Assembly: GCF_010550695.1 (NCBI RefSeq)
Contig: NZ_JAAGOB010000004.1
Span: forward strand, 186,001 to 250,000
Length of the DNA: 64,000 nt
Source of the DNA: Phytoactinopolyspora alkaliphila
GTDB lineage: Bacteria > Actinomycetota > Actinomycetes > Jiangellales > Jiangellaceae
Reading direction: 5' to 3'
Shown here piece by piece: positions 1 through 64,000 of the stretch (within the stretch, counting starts at the first letter, position 1; each line of letters begins with the position of its first letter). The notes under the pieces are model-generated. The model ran no database searches. It had not been told where the DNA came from and worked only from the letters and a program-made list of their open reading frames with translations. Both the position numbers and the translations under genes were made by a program.

Positions 1-20
1 ACAAGAAGAAGCGTAAGTAA
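1..20 (+). CDS. yidC: 3' end of membrane protein insertase YidC (partial)
   Basis: Only the last codons are present, reading K-K-K-R-K and then TAA at 18-20. A lysine/arginine-rich tail just before jag is typical of actinobacterial YidC, the membrane insertase (Oxa1 family) that binds ribosomes through its basic C-terminus. The identification rests on this tail and on the order yidC-jag-rsmG-parA-parB. The rest of the gene lies outside the window. Confidence 0.7.
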
Positions 21-69
21 GCGGTCCCGATCCGGGAAGCTGAGATCTGTGGTTCTTGAGGAGTCAGCG

Positions 70-585
70 GTGAGTGAAGACGTGAGTACGACGACGACGC
101 CGGACGTGGAGGCAGATGGCTCGCCGGACATACGGCACCTGGAGCACGAGGGTGACGTGGCTGCGGACTACCTCGAAGGGCTGCTCGACATCGCCGATCT
201 GGACGGCGACATCGACATGGACGTCGAGAACGCGCGCGCGATGGTGTCGATCGTCGGCGATGATCTCGAGACGCTGATCGGCGCCGACGGCAAGGTCCTC
301 GAGGCGCTTCAGGAGTTGACCCGCCTCGCCGTGTGGCGGGAGACGGGTGAGCGGACGAGGCTGATGCTCGACATCGGCGGCTTCCGGGCGCGCCGCAAGC
401 GCGAGCTGATCGATCTGGCTACGCGTGCTGTCGAGGCGGTCAAGGCCAGTGGCGAGGCGGAGTCGCTTGGTGCTATGACTCCGTTCGAGCGCAAGGTGGT
501 TCACGACACGGTCGCCGACGCGGGTCTGCGCAGCGAGTCGGAAGGTACCGAGCCGCGTCGTTACGTGGTGGTCTTGCCGACGTGA
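70..585 (+). CDS. jag: Jag/KhpB-type R3H single-stranded nucleic acid-binding protein
   Basis: A 171-residue protein with an acidic N-terminus, a KH-like central part and a C-terminal R3H domain. The R3H signature R-x3-H is seen in ERKVVH, and the end EPRRYVVVLP is typical of the family. Jag/KhpB proteins bind RNA and are linked to cell division and envelope regulation; they nearly always lie just after yidC, as here. I chose GTG at 70 because GAGGAG sits 6 bases upstream. An in-frame GTG at 49 has no good ribosome binding site. The stop overlaps the next start by GTGA, so jag and rsmG are probably translationally coupled. Confidence 0.9.
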   Translation: MSEDVSTTTTPDVEADGSPDIRHLEHEGDVAADYLEGLLDIADLDGDIDMDVENARAMVSIVGDDLETLIGADGKVLEALQELTRLAVWRETGERTRLMLDIGGFRARRKRELIDLATRAVEAVKASGEAESLGAMTPFERKVVHDTVADAGLRSESEGTEPRRYVVVLPT

Positions 586-1292
586 GAGACGGTCCTGGGT
601 CGTCGGTTTCACGTGAAACAGGAGGAGCGCCCCCCGCCGCCGAGACGGTGTTCGGGGAGCGTCTCCCACTAGCGCGACGGTACGTCTCCTGGCTTACCGG
701 CGCAGGTATCGAGCGCGGACTTATCGGCCCCCGCGAAGTCCCGCGCATCTGGGAGCGCCATGTCTTGAACTGCGCGGTCGTTGCCGAGCTGGTGGGCCGC
801 GGACGGCGCGTGGCGGACATCGGTTCGGGAGCCGGCCTGCCGGGACTGGCCATGGCGATCTCACGGCCGGATCTGACCATGGTGTTGATTGAACCGATGC
901 TCAGGCGGGCTGACTATCTGCAAGAGGTCGTGGAGGATCTCGGCCTCGAGTCGGTAAGCGTGGTGCGAAGTCGGGCGGAGCATTACATGGCCCCGGAGCC
1001 GTTCGACGTCGTCACGGCACGGGCCGTGGCGAAGCTCAGTGCCTTGGCGGAATGGTCGATGCCGTTGCTCCGCCCGGGCGGGACACTACTGGCTCTCAAG
1101 GGGCAATCTGTACATGAAGAGCTACGTGGCTCGGAAAAGGCGCTGCGTCGCGCAGACGCCGAGAGGTGGTCAGTGGAATCCGCCGGGAGCGATGTGCTGA
1201 ATCCGGCTACCGTGGTCGCAGTAGTGACCAAACGCGTTCGTCCGGCGGCACACACGCAGAAGGGCGCGGGACGACCCGGAAGGAAGTCCTGA
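582..1292 (+). CDS. rsmG: 16S rRNA (guanine527-N7)-methyltransferase RsmG
   Basis: A 236-residue class I methyltransferase that uses S-adenosylmethionine to methylate G527 of 16S rRNA; loss of it gives low-level streptomycin resistance in other bacteria. The SAM-binding motif VADIGSGAGLPG is at residues 77-88, and the GidB signature around GLIGPREV and WERHVLNC is clear. GTG 582 overlaps the jag stop. An alternative GTG at 648 would give the shorter N-terminus seen in mycobacteria, but its nearest purine-rich site is about 20 bases away. A parS site lies in codons 8-13, so either start leaves the centromere site in or next to the coding sequence. Confidence 0.93.
   Translation: MRDGPGSSVSRETGGAPPAAETVFGERLPLARRYVSWLTGAGIERGLIGPREVPRIWERHVLNCAVVAELVGRGRRVADIGSGAGLPGLAMAISRPDLTMVLIEPMLRRADYLQEVVEDLGLESVSVVRSRAEHYMAPEPFDVVTARAVAKLSALAEWSMPLLRPGGTLLALKGQSVHEELRGSEKALRRADAERWSVESAGSDVLNPATVVAVVTKRVRPAAHTQKGAGRPGRKS
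605..620. promoter_or_regulatory. parS: parS centromere site in rsmG
   Basis: The 14-base core GTTTCACGTGAAAC at 606-619 is a perfect palindrome identical to the actinobacterial parS consensus. It is the loading site for ParB, encoded 2 kb downstream. It lies inside the 5' end of rsmG, where it is read as codons for V-S-R-E-T. Confidence 0.93.
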
Positions 1293-1297
1293 GACTT

Positions 1298-2563
1298 ATG
1301 ACAGCGGTGGCGCGGGGGCTCGGCTGGCCCAAACGTGAGGTGTCGAGAGCCGGAGAGTTCGGCGGATCCCCAGGGTCCGACGGCCCGGTCGGCTGGCTGG
1401 GCCAGCTGGCACCGCCGACCACGTCGGCGTCTGATAAGAACGAGGGGTCCGTTCCGGGGACGCGGGCGCCGAGCGCCCCGGTGGAAGCCCGCGCACAGCC
1501 TCATACCGCATCGTCACCGAGTGACGGCGCGAGTCGCCCAGAATCGGCACAACCTCCGAAGGATGAACCGGTGAGCGCTGACGAGCAGATCGTCGACCAT
1601 GACGTGCCAGCCCCCATGCATACGGCCACGGAGTATGCGCGCCTCGGAGCGCCGGGATCTCTGGCCGACACAGACACGCCGATCGCGCGTGAGGCGGCGG
1701 CGGCCCTGATGGCTGTCGGCCGGAGCCGGATTCCGATGCCGAAGCCGGACGCGCCCCGGGTGATGGTGGTGGCCAACCAGAAGGGTGGCGTAGGCAAGAC
1801 CACGACGGCGGTGAACCTCGCTGCCGCATTGGCGGTGAGCGGTTTGCGGGTGCTCGTGATCGATCTGGATCCGCAGGGCAATGCTTCCACCGCGCTCGGC
1901 ATCGATCATCACGCGGAGATTCCGAGTATCTATGACGTGATGATCGAAGAGGCGCCGATGGGGACCGTTGTACAGAAGGTCGAGGGATTCGAGACCTTGT
2001 GGTGCGTCCCGGCGACGATCGACCTCGCCGGCTCGGAGATCGAGCTCGTGTCGCTCGTCGCGCGTGAAGCCAGGCTGCGTAACGCGATCGAGGCCCATGT
2101 GAAGGCCGAGCCGTATCCGTATGACTACGTATTGATCGACTGCCCGCCGTCCCTCGGACTGCTCACGGTGAACGCCTTGGTCGGCGGCGACGAGGTGCTG
2201 ATACCGATCCAATGTGAGTACTACGCGCTCGAGGGGCTGAGTCAGCTGCTGAAGAACATCGACCTGGTGCGTGCGCATCTGAACCAGGACCTCGCGGTTT
2301 CCACCATTCTCCTGACCATGTACGACGCTCGTACGCGCCTTGCAGCGCAGGTTGCGGAAGAGGTGAGAAAGTACTTCGGTGACACGGTTCTCAAGACCAC
2401 CGTGCCTCGTTCGGTGCGTATCAGTGAGGCGCCGAGCTATGGCCAGACGGTGATGACCTACGATCCTGCTTCAAGCGGTGCGTTGTCCTATCTGGAGGCG
2501 GCGCGGGAGATTGCGGAACGTGGTGCTGGTTCCGCACGACGGGGGATAGAGGAGCAGGCATGA
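1298..2563 (+). CDS. parA: Chromosome partitioning ATPase ParA
   Basis: A deviant Walker-type ATPase that drives segregation of the ParB-parS complex. The Walker A motif KGGVGKTT lies near residue 160, DLDPQGNAS follows, and the switch region ending in DCPPSLG is present. The domain is complete and ends in an ATGA overlap with parB. The start is uncertain. ATG 1298, five bases after the rsmG stop, gives 421 residues with about 160 low-complexity Pro/Ser/Ala-rich residues before the ATPase. GTG 1571, preceded by GAAGGA, gives 330 residues and a family-like N-terminus. GC-rich third positions in 1298-1570 suggest that this stretch may be coding, so I kept the longer form. Confidence 0.9.
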
Positions 2564-3576
2564 CTGATCGCCGACGTGGGCTCGGGCGCGGGTTGGGCGC
2601 CCTGATCCCGACGGGTCCGGTGAATGAGACGGTGAAGCGGGAATCTCCCGTGGACATCTTCTTCCCGGAGGGCTCGAAAGAACCCGCAGCCGAGGTGCAG
2701 GCGCCTGTTTCACGTGAAACAGTGCCCGCCGATGACGGGCTGGTGCCCGTCGACGGCGCCACATTCGCGGAGATCCCGGTCGACTCCATCAGTCCCAACG
2801 CCCGTCAGCCGCGACAGGACTTCGACGAGGATGCGCTCGCCGAGCTCGCATACTCCATCAAGGAGATCGGCCTCCTGCAGCCGATTGTGGTCCGCAGGCT
2901 GGCTGATGACCGGTACGAGCTGGTCATGGGTGAGCGGCGTTGGCGTGCAAGCCAGCGCGCCGGCCTGGTGACCATCCCGGCGATCGTGCGTTCTACGACA
3001 GACGACGACATGCTCCGGGACGCGCTGCTGGAGAACCTGCACCGGAGCCAGCTCAATCCGCTGGAGGAGGCCGCCGCATACCAGCAGCTTCTCGACGACT
3101 TCTCGTGCACGCACGACGAACTCGCCGAACGAATCGGACGCAGCCGGCCGCAGATCACCAATACGCTCCGGCTTCTCAAGTTGCCGCCGCTGGTTCAACG
3201 GCGGGTTGCCGCAGGTGTGCTGTCCGCAGGACACGCCCGAGCATTGCTCGGACTGGAGGACGGGGCGGCGCAGGAGCGGCTGGCCCAGCGGATCGTGGCC
3301 GAAGGCCTCAGCGTGCGCAGCGTAGAGGAGATCGTAGCCATCGGCGATGGTGAGACTCCGGCCCGGAAGTCCAAGCGCACGCCGAAGCCCGTGGCACCTC
3401 GGCTGGCCGACATCGCGAGCGCCTTGTCCGAGCGGCTCGACACCCGGGTGAAGGTGGATCTCGGCCGGAGCAAGGGCAAGGTGACCATCGAATTCGCGAG
3501 CATCGATGACCTCGAGCGGATCGTGACGGCGATCGACCCCAAGATTCCCACCGAGGACGCCACCGAGCAGCCCTGA
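2560..3576 (+). CDS. parB: Chromosome partitioning protein ParB (parS-binding CTPase)
   Basis: A 338-residue ParB. The short basic N-terminus ([13 protein letters not shown]) is the region that stimulates ParA. The N-terminal ParB/Srx domain follows, with the CTP-binding GERR motif in [10 protein letters not shown] central helix-turn-helix ([20 protein letters not shown]) and a C-terminal dimerisation region complete the protein. The start ATG overlaps the parA stop by four bases, so the two are coupled. A perfect parS lies inside the gene at about codon 50. ParB spreads from parS and organises the origin region for segregation. Confidence 0.95.
2706..2721. promoter_or_regulatory. parS: parS centromere site in parB
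   Basis: TGTTTCACGTGAAACA is a perfect 16-base palindrome matching the universal parS consensus. It lies inside parB and encodes V-S-R-E-T, the same peptide produced by the site in rsmG. Confidence 0.96.
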
Positions 3577-3585
3577 GCCCTCCGT

Positions 3586-3667
3586 CACAACCCCTGGCAT
3601 GGGTTGTGGTCGCTGGAAACGTACAAATCGGGCGCGATAACGACCTCAACCCATGCCAGGGGTTGTG
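3586..3667. repeat. Nested palindrome between convergent parB and ddl-like gene
   Basis: Two perfectly complementary 21-base arms (3586-3606 and 3647-3667) flank a 40-base spacer. Each arm is also a hairpin in itself, of the form CAACCC-N7-GGGTTG. The region can therefore form two small stems or one large cruciform. It fills the gap between the 3' ends of parB and the ligase-like gene, which fits a two-way transcription terminator. The double symmetry is more than a terminator needs. Confidence 0.7.
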
Positions 3668-3696
3668 GCGGGGGTGAACAGAGGCGGCGGAAGAGC

Positions 3697-4659
3697 CTAC
3701 TGTGTGGCGCGGTGCCGCTCGATGGCGGCGGAAAGCAGGTCTCGCGCCAGATCGCCGAGCCCGATGCCCGCGGCCCGGGCCGACTGCGGCAGCAACGAAG
3801 TCTCCGTCATCCCCGGGGCGACATTGATGTCCAGGAGCCACGGTGTGCCGTCGGCATCGACGATCATGTCCGCCCTGGAGATGTCGCGCAGTCTCAGCGC
3901 ATGATGCGCCGTCACCGCGGCTTGCGCCACCGCTCGGCCTGTGGGGTCTGGTAGCCGGGCCGGCACGTAATACTCCGTGGTGCCAGCGGTGTACCGGGCG
4001 TGATAGTCGTACGTGCCCGGCTCGGCGACAATCTCCACGGAGGGGAGAGCATGGGGGCCGGCGCCGGTGTCCACCACCGGAACGGCTATCTCGGTGCCCT
4101 CGATCAATTGTTCGATCATGGCGGCTTCACCATAGGCGAAGCACTCGACCATAGCGGATGGCAAGTCCTCGGCCTTATGCACCACGGAGGTGCCCAGGGC
4201 CGAACCACCGCGGGCGGGTTTGACTACGAGCGGCAGACCGAGCCGTTTCACGAGTGAGTCGAGCAGGACCGCGGCACCCAGTTCGCGGAAGGCAGCCTGA
4301 GACAGAACGGCGCCTCGTGGCGTTCGCAGGCCTGCTTGCTCGAGGAGGCCCTTGGAGATCGGCTTGTCGAAGGTCTGGCGGCAGCTGATCGGAGGCGAGC
4401 CGACGTACGGAAGCTCGGCAAGGGCGAGCACCTCTTGAATCCCGCCGTCCTCACCTTGAGCGCCATGCAGCAGCGGGAAGACCGCGGCGGGTGGGTCGTG
4501 GCGCAGGTAAGCGAGCAGATCGGCGTCGGCATCGCGCTGCTCGACGTCCACGTCGACTTCGCGCAGGGCCTCAGCCACCCGGCGTCCCGAACGCAACGAG
4601 ACATCACGCTCGTGCGACAGCCCACCAGCGATCACCAGGACTCGGCCAAGGTCGCTCAT
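3697..4659 (-). CDS. D-alanine--D-alanine ligase-like ATP-grasp protein
   Basis: A 320-residue ATP-grasp enzyme. Visible features are an N-terminal GGLSHERDVSLRSG stretch resembling the Ddl substrate loop, LLHGAQGEDGGIQ, the ATP-grasp segment LVVKPARGGSALG and the C-terminal LLDINVAPGMTETSLLP, close to the Ddl end N-x-x-P-G-M-T. Ddl joins two D-alanines for peptidoglycan precursors. It is somewhat shorter than housekeeping Ddl proteins (about 350 residues or more), so it may be a second ligase or use a different acceptor. ATG 4659 was chosen because AAAGG lies 7 bases upstream and the family motif begins right after it. Confidence 0.75.
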   Translation of the reverse strand: MSDLGRVLVIAGGLSHERDVSLRSGRRVAEALREVDVDVEQRDADADLLAYLRHDPPAAVFPLLHGAQGEDGGIQEVLALAELPYVGSPPISCRQTFDKPISKGLLEQAGLRTPRGAVLSQAAFRELGAAVLLDSLVKRLGLPLVVKPARGGSALGTSVVHKAEDLPSAMVECFAYGEAAMIEQLIEGTEIAVPVVDTGAGPHALPSVEIVAEPGTYDYHARYTAGTTEYYVPARLPDPTGRAVAQAAVTAHHALRLRDISRADMIVDADGTPWLLDINVAPGMTETSLLPQSARAAGIGLGDLARDLLSAAIERHRATQ

Positions 4660-4728
4660 ACGTACACCTTTCTCACACACACATGGGCCCAACGTCTAGC
4701 GCCATGGGCGTCCCCACGATGGGCATGG

Positions 4729-6066
4729 TCAGCTCTGGTCTGGGCCGGGTGCATCCAGGCCGGGCCGGCGAGACGTGCCTTCGGCGCCGAAGGCGGCCCG
4801 CAGCTCCATCTCCTGCTCGATCACCTGGGCGAGGCGTCGCACACCCTCGCGGATCCGCTCCGGGGTGGGGTAGCAATACGACAATCGCATCGACCGGCTG
4901 CCGAAGCCGTCGGCGTAGAAGGCCGTGCCGGGAACGTACGCGACCCTGCTGGTGACCGCACGGGGAAGCATAGCCTTGGTGTCCAGGCCGGGAGGCAGCG
5001 TCAGCCATACGTAGAAGCCGCCGTTGGGACGGGTCCAACGGGCACCTTCGGGCATCAGGCCGCTGAGTGCGTCGAGCATGGCGTCCCGGCGTTCGAGGTA
5101 CAACTCTTGGAACGACTTCACTTGACCACGCCAATCGTGCGCCGCCAGATACTCCGAAACGGCCAGCTGGCTGAACGCCGGCGGGCACAGCACGCTGCTC
5201 TCCGCGGCCAAGACCAGCTTCTCCCGGACCGCATGCGGGGCCAAGGCCCAGCCGACCCGGAAACCCGGAGCAAAGGTTTTGGAGAATGATCCCAGGTACA
5301 CGACGCGCTCGGCGTCGTCGGCGCGCATGGCCCGGGGAACATGCCCGTCGAAACCGAGCAGCCCATAGGGATCGTCCTCGACGATCAGAATGTCGTGGTC
5401 CTGGCAGATCCGCAGGATTCGGGCCCGGCGCTCCGCGGTCAACGTGACGCCCGCGGGATTGTGGTAGTTGGGAATCGTGTAGAGGAACTTGATCCGCCGG
5501 CCCGCCGCCTTCGTGGTGGCGATGGCGTCGAGTACCCGCTCCGGGATCAGGCCGTCGTCATCCATCTCCATGTGGACCACATCGGCCTGGTAGGAGCGGA
5601 ATGTACTCAAAGCACCGACGTAGGACGGCGCCTCGGCAAGAATGACATCGCCCGGATCGATGAAGATCCTGGTGATGAGGTCCAGCGCCTGCTGGGAACC
5701 GACCGTCACCGTGACGTCGTCAGGGTGGCCGTTGATGCCGGTGGGCTTCATCACTTCGCAGATCTGCTCACGCAGGGTCGGGTCGCCCTGCCCTGAGCCG
5801 TACTGCAGGGCGGTCATGCCCCTCTTGCCGATCAGATTGCTGATGAGGGAGCCGACGACGTCCATGGGCAGGCCGGAGATATTCGGCATGCCGCCGGCCA
5901 GCGACACCACCTCGGGCCGTGAGGCCACCGAGAACAGTGAGCGCACCTCGGAGGCGGTCATGCCGTGAGTGCGGGTGGCGTAACGGTCTACGTACGAGTC
6001 GAGGCGAGACCCGGTGGAGGCTGCTGCGTCAGTGATCCTTCGATTAGCGTCTGGATACTGGCCCAT
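4729..6066 (-). CDS. PLP-dependent class I/II aminotransferase
   Basis: A 445-residue aminotransferase of fold type I, in the LysN/ARO8 group, without the GntR domain of MocR proteins. The pyridoxal phosphate lysine lies in GSFSKTFAPGFRVGW, and the cofactor-binding motifs IPNYHNPAG and VEDDPYG are present. The substrate cannot be read from sequence. ATG 6066 follows GGTGGAGG by a normal spacing. The gene lies upstream of the ligase-like gene on the same strand with a 69-base gap, so the two may be transcribed together. A role in amino acid supply for the envelope is inference only. Confidence 0.85.
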   Translation of the reverse strand: MGQYPDANRRITDAAASTGSRLDSYVDRYATRTHGMTASEVRSLFSVASRPEVVSLAGGMPNISGLPMDVVGSLISNLIGKRGMTALQYGSGQGDPTLREQICEVMKPTGINGHPDDVTVTVGSQQALDLITRIFIDPGDVILAEAPSYVGALSTFRSYQADVVHMEMDDDGLIPERVLDAIATTKAAGRRIKFLYTIPNYHNPAGVTLTAERRARILRICQDHDILIVEDDPYGLLGFDGHVPRAMRADDAERVVYLGSFSKTFAPGFRVGWALAPHAVREKLVLAAESSVLCPPAFSQLAVSEYLAAHDWRGQVKSFQELYLERRDAMLDALSGLMPEGARWTRPNGGFYVWLTLPPGLDTKAMLPRAVTSRVAYVPGTAFYADGFGSRSMRLSYCYPTPERIREGVRRLAQVIEQEMELRAAFGAEGTSRRPGLDAPGPDQS

Positions 6067-6166
6067 GTCACACCTCCACCTTCGTGTCGAACCCGCGAGC
6101 GCGAGCCGTACTCGGCACGCCAGCCTCTAACGATGCCCGAAAAGCCGCCGGTGCGCCACTCGGTAC

Positions 6167-7303
6167 CTACGCCTGCGCCAGGTCACGAAGATGCAGCACC
6201 CCGGTCGGAGCGTCCTCACCGGTGGGAAGGTAGACCCGCTGGACCGCGACGACGATCGCCTCAGCGACGACGTCACGGAAATCGGGGTCGGCCAGCCGCG
6301 CGGCATCCCGTGGGTTGGTGATGTAGCCAGGCTCGACACGCACAGTGGCCATGGTGGAATGCCGGAGCAGGTCCCACGTCTTCGCATGGCTGCGGCAATC
6401 GACGAGATCCGTGCGGGCGACGATCTCACGCTGGATGAGCCCGGCGAACTGCTCACCGATGGCGCTCGTGGTGCCCGGCCGGTCACCGCCGTAGTAATAG
6501 GTGGAAACACCCGACGCGTCCGGATTGGTGTGCGCGTCCACGTGCAACGACACCATCAGGTTGGCACCGGTCTCATTGGCGAAGCGTGCCCGGGCGGCCT
6601 CGTCCAGCTCGACCTCGGCCCCGCGGCCACGGGTCAAGAACGTCTGGACACCGGTAGCGGCCAGCCTTCCCTCGATCCGCGACGCGAGATCGGCGACGAT
6701 GGCTGCCTCTTCCAAGCCATGGCCGGTGTGGCCGCGGTCCGAGCCGCCGTGTCCCGGATCGATGACGACGACCTTGCCCGGTAGCCGTTTGCCGGCCCTC
6801 CGCAGCACCTCGGACGCCCGGAGACTGTCCGGGCGTCCACCGGTGACCAGAGGCGCGAGCCGGTCCAGCGCCTTGAACGTGCTCGGCCCGCACGTCCCGT
6901 CAGCGTTGAGGCCCATGTTGCGCTGCAACTCGCGGACGGCCTCTCCGGTGCGCGGCCCGAAGACGCCGTCCACCTGTCCGACATCGAAGCCCAGCTCGCT
7001 GAGGCGGCGCTGCAAGGCCATCACGTCGTCGCCGGATTGCGGATTGGCGACGACATAGGAGAGCAGCCGATCGCCCAGCCGCCACCGCGCTTCGTCGAGA
7101 ACCCGATAGGTGGTGGCGTCGACGACCCCCGTGACCGTCAGCCCCCGCTCCTGCTGGAAATGCCGGACAGCGTGCTGGACGTCTTCGTCGAACACGCTCG
7201 GACCGGGCGCGGTGTCATCCAGCAGGCGCAGAAGCGTCAGCTTGGAGCGGATCTCGGATATCGCCGGACCGGTGTCACCGAGCCGGTAGAGGACGGCCGT
7301 CAT
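6167..7303 (-). CDS. cwlM: CwlM-type N-acetylmuramoyl-L-alanine amidase domain protein
   Basis: 378 residues: two peptidoglycan-binding repeats (about residues 10-150, with FDEDVQHAVRHFQQERGL and FGPRTGEAVRELQRNMGL) and then an Amidase_3 domain. The order CwlM-TrxA-TrxB-anti-sigma-SigM-MurJ matches the mycobacterial cwlM locus. Mycobacterial CwlM is known as a regulator of MurA and a partner of MurJ rather than as a classic hydrolase. Here the usual metal and catalytic residues all appear to be present (His in DPGHGG, Glu in GLEEA, His in SLHVDAH, Glu in VEPGY). No signal peptide is visible, which supports a cytoplasmic role. It starts four bases after the trxA stop. Confidence 0.85.
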   Translation of the reverse strand: MTAVLYRLGDTGPAISEIRSKLTLLRLLDDTAPGPSVFDEDVQHAVRHFQQERGLTVTGVVDATTYRVLDEARWRLGDRLLSYVVANPQSGDDVMALQRRLSELGFDVGQVDGVFGPRTGEAVRELQRNMGLNADGTCGPSTFKALDRLAPLVTGGRPDSLRASEVLRRAGKRLPGKVVVIDPGHGGSDRGHTGHGLEEAAIVADLASRIEGRLAATGVQTFLTRGRGAEVELDEAARARFANETGANLMVSLHVDAHTNPDASGVSTYYYGGDRPGTTSAIGEQFAGLIQREIVARTDLVDCRSHAKTWDLLRHSTMATVRVEPGYITNPRDAARLADPDFRDVVAEAIVVAVQRVYLPTGEDAPTGVLHLRDLAQA

Positions 7304-7307
7304 CCGG

Positions 7308-7631
7308 TTAACCGACGTACTCGCCGAGCTCGTTGAGGAGGAGCGACTTGGGCTTGGCACCGATGATCTGCTTGACCATCTCACCGCCCGAGTAGACGTG
7401 CAGGGCCGGGATGGACGTGACCCGGTTGGCTGCCGCGGTAGCCGGGTTCTCGTCGATGTTGAGCTTGACGATCTCCAGCTTGTCCTGCGAGTTGGCGATC
7501 TCCTCCAGAACCGGCGCGATCATCTGGCACGGGCGGCACCATTCCGCCCAGAAGTCCACCAGCACGGGCTTATCGCTCTTGAGGACTTTCTCCTCGAAGT
7601 CGGCGTCGGTGACGTGCTGGATGGTTCCCAT
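7308..7631 (-). CDS. trxA: Thioredoxin
   Basis: A 107-residue thioredoxin with the redox site W-C-R-P-C at Cys32 and Cys35 and the cis-proline loop SIPAL. Most thioredoxins have W-C-G-P-C, so arginine in place of glycine is unusual and may shift redox potential or partner choice. ATG 7631 has GAGGAG upstream. Longer readings upstream are Arg/Pro-rich and not thioredoxin-like. It is encoded directly downstream of its likely reductase TrxB. Confidence 0.95.
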   Translation of the reverse strand: MGTIQHVTDADFEEKVLKSDKPVLVDFWAEWCRPCQMIAPVLEEIANSQDKLEIVKLNIDENPATAAANRVTSIPALHVYSGGEMVKQIIGAKPKSLLLNELGEYVG

Positions 7632-7692
7632 GGGTAACTCCTCGATATATGGATGGTGCGGTTCAACCGGCACGAGCCGGCGGTTCGGGGTG

Positions 7693-8670
7693 TCAGGAGG
7701 CGACGAGCTGGTCCTCGGTCGTCTGAGCGGTGGACGTGGCATCGACTTCGCTCAGGTACCGCTCGGCGTCGAGTGCGGCCTGGCAGCCGGTGCCGGCCGC
7801 CGTGATGGCCTGGCGGTAGATGTGATCGACGAGGTCGCCGGCCGCGAAGACGCCAGGAAGGTTGGTCCGGGTAGTGGGCGCATCGACCAGCACGTAGCCC
7901 TCGGCGTCCAGCTCTACCTGGCCCTTCACCAGCTCGGAACGGGGATCGTGACCGATTGCCACGAAGAGTCCCGTGACGTCCAGGGTGCGTTCCTGGCCGG
8001 TTCCGGTGTCGCGCAGCCGTAGACCGGAGACGCGGTCGTCACCGAGTACGTCGGCGACCTCGGTGTTCCAGACGAACTCGATCTTCTCATTGGCGAACGC
8101 GCGCTCCTGCATGACCTTCGACGCCCGGAGCTGGTCCCGGCGGTGGATCAGATAGACCTTACTGGCGAAGCGGGTCAGGAAGGTCGCCTCCTCGATGGCG
8201 GAGTCGCCACCGCCGACGACGGCGATCTCCTGCTCCCGGAAGAAGAAGCCGTCACAGGTGGCGCACCATGACACGCCGTGTCCAGACAGTCGTTTCTCAT
8301 TCTCCAGGCCGAGCTCTCGGTAGCTGGAACCCATGGCGAGGATCACGGAGTGCGCCCGGTACTCGTTGCCCTCGCCGTCCTTGACCACCTTCACCGGTCC
8401 GGAAAGGTCGACGTGGACGACGTCACGGGTGACCATCTGCGCACCGAAGCGCTCTGCCTGGGCACGCATCTCCTCCATCAGAGCCGGGCCCATGATGCCG
8501 TCTCGGAAACCGGGGTAGTTTTCCACCTCGGTAGTGTTCATCAGTGCGCCACCCCAGCTGACCTCGCCCTCGATGACGACGGGGTCGAGCCGGGCACGCG
8601 CCGCGTACACGGCCGCGGTGTACCCGGACGGGCCGGAGCCGATGATGATCACGTTGCGAATCTCGGTCAC
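7693..8670 (-). CDS. trxB: Thioredoxin-disulfide reductase
   Basis: A 325-residue flavoprotein with FAD motif [10 protein letters not shown] near the start, redox pair C136-A-T-C139 followed by DG, NADPH-binding [10 protein letters not shown], and the C-terminal FAD motif GVFAAGDL. It passes electrons from NADPH to thioredoxin. GTG 8670 is preferred because GGAAGG lies about 7 bases upstream; GTG 8685 would add five residues. It lies 61 bases upstream of trxA on the same strand. Confidence 0.95.
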
Positions 8671-8792
8671 CTTCGTGCCTTCCACCGATGCATTGACGAA
8701 TCCATCTGGCCCAACGGCCGCTGGCCGTCAGGAATTCCCAGCCTAGACCCGGCCGGTCCACGACCGTGACAGACTCTCGGCGCCGGCTGGCA

Positions 8793-9650
8793 TCAGCTGC
8801 CAGGAACCGGCGTCTGGACGATCTCCTGCGCGGCGTCCACCCCCGCGCCACAGTCCGGGATCATCCAGCCAGTGAGCAGGTGGCCGTCCACGACCACGGC
8901 CAGGATCTCATCCTCGACGTACGCACTTCCCACCAGATCGAGGCCGAGATCGTCGGCCAGCTCCCCGCCGCACCTCGCCTCGATCTCGTCGCCGCTCTCC
9001 CAGACGTCGATGACCGCCAGGACCAGGCTGTCCTCGGGTATCTGCAGCCCGCTAGTCCCGACGTCCTGGTCGGTGTCGCCATTGGTGGTGCCGGCATCGT
9101 CGGAAGACTCTTCCTCCTCGCGGGCGCCCGCTTCCGGCGCGCTCTCCATCGCCGGCTGGTCGGCCATGACGCCGTCCGTGGCCTCCGCCTCCGCGCTGTC
9201 GTCGTTTCCGCCGGCAGAGGAGAAGTCCGGCGGGGACTCGCCGGAGACGAAGGTGTATCCCACGAGTCCGATCACGGCTGCCGACGCGGCGGCCGCCAGT
9301 GTCTGGGGCAGCCGGCGGCGGAACCATGCCACCGGGCGGTCGTGGATCGCGGTGACGCTGCCGCCCGCGCCGTCGACCGGCTCGTCTGTGGCTGGGCGAA
9401 GGTTGGCAGCTCCGGCCTCGGCGGCCAGGGCCTCGGTGAGGCGGGCGGACACGCCCGGCGGTGTGGGCAACCGTGACGGCAGAGCGTGCAGCAGCTGTTT
9501 CACGTCCTCCAGCTGTGTGACGACCGCCTGGCAGGATTCGCATTCTTGCAGGTGCGCGTAGGCAGCAGACAGCTCGTCGTCGACGGGGTCGACCGCTTCG
9601 GCCAGCTCGGCCAGGACATGCTCAGGTGGATGCCGGTCCGTGTCACTCAC
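8793..9650 (-). CDS. Membrane anti-sigma factor (zinc-binding, partner of SigM)
   Basis: 285 residues. The N-terminal zinc anti-sigma motif H33-x3-C37-x2-C40 is visible in HLQECESC, a single membrane segment lies near residues 118-137, and an acidic Ser/Asp/Glu-rich stretch leads to an external C-terminal domain with two cysteines (ARCGG, IPDCG). Proteins of this kind hold an ECF sigma factor at the membrane until a signal triggers release. GTG 9650 overlaps the sigM stop as GTGA, the usual coupling for a sigma/anti-sigma pair. Confidence 0.85.
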   Translation of the reverse strand: MSDTDRHPPEHVLAELAEAVDPVDDELSAAYAHLQECESCQAVVTQLEDVKQLLHALPSRLPTPPGVSARLTEALAAEAGAANLRPATDEPVDGAGGSVTAIHDRPVAWFRRRLPQTLAAAASAAVIGLVGYTFVSGESPPDFSSAGGNDDSAEAEATDGVMADQPAMESAPEAGAREEEESSDDAGTTNGDTDQDVGTSGLQIPEDSLVLAVIDVWESGDEIEARCGGELADDLGLDLVGSAYVEDEILAVVVDGHLLTGWMIPDCGAGVDAAQEIVQTPVPGS

Positions 9651-10306
9651 CGAATCTCACCTCCGAACTCACTGGCCGTCGAAGGTCGGACGCGGCGATC
9701 CGCGGAACGGTTCCCCTCGACGCGCGACGAGTCTGCATCGGACAACAGGGGAAGCAGCCGGGCCCTGCCTCGTGCGCACCGGCTCTTGACCGTGCCGACG
9801 GGTAGGTCGAGCATCTCCGCTACCTCCGCTACCCGGTAGCCCTCGATGTCGACGAGTACCAACGGCACCCGTTGCTCGTCCGGCAGCGTGGCGAGCGCAG
9901 CCTCGACGTCGAGGCGAAGTGCGGTGTTCTCTGCGGGGTCGTTTCCGGAGCCGAGCGACGAACGCAGCGCGGGTGACTCCGTGCCGTCGAACGCGACCGG
10001 GTCGGCGGGCCTGGCGGCGGAGTGGCGGACCCGGTCGAGGCACGCGTTGACCACGATGCGGTGCAGCCACGTGGTGACTGCGGACTCGGACCGGAAGGAG
10101 CCGGCTCGCCGGAAAGCGTTGATGAGCGCGTCCTGGAGTGCGTCGGCGGCGTCGTCCTGGTTGCCCAGGGTTCGCAGGGCCACCGCCCACAATCGGTCCT
10201 GATGGCGCTTGACCAGTTCTCCGAACGCCTCGTGGTCGCCCTGGACATGCCACTTCAGCAGGGCGTTGTCGCTGGCGTCTCCGTAACGGGAGGCCTCACC
10301 CGACAC
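9647..10306 (-). CDS. sigM: ECF RNA polymerase sigma factor SigM
   Basis: A 219-residue ECF sigma factor. Region 2 (GDHEAFGELVKRHQDRLWAV and DAADALQDALINAFR) and region 4 (LPDEQRVPLVLVDIEG, then VAEMLDLPVGTVKSRCARGR) are complete. The setting between MurJ and a zinc anti-sigma gene next to trxB identifies it as the SigM type. It starts with GTG directly after the murJ stop (TAA-GTG), so murJ, sigM and the anti-sigma gene are probably one transcript. Confidence 0.92.
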   Translation of the reverse strand: MSGEASRYGDASDNALLKWHVQGDHEAFGELVKRHQDRLWAVALRTLGNQDDAADALQDALINAFRRAGSFRSESAVTTWLHRIVVNACLDRVRHSAARPADPVAFDGTESPALRSSLGSGNDPAENTALRLDVEAALATLPDEQRVPLVLVDIEGYRVAEVAEMLDLPVGTVKSRCARGRARLLPLLSDADSSRVEGNRSADRRVRPSTASEFGGEIR

Positions 10307-13300
10307 TTAAGAACCTCCGCTGTCAGCACCCAGGACGCTCACTTCGGCGATGCCGCTCCGGTAGTTGTCTTCGAATACGGGCAGCCGAGTGAACCACACC
10401 AGGACGAAGCGGGTCGTGACGGCCTCGTCAAGTGTATGGGTCAGCGAGTCCTCGGTGTCCAGTTCCTCGTGTACGAGGTTCCAGCCGTCCGGGTCGTCCG
10501 GAGCCGAACTGGAGCCTTCGGGCGCCAGAAGGAGCTCGACGTCCGCGTCGGTATTGAACAGGGCGACCTGGATCTCGGTGACGGCCCTGTCCTCGCCGAG
10601 GTCTACGTACAGGCCCACGCCGTCCTTCTGCTGCTCCAGCGGATCGAAGTAGTTCAGCGTGGTCCAGCTGGTGTCCAAGTCACCGTCGATGGCGTCACCG
10701 ACCTGGGTCGGGTTCTCCGGTGTGCCGCCGAACGGATCGAAGTAGTCGGCCGCCACGATCTCCAGCGGCGTGGGCTCCGAGTCCGGTTCCGGGTCCGGGG
10801 TGCCGGGGTCTTCGGTGGTGCTGGTCTGGGTCGGCGACGGCTCCTCAGAACCCGGATCCTGGGAGTCGAACGCACTAAGCATCAGCTGCAATCCGACGAG
10901 CGTGGCGCCGACCAGCAACAGAGCGGCGCCGACGACGCCGAGGAACCGGTTGAGGCGGCTGGTGCGACGCTGATCTCGTCTGCTCCGGCCTGGACCGTTG
11001 CGCCCCCCGACGCCGGCCGCGACGGCCGTGTACGGGGGCTGGAGGGCGGCGCCGTTCTCGTCCCTGTCCTCCGGGCCGGCCGACCGGCCGACAATGACGA
11101 ACTCGTCGGTGCGTGGGCCCGCACCGAGCTCCTGAGCGATCTGCAGCGGAGACCGCAGCGGCGGCGCGTGATGCTTGCGCGCGTTCCCGACCGACCGGTC
11201 GGTGACCACATTGAGAGCGGTGGGCACGCCAGGGCGGGCCTGGCGTGCCGAAGCCAGCCTCCCGTCGATGCGGGGTGCCGGCTCCAGGCCCCCGGGCGCC
11301 CCCGTGGGCCAGTGCGCCGTCAAGCAGGCGTAGAGGACGCCGCCGACCCCGGCCGCGTCGAGGCCCGCCGGGTCCGTCAGCGGGGCGTCAGTGCCGTCCT
11401 GGCATACTTCCGCGGGCCCGTAGAGGACGGCCTCGGTCTCCAGGCCGGCGATCTTGATGGAACCCTCCGCCGTCAGGAACACGAGAGTGGGGCCCAGCTG
11501 CCGGTGGAACAACTGCTGGCCGTTGGCAACCGCCATCGCGTCCGCCACCTCGCGCCCGATGGCGCTGGCATGGTCAGTGCTGAACGGACCGTAACTGAGC
11601 AGGCCGGCCAGGCTTCGTCCCGGCGTCCACTCCCTGACCATGTACGACACGTCGTCCGAACCGATGTCGAGGACGCGAAGGAAACGCGGGTCCTGGATGG
11701 TCGACGCCCGGCGGGCTGCCGTGACGAAGGCCTCTGCCCGGGCGTCGTCGGTGGCGAGGGTCTGGATGAACACGGGACGTTGCAGGACGCTGTCGAATCC
11801 GTACCACGAACGCACGCCGGCGGAGTCGTCGAGCAGTTCGTCGACGCGATAACGTCCGGCGAGCGTGCCCGGTCTACCTGCGGTCTGCGTGGCCATGCTG
11901 CTCCGCGTGCCCAGTGGGAGCTCGGGTTGGGTGTCGACGTCGAGATGGTGATCTCTCCGGCCGTTTTCCCCGCTCCCATCTGTGAACATGCTAGGCCGAA
12001 CAGGTGCCGCCGTCGCGCTGGAAACGCTGGGCACGCCGTGCATGGTGGCACCGTGCATCGTCTCGTCGAGGAAGAACTCGACGGTGACGTCGGGGTCGAA
12101 CGTGGGCCGGAAGATGCTCAGCGTCCCGGTCTCGACGATCGGGCCAGGATGTTCGGCCGTTTCCTCCAGCTGTTCCTCGGTGAGCGCGCCCTGCGTCGTC
12201 TGCGCCTCGGCGGTGGTACCGCCACGGACCTTGGCGAGGACCATGCCGACCGCGTGCCGGACCTCGTCGATCCGGAACGCGTAGGCGAGAGCGACGAAAG
12301 AGACGACGCCGATGGTCCCGCCCACAGCCAGCTCGACCAGGCGCACCGCCATGGACGGAAGCGCATCGAGCAGGCCCAGCTGCGACCAGCCTTGCCAGAC
12401 GAACCAGGCGAGAGCCGCCGAGATACCGGTCGGGATGACCAGCCGGACCAGATGCTGGACGATCGGGCCGAACGCGACGCTTCCGATCTCCCGCTGGAGC
12501 CGGACGACGCTCACCGCGGCGCCCACCACGTAGGCAGCGCTGTAACCGGCTGCGAGGGTGATGGTGACGACAGCCGGGTGGGGAGAGATCACCGCGAGAC
12601 CGATGGCCCAGACGACCATCACGGCCGCGATCCAGAGCTGAGTGAAGAACGGCGTGCGGGTGTCCTGCAGCGCGTAAAAACCGCGCAGGCAGAGATAGTG
12701 GACGGTGAACGCCAGCAACCCCGGCATCAGCGCGATCAGCGTGCGGGCGAGCATGCCGGTCTGGCCCTGCGCCGAGCCGTAGTCGAAGATCATCGCCGTC
12801 AGTGGGAACGCGAGCACGGCCATGAGGGCGCCCAGCGGCAGGATGATCGCAAGGCACACACGTACGGCGGAGACGAGCTTGTCCTTAACCTCGTCCAGAT
12901 GCCCATCGGCTGCCAGGTCGGACAGCCGGGGCAGGAGCGCCGTGGCCAGGGAGACGGTGATGATGGCATGCGGAACCATCATGATCAGCATGGCGTTGGC
13001 GTAGACCGTGTAGCCGGCGCCGTCTCCTCCGGCGCCGGTGGCACTCGCGCTCGTCGCGATGTTGACGAAGAACAGGTAGGCGATCTGGTTGACCACGACG
13101 AAGCCGAAGGTCCACAGACCCAGACGGATCGGCTCCGCGAGACCATGACCCCGCCAGTCGGTGCGGAACTTCAGAGAGAACCCGGTCTTGCGCAGGACCG
13201 GTATCAAGATCAGCGCCTGCGCCGCGACGCCCGCGGTCGAGCCGAGACCGAGCAGCGCCATCTCCGACATCTCGAACGCCTCGGCAGGCTTCGTTCCGAA

Positions 13301-13900
13301 CACGATCAGGTAGGTGGCGAAGACGCCGATGGCGACGACATTGTTCAGGATCGGCGCCCACATCATCGGGCCGAACCGGCCCTTGGCATTGAGTATCTGG
13401 CCGATCAGGACGTACAGGCCGTAGAAGAAGATCTGCGGAAGGCAGAACCTCGCGAACATCACCATGTTGTCGTAGAACGGCCGCATGTCCGGTTCGAGAT
13501 ACCGCGAATCGACGATGGCGCGGATGATCAGGGGAGCGGCCAGTACCGCCACGACCGTGGCGACCAGTAGTACGGTCACCGCGACGCTGTACAGCCGCTG
13601 CGAATAGGCAGCCCCGCCGTCGTCGTCGTTCTTGATCGCACGGACCAGCACGGGTACGAGGACCGAGTTGAGTATCCCGCCACCCACCAGGATGTAGAGC
13701 ATGTTGGGGATGACGTTCGGAACGTTGAAGACGTCGGCCGTGGCGACGGTGAGGCCCAGAGCCGCGGCGATGATCGCGGCGCGGGCGAACCCGGTCAGCC
13801 GGGAGACGACCGTGCCGGCCGCCATGACGGCGCTGGAGCCGAGGATGCTGGGTTGCTTGCGCCCGGAAGGGCCGGGGGCGGAGGCGGAGACGCGGCTCAT
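10307..13900 (-). CDS. murJ: MurJ lipid II flippase fused to a pseudokinase and a secreted discoidin-like domain
   Basis: 1197 residues in three parts. Residues 1-550 are a MurJ/MviN flippase with about 14 membrane segments (AGTVVSRLTGFARAAIIA at the start), which moves lipid II across the membrane. Residues about 690-950 resemble a Ser/Thr kinase fold without its catalytic residues: VFIQTL replaces the ATP-binding lysine segment, HRQLGPTLV the HRD loop, and IKIAGLE the DFG motif. One membrane segment (FLGVVGAALLLVGATLVGL) then leads to a Pro/Thr linker and an external domain resembling a discoidin fold. This matches the mycobacterial MviN architecture, where the pseudokinase binds FhaA when phosphorylated. 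Its start overlaps the stop of the DUF6049 gene by ATGA. Confidence 0.93.
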   Translation of the reverse strand: MSRVSASAPGPSGRKQPSILGSSAVMAAGTVVSRLTGFARAAIIAAALGLTVATADVFNVPNVIPNMLYILVGGGILNSVLVPVLVRAIKNDDDGGAAYSQRLYSVAVTVLLVATVVAVLAAPLIIRAIVDSRYLEPDMRPFYDNMVMFARFCLPQIFFYGLYVLIGQILNAKGRFGPMMWAPILNNVVAIGVFATYLIVFGTKPAEAFEMSEMALLGLGSTAGVAAQALILIPVLRKTGFSLKFRTDWRGHGLAEPIRLGLWTFGFVVVNQIAYLFFVNIATSASATGAGGDGAGYTVYANAMLIMMVPHAIITVSLATALLPRLSDLAADGHLDEVKDKLVSAVRVCLAIILPLGALMAVLAFPLTAMIFDYGSAQGQTGMLARTLIALMPGLLAFTVHYLCLRGFYALQDTRTPFFTQLWIAAVMVVWAIGLAVISPHPAVVTITLAAGYSAAYVVGAAVSVVRLQREIGSVAFGPIVQHLVRLVIPTGISAALAWFVWQGWSQLGLLDALPSMAVRLVELAVGGTIGVVSFVALAYAFRIDEVRHAVGMVLAKVRGGTTAEAQTTQGALTEEQLEETAEHPGPIVETGTLSIFRPTFDPDVTVEFFLDETMHGATMHGVPSVSSATAAPVRPSMFTDGSGENGRRDHHLDVDTQPELPLGTRSSMATQTAGRPGTLAGRYRVDELLDDSAGVRSWYGFDSVLQRPVFIQTLATDDARAEAFVTAARRASTIQDPRFLRVLDIGSDDVSYMVREWTPGRSLAGLLSYGPFSTDHASAIGREVADAMAVANGQQLFHRQLGPTLVFLTAEGSIKIAGLETEAVLYGPAEVCQDGTDAPLTDPAGLDAAGVGGVLYACLTAHWPTGAPGGLEPAPRIDGRLASARQARPGVPTALNVVTDRSVGNARKHHAPPLRSPLQIAQELGAGPRTDEFVIVGRSAGPEDRDENGAALQPPYTAVAAGVGGRNGPGRSRRDQRRTSRLNRFLGVVGAALLLVGATLVGLQLMLSAFDSQDPGSEEPSPTQTSTTEDPGTPDPEPDSEPTPLEIVAADYFDPFGGTPENPTQVGDAIDGDLDTSWTTLNYFDPLEQQKDGVGLYVDLGEDRAVTEIQVALFNTDADVELLLAPEGSSSAPDDPDGWNLVHEELDTEDSLTHTLDEAVTTRFVLVWFTRLPVFEDNYRSGIAEVSVLGADSGGS

Positions 13901-16044
13901 GGGGCGACCCCCGGCGCATGGGCCCGTGGGACATCCCCCGGATCGGGCACATCGGCTTCTTCGCCGCTGGTGGCCGCGTCGGTGTCAGTGTCCTCCGGGC
14001 CCGCCCGGCGACGTCGCAGGCTCGTACGGAGGACGGAGGCGCCGAACAGCGCGCCGGCACCGGCGATGATCACCCAGCCGATCGTTCCGTAGTCGGTCGC
14101 GTTCACGACGGTCTGCGTCGCCGGACCCAACGGAGACTGGTTCCTGGTCACCAGCTGCACCGTGATCGGCACCCGGCCGTTGGTTGCCGCCTCGGCCTGC
14201 ACCTCCACGGTTTCCCTGGCGCCCGCCTCGACCCGCTGTTCCTCGAGGTCAGTGACCCGCAGCCGGTCCGGGTTCGCCGCCTCGATGGCGAGCGTGACCG
14301 TGACCGGCTCATCGAGGTCGTTCGTCACGGTCAGCGGGAAGATCCCGGTCCGGCTCGACAAGGTGACCGACTCGGGCACAGTGACCCGGACCTCGTCGAG
14401 ACGTTCCCTGAGCTCATCCGTGATCGACGACGCGTACTCGGTGCCGGCTGCCGGATCGTCTCTCCAGCCGGTGGAGGCCGCCCGGAGCACGGCTCGCCCA
14501 AGACCGGTGATCAGCTCCGGTTCGGGCTCGGCCAGAAGGTCGGTGTAATCCCGCGACGCCGCTTGCAGCAGAGCTGTCGCGTCGACGTTCTCGGCGGGCA
14601 GAGCGTTGACCGCCTCCGCCGGAATCGTGGTGACGGGCTCCGCCTGATCAGGAGGGCTGATCCCGTCGAGCGTCACCGGCTCGACCCAAGGTATGGATGT
14701 CCAGGCGTCCACAATCGCGGAGGCGACCTCGGCGCCCGGTGTCCACCGTGGAGGCGGGGCGACGATCATCGGTGCCGGCTCTATCCCCAATGTCTCCGCT
14801 TCGAGCGCCGCCATGGCGGTCTCCGCGGCCCACCGCTGGCGTAGGTCGAGTGCGCCGGCTTCGGGGTTCGGTGCCGTGTACGCGTCGAGCAGGGCTGCGT
14901 CGAGTCCGGTGTCGGTGAGGACGGCATCCAGCTCACCCTCAGGTGTGACCAGCTGAGCACGAGGGTGCCTCGGCGCCGGGGTCACACCGGCCTGCGGGAG
15001 GATCACGGTGCCGACTCCGGCGCGGGCGAGCATCGAGAGCATGCGCTCGGAGGTCTCGCCGCTGCCGGGCCGGACCACGTCGGCTTGCGCGTCGTCCATG
15101 TCCCCGGCGGTCTCGCGGCTGGCCTCGAGAGACCTCGCCATCAGCGTGGCAGCCAGATCTGTGTCCGCGGCCAAAAGCGCCTCCGCATCGGGGCGGGCGT
15201 AGGGGAGCAAGGATACCGAGCCGTTGCGGGATTCCTGGTTGAACGCGGACCGCCAGCTCGATGCCAGGTCCGACGATTCCCCTTGTTCCCGGTCCGCCGG
15301 ATCCGGCCCGGTCTCGTATCCGTCCGTCATCGAGTCGACCGTGTCGAGAACATCCGGATCCACCAGCCACGTCAGCGGGGACGAGTCCGCAGCCTCGACG
15401 ATGGCACCCAGCGGGCCGTCCGGGGCGAGCCGGTCGGCGAGCGCGTCGTTGCGCAGTGCGCCGTCGGGAAGGAGCGAGGGAGGTGCTTCCACCGGCCAGA
15501 GCATGGCCATCGGGACCGGTGGGGGTTCGGTGGGCATCCACGGTATGACGGTGCGCACCGTGTCGAGGGTGACTCTTTCGCCGGTGGAGATGGTGCCGCG
15601 GATGTCGACGCCGATCGCGTAGACACCGGCGAGCCCGAATCCGAGCTGATCCACATTGTCGAAACTCAGCTCGAACTCACGGCTCTGGCCGGGTTCCAGT
15701 CGCTCCGTCACCACCTCGTACGGGTCGTCGTGCCGCAAGCCCCACCGGATGCTCGGATCGCTGCTCACCCGGCCGATCTCCTCGCGGGTCTCCAGCTGGA
15801 CATCGCTCCAGCGCGGCAGCACCTGGATGTTTTCCAGCGGCTCGTCGCCGGTGTTCTCCACCACGCCGCCGAGGACGAGCTCGTCGCCGGGAACGATCAC
15901 GGAGGGACGGACGCTGTGCAGATAACTGGCCACCTCGGTTCCGGTTCCGGGGTCACCGGGACTGTCTGCGGCTGAGGCGGGAGACGTCAAGATCACCGCC
16001 ACGGCTGTGACCGTCGCGGTGGTCAGGAGAGTCCGGCCGAGCAT
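13897..16044 (-). CDS. DUF6049 family secreted, membrane-anchored protein
   Basis: 715 residues with a cleavable signal peptide (TVTAVAVILTSPASAAD), a large external region and one C-terminal membrane segment (IGWVIIAGAGALFGASVL) followed by a basic tail. The external part contains CARDB/NEW-like stretches near both ends (for example NTGDEPLENIQVLPRW). Its molecular function is unknown, but it is usually encoded just upstream of MurJ in Actinomycetota, as here with an overlapping stop and start. ATG 16044 was chosen because the signal peptide begins there; the upstream reading is basic and lacks family features. Confidence 0.85.
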   Translation of the reverse strand: MLGRTLLTTATVTAVAVILTSPASAADSPGDPGTGTEVASYLHSVRPSVIVPGDELVLGGVVENTGDEPLENIQVLPRWSDVQLETREEIGRVSSDPSIRWGLRHDDPYEVVTERLEPGQSREFELSFDNVDQLGFGLAGVYAIGVDIRGTISTGERVTLDTVRTVIPWMPTEPPPVPMAMLWPVEAPPSLLPDGALRNDALADRLAPDGPLGAIVEAADSSPLTWLVDPDVLDTVDSMTDGYETGPDPADREQGESSDLASSWRSAFNQESRNGSVSLLPYARPDAEALLAADTDLAATLMARSLEASRETAGDMDDAQADVVRPGSGETSERMLSMLARAGVGTVILPQAGVTPAPRHPRAQLVTPEGELDAVLTDTGLDAALLDAYTAPNPEAGALDLRQRWAAETAMAALEAETLGIEPAPMIVAPPPRWTPGAEVASAIVDAWTSIPWVEPVTLDGISPPDQAEPVTTIPAEAVNALPAENVDATALLQAASRDYTDLLAEPEPELITGLGRAVLRAASTGWRDDPAAGTEYASSITDELRERLDEVRVTVPESVTLSSRTGIFPLTVTNDLDEPVTVTLAIEAANPDRLRVTDLEEQRVEAGARETVEVQAEAATNGRVPITVQLVTRNQSPLGPATQTVVNATDYGTIGWVIIAGAGALFGASVLRTSLRRRRAGPEDTDTDAATSGEEADVPDPGDVPRAHAPGVAP

Positions 16045-16170
16045 ACGTCCAGGGTAAGGGTCTGGGCGGGCATGACGTGACAGCCTCCTCGGTCGGCAAG
16101 CCATTCTCGCCCGGGCACGGCTGTCAGGCAACGCGAGCGCCCCTGGTGCGTCGCCCCGCACGGTCCGACG

Positions 16171-16176
16171 TAATCT
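16171..16176 (+). promoter_or_regulatory. Candidate -10 element for a leaderless cca transcript
   Basis: TAATCT fits the actinobacterial -10 pattern TANNNT and ends nine bases before GTG 16185, so transcription would begin at or next to the start codon. No Shine-Dalgarno sequence precedes the GTG, which supports a leaderless mRNA. The -35 region is weak. Confidence 0.45.
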
Positions 16177-16184
16177 GGTTCGTC

Positions 16185-17642
16185 GTGACCGAATCGAGTG
16201 ACCAGAACCGTTCGCTTTCCGAGGCGCAACGCCGCGCCGTCCGCCAGATGCTGCGTATCGCGCCCGTGGCCGACGAGCTGGGCGAGCGCTTCAACAACGC
16301 TGGTCACGATCTTGCCTTGGTAGGCGGTTCGGTTCGCGACGCGTTCTTGGACCGGCTGGGCCAGGACCTCGACTTCACCACCTCGGCCCGCCCCGACGAA
16401 AGCAAGCGACTGCTCTCCGGCTGGGCCGACCATCTCTGGGACGTGGGTCAGGCCTACGGAACCATCGGTGCCTCGAAGGCCGGCTTCCAGATCGAGGTCA
16501 CGACATACCGCTCGGACGTCTATGACCGGGCGAGTCGCAAGCCGGCCGTCACATACGGCGACAGCATCGAAGAGGATCTGGTGCGCCGGGACTTCACGGT
16601 GAATGCGATGGCGCTCAAGCTTCCCAGCCGCGAGTTCGTCGATCCGCACGCCGGCCTGGCGGATCTGGGCAACAAGATCATCCGTACGCCCGGTACTCCT
16701 GAGTCGTCCTTCTCCGACGACCCGTTGCGGATGATGCGCGCGGCGCGCTTCGCCGCCCAGCTCGGGTTCGACGTCGCTCCGGAAGTCGTCAAGGCGATGC
16801 GGGACATGGCAGACCGGCTGGACATCATCTCCGCCGAGCGGGTGCGCGACGAGCTCACCAAGATGATCCTCTCCGATCGCCCGCGGACAGGGCTCACCCT
16901 CCTGGTCGACACCGGCCTGGCGGATCGCGTCCTGCCGGAGCTGCCCGCTCTACGGCTGGAGATCGACGAACACCACCGGCACAAAGACGTCTACGAGCAT
17001 TCACTCACGGTCCTTGAGCAGGCCATCGAACTCGAACACCGGCTTCCGGGCGGTAGCCCCGACCTGGTTGCCCGGCTGGCGGCCCTCTTGCACGACATCG
17101 GCAAACCGCGGACACGGCGCTTCGAGTCCGGCGGAGGCGTCAGCTTCCATCACCACGACGTCGTCGGCGCCAAGCTGGCGCGCAAGCGGTTGACCAAGCT
17201 GCGCTACCCGGCGTCCGTCGTGGACGCCGTGTCGAAGCTGACCGAACTGCACCTGCGCTTTCACGGTTACGGAACTGGCCAGTGGACGGACTCGGCGGTC
17301 CGCCGGTACGTCCGCGACGCCGGTGACCTGCTGGAGCAGCTGCACGTTCTCACCCGCTCGGACTGCACCACGCGCAATCCGCGCAAGGCCCAGGCCCTCC
17401 AGCGCTCGTACGACGACCTGGAGAATCGCATCGAGCGGCTCCAGGAAGAGGAAGAGCTCGCCAAGATCCGCCCGGACCTCGACGGCAACCAGATCATGTC
17501 GATCTTGGGCATCGAACCTGGTCCGCTGGTGGGCAAGGCGTCCAAGCACATGCTCGAGGTCCGCATGGACAAAGGGCCGCTCAGCGAGGACGACGCTCGC
17601 GCCGAGCTGCTGAAGTGGTGGGCCGAACAGCAGGAGTCCTGA
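16185..17642 (+). CDS. cca: CCA tRNA nucleotidyltransferase
   Basis: 485 residues. It adds or repairs the 3'-CCA end of tRNAs with CTP and ATP. The class II nucleotidyltransferase head has LVGGSVRDAFLDRLGQDLDFTT (metal-binding D-x-D) and RRDFTVNAMAL. An HD domain follows (HHRHKDVYEHSL, LLHDIGKPRTR), as in many actinobacterial PcnA-annotated proteins. GTG 16185 is selected because the family N-terminus starts there and a -10 box sits just ahead. It is divergent from the DUF6049-murJ-sigM operon, matching the usual actinobacterial order. Confidence 0.95.
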   Translation: MTESSDQNRSLSEAQRRAVRQMLRIAPVADELGERFNNAGHDLALVGGSVRDAFLDRLGQDLDFTTSARPDESKRLLSGWADHLWDVGQAYGTIGASKAGFQIEVTTYRSDVYDRASRKPAVTYGDSIEEDLVRRDFTVNAMALKLPSREFVDPHAGLADLGNKIIRTPGTPESSFSDDPLRMMRAARFAAQLGFDVAPEVVKAMRDMADRLDIISAERVRDELTKMILSDRPRTGLTLLVDTGLADRVLPELPALRLEIDEHHRHKDVYEHSLTVLEQAIELEHRLPGGSPDLVARLAALLHDIGKPRTRRFESGGGVSFHHHDVVGAKLARKRLTKLRYPASVVDAVSKLTELHLRFHGYGTGQWTDSAVRRYVRDAGDLLEQLHVLTRSDCTTRNPRKAQALQRSYDDLENRIERLQEEEELAKIRPDLDGNQIMSILGIEPGPLVGKASKHMLEVRMDKGPLSEDDARAELLKWWAEQQES

Positions 17643-17650
17643 ACGGCGGC

Positions 17651-17698
17651 TTGCGTCCTGCAGGTCGAGTGCCGGGGGCCTCACCTTGCAGGACGCAA
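17651..17698. terminator. Two-way terminator hairpin between cca and lipoprotein gene
   Basis: TTGCGTCCTGCA (17651-17662) pairs exactly with TGCAGGACGCAA (17687-17698), leaving a 24-base loop that can pair further. It fills the 63-base gap between two convergent genes. Confidence 0.75.
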
Positions 17699-17705
17699 CG
17701 GCGGA

Positions 17706-18599
17706 TCAGGGGTCGACGGGGGTGAGTGCGGCTGTGACGCGGACTATGCCCTCGCCGTACTGCTCGTCGAGGCGTTGTTGGAGGCCGTCGTCGATCTCGA
17801 CCTGCAGGGTCACCACGCCGCCCGATGTGTCGACGCCTGCTCCCAGGAATCCTGGTATGTCGACCAGCTCGTCCTGGATGGCGCGTAGCTCCGCCTCGGT
17901 GTGCTCGGCCTCGCTGACGCACAGTGCGCCGCCCCAGACCTCGCGCAGTTCCGCTTCGTGCCGTTCGAGATCACCAGTGAACTGGACGTTGAGAACGAGC
18001 AGAGACGGATCGTTCATCGCCTCTTCGGCCTCGAGGTCGGACTCGGCTTCTGAGGCCGGATTGATCGACTGATCGACCCAGGCGCCTGCATAGTCGGGCT
18101 GTTCCGCCGCGAGCTGGAGCGCTTCCTGCAGGGCGTCGTCGTTGGTCTTCTCCGGGTCGACCACGGCCCACCCGCCGGCCGGTGGCTCGCACGGTGAGCT
18201 GAAGTCCGGCTCCTGGTGGTCCACCGGAGGGGGAGTGGTGTACATGGCCGACGATGCCGGTTCGGTCAGCTCGAAGGTCTCGCCGTCGTACCGACCGGTG
18301 ACCACATAGACACCCCAGGTGGATCCGGACGCCGATTCGTAGGTGTCGGGGTCGACCTCGTCCCACGACCAGTTGGAGATGTCCGGGCCGCCGCACTGCG
18401 GCGGGTAGGACTCGGCGACGCCGCCTAGGCACAGCTGCGGGCCAGTCTCGGCGGTCTCCATGACCGTGCCCGTCCCCGTATAGATGGTCTCGGGGTCGGG
18501 CGCCGGTGCGTCAGTCACATTCGCCACGGTAGCGTCCTCGGTGCCGCACGCGGCAACGGCGAGGACGGGGGCGAGAAACAGCCACGCGTAACGGCTCAT
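17706..18599 (-). CDS. Putative lipoprotein of unknown function
   Basis: 297 residues beginning with a lipoprotein signal (WLFLAPVLAVAAC, lipobox cysteine near residue 18). The mature protein is acidic and has several cysteines (LCLGG, QCGGP, SSPCEPP, LCVSE) that could form disulfides outside the cell. I recognise no domain. It lies 79 bases downstream of the conservon GTPase gene on the same strand, so it may be read through from it, but there is no sign of shared function. Confidence 0.75.
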   Translation of the reverse strand: MSRYAWLFLAPVLAVAACGTEDATVANVTDAPAPDPETIYTGTGTVMETAETGPQLCLGGVAESYPPQCGGPDISNWSWDEVDPDTYESASGSTWGVYVVTGRYDGETFELTEPASSAMYTTPPPVDHQEPDFSSPCEPPAGGWAVVDPEKTNDDALQEALQLAAEQPDYAGAWVDQSINPASEAESDLEAEEAMNDPSLLVLNVQFTGDLERHEAELREVWGGALCVSEAEHTEAELRAIQDELVDIPGFLGAGVDTSGGVVTLQVEIDDGLQQRLDEQYGEGIVRVTAALTPVDP

Positions 18600-18678
18600 G
18601 CCCCTTGGACGCCCCTTGTGGCACGCCGGTTCCGTCCGGCAACCCCGATGCGAGTGGGTCGCGGGCCGCTTCGAGCGG

Positions 18679-19278
18679 TCAGCCTTGCTGCTGGACCATC
18701 GACATGGCGTGCTCCACCAGCGTCACCAAGACATCCTTGACGGAGTCTCGCTGCCGGGCGTCGGTGACGACAAAGGGCACCTCAGGGCCGAGCTGGAGAG
18801 CGTCACGGACCTCGTCGACCGGATGCTGTTGCTGGCCGTCGAAGGCGTTCAAGGCGACCAGGAACGGAATGCCGCGCTGCTCGACGTAGTCGACCGCACC
18901 GAAGCAGTCGGCGAGGCGGCGCGTGTCCACCAGCACCACAGCGCCGATGGCACCGCGGGTGATGTCGTCCCACATGAACCAGAACCGGTTCTGTCCGGGC
19001 GTACCGAACAGATACAGAACAAGGTCCTGGGCCAGGGTGATGCGGCCGAAGTCCATGGCTACCGTGGTGGTGCGCTTCTCCGGGAGCATGGACAGGTCGT
19101 CGACACTGGTCGAGGCGTCAGTCATCAGCGCCTCGGTGCGCAGCGGCTCGATCTCGCTGACGGAACCGACGAAGGTCGTCTTGCCGACACCGAAACCTCC
19201 GGCGACGACGATCTTCACCGACAGCGCGTCTTGCGACGCGGAGGTCCCGTTAGACACCTCAGAGTCGACGGAGGCCAT
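18679..19278 (-). CDS. cvnD: Conservon GTPase (CvnD type)
   Basis: A 199-residue small GTPase of the MglA/Ras-like group. The P-loop is GGFGVGKTT and the switch II region is FGTPGQNRFW. Together with the three upstream genes it forms a conservon, a membrane-associated signalling unit first described in Streptomyces in which the kinase-like CvnA, roadblock CvnB, DUF742 CvnC and GTPase CvnD act together. Its start overlaps the cvnC end by 20 bases. Confidence 0.92.
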   Translation of the reverse strand: MASVDSEVSNGTSASQDALSVKIVVAGGFGVGKTTFVGSVSEIEPLRTEALMTDASTSVDDLSMLPEKRTTTVAMDFGRITLAQDLVLYLFGTPGQNRFWFMWDDITRGAIGAVVLVDTRRLADCFGAVDYVEQRGIPFLVALNAFDGQQQHPVDEVRDALQLGPEVPFVVTDARQRDSVKDVLVTLVEHAMSMVQQQG

Positions 19279-19621
19279 CCCTCACCCTTTCCAGGACGCT
19301 CAAATCGCGAGCCGGCTCTGCCGACCCGTGGAAGGCCGCGTGCGGATCTGCGACGCGGGTGAGGCCTTCGGCCTCGAGGTCAGCGACAAGTACCCTAGCA
19401 ACGCCCAGCGGGATGGACACCAGCGAGGCGATCTCGGCAACCGACCGGGGAGAATGGCACAAGCGCAGGATCCGGTCCCGTTCCGGCTCCGGGTCGATGC
19501 CGTGGTTCTTGCCCGCGTCCGTGGTGGACACGAGGGCTTCGATGGCGATGTTCTGCACGGGTTGCGTTCGGCCGCGCGTAGCGAGGTACGGCCGAATGCG
19601 GCCGGAATCAGGTATCGGCAT
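19259..19621 (-). CDS. cvnC: Conservon DUF742 protein (CvnC type)
   Basis: A 120-residue DUF742 protein with the family start GRIRPYLATRGRTQP and a winged-helix-like body (ILRLCHSPRSVAEIASLVSIPLGVARVLVADL). ATG 19621 has GGGGAAG four bases upstream. An earlier ATG at 19675 opens another frame that encodes an acidic N-terminus ending NGEDDADT and then stops just where the DUF742 frame begins. One base fewer would fuse the two into a more usual N-terminus. Either the short form is real or the gene has a small frameshift. Confidence 0.85.
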   Translation of the reverse strand: MPIPDSGRIRPYLATRGRTQPVQNIAIEALVSTTDAGKNHGIDPEPERDRILRLCHSPRSVAEIASLVSIPLGVARVLVADLEAEGLTRVADPHAAFHGSAEPARDLSVLERVRDGLRRL

Positions 19622-19688
19622 CGTCTTCCCCGTTGTTACTCCCGAACACGCCGGTGGTTCCCAGGCTCGCGTCCATCTGCGTAGAACG

Positions 19689-20084
19689 TCACCCGACGCG
19701 TGCCGCCGGGTTGAGCGTGGCCCCCACACGTTCCACCAGCAGCGCCATCTCGTAGCCGACCTGGCCGAGATCGCACCCCGCTGCCGCCAGGACGGCAAGA
19801 TGCGCCCCCGAAGCGACCGCCATCACGAGGAGGAAGCCGTCGGACATCTCGACGAGCGTCTGCTGGACCTCCCCGGCGTTGAGGATGAGCGACGCGCCCA
19901 CGGTCAGGCTGGCCAGACCCGAGACGACAGCGGCAAGCTGTTCGCCTCGGTCCTGCGGCAAGCCCGACGAGCCGGCAAGGTGAAGACCATCAGCCGACAC
20001 CACGACGGCATGCGCTGCGCCGGTGGTGCGTTGGACGAAACGATCGAGGAGCCAATTGAGCTCATCGTTCGTGGCGTTCGTCAC
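19689..20084 (-). CDS. cvnB: Conservon roadblock/LC7 protein (CvnB type)
   Basis: A 131-residue roadblock/LC7 domain protein (LNWLLDRFVQRTTGAAHAVV at the start, then ADGLHLAGSSGL). Roadblock proteins act as regulators or platforms for small GTPases such as CvnD. GTG 20084 overlaps the stop of the kinase gene as GTGA. Confidence 0.92.
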   Translation of the reverse strand: MTNATNDELNWLLDRFVQRTTGAAHAVVVSADGLHLAGSSGLPQDRGEQLAAVVSGLASLTVGASLILNAGEVQQTLVEMSDGFLLVMAVASGAHLAVLAAAGCDLGQVGYEMALLVERVGATLNPAARVG

Positions 20085-22870
20085 TGCTTGCTCCTCTCGG
20101 GGTCGCTGGGCCTCTTGGGCACCCAGCCACCGGTTTCCTGACGTCCGCGACCAACGCCGCGTTGCAAGCTTGCCAGAGTGGATGATACGGAGTCTGCGCT
20201 CTTCGTGGGAGGCGCGGGCCTACGCGAGGTCGAAGCGCCGGCAGCTGGATCGCTGATGGAGCCCGGAACGAGCGATGCGCCGCGTCGCCGGACCGGAAGC
20301 CCGGAGGCGTTCATGGCCGGGGCCGGTACCTCGGGAGACGTCTGGATCGGTGCGGTATCGATCTCGGTGCGGGGCAGGTCCGAGCCGGCCGGACGGGATG
20401 CCCAGCCGGAGCCCGTGCTCGTGGTTCTAGCCCGGCGAGGCGCGCTGTCAGCGGGTCGCTGGGTTCTGCGGGCTGTGGCGGCTTCCTCGGCCGAACGGAG
20501 CACCTCGGCGGCGCGCCGCCAGCCCGCGTCTGCCGGGCTGGACCAGTCCGAACTGGTCTCGCCACTGAACCAGGCCGAGCGAACCGACTCGAAGATCGGC
20601 GAGTCGTTGTCTGTGGCCGCGGTGGCGAACGTGTTCTCACCGGTGAAATCGGGAAGACGGTCGCGGCTGTACTCAGTGGAGAGCTCCTCCGGCGCCTGCA
20701 TGGACCACTCCTCCGTCCTCGTGGGCAGGGCGGGCTCAGGCTGCCGGGATTGCGTGGGCGCGGCGTGCCTGCGCGGAGGTTCGGACGGGGTCCACGGGGC
20801 CGGAGTGTGGAGCGGGTCTTCGTTGACCGCAGGCGGGGGAACGTCGGCCTGCGAATCCAGTGGCGAGTGAATCAGGTTGGCCGGGATATCGACCTGTGCG
20901 ACAGTGCCGCCGGCGCTGCCGGGCTCGAGCCTGACGCGGATACCGTGCTTGGCGGAAAGTCTCGCCACGACGTAGAGGCCCAGCGTGCGGGAGGTCGCGA
21001 CATCGATGTCGCCGACGTCTGCCAGCCTGCTGTTCAATGCTTCCAGCTGGTCGGTGGGAATGCCGAGACCGGCGTCGGCGACTGAGATCCGCAGCCCGCC
21101 GCCGAGCAGCGGCTGGCTCGTCACACGCACAGGCGTAGAAGGCGCGGAGAACTCCGTGGCGTTGTCGATCAGCTCGGCCAGCATGTGCGCGATGTCATCG
21201 ACGGCACCTGCCGTCACCAGGTCAGTCGGCATCACGCCGAACTTGACCCGCGGATACTGCTCGACCTCGCCGACGGCTGTGCGGACCACGTCCAGGACCG
21301 GAGCCGACGACGTCTGCTTGCGCATCTCCTGCACACCCGCGAGGACCAGAAGGCTCTCGGCATGGCGGCGGACCCGGGTAGCCATGTGGTCGATACGGAA
21401 CAGCGTGCTGAGCTGGTCCGGGTCTCGTTCGCGCTGCTCGAGGCCTTCGAGCTCGCCCAGCTGACGATCAACGAGCGACTGGGTCCGCCGCGAGAGGTTC
21501 ACCACGATGGTGTCCAGGTTCTGCCGCAGAAGAGCCTGGTCACCCGCGATTTGGATGGCCTGCGAATGAACGTCGTTGAACGCGCGCGTCACCGCGCCGA
21601 TCTCGTCGTTGCCTTCGGGTGTGATGACCTCGGTGGACGCGCGTGCGGCTGCGGGGCCGTCCTTGCGGATCCTCTCCACGAATGCCGGCAGGTCCTTGCT
21701 CGCGGTCTGCTCCGCGGCGCCACGCAAGCGGCTCAGCGGCCCCACGATGGACCGGGCGACGACGATGGTGAGGAAGACGGTCAACGCGAGCACAGCGAGA
21801 ACCGCGACCGCGCTGAGAATGGCCGTGGCGCGGGCGCTGTTCGCCGCGCTGGAAGCATTGTCGACGACGGCTGCCGCGGATTCGGCTTCGATCTCGCGGA
21901 GCACATCAAGGCGCTGCGTCGCGGCCTCATACCACTGCTCGTGCGACTGGCTGAGCTCGTCGCCTTCTTGGATCTCCCCGAACGTGGTGGCCGTGAGCTC
22001 GTCGGCGGCGGCGATCCGCCCAGAGACGCTCTCCGTCTGCCCCGAGTCGTAGTTGGCAAGGAAACGGTCGATCAGAAGGTCTTGCTCACCACGGTACGAG
22101 ACCGCACTGGTGGTGAGAGCGGAGGACGTCTCCTCGCCGGGGGTCAGGTGGTAGGTGACCAGGCTACGCTCCATAGACGCGGACTCGACGGCCTGGCTGA
22201 TGTTGTCGAGGGCCGTGATCAGCCGAGCTGTCTGCCCGTCGTGGACCGCCGTACCCGAGACGATGACGATTCCGCGGACAGCCTCGGCGAGGTCGTGATA
22301 AGCCGACGCCCCTCCCGCGTCGAACTCCGGGCTGGCCTCGTCTCGCTCGGCGCGGTAGCGCTCGAGATTCTCGACCTCACGCTCCACGGCGGCGATCGAC
22401 GCCTCGGTCGACGAGCCGGCGTCCCGAACCGGGTCCAAGCTGCCCATGAACTCCGAGAGCGCGGTGTCCGTGGCGTCGCGAGCACCTGCCACAGCGCCGA
22501 CCCCGGTGGCCTCCACCTCCGCAAGCGCACTCACATCGCGCTCGTCCTGGATGCGGTGCAGCAGTTCGGTGGCGGTGACTCCGACGCTGGCCAGCTCCTC
22601 GACCTCGGCGGCCGCGCCGGCGTCGTCCAGAGCATTCTTGAAGAACAGGGCGCCGAGCACAAGGGTGCCCAGCAAAGGGACGATGACCAGCGCCGCTACG
22701 CGAGCGCGGACGCTGCGGTCATGGAGAAGGGTGTGCCAGATCGACGTGCGAGTGCCTTCCCGCGGGCTTGCCTCACCAGACGGATTTCCTTGCTCACGGG
22801 CGTCTTGCGCCGCGCGTGCCCGTTTCGGGTTGCCGCTTGCACCGCGGCCTGTTCGCGCGGTCCGCGTCAT
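20081..22870 (-). CDS. cvnA: Conservon sensor histidine kinase-like protein (CvnA type)
   Basis: 929 residues. After a basic cytoplasmic N-terminus there is a membrane segment (VAALVIVPLLGTLVLGALFF), an external NIT-like sensing region (LLHRIQDERDVSALAE), a second segment (AILSAVAVLAVLALTVFLTI), a HAMP linker (RSIVGPLSRLRGAAEQ) and a histidine kinase-type ATPase domain (ELIDNATEFSAP, VADAGLGIP, TSRTLGLYVVARLSAKHGI). The last 250 residues are Pro/Ser/Arg-rich and disordered, with no recognisable domain. It is the first gene of the conservon, with a 440-base non-coding region upstream. Confidence 0.92.
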   Translation of the reverse strand: MTRTARTGRGASGNPKRARAAQDAREQGNPSGEASPREGTRTSIWHTLLHDRSVRARVAALVIVPLLGTLVLGALFFKNALDDAGAAAEVEELASVGVTATELLHRIQDERDVSALAEVEATGVGAVAGARDATDTALSEFMGSLDPVRDAGSSTEASIAAVEREVENLERYRAERDEASPEFDAGGASAYHDLAEAVRGIVIVSGTAVHDGQTARLITALDNISQAVESASMERSLVTYHLTPGEETSSALTTSAVSYRGEQDLLIDRFLANYDSGQTESVSGRIAAADELTATTFGEIQEGDELSQSHEQWYEAATQRLDVLREIEAESAAAVVDNASSAANSARATAILSAVAVLAVLALTVFLTIVVARSIVGPLSRLRGAAEQTASKDLPAFVERIRKDGPAAARASTEVITPEGNDEIGAVTRAFNDVHSQAIQIAGDQALLRQNLDTIVVNLSRRTQSLVDRQLGELEGLEQRERDPDQLSTLFRIDHMATRVRRHAESLLVLAGVQEMRKQTSSAPVLDVVRTAVGEVEQYPRVKFGVMPTDLVTAGAVDDIAHMLAELIDNATEFSAPSTPVRVTSQPLLGGGLRISVADAGLGIPTDQLEALNSRLADVGDIDVATSRTLGLYVVARLSAKHGIRVRLEPGSAGGTVAQVDIPANLIHSPLDSQADVPPPAVNEDPLHTPAPWTPSEPPRRHAAPTQSRQPEPALPTRTEEWSMQAPEELSTEYSRDRLPDFTGENTFATAATDNDSPIFESVRSAWFSGETSSDWSSPADAGWRRAAEVLRSAEEAATARRTQRPADSAPRRARTTSTGSGWASRPAGSDLPRTEIDTAPIQTSPEVPAPAMNASGLPVRRRGASLVPGSISDPAAGASTSRRPAPPTKSADSVSSTLASLQRGVGRGRQETGGWVPKRPSDPERSKQ

Positions 22871-23310
22871 CGATCGTTCCTCCTTGGTCAGGCGTCCCTG
22901 GGAGCCGCGCTCGGGTCGCGCGATCCATCACGGCCGCCGACCAACAGGGCGACAAGACACGGGACAGTAGATGACGCTGGCTGCCCCGCACCCGTTCTGT
23001 CAATAGACGACCGATAAGCCGGACAATCGAATGGTAGTCGAGTCGGCCGAATGTTCGATGCCGAAAGAGTGCCGTATGTCCGGGTTGTGACGCAGGCCAT
23101 TGGGTCGGACTCACCCCGTTCGGGGCCCGACTCACCGACGTCCGGTCACTCGTCACATGATCATGTTCACCAGTCCTCTCTGCCCCATGCGGTAGCCGTA
23201 TGCGGCAGAGTAAAACTAGTGAACATGATCACTGGCGTCCAGGCCTGACAGCTGGTACAAGTGCGGAGCGCTGCTCGCATGCTCGCGCGACCACCTGCAC
23301 TGCAGCTCCT
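22871..23310. other. Non-coding region between cvnA and ino1
   Basis: 440 bases with no convincing gene. It separates the 5' end of the conservon operon from the 3' end of ino1. It contains a small CCCCG-TT-CGGGG stem near 23114-23125 and the long imperfect hairpin at 23158-23231. I could not place a confident promoter for cvnA. Confidence 0.7.
23158..23231. repeat. Long imperfect intergenic hairpin with TGATCATGT ends
   Basis: The outer arms TGATCATGTTCAC (23158-23170) and GTGAACATGATCA (23219-23231) match perfectly. CTCTGCC (23178-23184) pairs with GGCAGAG (23204-23210), and the tip 23187-23201 closes on a three-base loop. It lies 80 bases beyond the 3' end of ino1, so it could terminate ino1. 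Its ends resemble those of the hairpin at 37866-37957. Confidence 0.75.
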
Positions 23311-24390
23311 TCAGCGCTCTATGTCACCGGCGATGAACTTCTCCACCAGCTCGTGCGCGATGCTGTCGGAGTACTGCTCCGGCGGCGACTTCATGAAGTA
23401 CGACGACGCCGACAAGATGGGTCCGCCGACGCCACGGTCCTTGGCGATCTTGGCCGCACGGATGGCGTCGATGATGATGCCGGCCGAGTTCGGCGAGTCC
23501 CATACCTCGAGCTTGTACTCCAGGTTCACCGGCGCGTCACCGAAGTTGCGGCCCTCAAGCCGGATAAACGCCCACTTGCGGTCGTCCAGCCACGCGACAT
23601 AGTCGGACGGCCCGATGTGCACATTGCGGGCATCCAGGCCATTCACCAGTTGCGAGGTGACGGACTGCGTCTTGGAGACCTTCTTCGACTCCAGGCGGTC
23701 CCGCTCGAGCATGTTCTTGAAGTCCATGTTGCCGCCGACGTTGAGCTGGTACGTGCGGTCCACGGTCACACCGCGGTCCTCGAACAGCTTGGCCAGCACG
23801 CGGTGGGTGATGGTGGCGCCGATCTGCGACTTGATGTCGTCGCCCACGATCGGCACGCCCGCGGCGGTGAACTTGTCGGCCCACTCCTTCGTGCCGGCGA
23901 TGAAGACGGGAAGGGCGTTGACGAACGCGACGCCCGCGTCGATGGCGCACTGGGCGTAGAACTTGGCGGCCTGCTCCGATCCGACCGGCAGGTAGCACAC
24001 CAGGACATCGGCTCCGGTGGCCCTGAGCGTCTCGACGACGTCCGCGGGGTCGTCGTCCGATTCGGTGATCGTCTCGCGGTAATACTTGCCGAGCCCATCG
24101 AGGGTGTGCCCACGCTGGACGGTCACCCCGGTGGGCGGCACGTCACAGATCTTGATGGTGTTGTTCTCGCTCGCGACGATGGCGTCGGCAAGGTCCTGGC
24201 CGACCTTCTTGGCATCGACGTCGAACGCCGCCACGAACTCGACGTCGCGGACGTGGTAGTCGCCGAACTGCACGTGCATCAGACCGGGCACCTTCTGGCC
24301 CGGGTCCGCGTCACGGTAGTAATGCACGCCTTGAATGAGCGAAGCGGCGCAGTTTCCCACACCGACGATGGCTACACGAAGGGAGCTCAT
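23311..24390 (-). CDS. ino1: Inositol-3-phosphate synthase
   Basis: A 359-residue NAD-dependent enzyme that turns glucose 6-phosphate into inositol 3-phosphate, the entry step for mycothiol and phosphatidylinositol in actinomycetes. Family features are the N-terminal [51 protein letters not shown] and the [12 protein letters not shown] block. It is the short actinobacterial form. Its ATG overlaps the stop of the PadR gene (ATGA), so regulator and enzyme share a transcript. Confidence 0.96.
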
Positions 24391-25034
24391 CAGCTCTGAT
24401 TCCTTTCTTCCTTGCTGGGATCAACCGGCGTGCCGCCGGCGCCCAGGCGGGACCCACTGCCCCGCAGGTGTTCATCTTGTGGCGAATTGCTGCGCTGCTC
24501 GGCACTGATGAGCCCGTCAAGCCACTTGACCTCACGCTCGACCGATTCCAGCCCATGACGTTGCAACTCGAGCGTGTACGTGTCGAGCCGCTCGCGGGTA
24601 CGTGACAGCGCGGAACGGAACTGCTCAAGCCGTTCCTGAAGGCGGGACCGGCGGCCGGTCAGGATGCGCATCCGTGTCTCGGCGTCGGCCCGGCTGAAAA
24701 AGGCGAAATGGACGCCGAACTGCTCGTCGTCCCACGACGACGGCCCGGCCTCCCGCAGGAGCTCACTGAAGCGCTCCTTGCCTTCGGGTGTGAGTTTGTA
24801 CACGATCCGCCCGCGGCGGCCCGCGCGTGCTCCGGCTGGCTCGAGTGGCTGATCCTCGGTCAGGTGACCGTTGCGGACCATCTCCTTGAGCGTCGGGTAG
24901 AGCGTCCCATAAGAGAACGCCCGACCCCATCCAAGCAGGGAATTCACCCGTTTACGCAGCTCGTAGCCGTGCATTGGCGCATCATGAAGCAGACCGAGAA
25001 TGGCCAGCTCCAACGCTTCCGCACGTTTGCCCAC
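24390..25034 (-). CDS. PadR family transcriptional regulator, upstream of ino1
   Basis: 214 residues: an N-terminal PadR winged helix ([22 protein letters not shown], then [19 protein letters not shown]) and a C-terminal Vir-type helical dimerisation part ([26 protein letters not shown]). It is the first gene of a two-gene operon with ino1 and probably controls inositol synthesis. A perfect inverted repeat lies 30 bases upstream of its start, the usual place for autoregulation. Confidence 0.92.
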
Positions 25035-25063
25035 GGACGGCGCTCCTCACATAGTGACGGGTG

Positions 25064-25084
25064 GATGTATCGAACAGATACATC
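25064..25084. promoter_or_regulatory. Candidate PadR operator upstream of padR-ino1
   Basis: GATGTATC and GATACATC form a perfect 8-base inverted repeat with a 5-base spacer. Its length and spacing fit a dimeric winged-helix repressor, and it lies in the promoter region of padR-ino1. Confidence 0.65.
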
Positions 25085-25103
25085 GAGGATACACCTCCCG
25101 AGA

Positions 25104-25118
25104 CGGTATCTTGTACCG
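25104..25118. promoter_or_regulatory. Second small inverted repeat in the padR-ponA intergenic region
   Basis: CGGTA-tcttg-TACCG lies 20 bases beyond the first operator candidate. The GTATC half-site is shared with the first repeat, so it could be a second PadR site. It might affect the divergent PBP gene as well. Confidence 0.35.
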
Positions 25119-25286
25119 GCGGGCGATCTGCGAGGAGTCTCTTCGACCATCCGCACCGGGTCGTCCGGTCCGAGGTGTGGAGCGCACCATCTACATGGAT
25201 CGCGCCGAGGACGTAAGCTCAGCGATGGCCCGCGGTCGCGACGGTGCGCCCGGGACACCCCACAGCATGCGAGGCAGTAGGACGCA

Positions 25287-27617
25287 GTGACCGACGAGGG
25301 ACAGCACACCAACCGCCGCGGCGGCGGCTCGCGTCGTCGCTATGCGGCGCACGGTAAGAAGGCCGCGAAGGGCAAGCGCCGCTGGCGCAAGTTCTTCGGC
25401 ATCAAGGCGTTCTTCCTCTACTTCCTCGGGTTCGCCTTCGCGGGCATTCTCGGCATCGGGATCGTCTACGCGAGGACCGACATCCCGGAACCGAACGACT
25501 TCGCGCGCTCGGAGACGACCATCGTCTACTGGAGCGACGGCGAGACGGAGCTCGGGCGATTCAGCGCGGAGAACCGGGAGAGCGTCGACCTCTCGCAGAT
25601 CCCCCAGCATGTGCGCGACGCCGTCCTGGCCGCGGAGGACCGCAACTTCTACAGCAACCCGGGATTCGACGTGCGGGGTATCGCCCGTGCCGGCCGGAAC
25701 TTCATCACGTCCGGCGGAAACATCGACGGCGGTGGCTCCACCATCACCCAGCAGTACGTGAAGAACTACTACCTCGTGCAGGATCAGACCTGGAAGCGAA
25801 AGATCAGTGAGCTGTTCGTCTCGATCAAGATCGACCAGCAGCTCGAGAAGGACGACATCCTCGCGTCCTACCTCAACACGATCTTCCTCGGGCGCAACGT
25901 CTACGGAGTCCAGACGGCGTCGAGGTCTTACTTCGGCAAGCCGGTCAGCGACATGACCTTGGAAGAGGGCGCCGCCCTGGCGGCCATCCTGAACTCGCCG
26001 CACCGGCACGACCCCACCCTCGGACCTGAGAACACCAAACGATTCGAGGCTCGCTTCCGGTACGTGCTGGACGGCATGGTCACGATGGGTGTGCTGGACG
26101 CCGCGACGGCAGCCGCCGCGGAACCGCCGGAAGTGCTGCCGGAAGCCCGGAACAACAGGTACGGCGGTCCCAACGGCTACCTGCTCAAGCAGGTGGAGCG
26201 GGAACTGCTCGCGGCGGGCGTCGACGAAGCGCAGATCAAGACCGGGGGGCTGCGGGTGGTCACGACCTTCGACAAGGACGCGCAGGCGGCCGCCATCAAG
26301 GCCGTCGAAGAGGAGCGACCGACCGAGGACGCGGACGGCGTGCGGATAGGCCTGGCCGCCGTGCGGCCGGGAGACGGTGCCGTGGTGGCGATGTACGGCG
26401 GGGAGGACGCCGTCGATCAGCCCTTCAACGATGCTGTGGACGGCAAACAGCAGGCGGGTTCCGCGTTCAAGCCGTTCACTCTGGCCGCCGCGCTGGAGGA
26501 CGGTATCTCGCTGGAGAGCCGGTACGCCGGCAACTCGCCCTTCGATCCGCCGGAGCTCGGCCCGCCGGTGAACAACCAGAACGACGCCGACTACGGCGAG
26601 TTCGTGGATCTGCTGGAGTCCACCGAGCGCTCCGTCAACACCGCGTTCGTGGACTTGACCATGCAGATCGGCCCGTCGAAGGTGGTGGACGCGCTGATCC
26701 GCGCCGGGGTCCCGGAGAACGCGCAAGACCTGGAGTCCAACGCGCGTGTGACGCTCGGAATCGGTAAGGTCTCCACGGTCGAGATGGCCGAGATCTACGC
26801 GACGCTCGCGGCCGGCGGCCGGCAGACCGACTGGTACACGGTCCGCAAGGTCACGGACCGCGGTGGCAACATCCTGCACGAGGCCGAGCCCGACCCGAAG
26901 ACCGTGTTCAGTGCCGACATCGTCGCCGATGTCACCTACGCGATGACGCAAGTGGTCGATGGAGAGAACGGCACCGGCAAGGCCGCGCGCGATCTCGACC
27001 GGCCGTCGGCGGGTAAGACGGGCACGCACGAGGAGCTGACGGCCTGGTACGCGGGATTCACACCACAGCTGGCCACAGCTGTCTCTTTCATCCGGGGCGA
27101 GGGAGAGGAAGCCGGCACGAAGTCGCTCAAGGGCGTCGGCGGGCAGAGCAGCTTCCCGGGAGGGGCGTACCCCGCCCGGATCTGGACGGCGTTCATGAAG
27201 GCCGCCATGGAGGGCCAGGACGTCGTCGAGTTCCCGCAGCCGGCCGAGGTCGGTGAGCCGGTGAACCCGACGCCGACGCCCACCCCCACGCTGACGCGGA
27301 CGCCGACCCCCACCCCGACCCCGGACGAGACCGACCCGCCTCGCCCGCCAGACGACGGAGACCCGTCCGGAAACCAGAACGGCAACGAGAACTCCGGAGA
27401 CGACGGTGGTGACGACGACACCGGTGACACCGACGGCGACGAGGACGGGACGGACTCTGGCGACGGCGACGAATGGGGTGGAAACCAGAACGGGAACCAG
27501 AACGGCAACCAGAGTGGTGACGACGACGGCACGGATGCTGGTACGGACGATGGCGCCGATAGCGGAACTGACGACGGCACCGATGAGGGTGACGACGAGA
27601 GCGGCGACTGGGGCTAG
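25287..27617 (+). CDS. ponA: Class A penicillin-binding protein (transglycosylase/transpeptidase)
   Basis: 776 residues. A basic cytoplasmic start and one membrane segment (FFLYFLGFAFAGILGIGIVY) lead to a GT51 glycosyltransferase domain (AAEDRNFYSNPGFD, GGSTITQQYVKNYYL) and a transpeptidase domain with S392-A-F-K, S-V-N in TERSVNT, and K577-T-G. It polymerises and cross-links peptidoglycan outside the cell. The last 130 residues are a Thr/Pro linker and then an Asn/Gln/Gly and Asp/Gly-rich acidic tail with repeated GNQNGN units. GTG 25287 is preceded by an AGGA sequence. Position and order match actinobacterial ponA next to ino1. Confidence 0.94.
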   Translation: MTDEGQHTNRRGGGSRRRYAAHGKKAAKGKRRWRKFFGIKAFFLYFLGFAFAGILGIGIVYARTDIPEPNDFARSETTIVYWSDGETELGRFSAENRESVDLSQIPQHVRDAVLAAEDRNFYSNPGFDVRGIARAGRNFITSGGNIDGGGSTITQQYVKNYYLVQDQTWKRKISELFVSIKIDQQLEKDDILASYLNTIFLGRNVYGVQTASRSYFGKPVSDMTLEEGAALAAILNSPHRHDPTLGPENTKRFEARFRYVLDGMVTMGVLDAATAAAAEPPEVLPEARNNRYGGPNGYLLKQVERELLAAGVDEAQIKTGGLRVVTTFDKDAQAAAIKAVEEERPTEDADGVRIGLAAVRPGDGAVVAMYGGEDAVDQPFNDAVDGKQQAGSAFKPFTLAAALEDGISLESRYAGNSPFDPPELGPPVNNQNDADYGEFVDLLESTERSVNTAFVDLTMQIGPSKVVDALIRAGVPENAQDLESNARVTLGIGKVSTVEMAEIYATLAAGGRQTDWYTVRKVTDRGGNILHEAEPDPKTVFSADIVADVTYAMTQVVDGENGTGKAARDLDRPSAGKTGTHEELTAWYAGFTPQLATAVSFIRGEGEEAGTKSLKGVGGQSSFPGGAYPARIWTAFMKAAMEGQDVVEFPQPAEVGEPVNPTPTPTPTLTRTPTPTPTPDETDPPRPPDDGDPSGNQNGNENSGDDGGDDDTGDTDGDEDGTDSGDGDEWGGNQNGNQNGNQSGDDDGTDAGTDDGADSGTDDGTDEGDDESGDWG

Positions 27618-27674
27618 TCCCCTGCACTAGGGCCTGCATCACCCCGCCGCGCGTGAGTGCGGCACGATAGCCCG

Positions 27675-29066
27675 GTGACGTCCACAGCGTTCCCCAGCCG
27701 GGACGATCCGGTCGCCGCTGCCGCCAGCGAATGGATCGGCGGGCCGGCCGGCAGGCACGCGATGCCGGGCGGCGGCTGGTGGTCGCCGCTGCGGATCGCG
27801 CTCGCCGTAGCTTGTGTGGTTCTCGCCCTGGGAGTCATCAGCAAGCAGCCGTGTCACGAACGGTCGTGGGAGACTCGCGACGATCGCACGGTGTGGACGT
27901 CCCTGTGTTACAGCGACGTGCCGTTTCTCTACCAAGAACGTGGCTTCGCCGACGGAGCCGTCGCCTACCTGGACCGCACCGATCTTGAGTACCCCGTGGT
28001 GACCGGTGCCGTCATGCAGATCTCGGCGTACGGCGCCCAGGCGGTGCAATCGGTCCTGGGGTCCGAAGCGGAGAACGTCACCCTGGCGGAATCGGTGCGG
28101 TTCTACGAGATCACCGCCTTGCTGATGGCGGTATCCGCTCTCGTGGCCGTGGTGGCAACGGCCCGGACCGTGCCGAGGCGGCCATGGGACGGCCTTCTCG
28201 TCGCGGCGTCGCCGGTTCTGCTTCTCAGCGCCACCATCAACTGGGATCTGCTCGCTGTGGCCGCCACCAGTGTCGCGATCCTCGCGTGGACTCGGGAGCG
28301 GCCGGGGTGGGCGGGCGTGCTCATCGGAGTCGGCGCCGCGGCGAAGCTCTACCCCGTGCTGCTCCTTGGTGCGATGCTGCTCGTCGTCATGCGGGCTCCT
28401 GATCGCCGCACCGCGTTCCGCGGATTCGGACGAACGACGGCCGGCACGGCCGCCGCATGGGTGGCGCTGAACGCGCCGGTCGCCGCGCTCAGCTGGGATG
28501 GCTGGGCCGCGTTCTTCAGGTTCAACGCCGAGCGGGGCGCCGACTTCGGGTCGGCGTGGTACGCGATCGGGATCCTCGCCCCGGATCTCCTGCGAGACGA
28601 CATCGACCGCCTGGTGGTCGGCGCGGGCCTGATCATGCTGGGCCTGATCGTCGTCCTGGCCATGGTCGCACCGGAGCCACCGCGGCTTGCGCAGCTCGCG
28701 TTCCTGGCGGTGGCGGCGTTCTTGCTGGTCAACAAGGTATGGTCGCCGCAGTACACGCTGTGGCTGCTTCCTCTTGCCGTGCTGGCACGTCCCCGATGGA
28801 GGGAACTGCTGGTGTGGCAGGTAGCCGAGGTCGCCTACTTCATCTCCATCTGGTTCTACCTCGCTGGCTTCTTCGATCCCGAGCATCCGATGATCTCCTC
28901 CGAGGTCTACGCCTGGTCGGTACTGCTGCGCGTCGCAGCGCTGCTGTGGTTGTGCGGCGTGGTGATCCGCGACATTCTGCGGCCGGAGAACGACCCCGTC
29001 CGGCCCTATGCCGAGATGGAGAGTCATGACCACTCACGTGGTGCGAAGGGCGCGATTCCAGCGTGA
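27675..29066 (+). CDS. GT87-type integral membrane glycosyltransferase
   Basis: A 463-residue multi-pass membrane protein with about ten segments. Features seen in GT-C enzymes of the GT87 group (polyprenol-phosphate-mannose users) are the acidic loop after the first segment (CYSDVPFLYQERGFADG), YPVVTGAVM, and GVGAAAKLYPVLLLGAM. It matches the membrane protein encoded after ponA in other actinomycetes. Neither possible GTG start (27657 or 27675) has a clear ribosome binding site; 27675 is my choice. It overlaps the next gene by GTGA. Confidence 0.75.
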   Translation: MTSTAFPSRDDPVAAAASEWIGGPAGRHAMPGGGWWSPLRIALAVACVVLALGVISKQPCHERSWETRDDRTVWTSLCYSDVPFLYQERGFADGAVAYLDRTDLEYPVVTGAVMQISAYGAQAVQSVLGSEAENVTLAESVRFYEITALLMAVSALVAVVATARTVPRRPWDGLLVAASPVLLLSATINWDLLAVAATSVAILAWTRERPGWAGVLIGVGAAAKLYPVLLLGAMLLVVMRAPDRRTAFRGFGRTTAGTAAAWVALNAPVAALSWDGWAAFFRFNAERGADFGSAWYAIGILAPDLLRDDIDRLVVGAGLIMLGLIVVLAMVAPEPPRLAQLAFLAVAAFLLVNKVWSPQYTLWLLPLAVLARPRWRELLVWQVAEVAYFISIWFYLAGFFDPEHPMISSEVYAWSVLLRVAALLWLCGVVIRDILRPENDPVRPYAEMESHDHSRGAKGAIPA

Positions 29067-30253
29067 ACGGCTCTGACCACCGCGAGGCCCCGGCAGCGGC
29101 GACGGTGCCGACCCGCCGGCCGCCCCCCACACAGCCTGTCCGCTCGTGGCGAGCAATGACCGATCTCGACCTGGACGCGCTGGCGATCTGGATCCTCAGC
29201 AGGCTCTCGCTGTGGGTCGTGGCGGCCGCCGCGGGGTGGCTGCTGGTCAGTCACGGACAGGACGTCATCCCATGGGTGGAGCGCTGGATCCGATGGGACT
29301 TCGTCCACTACCGGGGCATCGCCGAGTTCGGCTACGGAGGCGAACCCACGGGCGTGCCGAACGAGGCCTTCTTCCCGGGCTTGCCGGTTCTCCTCTGGGC
29401 CGGCCATCAGGTGGGCGTCTCGCATGTGGTCGTGGGCCTGGTGATCTCTCTGGTCGCCGGTGCGGTAGCGGCGGTGGCGCTGGGCCGGCTCGGGGCGATC
29501 GAAGGCGGCCGTGAGGTCGGCCGCCTCGCGGTGCTGGTCTGGGTGTGCGCGCCGCCTGCGGTCTTCCTCGCCGCGCCGTACACGGAGGCGCTGTTCTTAG
29601 CCTGCGCCCTGCCGGCGTGGCTGGCCGCGCGACGCGGACACTGGCTTGCCGCCGGGGTGCTGGCGTCGCTGGCGTGCACGGTGCGCGTGAGCGGCATCTT
29701 CCTGGCCGTCGCCTTGGGAGTCCACTGGCTCGTCACCCGCCGGGAGGAACGCTCCTGGTCAGGGTTTGCATGGTTGTTCCTTCCCTTGGCGCCGCTCGTT
29801 GCCTGGATGGCTTACCTGCGGCAGGTGACCGGAAGCTGGCTGGCCTGGCTGGACGCACAGGCACAGGAATGGAACCGTGAATTCACCTGGCCGTGGGATG
29901 CGTGGGTGAACACCTGGCGGGCGGCCTTCGGAGGTACTCAAACACCGGGTTTCGCCTGGATGTTCGGCGTAGAGCTGCTGGCGACAGTGCTGGGCGTGGT
30001 GCTGACGGTGGCTCTGCTCTGGTGGAGGCGTTGGGGCGAAGCCACCTGGGTGGGGCTGCAAGTGGCCGCCTTCGCTACGTCCTACTGGTTCTTCTCGGTT
30101 CCGCGGGCGATGCTGCTGTGGTGGCCGCTGTGGATCGCTTTGGCTGTCGTCGCGGCCCGCCGCCGGTACGTGCTCTGGCTTTACCTGGCTGTCTCAGTGC
30201 CGCTGATGGTGGTGTGGGCTGCCACCTTCCTCACCGGCCGATGGGCAGGCTGA
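29063..30253 (+). CDS. PIG-V-type mannosyltransferase family membrane protein
   Basis: A 396-residue multi-pass membrane protein related to GPI mannosyltransferase 2. The family motifs are present in order: WDFVHYRGIAEFGY after the first membrane segment, AFFPGLPVLLW, and APYTEALFLACALPAW. In actinomycetes such proteins are assumed to move mannose from polyprenol-phosphate-mannose to an extracytoplasmic acceptor. GTG 29063 overlaps the GT87 stop, so both enzymes are made together and may act in the same glycan pathway. Confidence 0.78.
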   Translation: MNGSDHREAPAAATVPTRRPPPTQPVRSWRAMTDLDLDALAIWILSRLSLWVVAAAAGWLLVSHGQDVIPWVERWIRWDFVHYRGIAEFGYGGEPTGVPNEAFFPGLPVLLWAGHQVGVSHVVVGLVISLVAGAVAAVALGRLGAIEGGREVGRLAVLVWVCAPPAVFLAAPYTEALFLACALPAWLAARRGHWLAAGVLASLACTVRVSGIFLAVALGVHWLVTRREERSWSGFAWLFLPLAPLVAWMAYLRQVTGSWLAWLDAQAQEWNREFTWPWDAWVNTWRAAFGGTQTPGFAWMFGVELLATVLGVVLTVALLWWRRWGEATWVGLQVAAFATSYWFFSVPRAMLLWWPLWIALAVVAARRRYVLWLYLAVSVPLMVVWAATFLTGRWAG

Positions 30254-30284
30254 GGGCCGTAGAGCCGTCCAGAGTGTTTTGCCA

Positions 30285-30394
30285 CCTGTGAATTCATGCG
30301 CTCGAAACAGGTCGGCCACAATGCTCACGGCCTTTTGGAGCATCAGAATTCTGTGAATCGAGATTGAAGGCCGAGATCTTAGGGAATTCACAGG
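30285..30394. repeat. Nested inverted-repeat region upstream of a stress protein gene
   Basis: Outer arms CCTGTGAATTC (30285-30295) and GAATTCACAGG (30384-30394) match perfectly. Inside, CGGCCTT (30328-30334) pairs with AAGGCCG (30367-30373), and at the centre CAGAATTCTG (30344-30353) is palindromic. ATGCTC (30321-30326) can instead pair with GAGCAT (30338-30343). The CTGTGAAT half-site occurs three times. It could end the glycosyltransferase operon or act as an operator region for the next gene. Confidence 0.6.
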
Positions 30395-30459
30395 GAGTGC
30401 ACAGCTGCGGTTAACGATGTGACGCCAAGATGGTCAGTGTCCTCGGAGAGGAGAATCCC

Positions 30460-30951
30460 ATGACACCCGCGGACCTGCCTGACTACGACCCCATCAAAGC
30501 AGCCTGGAACACGGTAGCGACATATGAGACATACGACGACGCGCAAGCAGCGGTCACAAGTCTCTCGAACGATGGATTCCCGATCGAGAACATCGACATC
30601 GTCGGTTCCGATGTACGCCTTCTCGAGCGAGTCACCGCGCGGATGACAAGGCGCCGCTCTCTTGGAAACAGCGCGCTGAACGGCATTGTTCTGGGCGTCC
30701 TGATTGGACTGCTCATGGGCCTGTTCGCGCCTGGCTTCGCCTGGCTGGGCATGGCCGCCGCCGGCGCGCTCATCGGCGCGACGTGGGGGGCAGCGTTCGG
30801 GCTGGCCGCACACGGCTTGAGCGATGCGGAGCGCGGGTTCGCATCCGCTCGACGACTCGTCGCATCGCGTTACGACCTCGTCGTGCGCAATGGCCTGGCC
30901 GAGCAGGCGCGGAACACGCTGGCTCACGCAGGCCTTCTACCCGCTTCCTGA
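30460..30951 (+). CDS. General stress protein with YflT-like domain
   Basis: A 163-residue protein. The N-terminal half (VATYETYDDAQAAVTSLSNDGFPIENIDIVG) is the general stress protein 17M/YflT-like domain. The middle carries one or two glycine-rich membrane segments (GIVLGVLIGLLMGLF, MAAAGALIGATWGAAFGLAA). The biochemical role of the family is not known. ATG 30460 is chosen because GGAGAGGAG lies just upstream; the reading from 30430 adds ten residues with no such site. Confidence 0.8.
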   Translation: MTPADLPDYDPIKAAWNTVATYETYDDAQAAVTSLSNDGFPIENIDIVGSDVRLLERVTARMTRRRSLGNSALNGIVLGVLIGLLMGLFAPGFAWLGMAAAGALIGATWGAAFGLAAHGLSDAERGFASARRLVASRYDLVVRNGLAEQARNTLAHAGLLPAS

Positions 30952-30997
30952 CCTGGGTCGAATCCCGGTCACGCCCTCCCGTCTCCGCGGCTGGGCG

Positions 30998-32035
30998 TCA
31001 CGCCCAGCTGATGTGATCGAACGTCGTGGTGGTGAATCGGACGTCCAGGTCGAGTTCGTCGCCGGGCGCGGGCGGCGTGATGTCGTCCGGCAGCCAGATC
31101 ATCGAGCACTGCATGTGTGGCGGCTCGGCGAACCAGCGTTGCCGTCCCGCGAACTGGAACGGGGAAAGCACCTGGCCGGCGGCCTCCAGTCCACCCTTGG
31201 CCACCGCTACGGCCCGTTGCCGCGTTCCGGTGACCGGCGACGGCGCCTCAAGAGCGACGCCGTGTGCGGTACCCCCGGAGACGATCACCAGCGAGCCTGG
31301 GCGGCGTGCCCGTCGCTGCCGATACCCGACGCGGTCTCCGCGGCGTACGGGGTGAACGTCCAGCACCGTGCCCCGCGCGCGCAGGGCACCACGCTCGCCC
31401 AGCCACAGGGCGGATCCCACCCGCAGCCGGATCTCGGCGTCGTGATGTTTCGCCAGGGAACCCGCGGCCGCTGCTGACAGGTGACTGACCCAGAGTGTCC
31501 GGGGAGAAGCGGGCACGGTGTCGAACGCCTGCCGGCTCAAGCGATCTGCTTCAGCGAGGTGGTCGCCGACCAGGGGCAGGTGCAGAGCGAAACCTTCGAA
31601 GCTGACGTGCTGCAGGGCGTCAGCCACGGCCGTGAGGTGCGCGGGGTCGATGCCATGGCGCCGCATGCTGGTCAGCACCTCGATGACGACCCGAGGACGG
31701 CCTCCGCCCCGCTCGATCAGAGTGTGCAGGTCGGTGACCCGGGAGATGGTGTGGACGACGCGCTCGTCGTCCACGGCGAACTCGTGCCACGGCCGCCATG
31801 GTGACAGGACCAGCAGATCGCCGGGGAACTCCTTCTGTACGTCCGAGATTTCCTCATACGTGCCGACCGCCAGAGTGCCCGCTCCAAGAGCCGCCGCCTC
31901 AGCGGCGAGTGTGGCGTTGCCGAAGCCGTACCCGTTGCCCTTAGTGACCGGAACGATCGTGGTGCCGGCGGGTTCCATGAACCGGCGAAGGTGCGAACGC
32001 CAGCGCCCGGAATCGACATACAGGTGCAGAGACAT
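30998..32035 (-). CDS. Alanine racemase-like PLP enzyme
   Basis: 345 residues related to fold type III amino acid racemases. The PLP lysine is K32 in TKGNGYGFG, where classic Alr has K-A-D-A-Y-G-H-G. The second catalytic residue appears kept as Tyr in GDRVGY, which aligns with the V-S-Y-G motif of Alr. Other Alr landmarks such as G-Y-A-D-G and the C-M-D-Q stretch are altered. Classic Alr makes D-alanine for the cell wall; this one may use another amino acid. It follows the FemAB gene by six bases, so a role in making or tailoring peptide side chains is a reasonable inference. Confidence 0.75.
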   Translation of the reverse strand: MSLHLYVDSGRWRSHLRRFMEPAGTTIVPVTKGNGYGFGNATLAAEAAALGAGTLAVGTYEEISDVQKEFPGDLLVLSPWRPWHEFAVDDERVVHTISRVTDLHTLIERGGGRPRVVIEVLTSMRRHGIDPAHLTAVADALQHVSFEGFALHLPLVGDHLAEADRLSRQAFDTVPASPRTLWVSHLSAAAAGSLAKHHDAEIRLRVGSALWLGERGALRARGTVLDVHPVRRGDRVGYRQRRARRPGSLVIVSGGTAHGVALEAPSPVTGTRQRAVAVAKGGLEAAGQVLSPFQFAGRQRWFAEPPHMQCSMIWLPDDITPPAPGDELDLDVRFTTTTFDHISWA

Positions 32036-32041
32036 CGCGGG

Positions 32042-33181
32042 TCAGCTCCGGCGCTTCAGGTAGAGGTCGAACGCGCCGTAAAGGATTCGGGAGATGGGCA
32101 GGTCCCACTCGCCCAGATACTCCACGGCGTGCCCGCCGGTGCCGAGCTTGAAGCGGATCAGTCCGGCATGCGGGTCGGACTCGTCCAGCGTGTCGGTGAT
32201 GCCGCGGAGGTCGTAGATTTCGCAACCGTCAGCGATGGCGTCCTTGATCATCTGCCACTGCACGGCATTGGAGCCACGGACCTCACGCTTGCTGGTGGAC
32301 GAGGCGCCGTATGAGTACCAGGCATGGACACCGACTCGCAGCATGGTGGTGGCGGCGACGAGGTGGTCCTCGTGGTGCGCGAGATACAGCCGGATCCGCT
32401 CGGGCGCCTCCGCCGTCATGGCCTCCCACATGCCCTCGAAGTACCCCAGCGGCCGCGGGGTGAACCCGTCCCGCTCCGCTGTCTCCGCGTAGAGCGCATG
32501 GAACGCCGGCAGGTCCGCTGCGGTCCCGTGAGTCACGGAGACACCGGCCTTGTCGGCCTTCTTGATGTTCCGCCGCCACAGCTGGTTGAAACCGCGGAGA
32601 ACGTCATCGGGACTACGACCGTGCAGGGGAAGCTGGAAGACGTGTTGGGGCTGACCGGCCGCGAAACCTTCGCTCTCCGGAGGCGGCCGCCAGCCGGCGG
32701 CTTCGAGCTGACGGGCGATCGAGCGCCCGGTCTCAGTGGTCTCGTCCGCCGGGACGTCGCGCAAGCGGGTGACGCCCTCGTCCGCGAGGGCTGCTTTCAG
32801 AGTCGCGTTCTCCCAGATCCGGGTGACCACCAGCGGACCGAGCCGCAAGCCGAAGGCACCCTGGGACTTGACGTGGCTGACCAGCGGATCGATCCATCTG
32901 GCGAGATCACCGGCCTTGGCGGCCGATTCCCAGTCGATGGCAGGTCCCTCGGGCAGGTATGCGAGATATCGACGGATCTTCGGTGCCTGCCGATAGAGCA
33001 CGAGCCCGACGCCGACGAGTGCGTCGTGGTCGAACCACCCGATTGATTCCGCCCTCCAATCCTTCTTGACCTGACCCCAGGCAGGGGTCTGCAAGGCACT
33101 GACCGACGGGCGTGCGGCGATCGCGGCCAGGTGCTCCTCGCGGGAGATCGGCCGGACGGAGAGAGCGGGACTGTGTGTCAC
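32042..33181 (-). CDS. FemAB/MurM-type aminoacyltransferase (peptidoglycan bridge)
   Basis: 379 residues of the FemABX family, with two GNAT-like halves. Family landmarks are the N-terminal PAWGQVKKDW, FNQLWRRNIKKADKAGV in the middle and VQWQMIKDAIADGCEIYDLRGI near the end. Such enzymes transfer amino acids from aminoacyl-tRNA to peptidoglycan precursors to build cross-bridges. It sits between nfo (11 bases upstream) and the racemase-like gene (6 bases downstream), all on the minus strand. GTG 33181 is the apparent start. Confidence 0.85.
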   Translation of the reverse strand: MTHSPALSVRPISREEHLAAIAARPSVSALQTPAWGQVKKDWRAESIGWFDHDALVGVGLVLYRQAPKIRRYLAYLPEGPAIDWESAAKAGDLARWIDPLVSHVKSQGAFGLRLGPLVVTRIWENATLKAALADEGVTRLRDVPADETTETGRSIARQLEAAGWRPPPESEGFAAGQPQHVFQLPLHGRSPDDVLRGFNQLWRRNIKKADKAGVSVTHGTAADLPAFHALYAETAERDGFTPRPLGYFEGMWEAMTAEAPERIRLYLAHHEDHLVAATTMLRVGVHAWYSYGASSTSKREVRGSNAVQWQMIKDAIADGCEIYDLRGITDTLDESDPHAGLIRFKLGTGGHAVEYLGEWDLPISRILYGAFDLYLKRRS

Positions 33182-33192
33182 GGGCGTTCAGG

Positions 33193-33987
33193 CTACCCGC
33201 CGCTGAGCCTGTCCCGCAGCACAGCGAGGTCGTCGGCCTCTCCGGTCTTGGCCCCGGGCGTCTCCAAGATCACCGGCGCGCCGGCGCGCCGGATGACCTC
33301 GGCGATCGGATCGAGCCCGATGGTCCCGTCGCCGATGTTGGCGTGCCGATCAGCTCCGGAGCCGAACGGGTCGCGGCTGTCATTGGCATGCACCAGGTCG
33401 ATCCGGCCGGTGATGGCCATGACGTCGTCCACGACGGTGGCAAGATCGATCCCGGCAGCGAACGCATGACAGGTGTCCAGGCAGAATCCGAGCCCGAACT
33501 CCGCGACGGCGTCCCAGACACGCGCCAGCCGCTCGAGCGTGCGGGCCATGGCGAGGTCTCCGCCCGCGGTGTTCTCGATGAGCACCGGCACCTTCGGGTC
33601 GAGCCGCTGCGCGCATTTGCGCCAGTTCTCCACGCCGGCGTCGGGATCGTCACCCTTGCTCACGTGGCCACCGTGGATGACCAGAGCGCTGGCGCCTACC
33701 TCCGCCGCCAGGTCCACCTGCTGCTGCAGGAGCTTCCGGCTCGGGATGCGGATGCGGTTGTTGGTGGTGGCGACGTTCAGCACGTACGGCGCGTGCACGA
33801 AGAGCTGGACATCCGCCGCGGCGGCGGCCTTGCGCAGGGCTTCCGCGCCGCCCCCGTACGAGACCGTGGGAGTCTTCCAGCCCTGTGGGTCACCGAGGAA
33901 GAACTGGGCGGCGTTGGCCGCGCGACTCTGCGCGCCAGCCACTGGATCGTCCTGTCCGACGTGGGCACCGATGCGAAGCTCGACCAT
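33193..33987 (-). CDS. nfo: Deoxyribonuclease IV (AP endonuclease, Nfo type)
   Basis: A 264-residue TIM-barrel AP endonuclease that cuts DNA at abasic sites in base excision repair. Metal-binding stretches are visible: FVHAPYVLNVA, LVIHGGHVSKGD, LIENTAGG, FCLDTCHAFAAG, LVHANDSRDPFGSGADRH and VILETPG. It is the first gene of a tight three-gene operon with femX and the racemase-like gene. ATG 33987 is the natural family start. Confidence 0.93.
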   Translation of the reverse strand: MVELRIGAHVGQDDPVAGAQSRAANAAQFFLGDPQGWKTPTVSYGGGAEALRKAAAAADVQLFVHAPYVLNVATTNNRIRIPSRKLLQQQVDLAAEVGASALVIHGGHVSKGDDPDAGVENWRKCAQRLDPKVPVLIENTAGGDLAMARTLERLARVWDAVAEFGLGFCLDTCHAFAAGIDLATVVDDVMAITGRIDLVHANDSRDPFGSGADRHANIGDGTIGLDPIAEVIRRAGAPVILETPGAKTGEADDLAVLRDRLSGG

Positions 33988-34047
33988 GGAACGACGCTAT
34001 CGCGTCCGGCTGACAAGATCGGTGTCAGACTCCTGTGGACGAACGAG

Positions 34048-34076
34048 TCGGCAATCCCTCAATCCGCTGGTACGCT
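34048..34076 (+). promoter_or_regulatory. Candidate promoter of the rpsF operon
   Basis: TCGGCA and TACGCT (34071-34076) are 17 bases apart and fit the housekeeping sigma pattern TTGACA/TANNNT moderately well. Transcription would start near 34083, giving a leader of about 108 bases. Confidence 0.45.
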
Positions 34077-34144
34077 TGCACGCGGCCCGGTTGACATGCG
34101 GAACAGCCGTATGTGTTCCAGGCTGCTGACGTGATAGCCCTCCT

Positions 34145-34163
34145 GCCGCGGAGAGACCGCGGC
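34145..34163 (+). promoter_or_regulatory. rpsF leader hairpin
   Basis: GCCGCGG-agaga-CCGCGGC forms a 7-base stem with a 5-base loop, 14 bases ahead of the rpsF Shine-Dalgarno sequence AGGAGGTG. Leaders of rpsF in many bacteria bind the S6:S18 pair through a hairpin with an exposed CCG and so control the operon. Position and CCG content fit, but I could not confirm the full motif. Confidence 0.4.
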
Positions 34164-34190
34164 CGTGAAGACCACAGGAGGTGACCCGGC

Positions 34191-34481
34191 ATGCGTCATT
34201 ATGAGGTCATGGTGATCCTGGACCCAGAGTCCGAGGAGCGCACCGTTGCCCCCACCCTCGAGCAGTACCTCGGGGTTGTGCGCGAGTCCGGTGGCTCGGT
34301 CGAGAAAGTCGACATCTGGGGCCGCCGTAAGCTCGCCTACGAGATCGACAAGAAGAGCGAGGGCATCTACGCGGTGCTCGACGTGACCTGCGAGCCCGAC
34401 ACGGTGGCAGAACTCGACCGCCAGCTCGGACTCTCCGAATCGGTGCTGCGGACCAAGGTGGTCCGGCCCGAGGCGCAGTAG
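34191..34481 (+). CDS. rpsF: 30S ribosomal protein S6
   Basis: A 96-residue S6 ([17 protein letters not shown], then [16 protein letters not shown]). It binds 16S rRNA together with S18, encoded two genes downstream. The Shine-Dalgarno sequence AGGAGGTG is strong. It is first in the operon rpsF-ssb-rpsR-rplI. Confidence 0.98.
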
Positions 34482-34525
34482 GCGTCGGGTAGACCGCACG
34501 GCATTCCCGAGCTGAGGGAGTATTT

Positions 34526-35050
34526 ATGGCAGGCGAGACCGTCATCACCATCGTCGGCAATCTGACCGATGACCCGGAACTCCGGTTCACCCCGAGCGGG
34601 GCGGCGGTAGCGAACTTCACCGTCGCGTCGACGCCGCGTACGTTCAACCGGCAGACCAGCGCGTGGGAGGACGGCGAGACTCTGTTCATGCGCTGCTCCG
34701 TCTGGCGCCAGGTGGCCGAGAACGCCGCGGAGTCCCTGCAGCGGGGAATGCGGGTCATCGTCTCCGGACGGCTCAGGCAGCGTTCCTTCGACACCCGTGA
34801 GGGCGAGAAGCGCACGGTGATTGAGCTCGACGTCGACGAGATCGGCCCCAGCCTGCGCTACGCCACCGCGAAGGTCACCCGGACTCAGCGTCAGGGCGGC
34901 GGCTTCGGCGGTGGGGGAGCCCCTCAGGGCGGGAACGACCCCTGGGCCACCCAGTCCGGCGGCGGGGCGCCTGCTCCGGCCGGACAGCCCGCGTCCAACG
35001 ACCCGTGGGCCGGCGGCGGAGCGTCCGCTCCGGAAGAACCGCCGTTCTAG
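34526..35050 (+). CDS. ssb: Single-stranded DNA-binding protein
   Basis: 174 residues: an N-terminal OB fold ([39 protein letters not shown]), a Gly/Pro-rich linker with two NDPWA units, and an acidic tip ending PEEPPF that recruits partner proteins. It coats single-stranded DNA in replication and repair. It lies in the conserved place between the S6 and S18 genes. Confidence 0.97.
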
Positions 35051-35134
35051 GGCACTCTCAACCACCATCCATTCATCAACCATTCCGGTCCGCCCTTGCG
35101 AGGTGACCGGGCTCTTCAGAGGAGGAGCACCACG

Positions 35135-35374
35135 ATGGCCAATCCCACGGTGCGCAAGCCGCAGAAGAAGCGGATATGCACCTTCTGCAAGGATGACGTC
35201 ACCTACGTCGACTACAAGGACACGGCGCTGCTGCGGAAGTACATCTCCGACCGCGGCAAGATCCGTGCCCGCCGCGTATCCGGCAACTGCACGCGACACC
35301 AGCGCAACGTTGCCACCGCGATCAAGAATGCCCGCGAGGTGGCACTGCTGCCGTACACTTCGACGGCTCGCTGA
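35135..35374 (+). CDS. rpsR: 30S ribosomal protein S18 (zinc-type)
   Basis: A 79-residue S18. It keeps cysteines in ICTFC and GNCTRHQ, which suggests the zinc-binding (C+) form. Cells with two S18 copies usually swap to a zinc-free form under zinc shortage. ATG 35135 has GGAGGAG upstream; the longer reading from 35096 adds 13 non-homologous residues. Confidence 0.97.
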
Positions 35375-35393
35375 GGAAAGGGTGTAAGAAGAC

Positions 35394-35840
35394 ATGAAAC
35401 TCATCCTCACTCAGGAGGTCCGCGGTCTCGGTGCCGCTGGTGACGTCGTCGAGGTGAAAGATGGCTACGGCCGCAACTACCTGGTCCCACGTGGCTACGC
35501 CATCGCGTGGACCAAGGGCGGCCAGCGTCAGATCGACGACATTCAGCGGGCTCGGTCCAGTCGCGAGATCGCCGATCTCGACACGGCGCGGAACATGAAG
35601 GCCGAACTGGAGAAGTCGCCGGTCCGGCTCTCCGCGAAGGCGGGCGACACCGGGCGGCTGTTCGGTGCCATCACGCCGGGCGACATCGTCTCCGCGGTCA
35701 GCGCCGCGGGTGGACCGTCCGTCGACAAGCGCCGTATCGAGGTGGGTAACCCCATCAAGACTCTCGGCGAGCACACCGTCTCGGTCCGGCTCCACCCAGA
35801 GGTCGCCGCGAACGTACGGTTGAACATCGTCGCCTCCTGA
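35394..35840 (+). CDS. rplI: 50S ribosomal protein L9
   Basis: A 148-residue L9: N-terminal rRNA-binding domain ([34 protein letters not shown]), a long helix and a C-terminal domain. Last gene of the rpsF operon, starting 19 bases after rpsR. Confidence 0.98.
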
Positions 35841-35850
35841 CATCGGATCC

Positions 35851-35882
35851 GTTCACAGTGCGGGAGAATCGCACCTGTGAAC
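35851..35882 (+). terminator. Hairpin ending the rpsF operon and covering the next start codon
   Basis: GTTCACAG-TGCG (35851-35862) pairs with CGCA (35870-35873) and CTGTGAAC (35875-35882), with one bulged base and a 7-base loop GGAGAAT. The loop holds the only purine-rich ribosome binding site of the kinase gene, and the right arm holds its GTG start at 35877. It has no U-tract. Confidence 0.6.
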
Positions 35883-37199
35883 GTCAGTGGGCTTCTGACG
35901 CCGCTGGTCAGCAGGACTACCCCCCGCAGGGGTGTGTTCCTGCTGCTCGGCGGCGTCGTTCTCATTCCGTACCTGTTGCTGGCCTTCGGGTTCGCGCAGA
36001 TGTTCGCGGATCCGGCTGTGCCTGTCCTGCCGGTCTCCGTCCTCGTGGCGGTCACGGTGGCGATCGGCACCATTCCCCCGTTCCTCCCGGCCATCCGGAG
36101 CTTGGAGATCGCCGCCGCCCGAGGCTTGCTGGACGCTTCGCTGGCAGAGCCGGAGGAGGCGCCGCCCTGGGAAGCGCGATGGCGTGCCGCGACCTGGTAT
36201 GTCGTGCACCTGACCTGCGGTGGCGCTGTCATGGCGATGCTCCTGTTCGCGGTGCCGATGTTCATCGTGGCGATCGGCCGAGTTACCGGTTCGGAGTCCG
36301 GATGGCTCACCGACACCAACGTGTGGCCGTTCTCCGAGCTGACGGGTGTCTGGTCGGCAGTGGTGGGTGTCGTGCTGCTGCTGGGGGTCGTCTACCTCGT
36401 CGCGGGGATCGGATATGGACTTTCGAGGCTGGCTCCGGTGCTGCTGGGACCGTCGTCGGCCGAGCGCATCCGGCAACTCGAAGCCGCCTCCAGGAAGCTG
36501 AGCGAACGCAATCGGCTCGCCCGTGAGCTGCACGATTCGGTGGGTCACGCGTTGACCATTACGACTCTGCAAGCGGCGGCCGCCCGGCAGGCGTTCGACT
36601 CGGACCCGGCGTTCGCTCGCCAGGCGATGGCCGCTATCGAGGATGCTGGCCGCGCCGCGATGGCCGACCTCGATCACGTGATCGGCCTTCTCCGGCAAGA
36701 CGACGAGCAGCGGGCTATAGACCGGACCGTTGCCAGTGACGCAGGACAGAGCGGGAACACCGCCGCGCCCCAGCGCGATCTCCGGCAGATCGATGCGCTG
36801 ATCGGCGACAGCCGGCGCGCCGGCCTGGTCGTGGACGCCGTCGTCGACGTCGATGCGGCGCGGATTCCCGGCGCTGCCTCCAGGGAGGCGTATCGGATCC
36901 TGCAGGAAGGGCTGACGAACGTGCTCCGCCACGCCGGCCAGGTACGCGTGGAGTTGCGCGTGAGTGCCGGCACTGATGGGCTCCTCGTCGAACTGGCCAA
37001 TCCGGTCCCACCCGAAGGCGTGGCGGCAAGCGAGGCTGGAGACGGCACCGGCCGCGGCCGGTCCGGAGGCGGCCATGGCCTGGATGGGATGCGGGAACGG
37101 GTCGCGGTGCTACGTGGAAGCCTGGAAGCCGGCCGCCGCGATGACCTGTGGGTTGTCCGTGCGTCGCTACCAACGGCGACGACCGAGCGGGGTGCGTGA
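35877..37199 (+). CDS. NarL-type sensor histidine kinase
   Basis: 440 residues: four membrane segments in the first 190, then a coiled coil, a HisKA_3 phosphoacceptor region with H219 in ARELHDSVGHALT, and a HATPase domain (EAYRILQEGLTNVLRHA, GGHGLDGMRERV). It would autophosphorylate and pass phosphate to the response regulator encoded next, with which it overlaps by one base (TGATG). The signal is unknown. The GTG start lies in the stem of a hairpin shared with the end of the ribosomal operon. Confidence 0.9.
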   Translation: MNVSGLLTPLVSRTTPRRGVFLLLGGVVLIPYLLLAFGFAQMFADPAVPVLPVSVLVAVTVAIGTIPPFLPAIRSLEIAAARGLLDASLAEPEEAPPWEARWRAATWYVVHLTCGGAVMAMLLFAVPMFIVAIGRVTGSESGWLTDTNVWPFSELTGVWSAVVGVVLLLGVVYLVAGIGYGLSRLAPVLLGPSSAERIRQLEAASRKLSERNRLARELHDSVGHALTITTLQAAAARQAFDSDPAFARQAMAAIEDAGRAAMADLDHVIGLLRQDDEQRAIDRTVASDAGQSGNTAAPQRDLRQIDALIGDSRRAGLVVDAVVDVDAARIPGAASREAYRILQEGLTNVLRHAGQVRVELRVSAGTDGLLVELANPVPPEGVAASEAGDGTGRGRSGGGHGLDGMRERVAVLRGSLEAGRRDDLWVVRASLPTATTERGA

Positions 37200-37873
37200 T
37201 GACGGCGCAGGTGTCGGTTCTCCTCGTCGACGACGAACCGCTGGTGCGCGCCGGGCTCCGAGTGATCATCGATGCCCAGCCCGACCTGAGTGTGGTCGGG
37301 GAGGCGTCCGACGGCGCGGAGGTCATGCCGCTGGTGTCACAGCTGCGCCCGGACGTCGTCGTGATGGACGTACGGATGCCGGCCGTGGACGGCATCCAGG
37401 CCACTCGGACGTTGTTGTCCCGGGACGATCCGCCCAGGATCCTCGTCGTCACGACGTTCGAGAACGACGACTACGTGTATGACGCGCTCCGAGCCGGCGC
37501 TCACGGCTTCATGTTGAAACGTACGCCTCCCGAACAGATTGTGCAGGCCGTACGCACGGTCGCTCGGGGCGAATCGTTGCTCTTCCCGGAAGCCATCAGG
37601 CGTCTCGCCGCCGCGTACGCCGAAGGTGCGGGCAGCGACGCGCCCGGCCGGCTGGCCGACGCGGGTCTGACCGAGCGTGAGGCGGAGGTTCTGCGGATGA
37701 TGGCCGCGGGGCTGTCCAACCCCGAAATCGCCGGTCAGCTGTACCTGGGCGTCGAGACGGTGAAGACGCACGTGGGCAATGTCCTGGCCAAGCTCGGCGT
37801 GCGCGACCGCACGCAGGCCGTGATCGCCGCCTACGAGTCCGGCTTCGTCAGCCCGGCTAGCCCTCCCAAATGA
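37199..37873 (+). CDS. NarL/FixJ-type response regulator
   Basis: A 224-residue protein with a receiver domain (VLLVDDEPLVRAGLR; phosphoacceptor D57 in VVMDVRMP; conserved Lys in GFMLKRTPP) and a LuxR-type helix-turn-helix (LTEREAEVLRMMAAGLSNPEIAGQL, VETVKTHVGNVLAKLGVRDR). It pairs with the upstream kinase. Its stop codon is part of a long hairpin. Confidence 0.94.
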   Translation: MTAQVSVLLVDDEPLVRAGLRVIIDAQPDLSVVGEASDGAEVMPLVSQLRPDVVVMDVRMPAVDGIQATRTLLSRDDPPRILVVTTFENDDYVYDALRAGAHGFMLKRTPPEQIVQAVRTVARGESLLFPEAIRRLAAAYAEGAGSDAPGRLADAGLTEREAEVLRMMAAGLSNPEIAGQLYLGVETVKTHVGNVLAKLGVRDRTQAVIAAYESGFVSPASPPK

Positions 37874-37957
37874 TCATGTAAACCATGTCTTCTCGTGCTT
37901 CACCATGCCTGCAGCCATGGTGAAGCACGAGAAAACATGGTTTACATGATCATTTGG
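37866..37957. repeat. Very long near-perfect hairpin after the response regulator gene
   Basis: Arms of 42 bases (37866-37907 and 37916-37957) pair with a single mismatch (37889 against 37934) around the 8-base loop CCTGCAGC. The arms begin and end CCAAATGATCATGT / ACATGATCATTTGG, and the left arm includes the TGA stop of the response regulator. It is AT-richer than its surroundings. It can act as a terminator but is far longer than usual for one. Confidence 0.85.
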
Positions 37958-38038
37958 CAAGAGGTTCACTCGTGTGGGGGAGGCGAGTCACCGTCGCAGG
38001 GGATCCGGCGGGCAATGGGCCGGGCGCATGGTGGACAC

Positions 38039-39184
38039 ATGACGCAGCTTGCGACGACGACGATCCACGCACGACAGCCGGCCCACCCCTCCAGGTGGCC
38101 GCGGCGGCTCCCGTACCTGGCAGCGGCCTGGTCTCTCGCCTACGGTGCCGTCGCACTCGCATGGACGATGTCCGGGCGGGGCTTCCCACTCGGTGAGAAC
38201 GATCCCGAAGCGGCGATGTCCTTGCTGCAGGGCCTTCCTGCCGACACGGGAGCGCCCCTGTTCGCCGCTGTGGCGCTCGCTGGCGCCGGCGTGGGGCTGC
38301 TCATGGCACGCGTACGGCACGTCCCGGCGACGGGACGGTACGCGGCACTCGGGTTCGGTGCGGCGACAGCATTCGCCTGGCTGTTGCTCGTCCCCGACAC
38401 GAGGGTCCTCGCGCTCGTCGGCTACCTGCCGATGGCAATCGCCGTGGCACCGTTCGACGCTGAGCTCAGGGACTCCTTCGCGGACGCCATCGACGGAGTG
38501 ATTCTCAACCATGCCGCCGTGCTCGTGGGCGGCTTCCTCTGGGCGGCGACGACGGTCGTGTTCGCCCGCCGCACCGCCGGAGCCTGTGAGCACTGCGGCC
38601 GCGGCGCCGGTACGCCGGGATGGATGACCAGGACGTCTGCCCGACGCTGGGGTCGCTCGGCGGTGGGCGTCGCCGTGGCTGTCCCGGCCCTCTACGCGTT
38701 GACGCGCTGGGTGTGGGTCGCCGGCATCCCCATGGGCATCGACGAGAGCCTTCACGAGGACGGCATGGCCAGCGGTGACCTGTGGGCTGGTGCCTGGCTG
38801 GGGACCTTCGGTCTGGTAGGTGGCGTCCTCACCCTTGGCCTTGTGCAGCGGTGGGGTGAGGTCTTCCCGGCCTGGATGCTCGGGCTGAGGGGCCGGCGGG
38901 TGCCCGTCAAGCTGGCCGTCGTCCCCGCGGCGTTCGTCGCCGTCATTGTCACGTCCGGTGGGATCGGGCTGGTCAAGGCTGGCCTCAGCGACGGTGCGAT
39001 ACGGCTGAACTGGACGGAATGGGCCGCCATCGGACCGGCATTGCTCTGGCCGCTGTGGGGCGTAGCGCTCGCCGTCGCCACGTATGCCTACTACGTCCGG
39101 CGCCGCGGTCAATGCACGGCATGCGGGAAGGACGACGAGCCGCTTTCGCCTCCGCAGGCCGTCACGACCGGCGAAAGACCTTGA
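38039..39184 (+). CDS. Multi-pass membrane protein of unknown function with two Cys pairs
   Basis: 381 residues, about nine predicted membrane segments (for example LPYLAAAWSLAYGAVALAW, LFAAVALAGAGVGLLMA, LLWPLWGVALAVATYAYY). Two cytoplasm-type cysteine motifs, CEHCGRG in the middle and CTACGKD at the end, could bind metal. I do not recognise the family. ATG 38039 opens where the hydrophobic protein begins, but no ribosome binding site is clear. It lies downstream of the two-component pair beyond the long hairpin. Its 3' end overlaps the convergent UbiB gene by 23 bases. Confidence 0.75.
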   Translation: MTQLATTTIHARQPAHPSRWPRRLPYLAAAWSLAYGAVALAWTMSGRGFPLGENDPEAAMSLLQGLPADTGAPLFAAVALAGAGVGLLMARVRHVPATGRYAALGFGAATAFAWLLLVPDTRVLALVGYLPMAIAVAPFDAELRDSFADAIDGVILNHAAVLVGGFLWAATTVVFARRTAGACEHCGRGAGTPGWMTRTSARRWGRSAVGVAVAVPALYALTRWVWVAGIPMGIDESLHEDGMASGDLWAGAWLGTFGLVGGVLTLGLVQRWGEVFPAWMLGLRGRRVPVKLAVVPAAFVAVIVTSGGIGLVKAGLSDGAIRLNWTEWAAIGPALLWPLWGVALAVATYAYYVRRRGQCTACGKDDEPLSPPQAVTTGERP

Positions 39185-41150
39185 CCAGAACCCGAAGCCC
39201 AAGGATCGCGCTGATGGCAAGCAGGTGGTAGCCGATCAGCTGATAGAGGCCGACGGTGTCGGTAACCGTCGGCCCTCCCTCGATGCCGAGCAGCAGGACC
39301 GCGATGATTCCGGTGGTCGCCGCAAGAAAGGCCACCAGCACTTCGTGGAGCAGGTCGGTGATGACCGCCCGGTCCCGCTCGTCGGCGAGCAGCCGCACGT
39401 TCATGTTGAGCCGGCCGTTCTCCGCGGCGCTGGCGATGCGCTCCACCCGCCTCGGCAGCCGGCGGAGGACGGGAAGCAACGCGGCCAGCTCGTCCGTCAC
39501 CGATTGCTTGATCTGCTCCGGGCCGAGTTGTTCCGCCATATAGCCGCCAGCGAGGGCGCGGGTCTCGGTGATGAGGTTGAAGTCGGGCGCAAGGGCGGTG
39601 AGCGTGCCTTCTGCGGTGCCGAGCGTGCGGAAGACTGCCGCCACCTCCGGCGGAATGGCCAGACCGTGGTCGGCGACGATGCGGAACAGGTCGCCGAACA
39701 TCCGGACGCCCACCACGTTGCCGCCGAGGACGTGGCGGGCCATGAACCGGCCGAGATCACGCTCGAGGCGCTGCTGATCTATCTCGTCGGGGCGCGGAAC
39801 GAGCTCGAGTAGGGCGTCGCTCACCGCCAGTGGGTCGCCCTGGTCGATGCCGAGCAGGAGTCGCTGCAACGCCTCGCGGAGCGCGCCGTCCAAGCGGCCT
39901 ACCGAGCCGAAGTCGAGCAGCCCGATCTGGCCGTCGTCGAGAATGAGGATGTTGCCGCCGTGCGGGTCGGCGTGGAACACGCCAGAGGTGATGATCTGGT
40001 GGAACAGCACGCCGAGAAGTGAGCGGGCTATCTGGGCACGGTCCAGCTCGAGGCGGGCGATGATGTCGCCGGCATCGCGCAAGGCGCGCCCGTGCAGGCG
40101 CTCCATGACGAGCACCCGCTCGGTGCACAGCTGCTGGTGAACCCGGGGCAGCCGGACCGGTGACCCAGGTGGATGGGCGTGGGCTACCGCCGCGATGTTG
40201 TCCGCCTCTACCCGGTAGTCCAGTTCCTCCCTGATGGCTTCCGCCAGGCCGACGGCCAGGGCCGACAGCCCCATGCCACGCGCCCACCTGGTGCCGCCCT
40301 CGAGTCGCGCGGCCAGCCGCGCCGCGATGTCCAGATCCCGCTCGACGACGGGCCGGATGCCCGGACGCTGCACCTTGACGACGACGTCGTCGCCGGTGTG
40401 CAGGCGGGCGACGTGGACTTGGCCGACTGATGCGGCCGCGAGCGGCACGGGATCGATCTCGGCGAAGACCTCGCTGATCGGGGCACCCAGTTCGGCGCGG
40501 AGCACCGCCTCCACGTCCTGCCACGGCACGGGCGCGGCGTCGTCTTGAAGACGTGCCAACTCCGCGGTGACCTCGGCCGGCAGCAGGTCTTTGCGAGTGG
40601 CCAGGATCTGGCCCATCTTGACGAACGTGACGCCACCCTGGTTCAGCGTGGCCGCGAGTGACCGGCCGAACTGGGCTCGCCCACTGGGTACGGCGAGCGC
40701 GCGGTCTCGTCCTCCCCGGATGTAGGGTGCCAGTCCGTGCCGGACAGAGATGCCGATGATCTGCCAGTATCGGCGTCCGCGTTTGAACCGGCCGCGAAGG
40801 CCGCGGCCCCAGACCAGCGCGGGTGGAATGGACCCGAGGGGCGCGAACGCCTCGACGACCACGATGAAGACCATGGAGGCGAGGACGGTGCAGACGATCG
40901 CCAGCAGGGCGAACCAGAAGTAGACGCCGTCGGCGTGGGCGAGGTCCTCGGACTCACCGGCGGGCAGCCCGAACGGGCGCAGCATCGCCAGCATGATCAA
41001 CGGGCCGACAGCGACGGCGAAGACCCCTGTGGCCAGCAGGCGAAGCAGGCCGAGGCGGATGCCGAGGAGGCGTTGGGCGGCCAGGCCGATGACGAACGCC
41101 ACCAGGAGGCTGAAGCCCACGATGACGGGAAAAGTGAGGATGTCGATCAC
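39162..41150 (-). CDS. ABC1/UbiB-type atypical protein kinase, membrane-bound
   Basis: 662 residues. Three or four N-terminal membrane segments come first, then the ABC1/UbiB kinase domain with the KxGQ-containing stretch [15 protein letters not shown], the Ala-rich loop [14 protein letters not shown]-binding Lys in VVVKVQRPG, the catalytic segment FHADPHGGN and the metal-binding D-F-G in LLDFGSVGR. Two further membrane segments close the C-terminus. UbiB-type proteins help isoprenoid quinone or lipid metabolism, and the true substrate is unknown in actinomycetes. It starts with GTG at 41150. Confidence 0.9.
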
Positions 41151-41291
41151 GTTCGCTGCCCCGATCAGCCTGAATCTGACATGACGACGCGGTCGGTGCT
41201 TTCAGCAACCTCGTCGGGCGACATCTTCCCAGGCGAACACCTGCCGGTGCCTCACGACATGCGCGTGACACCGGCGATCCGCGAGACGGAG

Positions 41292-42635
41292 TCAACGGAT
41301 CGCGCCGGTGACGGCCCAGGTGCCGCGCCGATGCCGGACTTCGAGGGTGATCAGTCTGGCCAGGGTCCACAGGCCGATGGCGCCCCAGAGGGCGGCGATG
41401 CCGCTGGTCCCGGAGAGATTCAGGAGCATGACGGCGAAGGCCGCAGGCAGAAAGATGATCACAGAGACGACGGAGGCCCACGCCAGGTACCGTCCGTCGC
41501 CGGCACCGATGAGCACGCCGTCCAGGACGAAGACCCATCCGGCGAGTGGCTGTAGCGCCGCCGCCACGACGAGAGCGGTGATCAGGATAGTGCGGACCTC
41601 TGGATCCTCGGTGAATATGCGAGCGTAGACCGATCCCACGGCGAGAACGACGGCGGTCAGAGCGAGGCCGCTCAACACCCCCCATTGGATCATCCTGCGG
41701 GTGATCGAGCGGGCCGCCTGGGCGTCGCCGGACCCCAGAGCCTTGCCGACCAGTGCCTGGGCAGCGATGGCCACGGCGTCGAGGATCAGCGCCAGCAGCG
41801 TCCAGGTGGTGAACGCGACCTGGTGCGCCGCGAGCTCGGCGGTGCCGAGATCGGTGGCGACGACGGTGGTGATGATCAGCGCGACGCGCATCGCCGCGGT
41901 GCGGACTATCAGGGGAACTCCGGCACCGAAGGACCGGCCGACACCAGGCCAGTGTGGCCACAGCGACACCTCATGGCGACGGGCGGCACGGGCGACGACG
42001 GTGATGAAGGCGGTGGCCATCGCTGTCTGTGCGACGACGGTCCCGATGGCCGAGCCGGCAATGCCGAGGCCGAGTCCATGAACGAGCACGACGTTGAGGA
42101 AGACGTTGCTGATGGCGCCGCCCGCCGCGACATACAACGGCGTGCGCGTGTCCTGCAGTCCGCGCAGCACGCCGGTGGCGGCGAGGACCAGGAGCATCGG
42201 CGGAATGCCGAGAAGACTGATCTGCAAGTAGGTCTGCGCGTGCTCGGCCACGTCGGCAGCGGGCCCGAACCGGGCGACGATCCACGGGGTGAGTGGCCAC
42301 CCGACCGCCAGCGTGCCGAGCCCGATGAGGATGGCCAGCCAGCAGCCGTCGATGCCCGAGCGCAAGGCGCCGGCCAGATTGTTGGCACCCAGCATGCGCG
42401 CGACCGCGGCCGTGGTCCCGTAGGCCAGGAAGATCGAGACGTTCACCAATGTGGACAGCACCGCGGCCGCGACTCCCAGGCCGGCCAGCTCCGGCGTGCC
42501 GAGCCGGCCGACGATAGCGGAATCAGCGATCAGGAAGAGCGGTTCGGCGACCAGCGCGCCCAACGCCGGGAGCGCGAGGCGCAAGATCTCGCGGTCGGCA
42601 GGATGCCGGCGTAACGCCGCGGGGCGAGGAGACAT
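41292..42635 (-). CDS. MATE family efflux transporter (DinF group)
   Basis: A 447-residue exporter with 12 membrane segments. The N-terminal pattern LRLALPALGALVAEPLFLIADSAIVGRLG is typical of the DinF subfamily, and the second half repeats the fold. It exports small cationic or drug-like compounds using a proton or sodium gradient; the substrate is not known. ATG 42635 is preferred over GTG 42674 because the family motif starts soon after, but neither has a good ribosome binding site. The same gene sits between rplI and dnaB in Streptomyces-type chromosomes. Confidence 0.88.
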   Translation of the reverse strand: MSPRPAALRRHPADREILRLALPALGALVAEPLFLIADSAIVGRLGTPELAGLGVAAAVLSTLVNVSIFLAYGTTAAVARMLGANNLAGALRSGIDGCWLAILIGLGTLAVGWPLTPWIVARFGPAADVAEHAQTYLQISLLGIPPMLLVLAATGVLRGLQDTRTPLYVAAGGAISNVFLNVVLVHGLGLGIAGSAIGTVVAQTAMATAFITVVARAARRHEVSLWPHWPGVGRSFGAGVPLIVRTAAMRVALIITTVVATDLGTAELAAHQVAFTTWTLLALILDAVAIAAQALVGKALGSGDAQAARSITRRMIQWGVLSGLALTAVVLAVGSVYARIFTEDPEVRTILITALVVAAALQPLAGWVFVLDGVLIGAGDGRYLAWASVVSVIIFLPAAFAVMLLNLSGTSGIAALWGAIGLWTLARLITLEVRHRRGTWAVTGAIR

Positions 42636-42713
42636 GGCAGCAGCGACTATAGGTGTTGGTACTGACGCGGCCACGGAACGTCTCGGATCATGAGAATCCC
42701 CTTGCCAAAGTTT

Positions 42714-42863
42714 CTATCCACATCCGGTGGATGATTGTTAGCCCTGTTCATGGCCGTATTCCTCGTACGCAGGCTGGGCTGCGCAGAGCGTTGTCCCCAG
42801 TGTTATCCACACCTGGGGATGATCGTTTCACCAGCGACCTGCACGACGCCAAGTTCGTCCACA
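42714..42863 (+). promoter_or_regulatory. Row of DnaA-box-like sites upstream of dnaB
   Basis: Four sites on the same strand: CTATCCACA (42714-42722), TTGTCCCCA (42791-42799), the perfect box TTATCCACA (42803-42811) and TCGTCCACA (42855-42863). The first and last differ by one or two bases from TTATCCACA or the actinobacterial form TTGTCCACA. TCCCCAG (42794-42800) and CTGGGGA (42813-42819) also form an inverted repeat around the perfect box. All lie upstream of the likely dnaB promoter, in a 420-base gap with no gene. Confidence 0.55.
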
Positions 42864-42893
42864 GGAGGTGTACAAGCGTTGTGCGTGGCGAAG

Positions 42894-42922
42894 TTGTGAT
42901 CGGTGCCTGCGGGCCCTACCGT
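42894..42922 (+). promoter_or_regulatory. Candidate dnaB promoter
   Basis: TTGTGA (42894-42899) and TACCGT (42917-42922) are 17 bases apart and fit a housekeeping sigma promoter. Transcription would start near 42929, giving a leader of about 127 bases before the GTG at 43056. Confidence 0.5.
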
Positions 42923-43055
42923 CAACGACAGTCGGCAGGGGTGGGCGGGTCGCGGACTGCTGGCTACCAGTGCTTCGCGGCTGCCTGGGCGACCAGACGT
43001 GTCAGTGGTGAATGCTAGAACGTGTGTATGAAGAGTCGTGGGTGGAGGAGATCGG

Positions 43056-45698
43056 GTGAGCGTCGCTGAGCTGCCGAACCGGGACGACGCACCGGCGAGC
43101 GGCTACGGCCTGACTCCGCCCCAGGACGTCGCCGCCGAACAGTCGGTGCTGGGCGGCATGATGCTGTCCAAGGATGCGATCGCTGACGTCGTCGAGGTGC
43201 TGCGCGGCCACGATTTCTACCGTCCGGCTCACGAACTGATCTACGAGGCCGTCCTCGACCTTTACGGGCGTGGCGAGCCCGCGGACGCGGTCACCGTCGC
43301 AGCTGTTCTGCAGAAGCAGGGTGACCTCGGTCGCATCGGTGGCGCACCGTATCTGCACACCCTCGTCTCCTCGGTGCCCTCCGCCGCGAACGCGGGGTAC
43401 TACGCGAACATCGTGCGTGAGCGGGCCATCCTGCGTCGCCTGGTGGAGGCCGGCACCCGGATCACACAGATGGGCTACGGCGGTGACGGCGAAGCCGACG
43501 ACATCGTCGACCGTGCCCAAGCCGAGGTGTACGCGGTTACCGAGCGCCGCGCCTCGGAAGACTACCTCCCACTGGGCGAGATCATGGAGGGTGCGCTCGA
43601 CGAGATCGAGGCGATTGGATCCCGGGCAGGTGAAATGGTGGGAGTGCCCACCGGCTTCGCCGACCTCGACTCGTTGACCAACGGCTTGCACCCGGGCCAG
43701 ATGATCATCCTGGCCGCCCGGCCGGCCGTCGGGAAATCGACGCTGGGACTGGATATTGCTCGAGCGGCCTCCATCAAGCATCAGCTCACATCGGTCATCT
43801 TTTCTCTGGAGATGAGCCGCAACGAGATCACGATGCGTCTGCTGTCGGCTGAAGCCAAGGTCCCGTTGCATCACATGCGTTCCGGGCAGATGACCGACGA
43901 CGACTGGAACCGCATCGCCCGCAGCACGGGTGAAGTGTCGAGCGCCCCGTTGTTCATCGACGATTCTCCCAATATGACCATGATGGAGATCCGGGCCAAG
44001 TGCCGGCGGCTCAAGCAACGCCACGACCTGCGCGTCGTCATTGTGGACTATTTGCAGCTGATGACCAGTGGCAAGAAGGTAGAAAGCCGGCAGCAGGAAG
44101 TCTCGGAGTTCTCCCGTTCCCTCAAGCTTCTGGCCAAGGAGATCGAAGTCCCGGTCATCGCCATCTGCCAGCTGAACCGTGGGCCGGAACAGCGGACTGA
44201 CAAGAAGCCAATGCTCTCTGACCTTCGCGAGTCCGGGTGCGTGCCAGCATCCACCAGGATTTTGCGGGCCGATACGGGGGCAGAAGTCACCATCGGCCAG
44301 CTTGTGGCCACCGGCGCTCGTGATATTCCGGTATGGAGTCTCGACGACAGCCTGCGGTATGTCCCGCGCACGATGACGCACGCATTTCCGAGCGGCCGGA
44401 AGGAAACGTTCCGGGTGCGGCTGGCTTCCGGCAAAGAAGTTGATGCCACCGCCAACCATCCGTTCCTGACGTACGAGGGCTGGAAGCCGCTGGGCCAACT
44501 AAGAGCAGGGAGCCGGGTGGCTGTGCCCCGCCATGTTCCAGCCCCGCTCGTCACGGTTCCCTGGGCCGACCCAGAAGTCATCATGCTGGGGCATCTGATC
44601 GGCGACGGTTCGTTCGTGCGTCGTCAGCCGATCCGCTACGCCTCGGTAGACGAGGAGAATCTGCGTGTGGTGACCGAATCCGCGAAGTACTTCGGCATCT
44701 CCGCTGTCCGCGACGACTACCCTGCCGCGCGTGTGACGACACTGCGGCTCCCGGCACCGTACAGGTTGACTCATGGCCGGCGGAATCCAATTGCGAAGTG
44801 GCTTGATGAGCTCGAGCTGTTCGGCCTGAGATCCCACGAGAAATTCATTCCGGACGGCGTCTTCAGCCTTCCCAAGCGCCAAGTCAAGCTCTTTCTGCGG
44901 CATCTATGGGCCACGGACGGCTCCGTAACGGTAACCAAGAACGGTCGATCGGGCCAGATCTATTACTCTTCGACGAGCCGTGAACTGGTCGAGGGTGTGT
45001 CCAGGCTGCTATTACGGTGCGGCATTTCGACGCGGCTGGCGAAGCCACAAACCAAGGGTTCTTACCGCCCTCAGCACGTGCTCTACGTGTCGGGCCGTGA
45101 CGAACAGCTGCGATTCCTGCGCGAGATCGGCTGCCACGGAGAGCGTGGACGTACGTGTGATCGGCTCGTGGCGATTCTCGAGAGAGGCACCTCGAACACG
45201 AACGTAGACACCGTTCCCCGTGAGGTTTGGCAACGGGTGCGGTCCCTCTTGGCTGAGCGGGGCATGCCTCATCGACAGTTCGTCAAGGAGATCGACATAA
45301 GGCTTTGCGGCAGCACACTGTGGAGGCACGGAGTGAGCCGGGAACGACTGGGCCGCGTCGCCGCCGTGCTTGATGACGCAGAGCTGGAGATGTACGCAAC
45401 GAATGACATCTTCTGGGACAGAGTTGTGTCCATCGAGTCGCTCGGGGAGCAAGATGTGTTCGATGCGACTGTGCTGGGGACGCACAATTTTGTCGCGAAC
45501 GGCATAACTTTGCACAACAGCCTTGAGCAAGATGCGGACATGGTGGTCCTGTTGCACCGCGAGGACGCCTATGAGAAGGAGTCACCGCGGGCCGGCGAGG
45601 CGGACTTCATCGTCGCCAAACACCGCAATGGCCCCACCGCAACCATCACGGTGGCCTTTCAGGGCCACTACAGCCGCTTTGTCGACATGGCCCAGTGA
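43056..45698 (+). CDS. dnaB: Replicative DNA helicase DnaB, interrupted by an intein
   Basis: 880 residues as translated; about 453 remain after removal of the intein. The N-terminal DnaB domain starts with LPNRDDAPASGYGLTPPQDVAAEQSVLGGMML. The RecA-like helicase domain has the Walker A motif RPAVGKST near residue 224, the Walker B region VVIVDYLQLM, and after the intein SLEQDADMVVLLHRED and the C-terminal IVAKHRNGPT. DnaB is the hexameric helicase that opens DNA at the replication fork. GTG 43056 has GGAGGAG five bases upstream; GTG 43038 has none. Confidence 0.97.
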   Translation: MSVAELPNRDDAPASGYGLTPPQDVAAEQSVLGGMMLSKDAIADVVEVLRGHDFYRPAHELIYEAVLDLYGRGEPADAVTVAAVLQKQGDLGRIGGAPYLHTLVSSVPSAANAGYYANIVRERAILRRLVEAGTRITQMGYGGDGEADDIVDRAQAEVYAVTERRASEDYLPLGEIMEGALDEIEAIGSRAGEMVGVPTGFADLDSLTNGLHPGQMIILAARPAVGKSTLGLDIARAASIKHQLTSVIFSLEMSRNEITMRLLSAEAKVPLHHMRSGQMTDDDWNRIARSTGEVSSAPLFIDDSPNMTMMEIRAKCRRLKQRHDLRVVIVDYLQLMTSGKKVESRQQEVSEFSRSLKLLAKEIEVPVIAICQLNRGPEQRTDKKPMLSDLRESGCVPASTRILRADTGAEVTIGQLVATGARDIPVWSLDDSLRYVPRTMTHAFPSGRKETFRVRLASGKEVDATANHPFLTYEGWKPLGQLRAGSRVAVPRHVPAPLVTVPWADPEVIMLGHLIGDGSFVRRQPIRYASVDEENLRVVTESAKYFGISAVRDDYPAARVTTLRLPAPYRLTHGRRNPIAKWLDELELFGLRSHEKFIPDGVFSLPKRQVKLFLRHLWATDGSVTVTKNGRSGQIYYSSTSRELVEGVSRLLLRCGISTRLAKPQTKGSYRPQHVLYVSGRDEQLRFLREIGCHGERGRTCDRLVAILERGTSNTNVDTVPREVWQRVRSLLAERGMPHRQFVKEIDIRLCGSTLWRHGVSRERLGRVAAVLDDAELEMYATNDIFWDRVVSIESLGEQDVFDATVLGTHNFVANGITLHNSLEQDADMVVLLHREDAYEKESPRAGEADFIVAKHRNGPTATITVAFQGHYSRFVDMAQ
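44238..45518 (+). mobile_element. DnaB intein with LAGLIDADG homing endonuclease
   Basis: A 427-residue in-frame insertion between DLRESG and SLEQDAD. It starts with Cys (CVPASTRIL, block A), has block B with the T-x-x-H-type motif ATANHPFLT, and ends with block F (VFDATVLGTHNFVANG) and His-Asn before Ser+1, as protein splicing needs. Two LAGLIDADG-type motifs are visible, LGHLIGDG and LRHLWATDG, each with its acidic residue, so the endonuclease may be active. A helix-turn-helix-like stretch of about 70 residues (from VDTVPREVWQRV to LDDAELEMY) lies between endonuclease and block F. Inteins at this DnaB site are known from mycobacteria and cyanobacteria. The base composition looks less GC-rich by eye. 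Confidence 0.95.
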
Positions 45699-46381
45699 AC
45701 CTCGGCTGCGACGTGGCGGGCAATGTCGATCGCACGGATGGCGAGCCACGGCAGGAACGCTGAGCCGAGGCCGGCTCGCACCATCGACAGAAGGGTGTCG
45801 TTGATCGCGCTACGAAACACGATCCGTGGCCGGGAGCCGGCATGGCTGAGCGCCTGCTCCATCTGAGGCTGGTCGCAGATCAGCGTTCAGGCCACCATCG
45901 GTGCGTCGTCTAGTTGCTTGAGATGGACCGGGCCGTCGGGCAACGGCCCGGCGGTGGCCACCAGGAGGTACGGATCATCTAGCAGCTTGACGTGTTCGAC
46001 ATCGCCGTCGGCCCGGCCGTCGTAGAACAGCAGGTCGAGGTCACCGATCTGCAGCTGGTCTGGTTCCTCCTCGGACAGCCTGATGTCGCAGCCGGGATGC
46101 TCGGCTCGCAATCGGCGTACGAGAGCCGGCAGGATCACGTTGGAGACGCGCTGAAACGTGCCGATGTCGACCCGGCCGTCGCCCGCCTTGAACCGGTCCA
46201 CGGCGTCGGTCAGACTCGCTGCATTGGCCAGCAGTTCGCGGCCGTGTTCCAGTACGACCGCTCCGAGCGCCGTGATTCGCGCGGCGCGGCCTAGCGTGCC
46301 AGCAGACGATGGACGAGTCCGGAGGGGAGTCAACATGAGGGCGATACGCAGGCGCGCCGAGCAGGTCGTGACCCGGACCGT
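45668..46381 (-). pseudogene. Decayed LysR family regulator
   Basis: A LysR effector-binding domain is readable in one frame: TALGAVVLEHGRELLANAAS, GTFQRVSNVILPALVRRLRAEHPG, and after an in-frame TGA at 45884-45886, LICDQPQMEQALSHAG and GLGSAFLPWLAIRAIDIA. The TGA stands where related proteins often have Trp (TGG), so it is probably a nonsense change. The DNA-binding half is lost: upstream the frame keeps a stretch CSARLRIAL like a helix-turn-helix end and then stops next to the divergent LLM gene. The usual C-terminal 60 residues are also missing near the dnaB end. Confidence 0.75.
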
Positions 46382-46396
46382 GGGACAGGTTCACCC

Positions 46397-47221
46397 ATGA
46401 GCCGGCTGCGATCGGCACTCTGGCTGCCGCTGTTCGATGAGCTCGCTGACCCGAAGACGGTCGCGCGGCTCGCCGCCGATGCGGAGGAGGCGGGCTGGGA
46501 CGGCTGCTTCGTGTGGGATCACCTGTGCTGGCAGGCGCCGGTCCGCGAGGTCGCGGACCCGTGGATTGTGTTGACGGCCATCGCTACCGTGACCGAACGG
46601 CTGCGGCTCGGCCCGATGGTGTCGCCGCTTCCCCGCCGTCGGCCGGCCAAGGTCGCTCGGGAGACTGCCACTCTGGATCGGCTCAGCAACGGTCGGCTCA
46701 CCCTCGGCGTCGGCATCGGCAGTGATCGGTTCGGCGGCGAGCTATCCAAGACGGGCGAGCAGCCGGACGACCGGCACCGCGGCCAGATGCTCGACGAGTC
46801 CTTGACGGTCCTGGCCGCCGCCTGGTCCGGCGAACCGGTGCGGCACCGCGGTCAGCACTACACCGTTGAGGACATCGCGTTCCTGCCCCGACCGGTCCAG
46901 AAGCCCGGCGTTCCGGTGTGGGCCGCTGGATACCCGGGAAATAGCAAGCCGATCCGTCGCGCCGCCCGGCTCGACGGCTTCTTCCCGGCAAACCTCGAGC
47001 ACCCGGACCAACTCGCCGAGACTGTCGCCGCCATCGCCAGCCTCCGAGCGGGAACGGCCGGTGCCTACGACATCGCCGTCGGCCTGCCCCTCGACGCCGA
47101 CCCGCTGCCCTACGCCGCTGCGGGAGCCACCTGGTGGCTGCCGGAGTTCCCACCCGGGGTTCCGCTCGACACGGTGCGCGGCGTACTCCGCGACGGCCCA
47201 GCCAGCCCGGAAGGCGATTGA
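46397..47221 (+). CDS. LLM class flavin-dependent oxidoreductase
   Basis: A 274-residue luciferase-like monooxygenase fold protein (LWLPLFDELADPKTVARLAADAEEAGWDGCFVWDHL at the start, ATLDRLSNGRLTLGVGIG in the middle). In actinomycetes many such proteins use F420 rather than FMN; the sequence alone does not settle this. It lies one base ahead of the methyltransferase gene, so the two are one operon. The divergent LysR gene that might have controlled it is broken. Confidence 0.85.
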   Translation: MSRLRSALWLPLFDELADPKTVARLAADAEEAGWDGCFVWDHLCWQAPVREVADPWIVLTAIATVTERLRLGPMVSPLPRRRPAKVARETATLDRLSNGRLTLGVGIGSDRFGGELSKTGEQPDDRHRGQMLDESLTVLAAAWSGEPVRHRGQHYTVEDIAFLPRPVQKPGVPVWAAGYPGNSKPIRRAARLDGFFPANLEHPDQLAETVAAIASLRAGTAGAYDIAVGLPLDADPLPYAAAGATWWLPEFPPGVPLDTVRGVLRDGPASPEGD

Positions 47222-47222
47222 C

Positions 47223-47987
47223 ATGTTCGACTACGACGCCGAACTCAGCCGTTACAACGCGCGACTGCGTACGGCCGCCGACATCAGAACCGGCGACCGT
47301 GTCCTCGATATCGGCTGCGGCACGGGGCAGACCACACGCGAGGCGGGTCGAGCCGCGCCCACGGGGAGCGCACTCGGCGTCGATCTGTCTGCGCCCATGG
47401 TGGATCGCGCCCGCCAGCTGACCAAGGAAGAGGGCATCGGCAACGTCGCCTTCGAGCGAGCCGACGTCCAGGCCCACCCCTTCTCGCCGGGGCACTTCAC
47501 CGTGGGTATCAGCCGGTTCGGCACGATGTTCTTCCCTGACCCGGCGGCGGCGTTCGCCAACATCAGCTCGGCGCTGCGACCAGGCGCGCGGTTCGTCCAG
47601 CTGGTCTGGCAGACCGGTGACCGCCAGGAGTGGTTCACCGAAGTCAGGCACGCCCTGGCCGGCGGACGGAAGCCGGCCGATGGACTCGGTCACGGGGCCT
47701 TCTCGCTGGCGGATCCAGCCCTCACGGCGGGGCTGCTGACCGACGCCGGCTTCACCGCCGTCGACATCACCGCCGTACGGGAGCCGGTCTACTACGGTCC
47801 GGACGCTGCCGGCGCGCGCGATGCCCTGTTCGAGCTGGGGATGATCCAGGACCTGGTCGCCGACCTCGACGCGACCGCGACCGCTCGTGCCCTCGACGGG
47901 CTGCTCGACATGCTCGCCGCCCATGACACCGGCAACGGCGTTTGGCTCGACTCCAGCGCCTGGCTGGTCACTGCGCGCCGGCGTTGA
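47223..47987 (+). CDS. Class I SAM-dependent methyltransferase
   Basis: 254 residues with the SAM-binding motif VLDIGCGTGQTTREA near residues 27-41 and the acidic motif LGVDLSAPMV. The substrate is unknown; the UbiE-like layout suits a small molecule. It starts one base after the LLM gene stop, which suggests joint action on one compound. Confidence 0.85.
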   Translation: MFDYDAELSRYNARLRTAADIRTGDRVLDIGCGTGQTTREAGRAAPTGSALGVDLSAPMVDRARQLTKEEGIGNVAFERADVQAHPFSPGHFTVGISRFGTMFFPDPAAAFANISSALRPGARFVQLVWQTGDRQEWFTEVRHALAGGRKPADGLGHGAFSLADPALTAGLLTDAGFTAVDITAVREPVYYGPDAAGARDALFELGMIQDLVADLDATATARALDGLLDMLAAHDTGNGVWLDSSAWLVTARRR

Positions 47988-48065
47988 CCATGGGCAATGG
48001 GTCCCGCCGTTCACCCAGATGCCGGGCGAGCGTCCGCGGGCGGGAGCGCGCCGTCGCTGGCCGGT

Positions 48066-48869
48066 TCAGCGGAACTCGTCGGCGTGCTTGACGGCCCATT
48101 CGGCGAACGTGGTGGCGGGCCGGCCAAGAATGTCCGCGACGGTAGTGGTTGCGGCCTGAGGTTCGTCGACCAGGCTGGCCGCTCCGTCCACGTACCACTC
48201 GGCATATTCGCCCATGTCGGCTACCAGCTGGGCGATGCCTTCCTCCCGCGTCAACGCCACATACGGGATGTCCCGGCCCAGTGCCGCCCCGATATGGCGG
48301 ACCATCTCGCGGCGGGTGAGGGTGTGCGGCCCAGTCAGCTCATAAGACTGGCCGGCGTGGCCGTCCTCAAGTAGCGTCTTTGCGGCGACGGCCGCGACGT
48401 CATCGATGTCGATGGGGGCATTGGCCGCGTCCGGATACGCGTCCCGGACGACGCGCGCGGTCCGGACCTGGTCTGCCCAGATCAGCGTGTTGCTCATGAA
48501 CTCGCCCGGCCACAGGTGGGTCCATGCGGCTCCGGAGCTCTCGACGGCTTGCGCGACGCCGTACCACCACGTCCCTTCCGGCCCGGAGAGGTCGACGATG
48601 TGTTCGACGCCTGCCTTCCGGGCCAGTCGCACCGCGTCCGCCACCGTCTCGGGGACCGGAGCGAGATACATCCGGTCTACGCCATCGAGGGCCTCAGGCA
48701 GAGTGGCGGGCCGGCCGACGTAGCCGACGGCGACCTCGACGTCGGCCGGAAGGGCGGCCTTCGCCGGATTGATGGTGAGAGCCCGCACGTCCTCCGCTCC
48801 CTGGGTGAGCAGATGATCGACGACGAGCCGTCCAATGTTCCCGGTAGCGCCGGTGACGAGGATCCTCAT
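48066..48869 (-). CDS. NmrA-type NAD(P)-binding protein / NAD(P)H oxidoreductase
   Basis: A 267-residue atypical short-chain dehydrogenase with Rossmann motif GATGNIG at residues 7-13 and a QorB-like C-terminal half (LTGPHTLTRREMVRHIGAALG). Related proteins reduce quinones or sense NADP. ATG 48869 is the family start; no ribosome binding site is seen, and a palindrome lies eight bases upstream. Confidence 0.82.
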   Translation of the reverse strand: MRILVTGATGNIGRLVVDHLLTQGAEDVRALTINPAKAALPADVEVAVGYVGRPATLPEALDGVDRMYLAPVPETVADAVRLARKAGVEHIVDLSGPEGTWWYGVAQAVESSGAAWTHLWPGEFMSNTLIWADQVRTARVVRDAYPDAANAPIDIDDVAAVAAKTLLEDGHAGQSYELTGPHTLTRREMVRHIGAALGRDIPYVALTREEGIAQLVADMGEYAEWYVDGAASLVDEPQAATTTVADILGRPATTFAEWAVKHADEFR

Positions 48870-48876
48870 CTGCCAA

Positions 48877-48891
48877 GCGTACGACGTACGC
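48877..48891. promoter_or_regulatory. Palindromic operator candidate upstream of the NmrA-type gene
   Basis: GCGTACG-A-CGTACGC is a perfect 7-1-7 palindrome eight bases ahead of the start codon. A related half-site GCGTAC recurs at about 48899. HxlR/MarR-type repressors often control such genes through GTAC-rich sites, but no regulator gene is next to it here. Confidence 0.45.
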
Positions 48892-49010
48892 ATAACCGCG
48901 TACAAGTTACGCAGTAGGCGGAAACGGAACTGCCCTCCGCAGTGAGGGCCACGCCCGCCACGGACAAGCTCACCTCGGGAAGCCCGGGATCGCCCCTCGA
49001 GAGCGCGAGT

Positions 49011-50273
49011 TCACACCGTACAGACCACGCGATCCACGAAGTCGTTGCGGAACATACCTTGCGGGTCCAAGGTGCGCGCCAGCTCGCGGAAGTCGCCGAT
49101 CCGGGGAAAGCCGGCGCGGACCTCGTCGGCGGGCATCGTGGTGAGCTTTCCCCAGTGCGGGACCGCGCGGTACGGGGCCAGTGTCTTCTCGACCAGCGGC
49201 AGCGCCGCCAGGACTCGCGTTTGGTCCTTGACCCAGGTGAAATGCACGGCGACCACGTCTCGCTGGTAGTAGGGGCTCATCCAATGAGTGTCTGCGGCCA
49301 CAGTCCTGATCTCCGTGGCTTGCACCAGGTGGGAGAACCCGCTGCTCACCTCGTGCAGGGCCTGGACCGCCGCGAGGCCATGCTCACGAGGCACGAAAAA
49401 CTCGGACTGCACCTCTTCGCCGTTGCTCGGTGTGAAGTCGAGCCGGAAATGCGGCAATCGCTCCTGCCACGGGCCGGCTACCCCCAGCTGCTCGGTACAG
49501 CTGACCGGCGATATTCCAGGCAGGGGGTGGCGCGGGCCATCGGCGAGCCGGGCACGGTGCCACGTCTCTCCCCCCTGCCAGACGCCGTGCCGGTCGGGAC
49601 GGTGTTTCACCCAGACCTGCCGGATCAGTGGATCCTGCCACTGGGTGAACAGGCTGACACTGTATGCAGCGGACATGATGGCGTCGAAGTGGTCGTCCAG
49701 CTCGGACCGGGGAAGGTCTTCGTAGACGTACTGCTCGACGTTGTACGTAGGCTCGGTTGTCAATGTCAGGTCGAGCACGACCCCGACGGTTCCCAGGCCT
49801 ACCACGACGCCGGCAAACACGTCCTCGCCGGCATGGAACGTCCGGACGGTGCCGTCGGCACTCATGACGGTCATGGACGTGACAGCGGTGGCAAGTCCAC
49901 CATTGCCGACACCAGAACCGTGCGTCGCTGTAGCGCATGATCCCGCGACGGAGATATGCGGAAGCGAGCCGAGATTGTGCAATGCGCGGCCATGGCGGTG
50001 CAAGTACTCGCTGAGCTCGCCATACCGCACAGCCCCGGCCACCGTGACCGAGGTGCCGTCCGGATCCATGGCGATACTCTGCGGCAGGCCGGCGAGCGAC
50101 ACGAGGTTTCCGGTGGTGTCGGCGATGGCGCTGAACGAGTGGCCGGTGCCGAGGACCCGCAGCCGGTGGCTGCGAGTCACCAATTCCCGAAGTTCATCGA
50201 GTGAGGCGGGCCGGTGCACGTGTTCCACGTGGAACGTCAGATTTCCGGCCCAGTTCGTGGGTCGCTGAGCCAT
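49011..50273 (-). CDS. FAD-linked oxidoreductase, alditol oxidase-like
   Basis: 420 residues of the VAO/ALO family. The N-terminal FAD domain has RVLGTGHSFSAIADT, where the His usually carries covalent FAD, and GSCATATHGSG. The C-terminal ALO domain has VHFTWVKD, VPHWGKL and FRNDFVDRVV. The best match by eye is to AldO/xylitol oxidase, which oxidises sugar alcohols with O2 and makes H2O2. L-gulonolactone or arabinonolactone oxidase is the alternative. ATG 50273 has GGAGGA five bases upstream. Confidence 0.83.
   Translation of the reverse strand: MAQRPTNWAGNLTFHVEHVHRPASLDELRELVTRSHRLRVLGTGHSFSAIADTTGNLVSLAGLPQSIAMDPDGTSVTVAGAVRYGELSEYLHRHGRALHNLGSLPHISVAGSCATATHGSGVGNGGLATAVTSMTVMSADGTVRTFHAGEDVFAGVVVGLGTVGVVLDLTLTTEPTYNVEQYVYEDLPRSELDDHFDAIMSAAYSVSLFTQWQDPLIRQVWVKHRPDRHGVWQGGETWHRARLADGPRHPLPGISPVSCTEQLGVAGPWQERLPHFRLDFTPSNGEEVQSEFFVPREHGLAAVQALHEVSSGFSHLVQATEIRTVAADTHWMSPYYQRDVVAVHFTWVKDQTRVLAALPLVEKTLAPYRAVPHWGKLTTMPADEVRAGFPRIGDFRELARTLDPQGMFRNDFVDRVVCTV
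50222..50235. promoter_or_regulatory. parS-like palindrome in the alditol oxidase-like gene
   Basis: GTTCCACGTGGAAC is a perfect 14-base palindrome that differs from parS (GTTTCACGTGAAAC) by one symmetrical change in each half. It lies in codons 13-17 of the oxidase gene, about 48 kb from the parB site. ParB binding is possible but may be weak. Confidence 0.45.
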
Positions 50274-50372
50274 CTCGTCCTCCACGTCTCGGTGCGCGAT
50301 GCATCGTTGTGAGCGTGAACAGTATGGCCGACGGCCCGGACGGAAGCTGTCACCAGGCCGTCGGCCAGCCCG

Positions 50373-52385
50373 TCACCAGGCCGAGCTCAGGGTGAGCCAG
50401 CTCTGGAAGTCCAGGTCGTCCAGGTCGTTCACCTGGAGGCCGTCGTGCCAGAGCGTGTACAGCGCGTCGCCGATGACGAGCGAGCGCATGATCGAGGACC
50501 AGTAATAGTCCTCTCGCTCACTCTCTGGCCGGCCGTTGGTGATGAGGCCCTGCTCCGACAGCGACGTCTCGCCCACACCGAGAACCAGTGCGCCGCCGGA
50601 CTCGTCGGCCATCGCCTGGTCGTCGGCGACCGCGTCGTCGTTGGTCTCGTCCGGACCGGCTTCGAGCGGTTCGGCCAGGCCGAAACCGTGAATCGGGACC
50701 ACGAGCTGCCGGGTCTCCGGCCAGTAGAGGAACGCGTGCGGGTTACTCTCGGCCTCGCTCCACGCGTCTTCCTTGACGACGCCGTCCAGTTTGCCTGGCG
50801 ACGCCGGATCGCTCACGTCGAACAGCGACACCTGGGTGCCGACCGTCCGCCCCGATTCGGTCGCCTCTTGGCCGATCCCGATCAGGCGATCCTCGCCGAT
50901 CGGATGCAGGTACGACGAGTACCCGGTGATCTTCAGTTCGCCTTCCACCGACGGGTTCGCCGGATCCGCGAGATCGAGCACGTAGAGCGGGTCGACCTGG
51001 CGGAACGTCACGACGTAGGCCGTGTCGCCGAAGTAGCGGACGGCGTAGATGCGTTCACTCTTGCCGAGGCCGCTGACCCGCCCGAGCTCGGCCAGCTCGC
51101 TGCCTTGCTCGGTGAGGGTGAATAGGTGACTCTCGCTCTTCGACTCGTCCCAGGCGTCCGTGGTGGTGGCCACACGCAGGACACTGTCGTGTTCGGACAT
51201 CGCGTACTGGCCGATGAGTTCGCCGTCGACGTCGCCGGATGCGAGGTAGCGTGCGGGGCCGTCTCCGCGGATGTCGAAGGCGTGGATTCCCGTCTTGTCG
51301 ATGCGTGGCCACCACGGGCCCATCCAGTCGACGGCGGCGCCGACAGCCTCGCTCGGTTCGCCCCACTTGGCCGTCGCCACGTAGAGCTGGTCCGCGCTCG
51401 CGTACACCGTGTCGCCGTCGGTGAGTACGCCAACAGCGTCACCGGCCGTGAGCTGGTCGAAGCCGACGGTGAGAACGCTCAGCGTGGTGAATCCCGCGAA
51501 GTCGGACGGGCGGTTGAGCTGATCGCATTCCACCAGACGGCCGGTTGACTCCTCGCCACCGGCTTCCAGGCGGTATGACGGCAACCAGTCGTCGATGCCG
51601 GAGTCGTCGATCGCTTCGCGGTTGAGTTTGACCAGCTCCTCTTCGTCGGGCTCACGTACGTAGTGGCGTTCCAACGCCGGGAAGCGCACGCGGGGCGCGG
51701 AGCTGATCACCAGCCGTGCCGTGCCGTCCACCAGCCGCGCGTCAATGTAGTTGCCGTCCACCTCGAGAGAGGAGATCACTGTGGGATTCGCCGGGCTGGA
51801 AAGATCGACGAGCAAGACGCTAGTGGTGGGTTGTTCCCAGAAGTAGTCGGGTTCCACGGCTTCGTCCTCGCCCGCGACCTCCGCATACCCGCGCACGAAA
51901 ACGAGCGCCCGATCCCCGGACAACAGCAGATTGCCCTCGGCATACTCCTGGCCGAGGGATAGTTCGCCGATCTTGGCCGGAGCGCCATCGGTGGTGTCGA
52001 TCACCTGAAGGTTCGAGCCCATGGTGGTGACGATCAGCCGGCCGTCGGTCTTCACGATGTCCGGCTCGTCTACCCCGGCTTCCTGGACGTTGGTACTCGA
52101 GTACGAGCCGTCCGTCCCGCCGGCAGAGTCGGCGCCTGCGCCGTCTGCGGCCACGGCGTCGTCAGTGGTTTCCATCTCGAACGGCATCATCGGCCCGCCG
52201 GTCATGAGGCCCCACGGTCCGACCCGCTCCCGCCCTTCGTCTTTGAGGTGGTCGACGACATCGGAACAGGCGCCGAACGACACCAGCCCGGTAGCCACGG
52301 CCTCGCCGGCCGGGATCACGTTGATGGCGACCAGTGTGCCGGCCGCAAGCCCGCATCCGAGGAGGATGCCCAGTCGCGTTCGCAT
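50373..52385 (-). CDS. Secreted beta-propeller domain protein
   Basis: 670 residues with an N-terminal signal or anchor segment (LGILLGCGLAAGTLVAINVIPAG) and the Beta_propel family signature NVQEAGVDEPDIVKTDG, followed by repeated blade-like strands to the end. Such proteins are found outside the cell in archaea and bacteria; their role is unknown. ATG 52385 is chosen because the signal segment starts there and a strong hairpin occupies the region just upstream, so the longer reading from 52493 is unlikely. Confidence 0.8.
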   Translation of the reverse strand: MRTRLGILLGCGLAAGTLVAINVIPAGEAVATGLVSFGACSDVVDHLKDEGRERVGPWGLMTGGPMMPFEMETTDDAVAADGAGADSAGGTDGSYSSTNVQEAGVDEPDIVKTDGRLIVTTMGSNLQVIDTTDGAPAKIGELSLGQEYAEGNLLLSGDRALVFVRGYAEVAGEDEAVEPDYFWEQPTTSVLLVDLSSPANPTVISSLEVDGNYIDARLVDGTARLVISSAPRVRFPALERHYVREPDEEELVKLNREAIDDSGIDDWLPSYRLEAGGEESTGRLVECDQLNRPSDFAGFTTLSVLTVGFDQLTAGDAVGVLTDGDTVYASADQLYVATAKWGEPSEAVGAAVDWMGPWWPRIDKTGIHAFDIRGDGPARYLASGDVDGELIGQYAMSEHDSVLRVATTTDAWDESKSESHLFTLTEQGSELAELGRVSGLGKSERIYAVRYFGDTAYVVTFRQVDPLYVLDLADPANPSVEGELKITGYSSYLHPIGEDRLIGIGQEATESGRTVGTQVSLFDVSDPASPGKLDGVVKEDAWSEAESNPHAFLYWPETRQLVVPIHGFGLAEPLEAGPDETNDDAVADDQAMADESGGALVLGVGETSLSEQGLITNGRPESEREDYYWSSIMRSLVIGDALYTLWHDGLQVNDLDDLDFQSWLTLSSAW

Positions 52386-52429
52386 GCCACTTCGACGCCG
52401 GAGAATCGGATTCGGTTCCGTGCACACCG

Positions 52430-52474
52430 CTGTGCCCTGCGGACTTGGGAGATCGCGCGGTCCGCAGGGCACAG
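52430..52474 (-). terminator. Terminator hairpin of the ABC exporter operon
   Basis: CTGTGCCCTGCGGAC (52430-52444) and GTCCGCAGGGCACAG (52460-52474) are a perfect 15-base inverted repeat with a 15-base loop. It lies between the permease stop and the beta-propeller start. Confidence 0.75.
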
Positions 52475-52508
52475 AAGAGCGACGACGGGGCATCTCATTC
52501 CGAGTCAG

Positions 52509-53333
52509 TCAGCTGGAGCGTCGCATCGCCCTGATTCCGGTGAACAGTCCGACCGCGGCGACTGCGGCGGCCGCGGCAAGGCCCTGCACTACGGTGACTG
52601 AGGCGATCTCGCCGCTGAAGAGCACGCGGGTTGCATCGACCACATAGCTCAAGGGGTTGGCCTGCGCCAGCGCCCGCAGCCACCCGGGTCCGTCGTCCAC
52701 CGGAAGCAGGATTCCAGCCAGGAGCAGTGCGGGGAAGAGCAGTGTCTGCTGCACCGTCCAGAACAGCCAGTCCTGGTTCTTCGAGGCGAGCGCCAGCGTG
52801 TAGGACAGCGAGCCGATCCCGATCGCCAGGACCGCGAGGATCACCAGGGCGACGAGCACCCCGGCTACGTGGAGTTCGAACCCGAAGGGGACGCATACCG
52901 CGACGATGATCACCGCTTGCATGATCATGGGTACGATCTCCTTGAGCGCCCGGCCGATGAGCAGAGCCGAGCGCCGCAACGGCGTGACCAGCATCCGCTC
53001 GTGGGAGCCCGTCTGAAGTTCGAACAGCAGGTTCGAGCCGGTGAAGGAGCCGCTGAACAAGCACGACATGACGATGATTCCGGGAACGAACCACTGCAGC
53101 GCGGACCCCGTACCGGTGCCCGGGAAGCCGGAGAGCAGGGGGCCGAACAGACCGAGGAACACCAGCGGCTGGATCATGCTGAACACGACCGAGAACGGGT
53201 CGCGCAGAACGGGCCGCAGCTCGCGGCTGAACACCGTGAACACGTCGCTGAGCATGCTGGTCGACTGCGTGAGGGCCGGCGCCGCCACGGCGTTTCGCGA
53301 GCCGGTGGTCGGAGTGGTGAGTGCGGTGCTCAT
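52509..53333 (-). CDS. ABC-2 type transporter permease (DrrB-like)
   Basis: A 274-residue permease with six membrane segments (SVVFSMIQPLVFLGLFGPLL, MIMQAVIIVAVCVPFGF, LFWTVQQTLLFPALLLAGILLP). It matches the DrrB/ABC-2 group that exports drugs or lipids. ATG 53333 overlaps the stop of the ATPase gene (ATGA), so the two subunits are translationally coupled. Confidence 0.9.
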   Translation of the reverse strand: MSTALTTPTTGSRNAVAAPALTQSTSMLSDVFTVFSRELRPVLRDPFSVVFSMIQPLVFLGLFGPLLSGFPGTGTGSALQWFVPGIIVMSCLFSGSFTGSNLLFELQTGSHERMLVTPLRRSALLIGRALKEIVPMIMQAVIIVAVCVPFGFELHVAGVLVALVILAVLAIGIGSLSYTLALASKNQDWLFWTVQQTLLFPALLLAGILLPVDDGPGWLRALAQANPLSYVVDATRVLFSGEIASVTVVQGLAAAAAVAAVGLFTGIRAMRRSS

Positions 53334-54397
53334 GCGGTGATCTCCTGGTTCTGCCGGGTGGTGGCTGCGGTGGATGTGGCGGGCGGCTCCGGCTCGGCCG
53401 GTTCCGCGCCGCCCTCGCGGAGGCTGCGGCCGGTGAGGTTGAGGAACACGTCGTCGAGGGTTGGCCTGGCCAGCTCGGCCCTGATCACCCGGATGCCGTC
53501 GGCGTCGAGGCGACGCAGCAGCTCCGGCAGGAGCTCCGGCCCGTTGACCGCCCGCACGTGGACCCGATCGCGGCCGTGCTCGGCGTCCACCCCGTCGAAC
53601 GCACCGATCCGCGCGCTGGCGCGGCGGGCATCGTCGTCGGAACCGCACGCGAGCGAGATCCGGTCTCCCGCATGCTCGGCCTTCAGCCGGGCCGGAGTGT
53701 CGTCGGCGATCACCCGGCCGTGGTCGACCACGATCACTCGTTCGGCCATGGAGTCCGCCTCGTCGAGGTAGTGCGTGGTGAGGACGATGGTGGTGCCGTA
53801 CTCGGCGCGTAGTTTGACGATCTGGTCCTGCAGGTTGGCTCGGTTCTGCGGATCCAGGCCCGTGGACGGTTCGTCGAGGAAAAGCAGCGCGGGGGCATGG
53901 ATCAGGCCCATCGCGATGTCGAGCCGGCGGCGCTGTCCGCCGGACAGGGTGGCGACCTTGCGGTCGGCCACGCCCGCGAGATCAAGCGCGCTGATGAGTT
54001 CGTCCGCGCGGGCGCGAGCGGCTTTGCGTCCCATGCCGTAGGCCCGGCCTTGGCTGGTCAGTTCGTCGCGGCCCACCTGCTGGTGTCCCGCTCCGTTGCC
54101 CTGGCCGATGTAGCCGATCCGGCGCCGGACCTCGCCCTGGTTCCTGACAACGTCGAAGCCGGCGACGTGCGCGGATCCAGCCGTGGGCGGGATCAGGGTG
54201 GTCAGCATCCTCACAGTGGTTGACTTGCCGGCTCCGTTGGGTCCGAGCAAGGCCACCAGCTCTCCCCGCTGTACCGCCAGATCTAGGCCTCGTACGGCTT
54301 CGACCGTCTCCTTCTTGACCACGAAATGCCTGGTCAAACCCTGGGTGCGAATCATCGTGGTGTCCATGGGAACCACGGTAGAATTCATTCCGGTCAT
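53330..54397 (-). CDS. ABC transporter ATP-binding protein (DrrA-like)
   Basis: 355 residues: Walker A GPNGAGKST, signature LSGGQRRRLDIAMGL, Walker B LLFLDEPSTGLDPQ, switch His in LTTHYLDEADSMAER, and a C-terminal DrrA-type regulatory part ending in TLDDVFLNLTGRSL. It powers the adjacent permease. ATG 54397 is preceded by GAGG, while later ATGs (54367, 54355) lack a site. Only 32 bases separate this start codon from that of the divergent WYL regulator, which probably controls it. Confidence 0.9.
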   Translation of the reverse strand: MTGMNSTVVPMDTTMIRTQGLTRHFVVKKETVEAVRGLDLAVQRGELVALLGPNGAGKSTTVRMLTTLIPPTAGSAHVAGFDVVRNQGEVRRRIGYIGQGNGAGHQQVGRDELTSQGRAYGMGRKAARARADELISALDLAGVADRKVATLSGGQRRRLDIAMGLIHAPALLFLDEPSTGLDPQNRANLQDQIVKLRAEYGTTIVLTTHYLDEADSMAERVIVVDHGRVIADDTPARLKAEHAGDRISLACGSDDDARRASARIGAFDGVDAEHGRDRVHVRAVNGPELLPELLRRLDADGIRVIRAELARPTLDDVFLNLTGRSLREGGAEPAEPEPPATSTAATTRQNQEITA

Positions 54398-54406
54398 TTT
54401 CTGACC
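54392..54406. promoter_or_regulatory. Inverted repeat at the ABC/WYL divergent start
   Basis: GGTCA-ttttc-TGACC overlaps the ATG of the ABC ATPase gene. In the short gap between divergent genes it is the only clear symmetrical site and is a candidate operator for the WYL regulator. Confidence 0.4.
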
Positions 54407-54429
54407 TCAATGTGAAGGAACCTGAATTC

Positions 54430-55392
54430 ATGGCGAACACCAGCTCGCGGATGCTCCGGTTGCTCTCACTGCTGCAGACTCACCGCTACTGGCCGGGCGG
54501 CGAGCTCGCCCAGCGCTTGGAGGTAAGCGAGCGGACACTCCGACGTGACATCGAACGGCTCCGCGAGCTGGGCTATCCGGTTGACGCCAGCAGGGGCGTC
54601 GCGGGCGGGTATCAACTCCAGGCCGGCGCCGCTCTGCCCCCGTTGCTACTCGACGACGAGGAAGCGGTGGCTATCGCGGTGGGACTGCGCACCGCCAGCG
54701 GTGGAGCCGTCGAGGGCATCGAGGAGACATCGGTGCGGGCGCTCACCAAGGTGGTGCAGGTGATGCCGCCGCGGCTGCGCCGTCGGGTCGATGCCTTACA
54801 GGCGTTCACGGTGCCCGCCGTATGGGGTGGCGGTCCCACCGTGAACGCGGAGACCCTGACCGTGATCGCGCAGGCTTGCCGGGACGACGAGCGGCTCCGC
54901 TTCCGATACACGACACGCTCCGGAGACCATGCCGTGCGTGAAGTGGAGCCACACCGGATGGTCTCCCTCGCCCGTCGCTGGTACCTGGTGGCGTGGGACG
55001 TGGAGCGGCACGACTGGCGGACCTTCCGCGTGGACCGCCTCGGCGAGCCGACCGTCACAGGCGCCCGGTTCCGGCCCCGCGAACTGCCCGCCTCCGATGC
55101 CGCCGAGTTCGTCCGGTCGCAGCTGAGCTCGATGTCGAGCCGCTACGCCGTCGACGTGGTCCTCCGCGCCGCGGCAGACGAGGTGCAGAAGATTACGGGC
55201 CGCTGGGCGCAGATCGAACCGATCGACGAGGGCTCATGTCGGCTCCGGATGACCGTCGACGACCTGGGCTGGCCCGCGATGGTGCTCGGCGCCGTCCAGG
55301 CGGAGTTCGACGTGGTCGGCCCTCCGGAACTCGTCGATCGCCTGAAAACCATAGGTGAGCTCTTCGTTAGATCCACGGCAGGAGAGTCATGA
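54430..55392 (+). CDS. WYL domain transcriptional regulator (YafY type)
   Basis: 320 residues: an N-terminal HTH_11 domain (RLLSLLQTHRYWPGGELAQRL, then SERTLRRDIERLRELGYPV), a central WYL domain (RYTTRSGDHAVREVEPHRMVSLARRWYLVAWD) and a C-terminal WCX region. WYL domains bind ligands such as nucleotides or single-stranded DNA. ATG 54430 has AAGGAA ten bases upstream. Divergent orientation suggests control of the ABC exporter. Confidence 0.9.
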   Translation: MANTSSRMLRLLSLLQTHRYWPGGELAQRLEVSERTLRRDIERLRELGYPVDASRGVAGGYQLQAGAALPPLLLDDEEAVAIAVGLRTASGGAVEGIEETSVRALTKVVQVMPPRLRRRVDALQAFTVPAVWGGGPTVNAETLTVIAQACRDDERLRFRYTTRSGDHAVREVEPHRMVSLARRWYLVAWDVERHDWRTFRVDRLGEPTVTGARFRPRELPASDAAEFVRSQLSSMSSRYAVDVVLRAAADEVQKITGRWAQIEPIDEGSCRLRMTVDDLGWPAMVLGAVQAEFDVVGPPELVDRLKTIGELFVRSTAGES

Positions 55393-55555
55393 CCAGCCGT
55401 GTGGGTGTGGCCGTGTGCGGCGTATTGCTGAACTTGCCGTACCGGCTGCCGGATCCGGTGTGAATCTGATCATGAATGGAATCCCCAACGCCGGGTACTG
55501 GTAGCGATTGTCCGGATTAGCCGGGTTATTTCGAAAGAGAAACGGAGGCGACGGC

Positions 55556-55711
55556 ATGATCGTCCTAGGAATCGTGTTGCTGGTCATAGGTCTGTTGGCA
55601 GACTTGGGCCTGCTCGTGACGTTGGGCTCCATCGTGCTGGTCATCGGCGTGGTGTTCTTCATCCTCGGGGCGGTGGGCCGGCCGGTCGCTGGCCGGAGTT
55701 CTTGGTGGTAG
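55556..55711 (+). CDS. Small membrane protein (DUF6131-like)
   Basis: A 51-residue protein made of two hydrophobic segments (MIVLGIVLLVIGLLADLGLL and TLGSIVLVIGVVFFILGAVG) with a short basic tail ending SSWW. It resembles the DUF6131 family, whose role is unknown. ATG 55556 has GGAGG seven bases upstream. A strong terminator follows, so it has its own transcript. Confidence 0.75.
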   Translation: MIVLGIVLLVIGLLADLGLLVTLGSIVLVIGVVFFILGAVGRPVAGRSSWW

Positions 55712-55734
55712 TTGACGACGTCGACATCGGTACA

Positions 55735-55766
55735 CGGCAGCCCGGGCCTTCTGGCCCGGGCTGCCG
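55735..55766 (+). terminator. Terminator after the small membrane protein gene
   Basis: A perfect 14-base stem CGGCAGCCCGGGCC / GGCCCGGGCTGCCG with loop TTCT, 23 bases after the stop codon. Confidence 0.88.
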
Positions 55767-55913
55767 GCTTGTCGGCGGCCCACGTCTGCCCGAACGCGGC
55801 GGGGCCGTAGGGTCGGCTTATGGAGGCCAGAACAAGCAGAGACCCGGCTTGCGACCGCTGGTTCATACCACCGGTGCAGGCGCTGCGTCGGGAATCGAGA
55901 TATCGGAGGATCT

Positions 55914-56837
55914 GTGGCTGACCGTGTGACACACGCCCGCGCGGTGCACGTTGGGCCGGGCGCGCCTGACGAGCTGGTATCCGCCGTGGAAGAAGCCGGT
56001 GGGAAGATCGTGCCGCCGGAAGACGCGTCGGCGCTCATCTGGTTCACCGGCGGCCCCGGCGAGGCCGCGCCGTATCTGCACGAAGGCATCCGATGGGTAC
56101 AGCTGCCAGGGGCGGGTGTTGAAAGCTGGTTCGCGTCCGGCCTGCTCACACCGGGGCGGACGTACACCTCGGCCGTAGGCATCTACGCGCCCTCGGTGGC
56201 AGAGCACGCGCTGGCCCTGATGCTCGCTGGAGCTCGCCGCCTGCACGAACTCGCGTCGGTGCGGACCTGGACCAGGCCTGATCCGACCGGCTTGGGCGGC
56301 TCCACCGTCGCGGTGGTCGGCTCCGGCGGCATCGGCCAGGAGCTCATCCGGCTGCTCGAGCCCTTCCGCGTCAGAATCCTGGCGATCACCCGGTCAGGCA
56401 GGACCGTCCCGGGTGCTGCCGTCTCGACGACTCCGGATCGGCTCGTCGATGTGCTGAAAGAGGCTGACTTCGTCGTCGTCGCCGCGCCGTCCACCGACGA
56501 GACACGGGCGTTGATAGGCGAGCCGGAGCTGGCCGCGATGCGAGAGACCGCTTGGTTGATCAACATCGCCCGCGGAGCGCTGATCGATACCGACGCGCTG
56601 GTCGAAGCGCTCGTCGCACGTACCATCGGAGGTGCGGCCCTGGACGTCACCGACCCGGAGCCGCTCCCTGACGGGCATCCGCTCTGGGGTGCGCCGAACG
56701 CCCTCATCACGCCGCATTCGGCGAATCCGCTGAAGCTCAGATTGCCACGCTACGTGGAACGTGTACGGCGCAATGTCGAGAATTACATCGAAGGCAGGCC
56801 TCTGGAAGGAGTCGTCGACATCGACGCGGGGTACTGA
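55914..56837 (+). CDS. D-isomer specific 2-hydroxyacid dehydrogenase family protein
   Basis: 307 residues with NAD-binding motif VAVVGSGGIGQELIRLL, catalytic Arg in NIARGALIDTDAL, Glu in DPEPLPDGHPLW and His in LITPHSAN. The substrate is unknown. GTG 55914 follows GGAGGA at a short spacing of three bases; no better start is visible. It precedes the peroxiredoxin gene by 56 bases on the same strand. Confidence 0.87.
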   Translation: MADRVTHARAVHVGPGAPDELVSAVEEAGGKIVPPEDASALIWFTGGPGEAAPYLHEGIRWVQLPGAGVESWFASGLLTPGRTYTSAVGIYAPSVAEHALALMLAGARRLHELASVRTWTRPDPTGLGGSTVAVVGSGGIGQELIRLLEPFRVRILAITRSGRTVPGAAVSTTPDRLVDVLKEADFVVVAAPSTDETRALIGEPELAAMRETAWLINIARGALIDTDALVEALVARTIGGAALDVTDPEPLPDGHPLWGAPNALITPHSANPLKLRLPRYVERVRRNVENYIEGRPLEGVVDIDAGY

Positions 56838-56893
56838 TCGCCAGGGGGAGAAACGCGTCCCGTCACACACACCCATAGCGAATCCGGAGTGGC

Positions 56894-57340
56894 ATGGACA
56901 TCGGTGACGTCGTCAAGGACTTCGAGCTGCCTGACCAGAACGGAACATTGCGCCGCCTCAGCTCGATGCTGGAGGAGGGCCCGGTGGTGCTGTTCTTCTA
57001 TCCGGCCGCGATGAGTAAGGGATGCACGGTCGAGGTGTGCCACTTCCGGGACCTCGCCGGTGAGTTCCGCGCCACCGGCGCTCAGCCGGTCGGGATCAGC
57101 GCCGACGACGTGAGCAAGCAGCAGCAGTTCGCAGGCGCCAACGATGTGCCGTTTCCCCTGCTCAGCGATAAGGACAAGCTCGTCGCTGAGCAGTTCGGCG
57201 TACGCCGGCGGCTGGGCCTTCCCGTCAAGCGGCACACCTTCGTCATCAGCCCGGACTCGACAGTCCTCGAGGTGATCAGCAGTGAGTTGAGCATGGAGGC
57301 GCATGCCGACCGCGCTCTCGAGGTGCTCCGGCAGGGCTGA
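56894..57340 (+). CDS. Peroxiredoxin (BCP/PrxQ type)
   Basis: A 148-residue thiol peroxidase. Peroxidatic C44 and likely resolving C49 lie in SKGCTVEVCHFRDLAGEF, the PrxQ spacing. It reduces hydroperoxides, probably with thioredoxin as donor. PrxQ proteins normally have T-P-G-C-T; here S-K-G-C-T is a small deviation. Confidence 0.9.
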   Translation: MDIGDVVKDFELPDQNGTLRRLSSMLEEGPVVLFFYPAAMSKGCTVEVCHFRDLAGEFRATGAQPVGISADDVSKQQQFAGANDVPFPLLSDKDKLVAEQFGVRRRLGLPVKRHTFVISPDSTVLEVISSELSMEAHADRALEVLRQG

Positions 57341-57459
57341 CGTGGTGGCGCGCCGGGAGCACCGGTCAGTCGACGTCCAACTGTGCCTGCCAGCGTTCGA
57401 GGCTGGTCTGTCCGGCTGGCTCGCCATGAGCGTGACCGGCGCGACCTACCGGCTGATTC

Positions 57460-58383
57460 TCAGGCGAGGAAGGCGGCGATGACCAGGATGGGAATTCCGG
57501 ACAGCAGGGTGGTCACGAAGATCGAGTCCCGTGCGAGGGCTACCCCGGTCTGATAGCGCACGGCGTAGACATAGATGTTCTGTGCGGTCGGGAGTGCCGC
57601 CGTGACCGTCACCGCCAGTAGCCAGTCGGCATCGAGATCGAGGAGGAAGCGCCCGGCTGTGTAGGCGAGAGCAGGCTGAATGATCAGTTTGAGCACGGCG
57701 ATGAGCGTGACGTCCCGTGCTGAGCCGCCCGTTCCTGGCCGCGGTGACCCGTGCAGTGAGGCTCCGTAGACGAGCAGCGCCGCCGGTATCGCCAGGCCGG
57801 CTACGAGCTCGGCCGGACGCTGAACCGCGGTCGGGACGGCATAGCCGGTGGCGGCAACCGCGACGGCCACCAGGGACGCCAGGGTCACCGGGTTGGCCAC
57901 CGGGCGGAGCAGGATAGTGCGCCAGGACGGCCGGCCGTCAGAACTCACGGTGTCGAGGACGGCGAAGGCGAGGGGGGCGAGGATGACCAGCTGGAAGAGC
58001 ATGACCGGCGCGACATATGAACCGTCGCCCATCACGTAGACGGCGATCGGTATGCCGAGGTTGCCGGCGTTCACATAACTACTGGAGAGAGCGCCGATGG
58101 TGGACCACCCGACGGGGCGGCGCCATGCCAGCCGGGCGACCACCACGTAGGCGAAGGCGGCGATCAGGACGGCGCCGCCGATGGCGATCATGGCCGCGGA
58201 GAAAACTGTGGCGAGGTCCGCCGTCGACAAGGTCACGAAGAGCAGGGCCGGTATCCCGACCGTGAAGACCAGCCGTGACAGTGCTACTTGCGCCTCGCGA
58301 TCCAGGATGCCGCGCCGCCCGATGACGTATCCGAGGGCGATGACCATCGCGATGACGCCAAATCCCTCGAATACTCCCTGCAC
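57460..58383 (-). CDS. AEC family transporter
   Basis: A 307-residue membrane protein with ten segments, in two inverted halves typical of the auxin efflux carrier family (VIALGYVIGRRGIL at the start, SSSYVNAGNLGIPIAVYVMG in the middle). Bacterial members carry organic acids such as malate. It converges with the peroxiredoxin gene. Confidence 0.87.
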   Translation of the reverse strand: MQGVFEGFGVIAMVIALGYVIGRRGILDREAQVALSRLVFTVGIPALLFVTLSTADLATVFSAAMIAIGGAVLIAAFAYVVVARLAWRRPVGWSTIGALSSSYVNAGNLGIPIAVYVMGDGSYVAPVMLFQLVILAPLAFAVLDTVSSDGRPSWRTILLRPVANPVTLASLVAVAVAATGYAVPTAVQRPAELVAGLAIPAALLVYGASLHGSPRPGTGGSARDVTLIAVLKLIIQPALAYTAGRFLLDLDADWLLAVTVTAALPTAQNIYVYAVRYQTGVALARDSIFVTTLLSGIPILVIAAFLA

Positions 58384-58483
58384 CTGCGCTGACCGAACCC
58401 CTCGGCTGTACTGTCGACGGACCGTCCGAGCCCGGCCGCGCTACGCACCGTGCCCTGAGTCGGAGTGTACGGGTACCGGTTTC

Positions 58484-60889
58484 TCAGTCCCTGGCCGGCA
58501 GCCCGGGCCACGTCCAATCATGCACCTCTGGGAGGTCTTCGCCTGTTTCGCGGGTATGCTGCCTGGCCCTGAGTCTGCTGTCGACCATGTTCTGACGCAC
58601 GCCGGCGGCGTGCCTCCCGAGCCGGCCCACGCGGTCGATCACATCGATCACCAGGTGGTATCGATCGAGGTCGTTGAGCATCAACATATCGAACGGCGTG
58701 GTGGTGGTGCCTTCCTCCTTGTAGCCGCGCACGTGAATGTTGCCATGGTTGGTGCGGCGATAGGTCAGGCGATGGATCAGCCATGGATAGCCGTGGTAGG
58801 CGAAGACCACCGGCCGGTCGGTCGTGAACAGGGCGTCGAACTCCGCGTCGGACAGTCCGTGGGGGTGTTCCTTGGCGTCCTGCAGGCGCATGAGGTCCAC
58901 CACATTGACTACCCGGATGCTCAAGTCCGGGAAGTTCTGGGTGAGCAGGTCCACGGCCGCGAGCGTCTCAAGCGTGGGTACGTCTCCGGCGCAGGCGAGT
59001 ACCACGTCCGGATCCACGTTTCCGCCGTCGGTGCTGGCCCAGTCCCAGATGCCGATTCCGCGGGTGCAGTGTGCGATGGCCTCGTCCATGGCGAGCCATT
59101 GCGCCTGTTCCTGTTTGCCGGCCACCACCACGTTCACGTAGTTGCTGGTTCGCAGGCAGTGATCGTAGGTGGAGAGCAATGTGTTGGCGTCCGGCGGCAG
59201 GTAAACGCGGATGATGTCGGCCTTCTTGTTCACCACGTGATCGATGAAGCCCGGGTCCTGGTGGGAGAAGCCGTTGTGATCCTGGCGCCAGACGTGGGAC
59301 GAGAGGAGGTAGTTCAGCGACGCTATCGGTGCCCGCCACGGAATGTTCCTGGTCACCTTGAGCCATTTGGCATGCTGGTTGAACATCGAATCGACGATGT
59401 GGACGAACGCTTCGTAGCTGTTGAACAGGCCGTGCCTTCCGGTCAGCAGGTAGCCTTCCAGCCAGCCCTGGCACTGGTGCTCAGACAGCATCTCCACCAC
59501 GCGTCCGTCGCGCGAGAGGTGCTCGTCCACGGGGAGGATCTCCGCGTTCCACGCTTTGCCGCCGACGTCCACGGTCGCAGCGAGGCGGTTCGACACCGTC
59601 TCGTCCGGGCCGAAGACGCGGAAATTGTCCGGGTTGGCTTCCATCACCTCACCGAGCCAGTTGCCGAGCACGCGGGTGGCCTCCGCGTTGACCGAGCCTG
59701 GCGGCGAGACTTCGACCGCGTGCGCACGGAAGTCGGGAAGACGCAGATCCTTGCTGATCAACCCGCCGTTGGCGTGGGGGTTCGCGCTCATCCGGCGCTG
59801 TCCCACCGGGTTGAGCTCGGCGATCTCCGCCCGGAGCCTGCCTTCCTCGTCGAACAGCCCTTCCGGGCGGTACGAGAGCATCCAATCCGCGAGCTTTCCC
59901 GTGTGCTCCTCATTGCCGCGTACGGCGCTCATCGGCACCTGATGGGAACGCCAGGTGTCCTCGACGGGACTGCCGTCCACCTCCACCGGGCCCGTCCATC
60001 CCTTGGGTGTCTTGAACACGATCATCGGCCACGCGGGCCGGGTGCTCGTCGTATCAGTGCGGGCCTCGTCCCGAATGGTGGCGATCTCGTCGAGGACGTC
60101 GTCGAGCAGGGCGGCGAAGCGCCGATGCGCGTCGGCCGGTTTCTCGCCGTTGAATCCGCCCTCGAACCAGTACGGCTTGTGTCCGTAGCCGGTCATCAGC
60201 GCTTCCAGCTCGCTTCGGGGGATACGGGCGAGCAGGGATGGATTGGCGATCTTGTAGCCGTTCAGGTGAAGGATGGGAAGCACTGTGCCGTCGGTCGTGG
60301 GGTTGAGGAACTTGTTGCTGTGCCAGGAGGTCGCCAGCGGTCCGGTCTCCGCCTCGCCATCGCCGATCACGGCCGCCACGATCAGGTCCGGATTGTCGAA
60401 CGCCGCCCCGTAGGCGTGCGACAAGGCGTAGCCCAGTTCCCCACCTTCGTGGATGGATCCGGGAGTCTCCGGCGCAACGTGGCTCGGCACCCCGCCTGGG
60501 AAGGAGAACTGACGGAACAGCGCGCGCAGGCCGGACTCGTCGTCTCCGATGTGGGAATACACCTCGCTGTACGTGCCCTCGAGCCATGCCGCGGCCACCA
60601 TGGCCGGGCCGCCGTGGCCCGGTCCGCAGACGTACATCATGTCCAGGTCGCGCTCGATGATGGTGCGGTTCAGGTGTGCATAAAGGAAGTTCAGGCCGGG
60701 GCAGGTACCCCAATGCCCGAGTAGCCGCGGCTTGATGTGCTCCGCGGCGAGTGATTCTCGTAGCAACGGATTGTCCAGGAGGTAGATCTGTCCGATGGAG
60801 AGGTAGTTCGCCGCACGCCACCATGCGTCGATCCGGTCGACAGTCGTGTCATCGAGTGGCTCCTGCTTGGTGGCCGGCTTGCGGAACAT
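58484..60889 (-). CDS. xfp: Xylulose-5-phosphate/fructose-6-phosphate phosphoketolase
   Basis: A full-length 801-residue thiamine diphosphate enzyme that splits xylulose 5-phosphate (and often fructose 6-phosphate) with phosphate to give acetyl phosphate. Family features are [39 protein letters not shown], the thiamine-binding [20 protein letters not shown] and [21 protein letters not shown] lies upstream of ATG 60889. No acetate kinase is next to it, so the acetyl phosphate is handled elsewhere. Confidence 0.96.
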
Positions 60890-60976
60890 GAATCGTCACT
60901 CCTCGGATATCCGGACGACGTCGATAGCCAGTTGCGGGCACATCCTGAACACGGCCTACCCCCGAAGGCCCCGGTC

Positions 60977-60986
60977 GACACGTGTC
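60977..60986. promoter_or_regulatory. Short palindrome between xfp and the LppM-type gene
   Basis: GACACGTGTC is a perfect 10-base palindrome in the 189-base divergent gap. It could be an operator, but a palindrome this short may be chance. Confidence 0.25.
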
Positions 60987-61062
60987 CAAAGAGCCGGGCA
61001 CCTGGCGAGTGCTCCTGAGGTTCGTTATCGCATTGTGCGCCAGCCGTTGCGTGGCCGGATAG

Positions 61063-61078
61063 AGGAATCCCGATTCCT
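61063..61078 (+). promoter_or_regulatory. Small hairpin over the ribosome binding site of the LppM-type gene
   Basis: AGGAAT-cccg-ATTCCT ends directly before ATG 61079 and includes the AGGA sequence that would bind the ribosome. Confidence 0.35.
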
Positions 61079-62056
61079 ATGACAAGCTTTGCGCCCATGA
61101 GGACAAGAAGAGTTGTGCAAGGGGTGGGCGCAGCGGGCTTGGCTCTGGCCTTGAGCGCGTGCATGAAGATGGATATGAACCTGGAGCTCAACACCGACGA
61201 TACGATCGACGGCTCCGTGGTCATGGCCTTCAGCAAGGATTTCATGGACATGGCGGGCATGATGGGCGAAGACGCCGACATGGACGAGATGTTCGAGGGG
61301 TTCATGGACTTCGATCCCGAGGGCGAGGACGTTCCCGACTATGCCTCGGTGGAGCCCTATGATGACGGCGAGTTCGTAGGACAGCAGATCAACTTCGACG
61401 GTGCGCCGCTGGAAGACTTCAGCGAGGGCACGGACATGTCGGGGCTGTCCATCGTCCGCGAGGGTGATCAGTTCGTCGTCGAGGGTGACATGGACATGTC
61501 GGACGCAAGCACGGGCGAGATGGAGGACATCCCGCCGGGCATGCTCGAGAACATGGACTTCGACTTGAGGGTCGCCATCACCTTCCCGGGTGAGGTCCTC
61601 GAACACAACGGATCGCTCGACGGCACCACCGTCACGTGGGAGCCGGAGATCGGTGCGCAGAACGACATGTTCGCTCGCGCCATGGACTCGGGCGGTGCCG
61701 GGGGCGGAATGCCGGTCTGGCTGTGGATCGTGATCGGAGTGGTGATCGTCGCCGGACTCGCCGCACTGCTGTTCCTGATGTCCCGGAACAAGGGCGAGTC
61801 CGCACCGGTGATGAGCGAGGGCGGCGCGGTACCACCTCCGGCCGCGCCGGGAGCGCCGGTACCGCCGCCCGCGCCGGCCCAGCCGGATACGGATCCGGCC
61901 GGGCCCGAGGCCGCACCCGCAGCGCCGGGTGAGCCGGTTCCCGACGACGGGAAGCCGGCCGACGCCGCTCTCGACCCGCCGAACACCGAGAGCAGGGTCG
62001 ACGTCCCGGACCCCGCCGCGCCCGAGGGTCCTGACGCCCCAGGGGAGCCGCGGTGA
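61079..62056 (+). CDS. LppM-type lipoprotein with C-terminal membrane segment
   Basis: 325 residues: a lipoprotein signal with lipobox ALSAC, an LppM (DUF3153-like) external domain rich in Met and Asp (MKMDMNLELNTDDTIDGSVVM at its start), a membrane segment (VWLWIVIGVVIVAGLAALLFLM), then a Pro/Ala-rich tail of about 100 residues that would lie on the cytoplasmic side. LppM affects cell envelope function in mycobacteria. ATG 61079 is used; ATG 61097 is possible. A terminator follows. Confidence 0.82.
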   Translation: MTSFAPMRTRRVVQGVGAAGLALALSACMKMDMNLELNTDDTIDGSVVMAFSKDFMDMAGMMGEDADMDEMFEGFMDFDPEGEDVPDYASVEPYDDGEFVGQQINFDGAPLEDFSEGTDMSGLSIVREGDQFVVEGDMDMSDASTGEMEDIPPGMLENMDFDLRVAITFPGEVLEHNGSLDGTTVTWEPEIGAQNDMFARAMDSGGAGGGMPVWLWIVIGVVIVAGLAALLFLMSRNKGESAPVMSEGGAVPPPAAPGAPVPPPAPAQPDTDPAGPEAAPAAPGEPVPDDGKPADAALDPPNTESRVDVPDPAAPEGPDAPGEPR

Positions 62057-62095
62057 CCAACCAAGGGTTCATCTGATACCCGCATAGATCCGTGT

Positions 62096-62126
62096 GAGGG
62101 GCTGCGCCGTTCCGGCGCAGCCCCTC
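62096..62126 (+). terminator. Rho-independent-type terminator after the LppM-type gene
   Basis: A perfect 14-base stem GAGGGGCTGCGCCG / CGGCGCAGCCCCTC with loop TTC, followed by TTGT, 40 bases after the stop. Confidence 0.9.
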
Positions 62127-62326
62127 TTGTCGTTGGCGACGGCAACGACCCGGGGGTCGATATCCCGTTGACAGTGAGGTTGACGGGAAATCCGTGATCA
62201 AAGTGACCAATTGTCGGAAAAATCTTCGTGAACGGTGCAGACAACTGGTCTAGATCCTGTCATGCTGTGGCCACGCCGGCTGGCCTTGGGGGCCGACGGT
62301 CAGCCACTCACCCGGGAGGTAGACCT

Positions 62327-63082
62327 GTGGAAAACGATCCGATCGTCAACCATCCGATCGACCGGCGCCGTATGCTCGGAGGCTTCGCGGCCGCCGTGGG
62401 TGTGGCCGCCGTCGGCACCGTTGTCACCGCCACCAATGCGCATGCCTACAACTGGACTCGGACCATGCGAAATGGAGACAGCGGCAACGACGTCCGGGAA
62501 CTGCAGATCAGGGTGGCGGGATGGGCCGCGGGCAGCGCCTCGCGCACCTATGTCGCCGTGGACGGGCAGTTCGGCCCCGGGACGGAAGCGGCGGTCCGGC
62601 GCTTTCAGTCGGCGTACGGTCTCACGTCGGACGGCGTCGCTGGTCCGCAGACTCATAGTCAGCTGAACTGGCTGGAGTCGTCCGACGGATCCACCCGTCA
62701 CTTCTCCTTCAGCGAGTTCCAGTCCAAGGACGGAAGCGGCTTCGGCGGCGGGAGAGTGGGGTCCAGCACAGTACGGGAGAACGTGCGCCGCCTGATGTAC
62801 AAGCTCGAGGCCATGCGCCGCAAGGGCGGGAACAACCCCTGCTACATCAATTCCGCCTTCCGCAGTGTCAGCCACAACGCCAATGTGGGCGGCGCGTCCA
62901 ACAGCCAGCACGTCTACGGCATCGCGGCGGACATCCGGATTGGCAACCGTTCCGTCTCCCAGGTCATCTCCTATGCTCAGATCAGCGGATTCAGCGGGAT
63001 CATCCGGTATAGCACGCATACTCACGTGGACAGCAGAGTCGAGTACCCCTACGGGGCGCAGTCCTGGTACTGGGCCGTGTAG
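62327..63082 (+). CDS. Secreted D,D-carboxypeptidase-like protein (PG-binding plus M15A)
   Basis: 251 residues. The Tat-like signal has R-R-R-M-L-G-G-F then an Ala-rich core ending in ATNAHA. A peptidoglycan-binding domain follows (NDVRELQIRVAGW, FGPGTEAAVRRFQSAYGL) and then an M15A peptidase domain with zinc-type motifs SQHVYGIAADI and THTHVDSR. It should trim D-Ala from wall peptides. GTG 62327 has GGAGG seven bases upstream. The 200 bases between the previous terminator and this start hold only a weak long-range pairing of GGTCTA (62247-62252) with TAGACC (62320-62325) near the ribosome site. Confidence 0.88.
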   Translation: MENDPIVNHPIDRRRMLGGFAAAVGVAAVGTVVTATNAHAYNWTRTMRNGDSGNDVRELQIRVAGWAAGSASRTYVAVDGQFGPGTEAAVRRFQSAYGLTSDGVAGPQTHSQLNWLESSDGSTRHFSFSEFQSKDGSGFGGGRVGSSTVRENVRRLMYKLEAMRRKGGNNPCYINSAFRSVSHNANVGGASNSQHVYGIAADIRIGNRSVSQVISYAQISGFSGIIRYSTHTHVDSRVEYPYGAQSWYWAV

Positions 63083-63091
63083 CCGATCTCC

Positions 63092-63122
63092 GGCGGTGAC
63101 CGGCTGGCGGCCGGTCACCGCC
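63092..63122. terminator. Two-way terminator between the M15 peptidase and YceI-type genes
   Basis: GGCGGTGACCGGC pairs with GCCGGTCACCGCC, a 13-base perfect stem with a 5-base loop, in the 49-base convergent gap. Confidence 0.88.
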
Positions 63123-63131
63123 CGCGGAGGC

Positions 63132-63845
63132 TCAGCCCTGAGCCAAGGTCAGCAGGAACTCGACCAGCCCGTCGTCCTCCACCCGGACAAACGCCAGGTT
63201 CGGCGGATCGACGTCGAAGTCTTCGAAGATGATCGGGATCGAGCCCACGACCTGGACGGTGCCATCCGACCGGCGCAGCTCCAGTTGCGCCTCGACAGGC
63301 CGGGTGACGTCGCGGATCGTCAGCTCGCCTGCCGCGGTCGTCTGTACGGTCTCGCCCTCGTCGGCGAGTCCGGTGAGATCGACAGGCTCGGTCAGCGTGA
63401 ATGTGGACGTGGGGTACTGGTCGGTGTTCATGATCGAGCCCTGGAACTGTCCATCGCGGCTGCCGCTGTCCGTCGTGACGCTGGCCATGTCCACCGTGAC
63501 CTCTGCACTGGTGGCGGTGCTGTCCGAGACGATGACCTGGCCGGTCACCTCGCTTGTGCGACCCACCACCGTGTTGTCCATGCCGTTGAGCACCTCGTCG
63601 ACGCGATAGCCGGCCTCGGATCCTTCAGCGACGGTCCACGTGCCGTCGAGGGCCACCTCCCCGCTCGCCGGGGAGGCATCGTTCCCCGCGGGGCCGGGGT
63701 TGGCCGTGTCCAGGCTGAACGGCTCCGGAGCGTCCCCGCTCAGGACGTTGACGTAGAACCAGGTGCCTGCGAGGGCGAGGGCGACGACGCCCACGACCGC
63801 GCCCACGGCTAGGACAAGACGGCGGTTGGTCCGTTCCGAGGTCAT
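63132..63845 (-). CDS. YceI family protein with N-terminal membrane anchor
   Basis: 237 residues: one membrane segment near the start (LVLAVGAVVGVVALALAGTWFYV), a Ser/Pro linker and a YceI-like lipocalin fold (ALDGTWTVAEGSEAGYRVDEVL, then DMASVTTDSGSRDGQFQGSIMNTDQYP). YceI proteins bind isoprenoid or other lipids. ATG 63845 follows GAAGGAG. A -10-like TACGCT lies on the same strand at 63873-63868. Nothing else is recognisable from 63874 to the window end. Confidence 0.87.
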   Translation of the reverse strand: MTSERTNRRLVLAVGAVVGVVALALAGTWFYVNVLSGDAPEPFSLDTANPGPAGNDASPASGEVALDGTWTVAEGSEAGYRVDEVLNGMDNTVVGRTSEVTGQVIVSDSTATSAEVTVDMASVTTDSGSRDGQFQGSIMNTDQYPTSTFTLTEPVDLTGLADEGETVQTTAAGELTIRDVTRPVEAQLELRRSDGTVQVVGSIPIIFEDFDVDPPNLAFVRVEDDGLVEFLLTLAQG

Positions 63846-64000
63846 CCTGAACTCCTTCGAATCGTCCAGCGTAGGCGGCGCATGGGCGCGATAGCACGGG
63901 CGGTCGAAGGACAACCCGCGCCGGTCGGCACGCCGGCGGCGTGAGGTGCTGTCCGGTAAGTACGGAGAAGAAGCCAGAGCGGATTGCGGCGTCTGCGGCA

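Follow-up and report, generated by a model that had tools for sequence, protein, structure and literature searches.

The hairpin at the end of a response-regulator gene of Phytoactinopolyspora alkaliphila raises the question of whether it serves this one gene as a strong terminator or belongs to a repeat family, a class of protein-binding sites or a set of small mobile palindromes, as a sequence-only reading of the locus had proposed. The window, that is, the whole stretch of DNA analysed, comprises 64,000 nucleotides. Described there as a 42-bp hairpin with one mismatch that includes a stop codon, the element does fold as a stem some 42 bp long, interrupted by one internal mismatch and closed by a loop of 8 nt; the complete palindrome occupies positions 37866-37957 (no strand assigned), and its arms, 37866-37911 and 37912-37957, are 46 nt each, 96% complementary, contiguous without gap or spacer, and mismatched at two pairs: 37889 C with 37934 A and, close to the loop, 37908 C with 37915 C. 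The palindrome itself furnishes the TGA stop codon (37871-37873, forward strand), in frame with the ORF of the upstream response-regulator gene (Response_reg and GerE domains; 37199-37873, forward strand), which ends within it. The downstream gene on the same strand was placed at 38168-39184 by a simple purpose-made gene caller, and its start is uncertain. The RNA minimum free energy of positions 37846-37977 is -79.1 kcal/mol vs. -33.2 (sd 3.9) in dinucleotide shuffles (z -11.8), none of 200 shuffles folding as stably, and of the 14 inverted repeats listed when arms up to 150 apart were allowed in the window, this one has the longest arms. The remark that the element is AT-richer than its surroundings is borne out as well, its GC content being 45% vs. 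70% across the surrounding 2 kb.

This hairpin belongs to a family of dispersed, non-coding 92-bp palindromes of Jiangellaceae and Actinopolymorpha. In the P. alkaliphila genome (5.5 Mb, 33 contigs), BLAST scored 40 of 84 candidate places, listed at 89-100% identity, and a 13-base arm pattern with at most one mismatch gave 67 forward and 65 reverse matches, vs. 0 and 0 for the same pattern read backwards. The earlier suggestion of a repeat family is proved by these counts, the dispersed copies exclude a hairpin unique in its genome, and the intergenic location that was to be checked holds for the intact copies, 0 of 56 lying inside genes. A search of 60 genomes found matches in 13, P. alkaliphila included: in 3 of 4 other genomes of the genus and in 8 of 17 other genomes of the family, with one weak match among 38 genomes outside the family; up to 14 candidates were scored per genome (14 of 55 in G012, for example), so that a genome with no match is not proof of absence. 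A contig scan for the inverted ends returned at least 100 stretches, from Phytoactinopolyspora halophila, P. halotolerans and P. endophytica, from Jiangella asiatica, J. anatolica, J. endophytica and J. rhizosphaerae, from Actinopolymorpha alba, and from two MAGs (Jiangellales and Sporichthyaceae); a match in Aquimarina litoralis was judged to be due to chance after reading. Plasmid and phage collections contained no match to the palindrome. Matches in Rfam were below the gathering scores and concerned the animal microRNA hairpins mir-764 and mir-218, which we took as generic hairpin matches. None of the open-licence papers listed deals with this repeat, and the accessible part of the J. gansuensis genome paper uses "repeat" and "palindromic" only for CRISPR.

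The length of the element is nearly fixed. In P. alkaliphila, 59 elements with enough flanking sequence were recovered, 56 of them exactly 92 bp long. Among the matches listed in the contig scan, which permitted 69-99 bp between ends (ends included), 98 of 105 distinct elements measured exactly 86 bp, corresponding to 92 bp with three extra bases per side; the 10 of 164 elements that were not 86 bp long were excluded from the location and identity counts. In the 40 copies listed for comparison, the first three bases vary (the very first being C, T or G) and AATGATCA comes next, with the inverse at the other end. Eight Actinopolymorpha copies were kept out of the alignment, leaving 32, eight each from P. 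alkaliphila, P. halotolerans, P. halophila and J. asiatica. At the left end, all of these share AATGATCA and the GT that comes next, and each species has inner arms of its own. In the window copy the left terminal motif is AATGATCATGT (37869-37879, forward strand; AATGATCAYGT across genera), with alignment columns 4-11, 13 and 14 invariant, and its inverted partner on the right is ACATGATCATT (37944-37954, forward strand), one of whose columns is not invariant. The invariance of the terminal motif arises partly by selection, because the copies from other species were found by that motif.

When the 42-pair stem was imposed on the 32 copies, 90.2% of the cells were paired, and 181 cells carried a change on both sides, vs. 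74.5 after shuffling; none of 500 shuffles was as high, and controls with slid partners gave at most 27. The number of pairs with double changes (21 of 42, vs. 19.3 in shuffles and reached by 105 of 500) and the number of further pair types (49 vs. 53.0, reached by 482 of 500) showed no excess. Within P. alkaliphila, two-sided changes that preserve pairing occur at ten pairs, for instance in 10 copies at pair 2/91 and in 5 at pair 3/90; one-sided changes are commoner there (27 and 14 copies at the same pairs), and the loop-proximal pairs 34-36 and 41 are often mismatched.

Among the eight Actinopolymorpha copies listed, most have arms that are small palindromes in their own right, and the total is again 92 bp. 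In three A. alba copies (L141, L171 and L204) the arm reads AATGATCACGT-TT-ACGTGGTCATT; with each arm palindromic, the element therefore resembles a head-to-head pair of REP-like units. The window also holds a diverged shorter relative at 23153-23236 (no strand assigned), with similar ends (ATGATCATGTTCACCAG...CTAGTGAACATGATCA) and an unrelated core, whose flanks match a P. endophytica locus (L190) where a 92-bp copy sits.

The copies lie behind genes. With genes called by our caller, which was trained on P. alkaliphila DNA and also applied to the other species, the 56 copies of 92 bp in P. alkaliphila fall between convergent (26) or tandem (25) genes, with one divergent and four at contig edges; among the matches listed for other species, 43 of 98 copies are convergent, 43 tandem, 6 divergent and 6 at contig edges, none of them inside a gene. 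A stop codon is found within 30 nt of 47 of the 51 convergent or tandem P. alkaliphila copies and inside the copy in 21 of the 51. The corresponding counts of called stops for other species, among the matches listed, are 60 and 29 of 86. When each gene end is counted separately, copies lie at a median distance of 9 nt in P. alkaliphila (68 of 77 within 30 nt) and 12 nt in the other species among the matches listed (85 of 129 within 30 nt).

The sequences around the copies are skewed over approximately 30 nt, with an excess of C 5' of the element and of G 3' of it. Next to convergent P. alkaliphila copies, the first 10 nt have C 0.52 and G 0.21 before the element and C 0.19 and G 0.54 after it; at 135 palindrome-free control 3' ends of the same genome, C is 0.35 and G 0.31 in the 20 nt past the stop. 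Given this C-rich-before, G-rich-after arrangement, insertion into the loops of native terminator stems was considered, and was rejected as a general account. The flanks of the P. alkaliphila copies are no more complementary than permuted ones (pairing within 12 nt 4.11 vs. 4.31; run length 1.02 vs. 0.76, reached by 176 of 2000 permutations; energies reached by 1786 and 1831 of 2000). Native stems at palindrome-free 3' ends show no C/G arm bias, and perfect stems of at least 7 bp (in P. alkaliphila, 7-bp perfect stems within 70 nt) occur at 13 of 135, 18 of 137 and 21 of 123 such ends in three genomes, with 6, 6 and 5 after shuffling. The pooled flanks of other species gave energies reached by 6 of 2000 permutations at 25 nt and by 205 of 2000 at 15 nt, runs reached by 125 of 2000, and pairs reached by 101, 34 and 15 of 2000 at three offsets; these values were left unused, since the species pooled in the set differ in composition.

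The sites of the family are partly common to species, and its sequence is uniform only within species. Comparison of the flanks of the 59 P. alkaliphila elements with those of other species revealed 11 pairs at 10 P. alkaliphila loci, with both flanks matching within about 190 nt in seven pairs and one flank only in four; the window copy is among them, with counterparts in P. halophila (L135) and in genome G001 (L100). Pairs were excluded if, on the matching flank, the distance to the other element exceeded about 1 kb (L088/L212, L052/L198, L039/L226, L032/L217, L023/L162 and L209, L118/L150), and the pair of window 23153 with L190 was also kept out. The median identity among P. alkaliphila copies is 0.91. 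Against P. halotolerans the median over all pairs is 0.76 and the five shared sites give 0.73-0.78; against P. halophila the median is 0.66 and the four shared sites give 0.64-0.70 (species medians from rows L135-L214, with L215-L234 left out). The single P. endophytica shared pair has identity 0.75 vs. a median of 0.70 from three copies only, and the G001 pair stands at 0.71, with no comparison median. Since copies at shared sites are no more alike than unrelated copies from the two species, orthology adds little or nothing, and the copies were homogenised, replaced or re-inserted within genomes. The offset of the element relative to the gene end at a shared site reaches about 18 nt, and may reflect re-insertion at hot spots. 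The active maintenance that the sequence-only reading had considered gains support from the paired changes in both arms and from the uniformity within genomes; its notion of a recent origin stands for the sequences, which can be young, and not for the sites, which can be old.

Of the 15 relatives in which the response-regulator site itself was read, one (G001) carries a version of the element of its own, four Jiangella-genus genomes have a different palindrome, and ten show no palindrome in the sequence seen, one of these with just 55 nt available. The different palindrome (AAGTTGATCTTGGAG...; L101, L102, L104 and L109) occupies the very site of the window hairpin; as read by eye, a short native stem that occurs by itself in other genomes of the genus follows it, and in Jiangella this native stem appears to stay downstream of the inserted palindrome.

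The edge and the centre of the palindrome are used as targets by two insertion sequences. The P. alkaliphila assembly breaks at insertion sequences, and 28 of its 66 contig ends coincide with palindromes. A pattern for the ends of an ISL3-family element gave 51 matches vs. 42 in the control, of which the 15 exact ones were used (seven of one end and eight of the other; the two ends were assigned to one element by inference, because their terminal sequences are similar). All 15 abut the palindrome edge to the base, seven continuing into a whole palindrome and eight only into its terminal octamer, and beside one right end lies a C-terminal fragment of an ISL3 transposase (PF01610, E 1.4e-7). The octamers on the palindrome side are CTAAATGA (three times), CCAAATGA (twice), TCAAATGA and CAAAATGA; all seven have their reverse complement at an opposite ISL3 end, which is what an 8-bp duplication predicts. 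The window copy carries CCAAATGA at this edge (37866-37873, no strand assigned), an octamer position that in other copies is the ISL3 target and is duplicated on insertion; its mirror octamer lies at 37950-37957. When 15 of the 36 weaker ISL3-end matches were read, one (L390) had an arm-like motif nearby.

The IS30-like element yielded 14 ends, 12 exact and 2 with one mismatch, from a pattern with 32 matches vs. 25 in the control. One of these ends sits at a contig tip without flank, and the other 13 all abut the palindrome centre, with a complete half arm at 12 junctions and a degraded outer arm at one. In the window copy this centre is the CTGCAG at 37909-37914 (no strand assigned). An ORF in one nearly whole copy of the element contains HTH_38 (E 6.1e-19), and the outward triplets CCT/AGG and CAT/ATG at its ends, read by eye, suggest a 3-bp duplication. 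None of the 16 weaker matches read, out of 18 (L357, L358 and L361-L374), had a palindrome arm nearby.

An ISL3 end also meets a palindrome edge in relatives, namely in P. halotolerans (L168), J. asiatica (L409) and a Jiangella-genus genome (L412), and a copy in G021 (L407) is preceded by the octamer CCAAATGA. Among ten ISL3 loci of relatives examined from 28 returned, two abut the edge, one has the octamer only, one (L408) is beside an arm-like stretch off its edge, and six have no palindrome arm. At L409 and L412, palindrome sequence is present on both sides of the ISL3 copy or remnant, vs. one side in P. alkaliphila.

Mobility of the palindrome itself is likely, and to this extent the idea of a small mobile palindrome in the sequence-only reading stands; no empty site in a close strain, no clear target duplication and no mobilising enzyme was found. 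The Y1 (HUH) REP-associated transposase domain PF01797 was detected in none of five genomes of the genus, vs. 5 of 14 control genomes; the putative enzyme that spread the family is therefore unlikely to be a RAYT. No clear target-site duplication was seen in 56 P. alkaliphila and 98 other copies at lengths of 2-12 and boundaries shifted from -3 to +3. Two-letter matches exceeded chance only in the other-species set with the boundary placed 2-3 bases inside the element (23 vs. 13.6 and 26 vs. 7.6 of 98), the remainder of both sets giving scattered single counts only. A scan for the ends of a parent transposon in the window, in 100 loci of 2.4-8 kb and in 400 kb of each of three genomes gave 35 unpaired left ends, three of which had a right end within 5 kb. 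To judge from the ends alone, these pairs are probably arms of complete Actinopolymorpha copies or chance occurrences; in the DNA covered, no parent transposon came to notice.

How the family should then be explained depends on which of these observations a given account can accommodate. An ordinary intrinsic terminator that serves the response-regulator gene at this one place would explain a strong stem placed at a stop codon, and is nevertheless refuted as a complete account by the dispersed family with its conserved ends and length; nor does it fit two insertion sequences that target the palindrome or the rarity of native 7-bp stems at control ends. The GC-rich stem and U-tract of an intrinsic (L-shaped) terminator are likewise missing, the element having 45% GC and T-poor flanks: the window hairpin is followed by caagagg, and the 3' flanks in P. 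alkaliphila have G 0.50 and T at most 0.27 at each of the first 20 positions. We regard this account as extremely improbable. A chromosomal binding site of a nucleoid or segregation protein, selected in place, would be expected to keep ends such as AATGATCAYGT; it would presumably need neither some 42 paired bases nor species-specific inner arms nor a location at gene ends, and is very unlikely.

MITEs and full-palindrome miniature elements are non-coding, have terminal inverted repeats and are dispersed. A classical MITE, mobilised by cut-and-paste as a relative of an autonomous transposon with the same terminal inverted repeats, would account for the conserved ends with free inner arms and for a dispersed, non-coding element of near-fixed size. 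It does not predict flanks skewed copy by copy to about 30 nt, no autonomous partner was noticed in the part of each genome scanned, and the two-letter excess, seen only when the boundary is shifted 2-3 bases inwards, does not amount to a clear target duplication; on balance it is an unlikely explanation. Somewhat better placed, and still doubtful, is the view that the family is non-mobile, consisting of inherited sites homogenised by gene conversion, e.g. after hairpin-nuclease breaks at the centre. Shared sites with no signal of orthology in their sequences, paired changes in both arms and the lack of a detectable Y1 transposase in the five genomes of the genus all agree with it, whereas the first dispersal to unrelated loci and the shift of up to about 18 nt at a shared site are left unexplained.

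The reading that we favour, with a probability of about 0.6, is that of a REP/MITE-like palindrome that would form a two-way hairpin at transcript 3' ends and that serves insertion sequences as a landing pad; the RNA function and the spreading we infer from DNA sequence. In RNA, the transcript of the upstream gene, and likewise that of a convergent gene, would end in a very stable stem folded from the copy, and this stem may act as an end without a U-tract (I-shaped or Rho-associated) or as a block to exonucleases. In DNA, the same dyad would be recognised by the ISL3 and IS30-like transposases, and would therefore offer these elements a safe haven. A trans-acting enzyme that reads the conserved ends may have dispersed the copies, and replacement or gene conversion would keep those of one genome uniform. 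A bolder reading, which we offer tentatively and consider rather improbable, is that the sites are kept across species and the sequence is rewritten genome-wide in each species, both arms together, by a RAYT-independent, duplication-free spread or overwriting of hairpins at gene 3' ends. Such a process might be coupled to the ISL3 transposase, which targets the edge in at least two genera, and the locus-specific complementary C-rich and G-rich flanks, as seen in a sister family of genome G004, would be made anew at each site.

Other palindromes of this kind are found in the group. In 400 kb of each of three genomes there are 50 long palindromes, of which 45 are convergent or tandem, 3 divergent, 1 inside a gene and 1 at an edge. 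Genome G004, with no match to the 92-bp family among up to 14 scored candidates, has a 52-bp sister family (ATGATCATGAACACTTTGCCGTG...) with 81 and 81 arm matches vs. 0 and 0 in the control. In 36 copies read, the left and right flanks of a locus complement each other (mean run 6.1 vs. 3.3 permuted, 0 of 2000; runs up to 16), with pyrimidines prevailing on the left and purines on the right; owing to this complementarity the loop-insertion idea keeps some plausibility for the sister family. At L306, L310, L320, L322, L324, L336 and L342 of G004, perfectly complementary locus-specific flanks lie directly outside the 52-bp palindrome. Another palindrome of the window, at 3579-3674 (CACAACCCCTGGCATGGGTTGTGG; arms of 34 nt, 91% complementary), lies a few bases past a stop codon, and five distinct arm sequences, this one included, are found in 0.67 Mb of P. 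alkaliphila DNA. The family CCTTTGCAATGMGCAC...ATACGCACC is common to P. alkaliphila and a Jiangella-genus genome and lies between tandem or convergent genes; its copies are at G000:C1 7860-7960 (L235) and 320193-320253 (L251), and at G015:C1 near 1041695 with others (L277).

Most work on REP-like palindromes has dealt with Gram-negative bacteria, in which the RAYT transposase has been proposed to drive their spread. The genomes with no RAYT detected here have far longer palindromes at the ends of genes, at least dozens of them, with a sequence of each species' own at partly shared sites, and the spread and uniformity of extragenic palindromes become testable in another setting. The family also supplies candidates for transcript 3' ends in a poorly mapped group of bacteria, and the ISL3 and IS30-like elements join the insertion sequences that target palindromes.

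In its action the family is REP- and MITE-like, yet it shows neither the tag of the former nor, in the five genomes of the genus searched, their transposase, and no clear target duplication such as the latter make. As in the REP, BIME and REPIN families covered by the accessible text of PMC3733652, its members are high-copy extragenic palindromes that form species-specific families and serve as targets of insertion sequences. The units described there are 20-40 bp long vs. a single palindrome of 92 bp here, and they carry GTAG or CGTC tags, whereas the ends here, NNNAATGATCAYGT, have neither; by eye, both tags are absent from the ends of the 40 copies listed. The proposed mobilisers of REP and REPIN sequences are RAYT-type (Y1) transposases, of which none was found in any of the five Phytoactinopolyspora-genus genomes. 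With MITEs the family shares its non-coding nature, terminal inverted repeats and dispersal, and it differs from them in that target duplications were not clearly seen and no parent transposon came to light in the DNA scanned.

As candidate transcript ends, the palindromes can be compared with the structured, U-lacking ends of Streptomyces clavuligerus, which have C enriched near -30 and G near -10 and were ascribed to I-shaped terminators or to stem-protected ends of Rho-terminated transcripts (PMC8269248, from the sections available). The palindromes resemble them in a stable stem without a U-tract, preceded by C and with G near the end; the S. clavuligerus ends are not reported as a repeat family in those sections, and the palindromes here are known from DNA alone. 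As landing pads, they resemble the REP sequences into which insertion sequences of the IS3, IS110, IS4, IS256 and IS5 families insert precisely (PMC1525189). The word ISL3 is absent from that text, and the targeting elements here are, by contrast, ISL3 and IS30-like. Finally, the hot spots of IS30 are nearly palindromic and receive the element at their centre, according to the excerpt available of PMC9333248. The apparent duplication here, read by eye, is 3 bp (CAT or CCT) vs. 2 bp for E. coli IS30, and, unlike those hot spots, the target in P. alkaliphila is itself a dispersed repeat.
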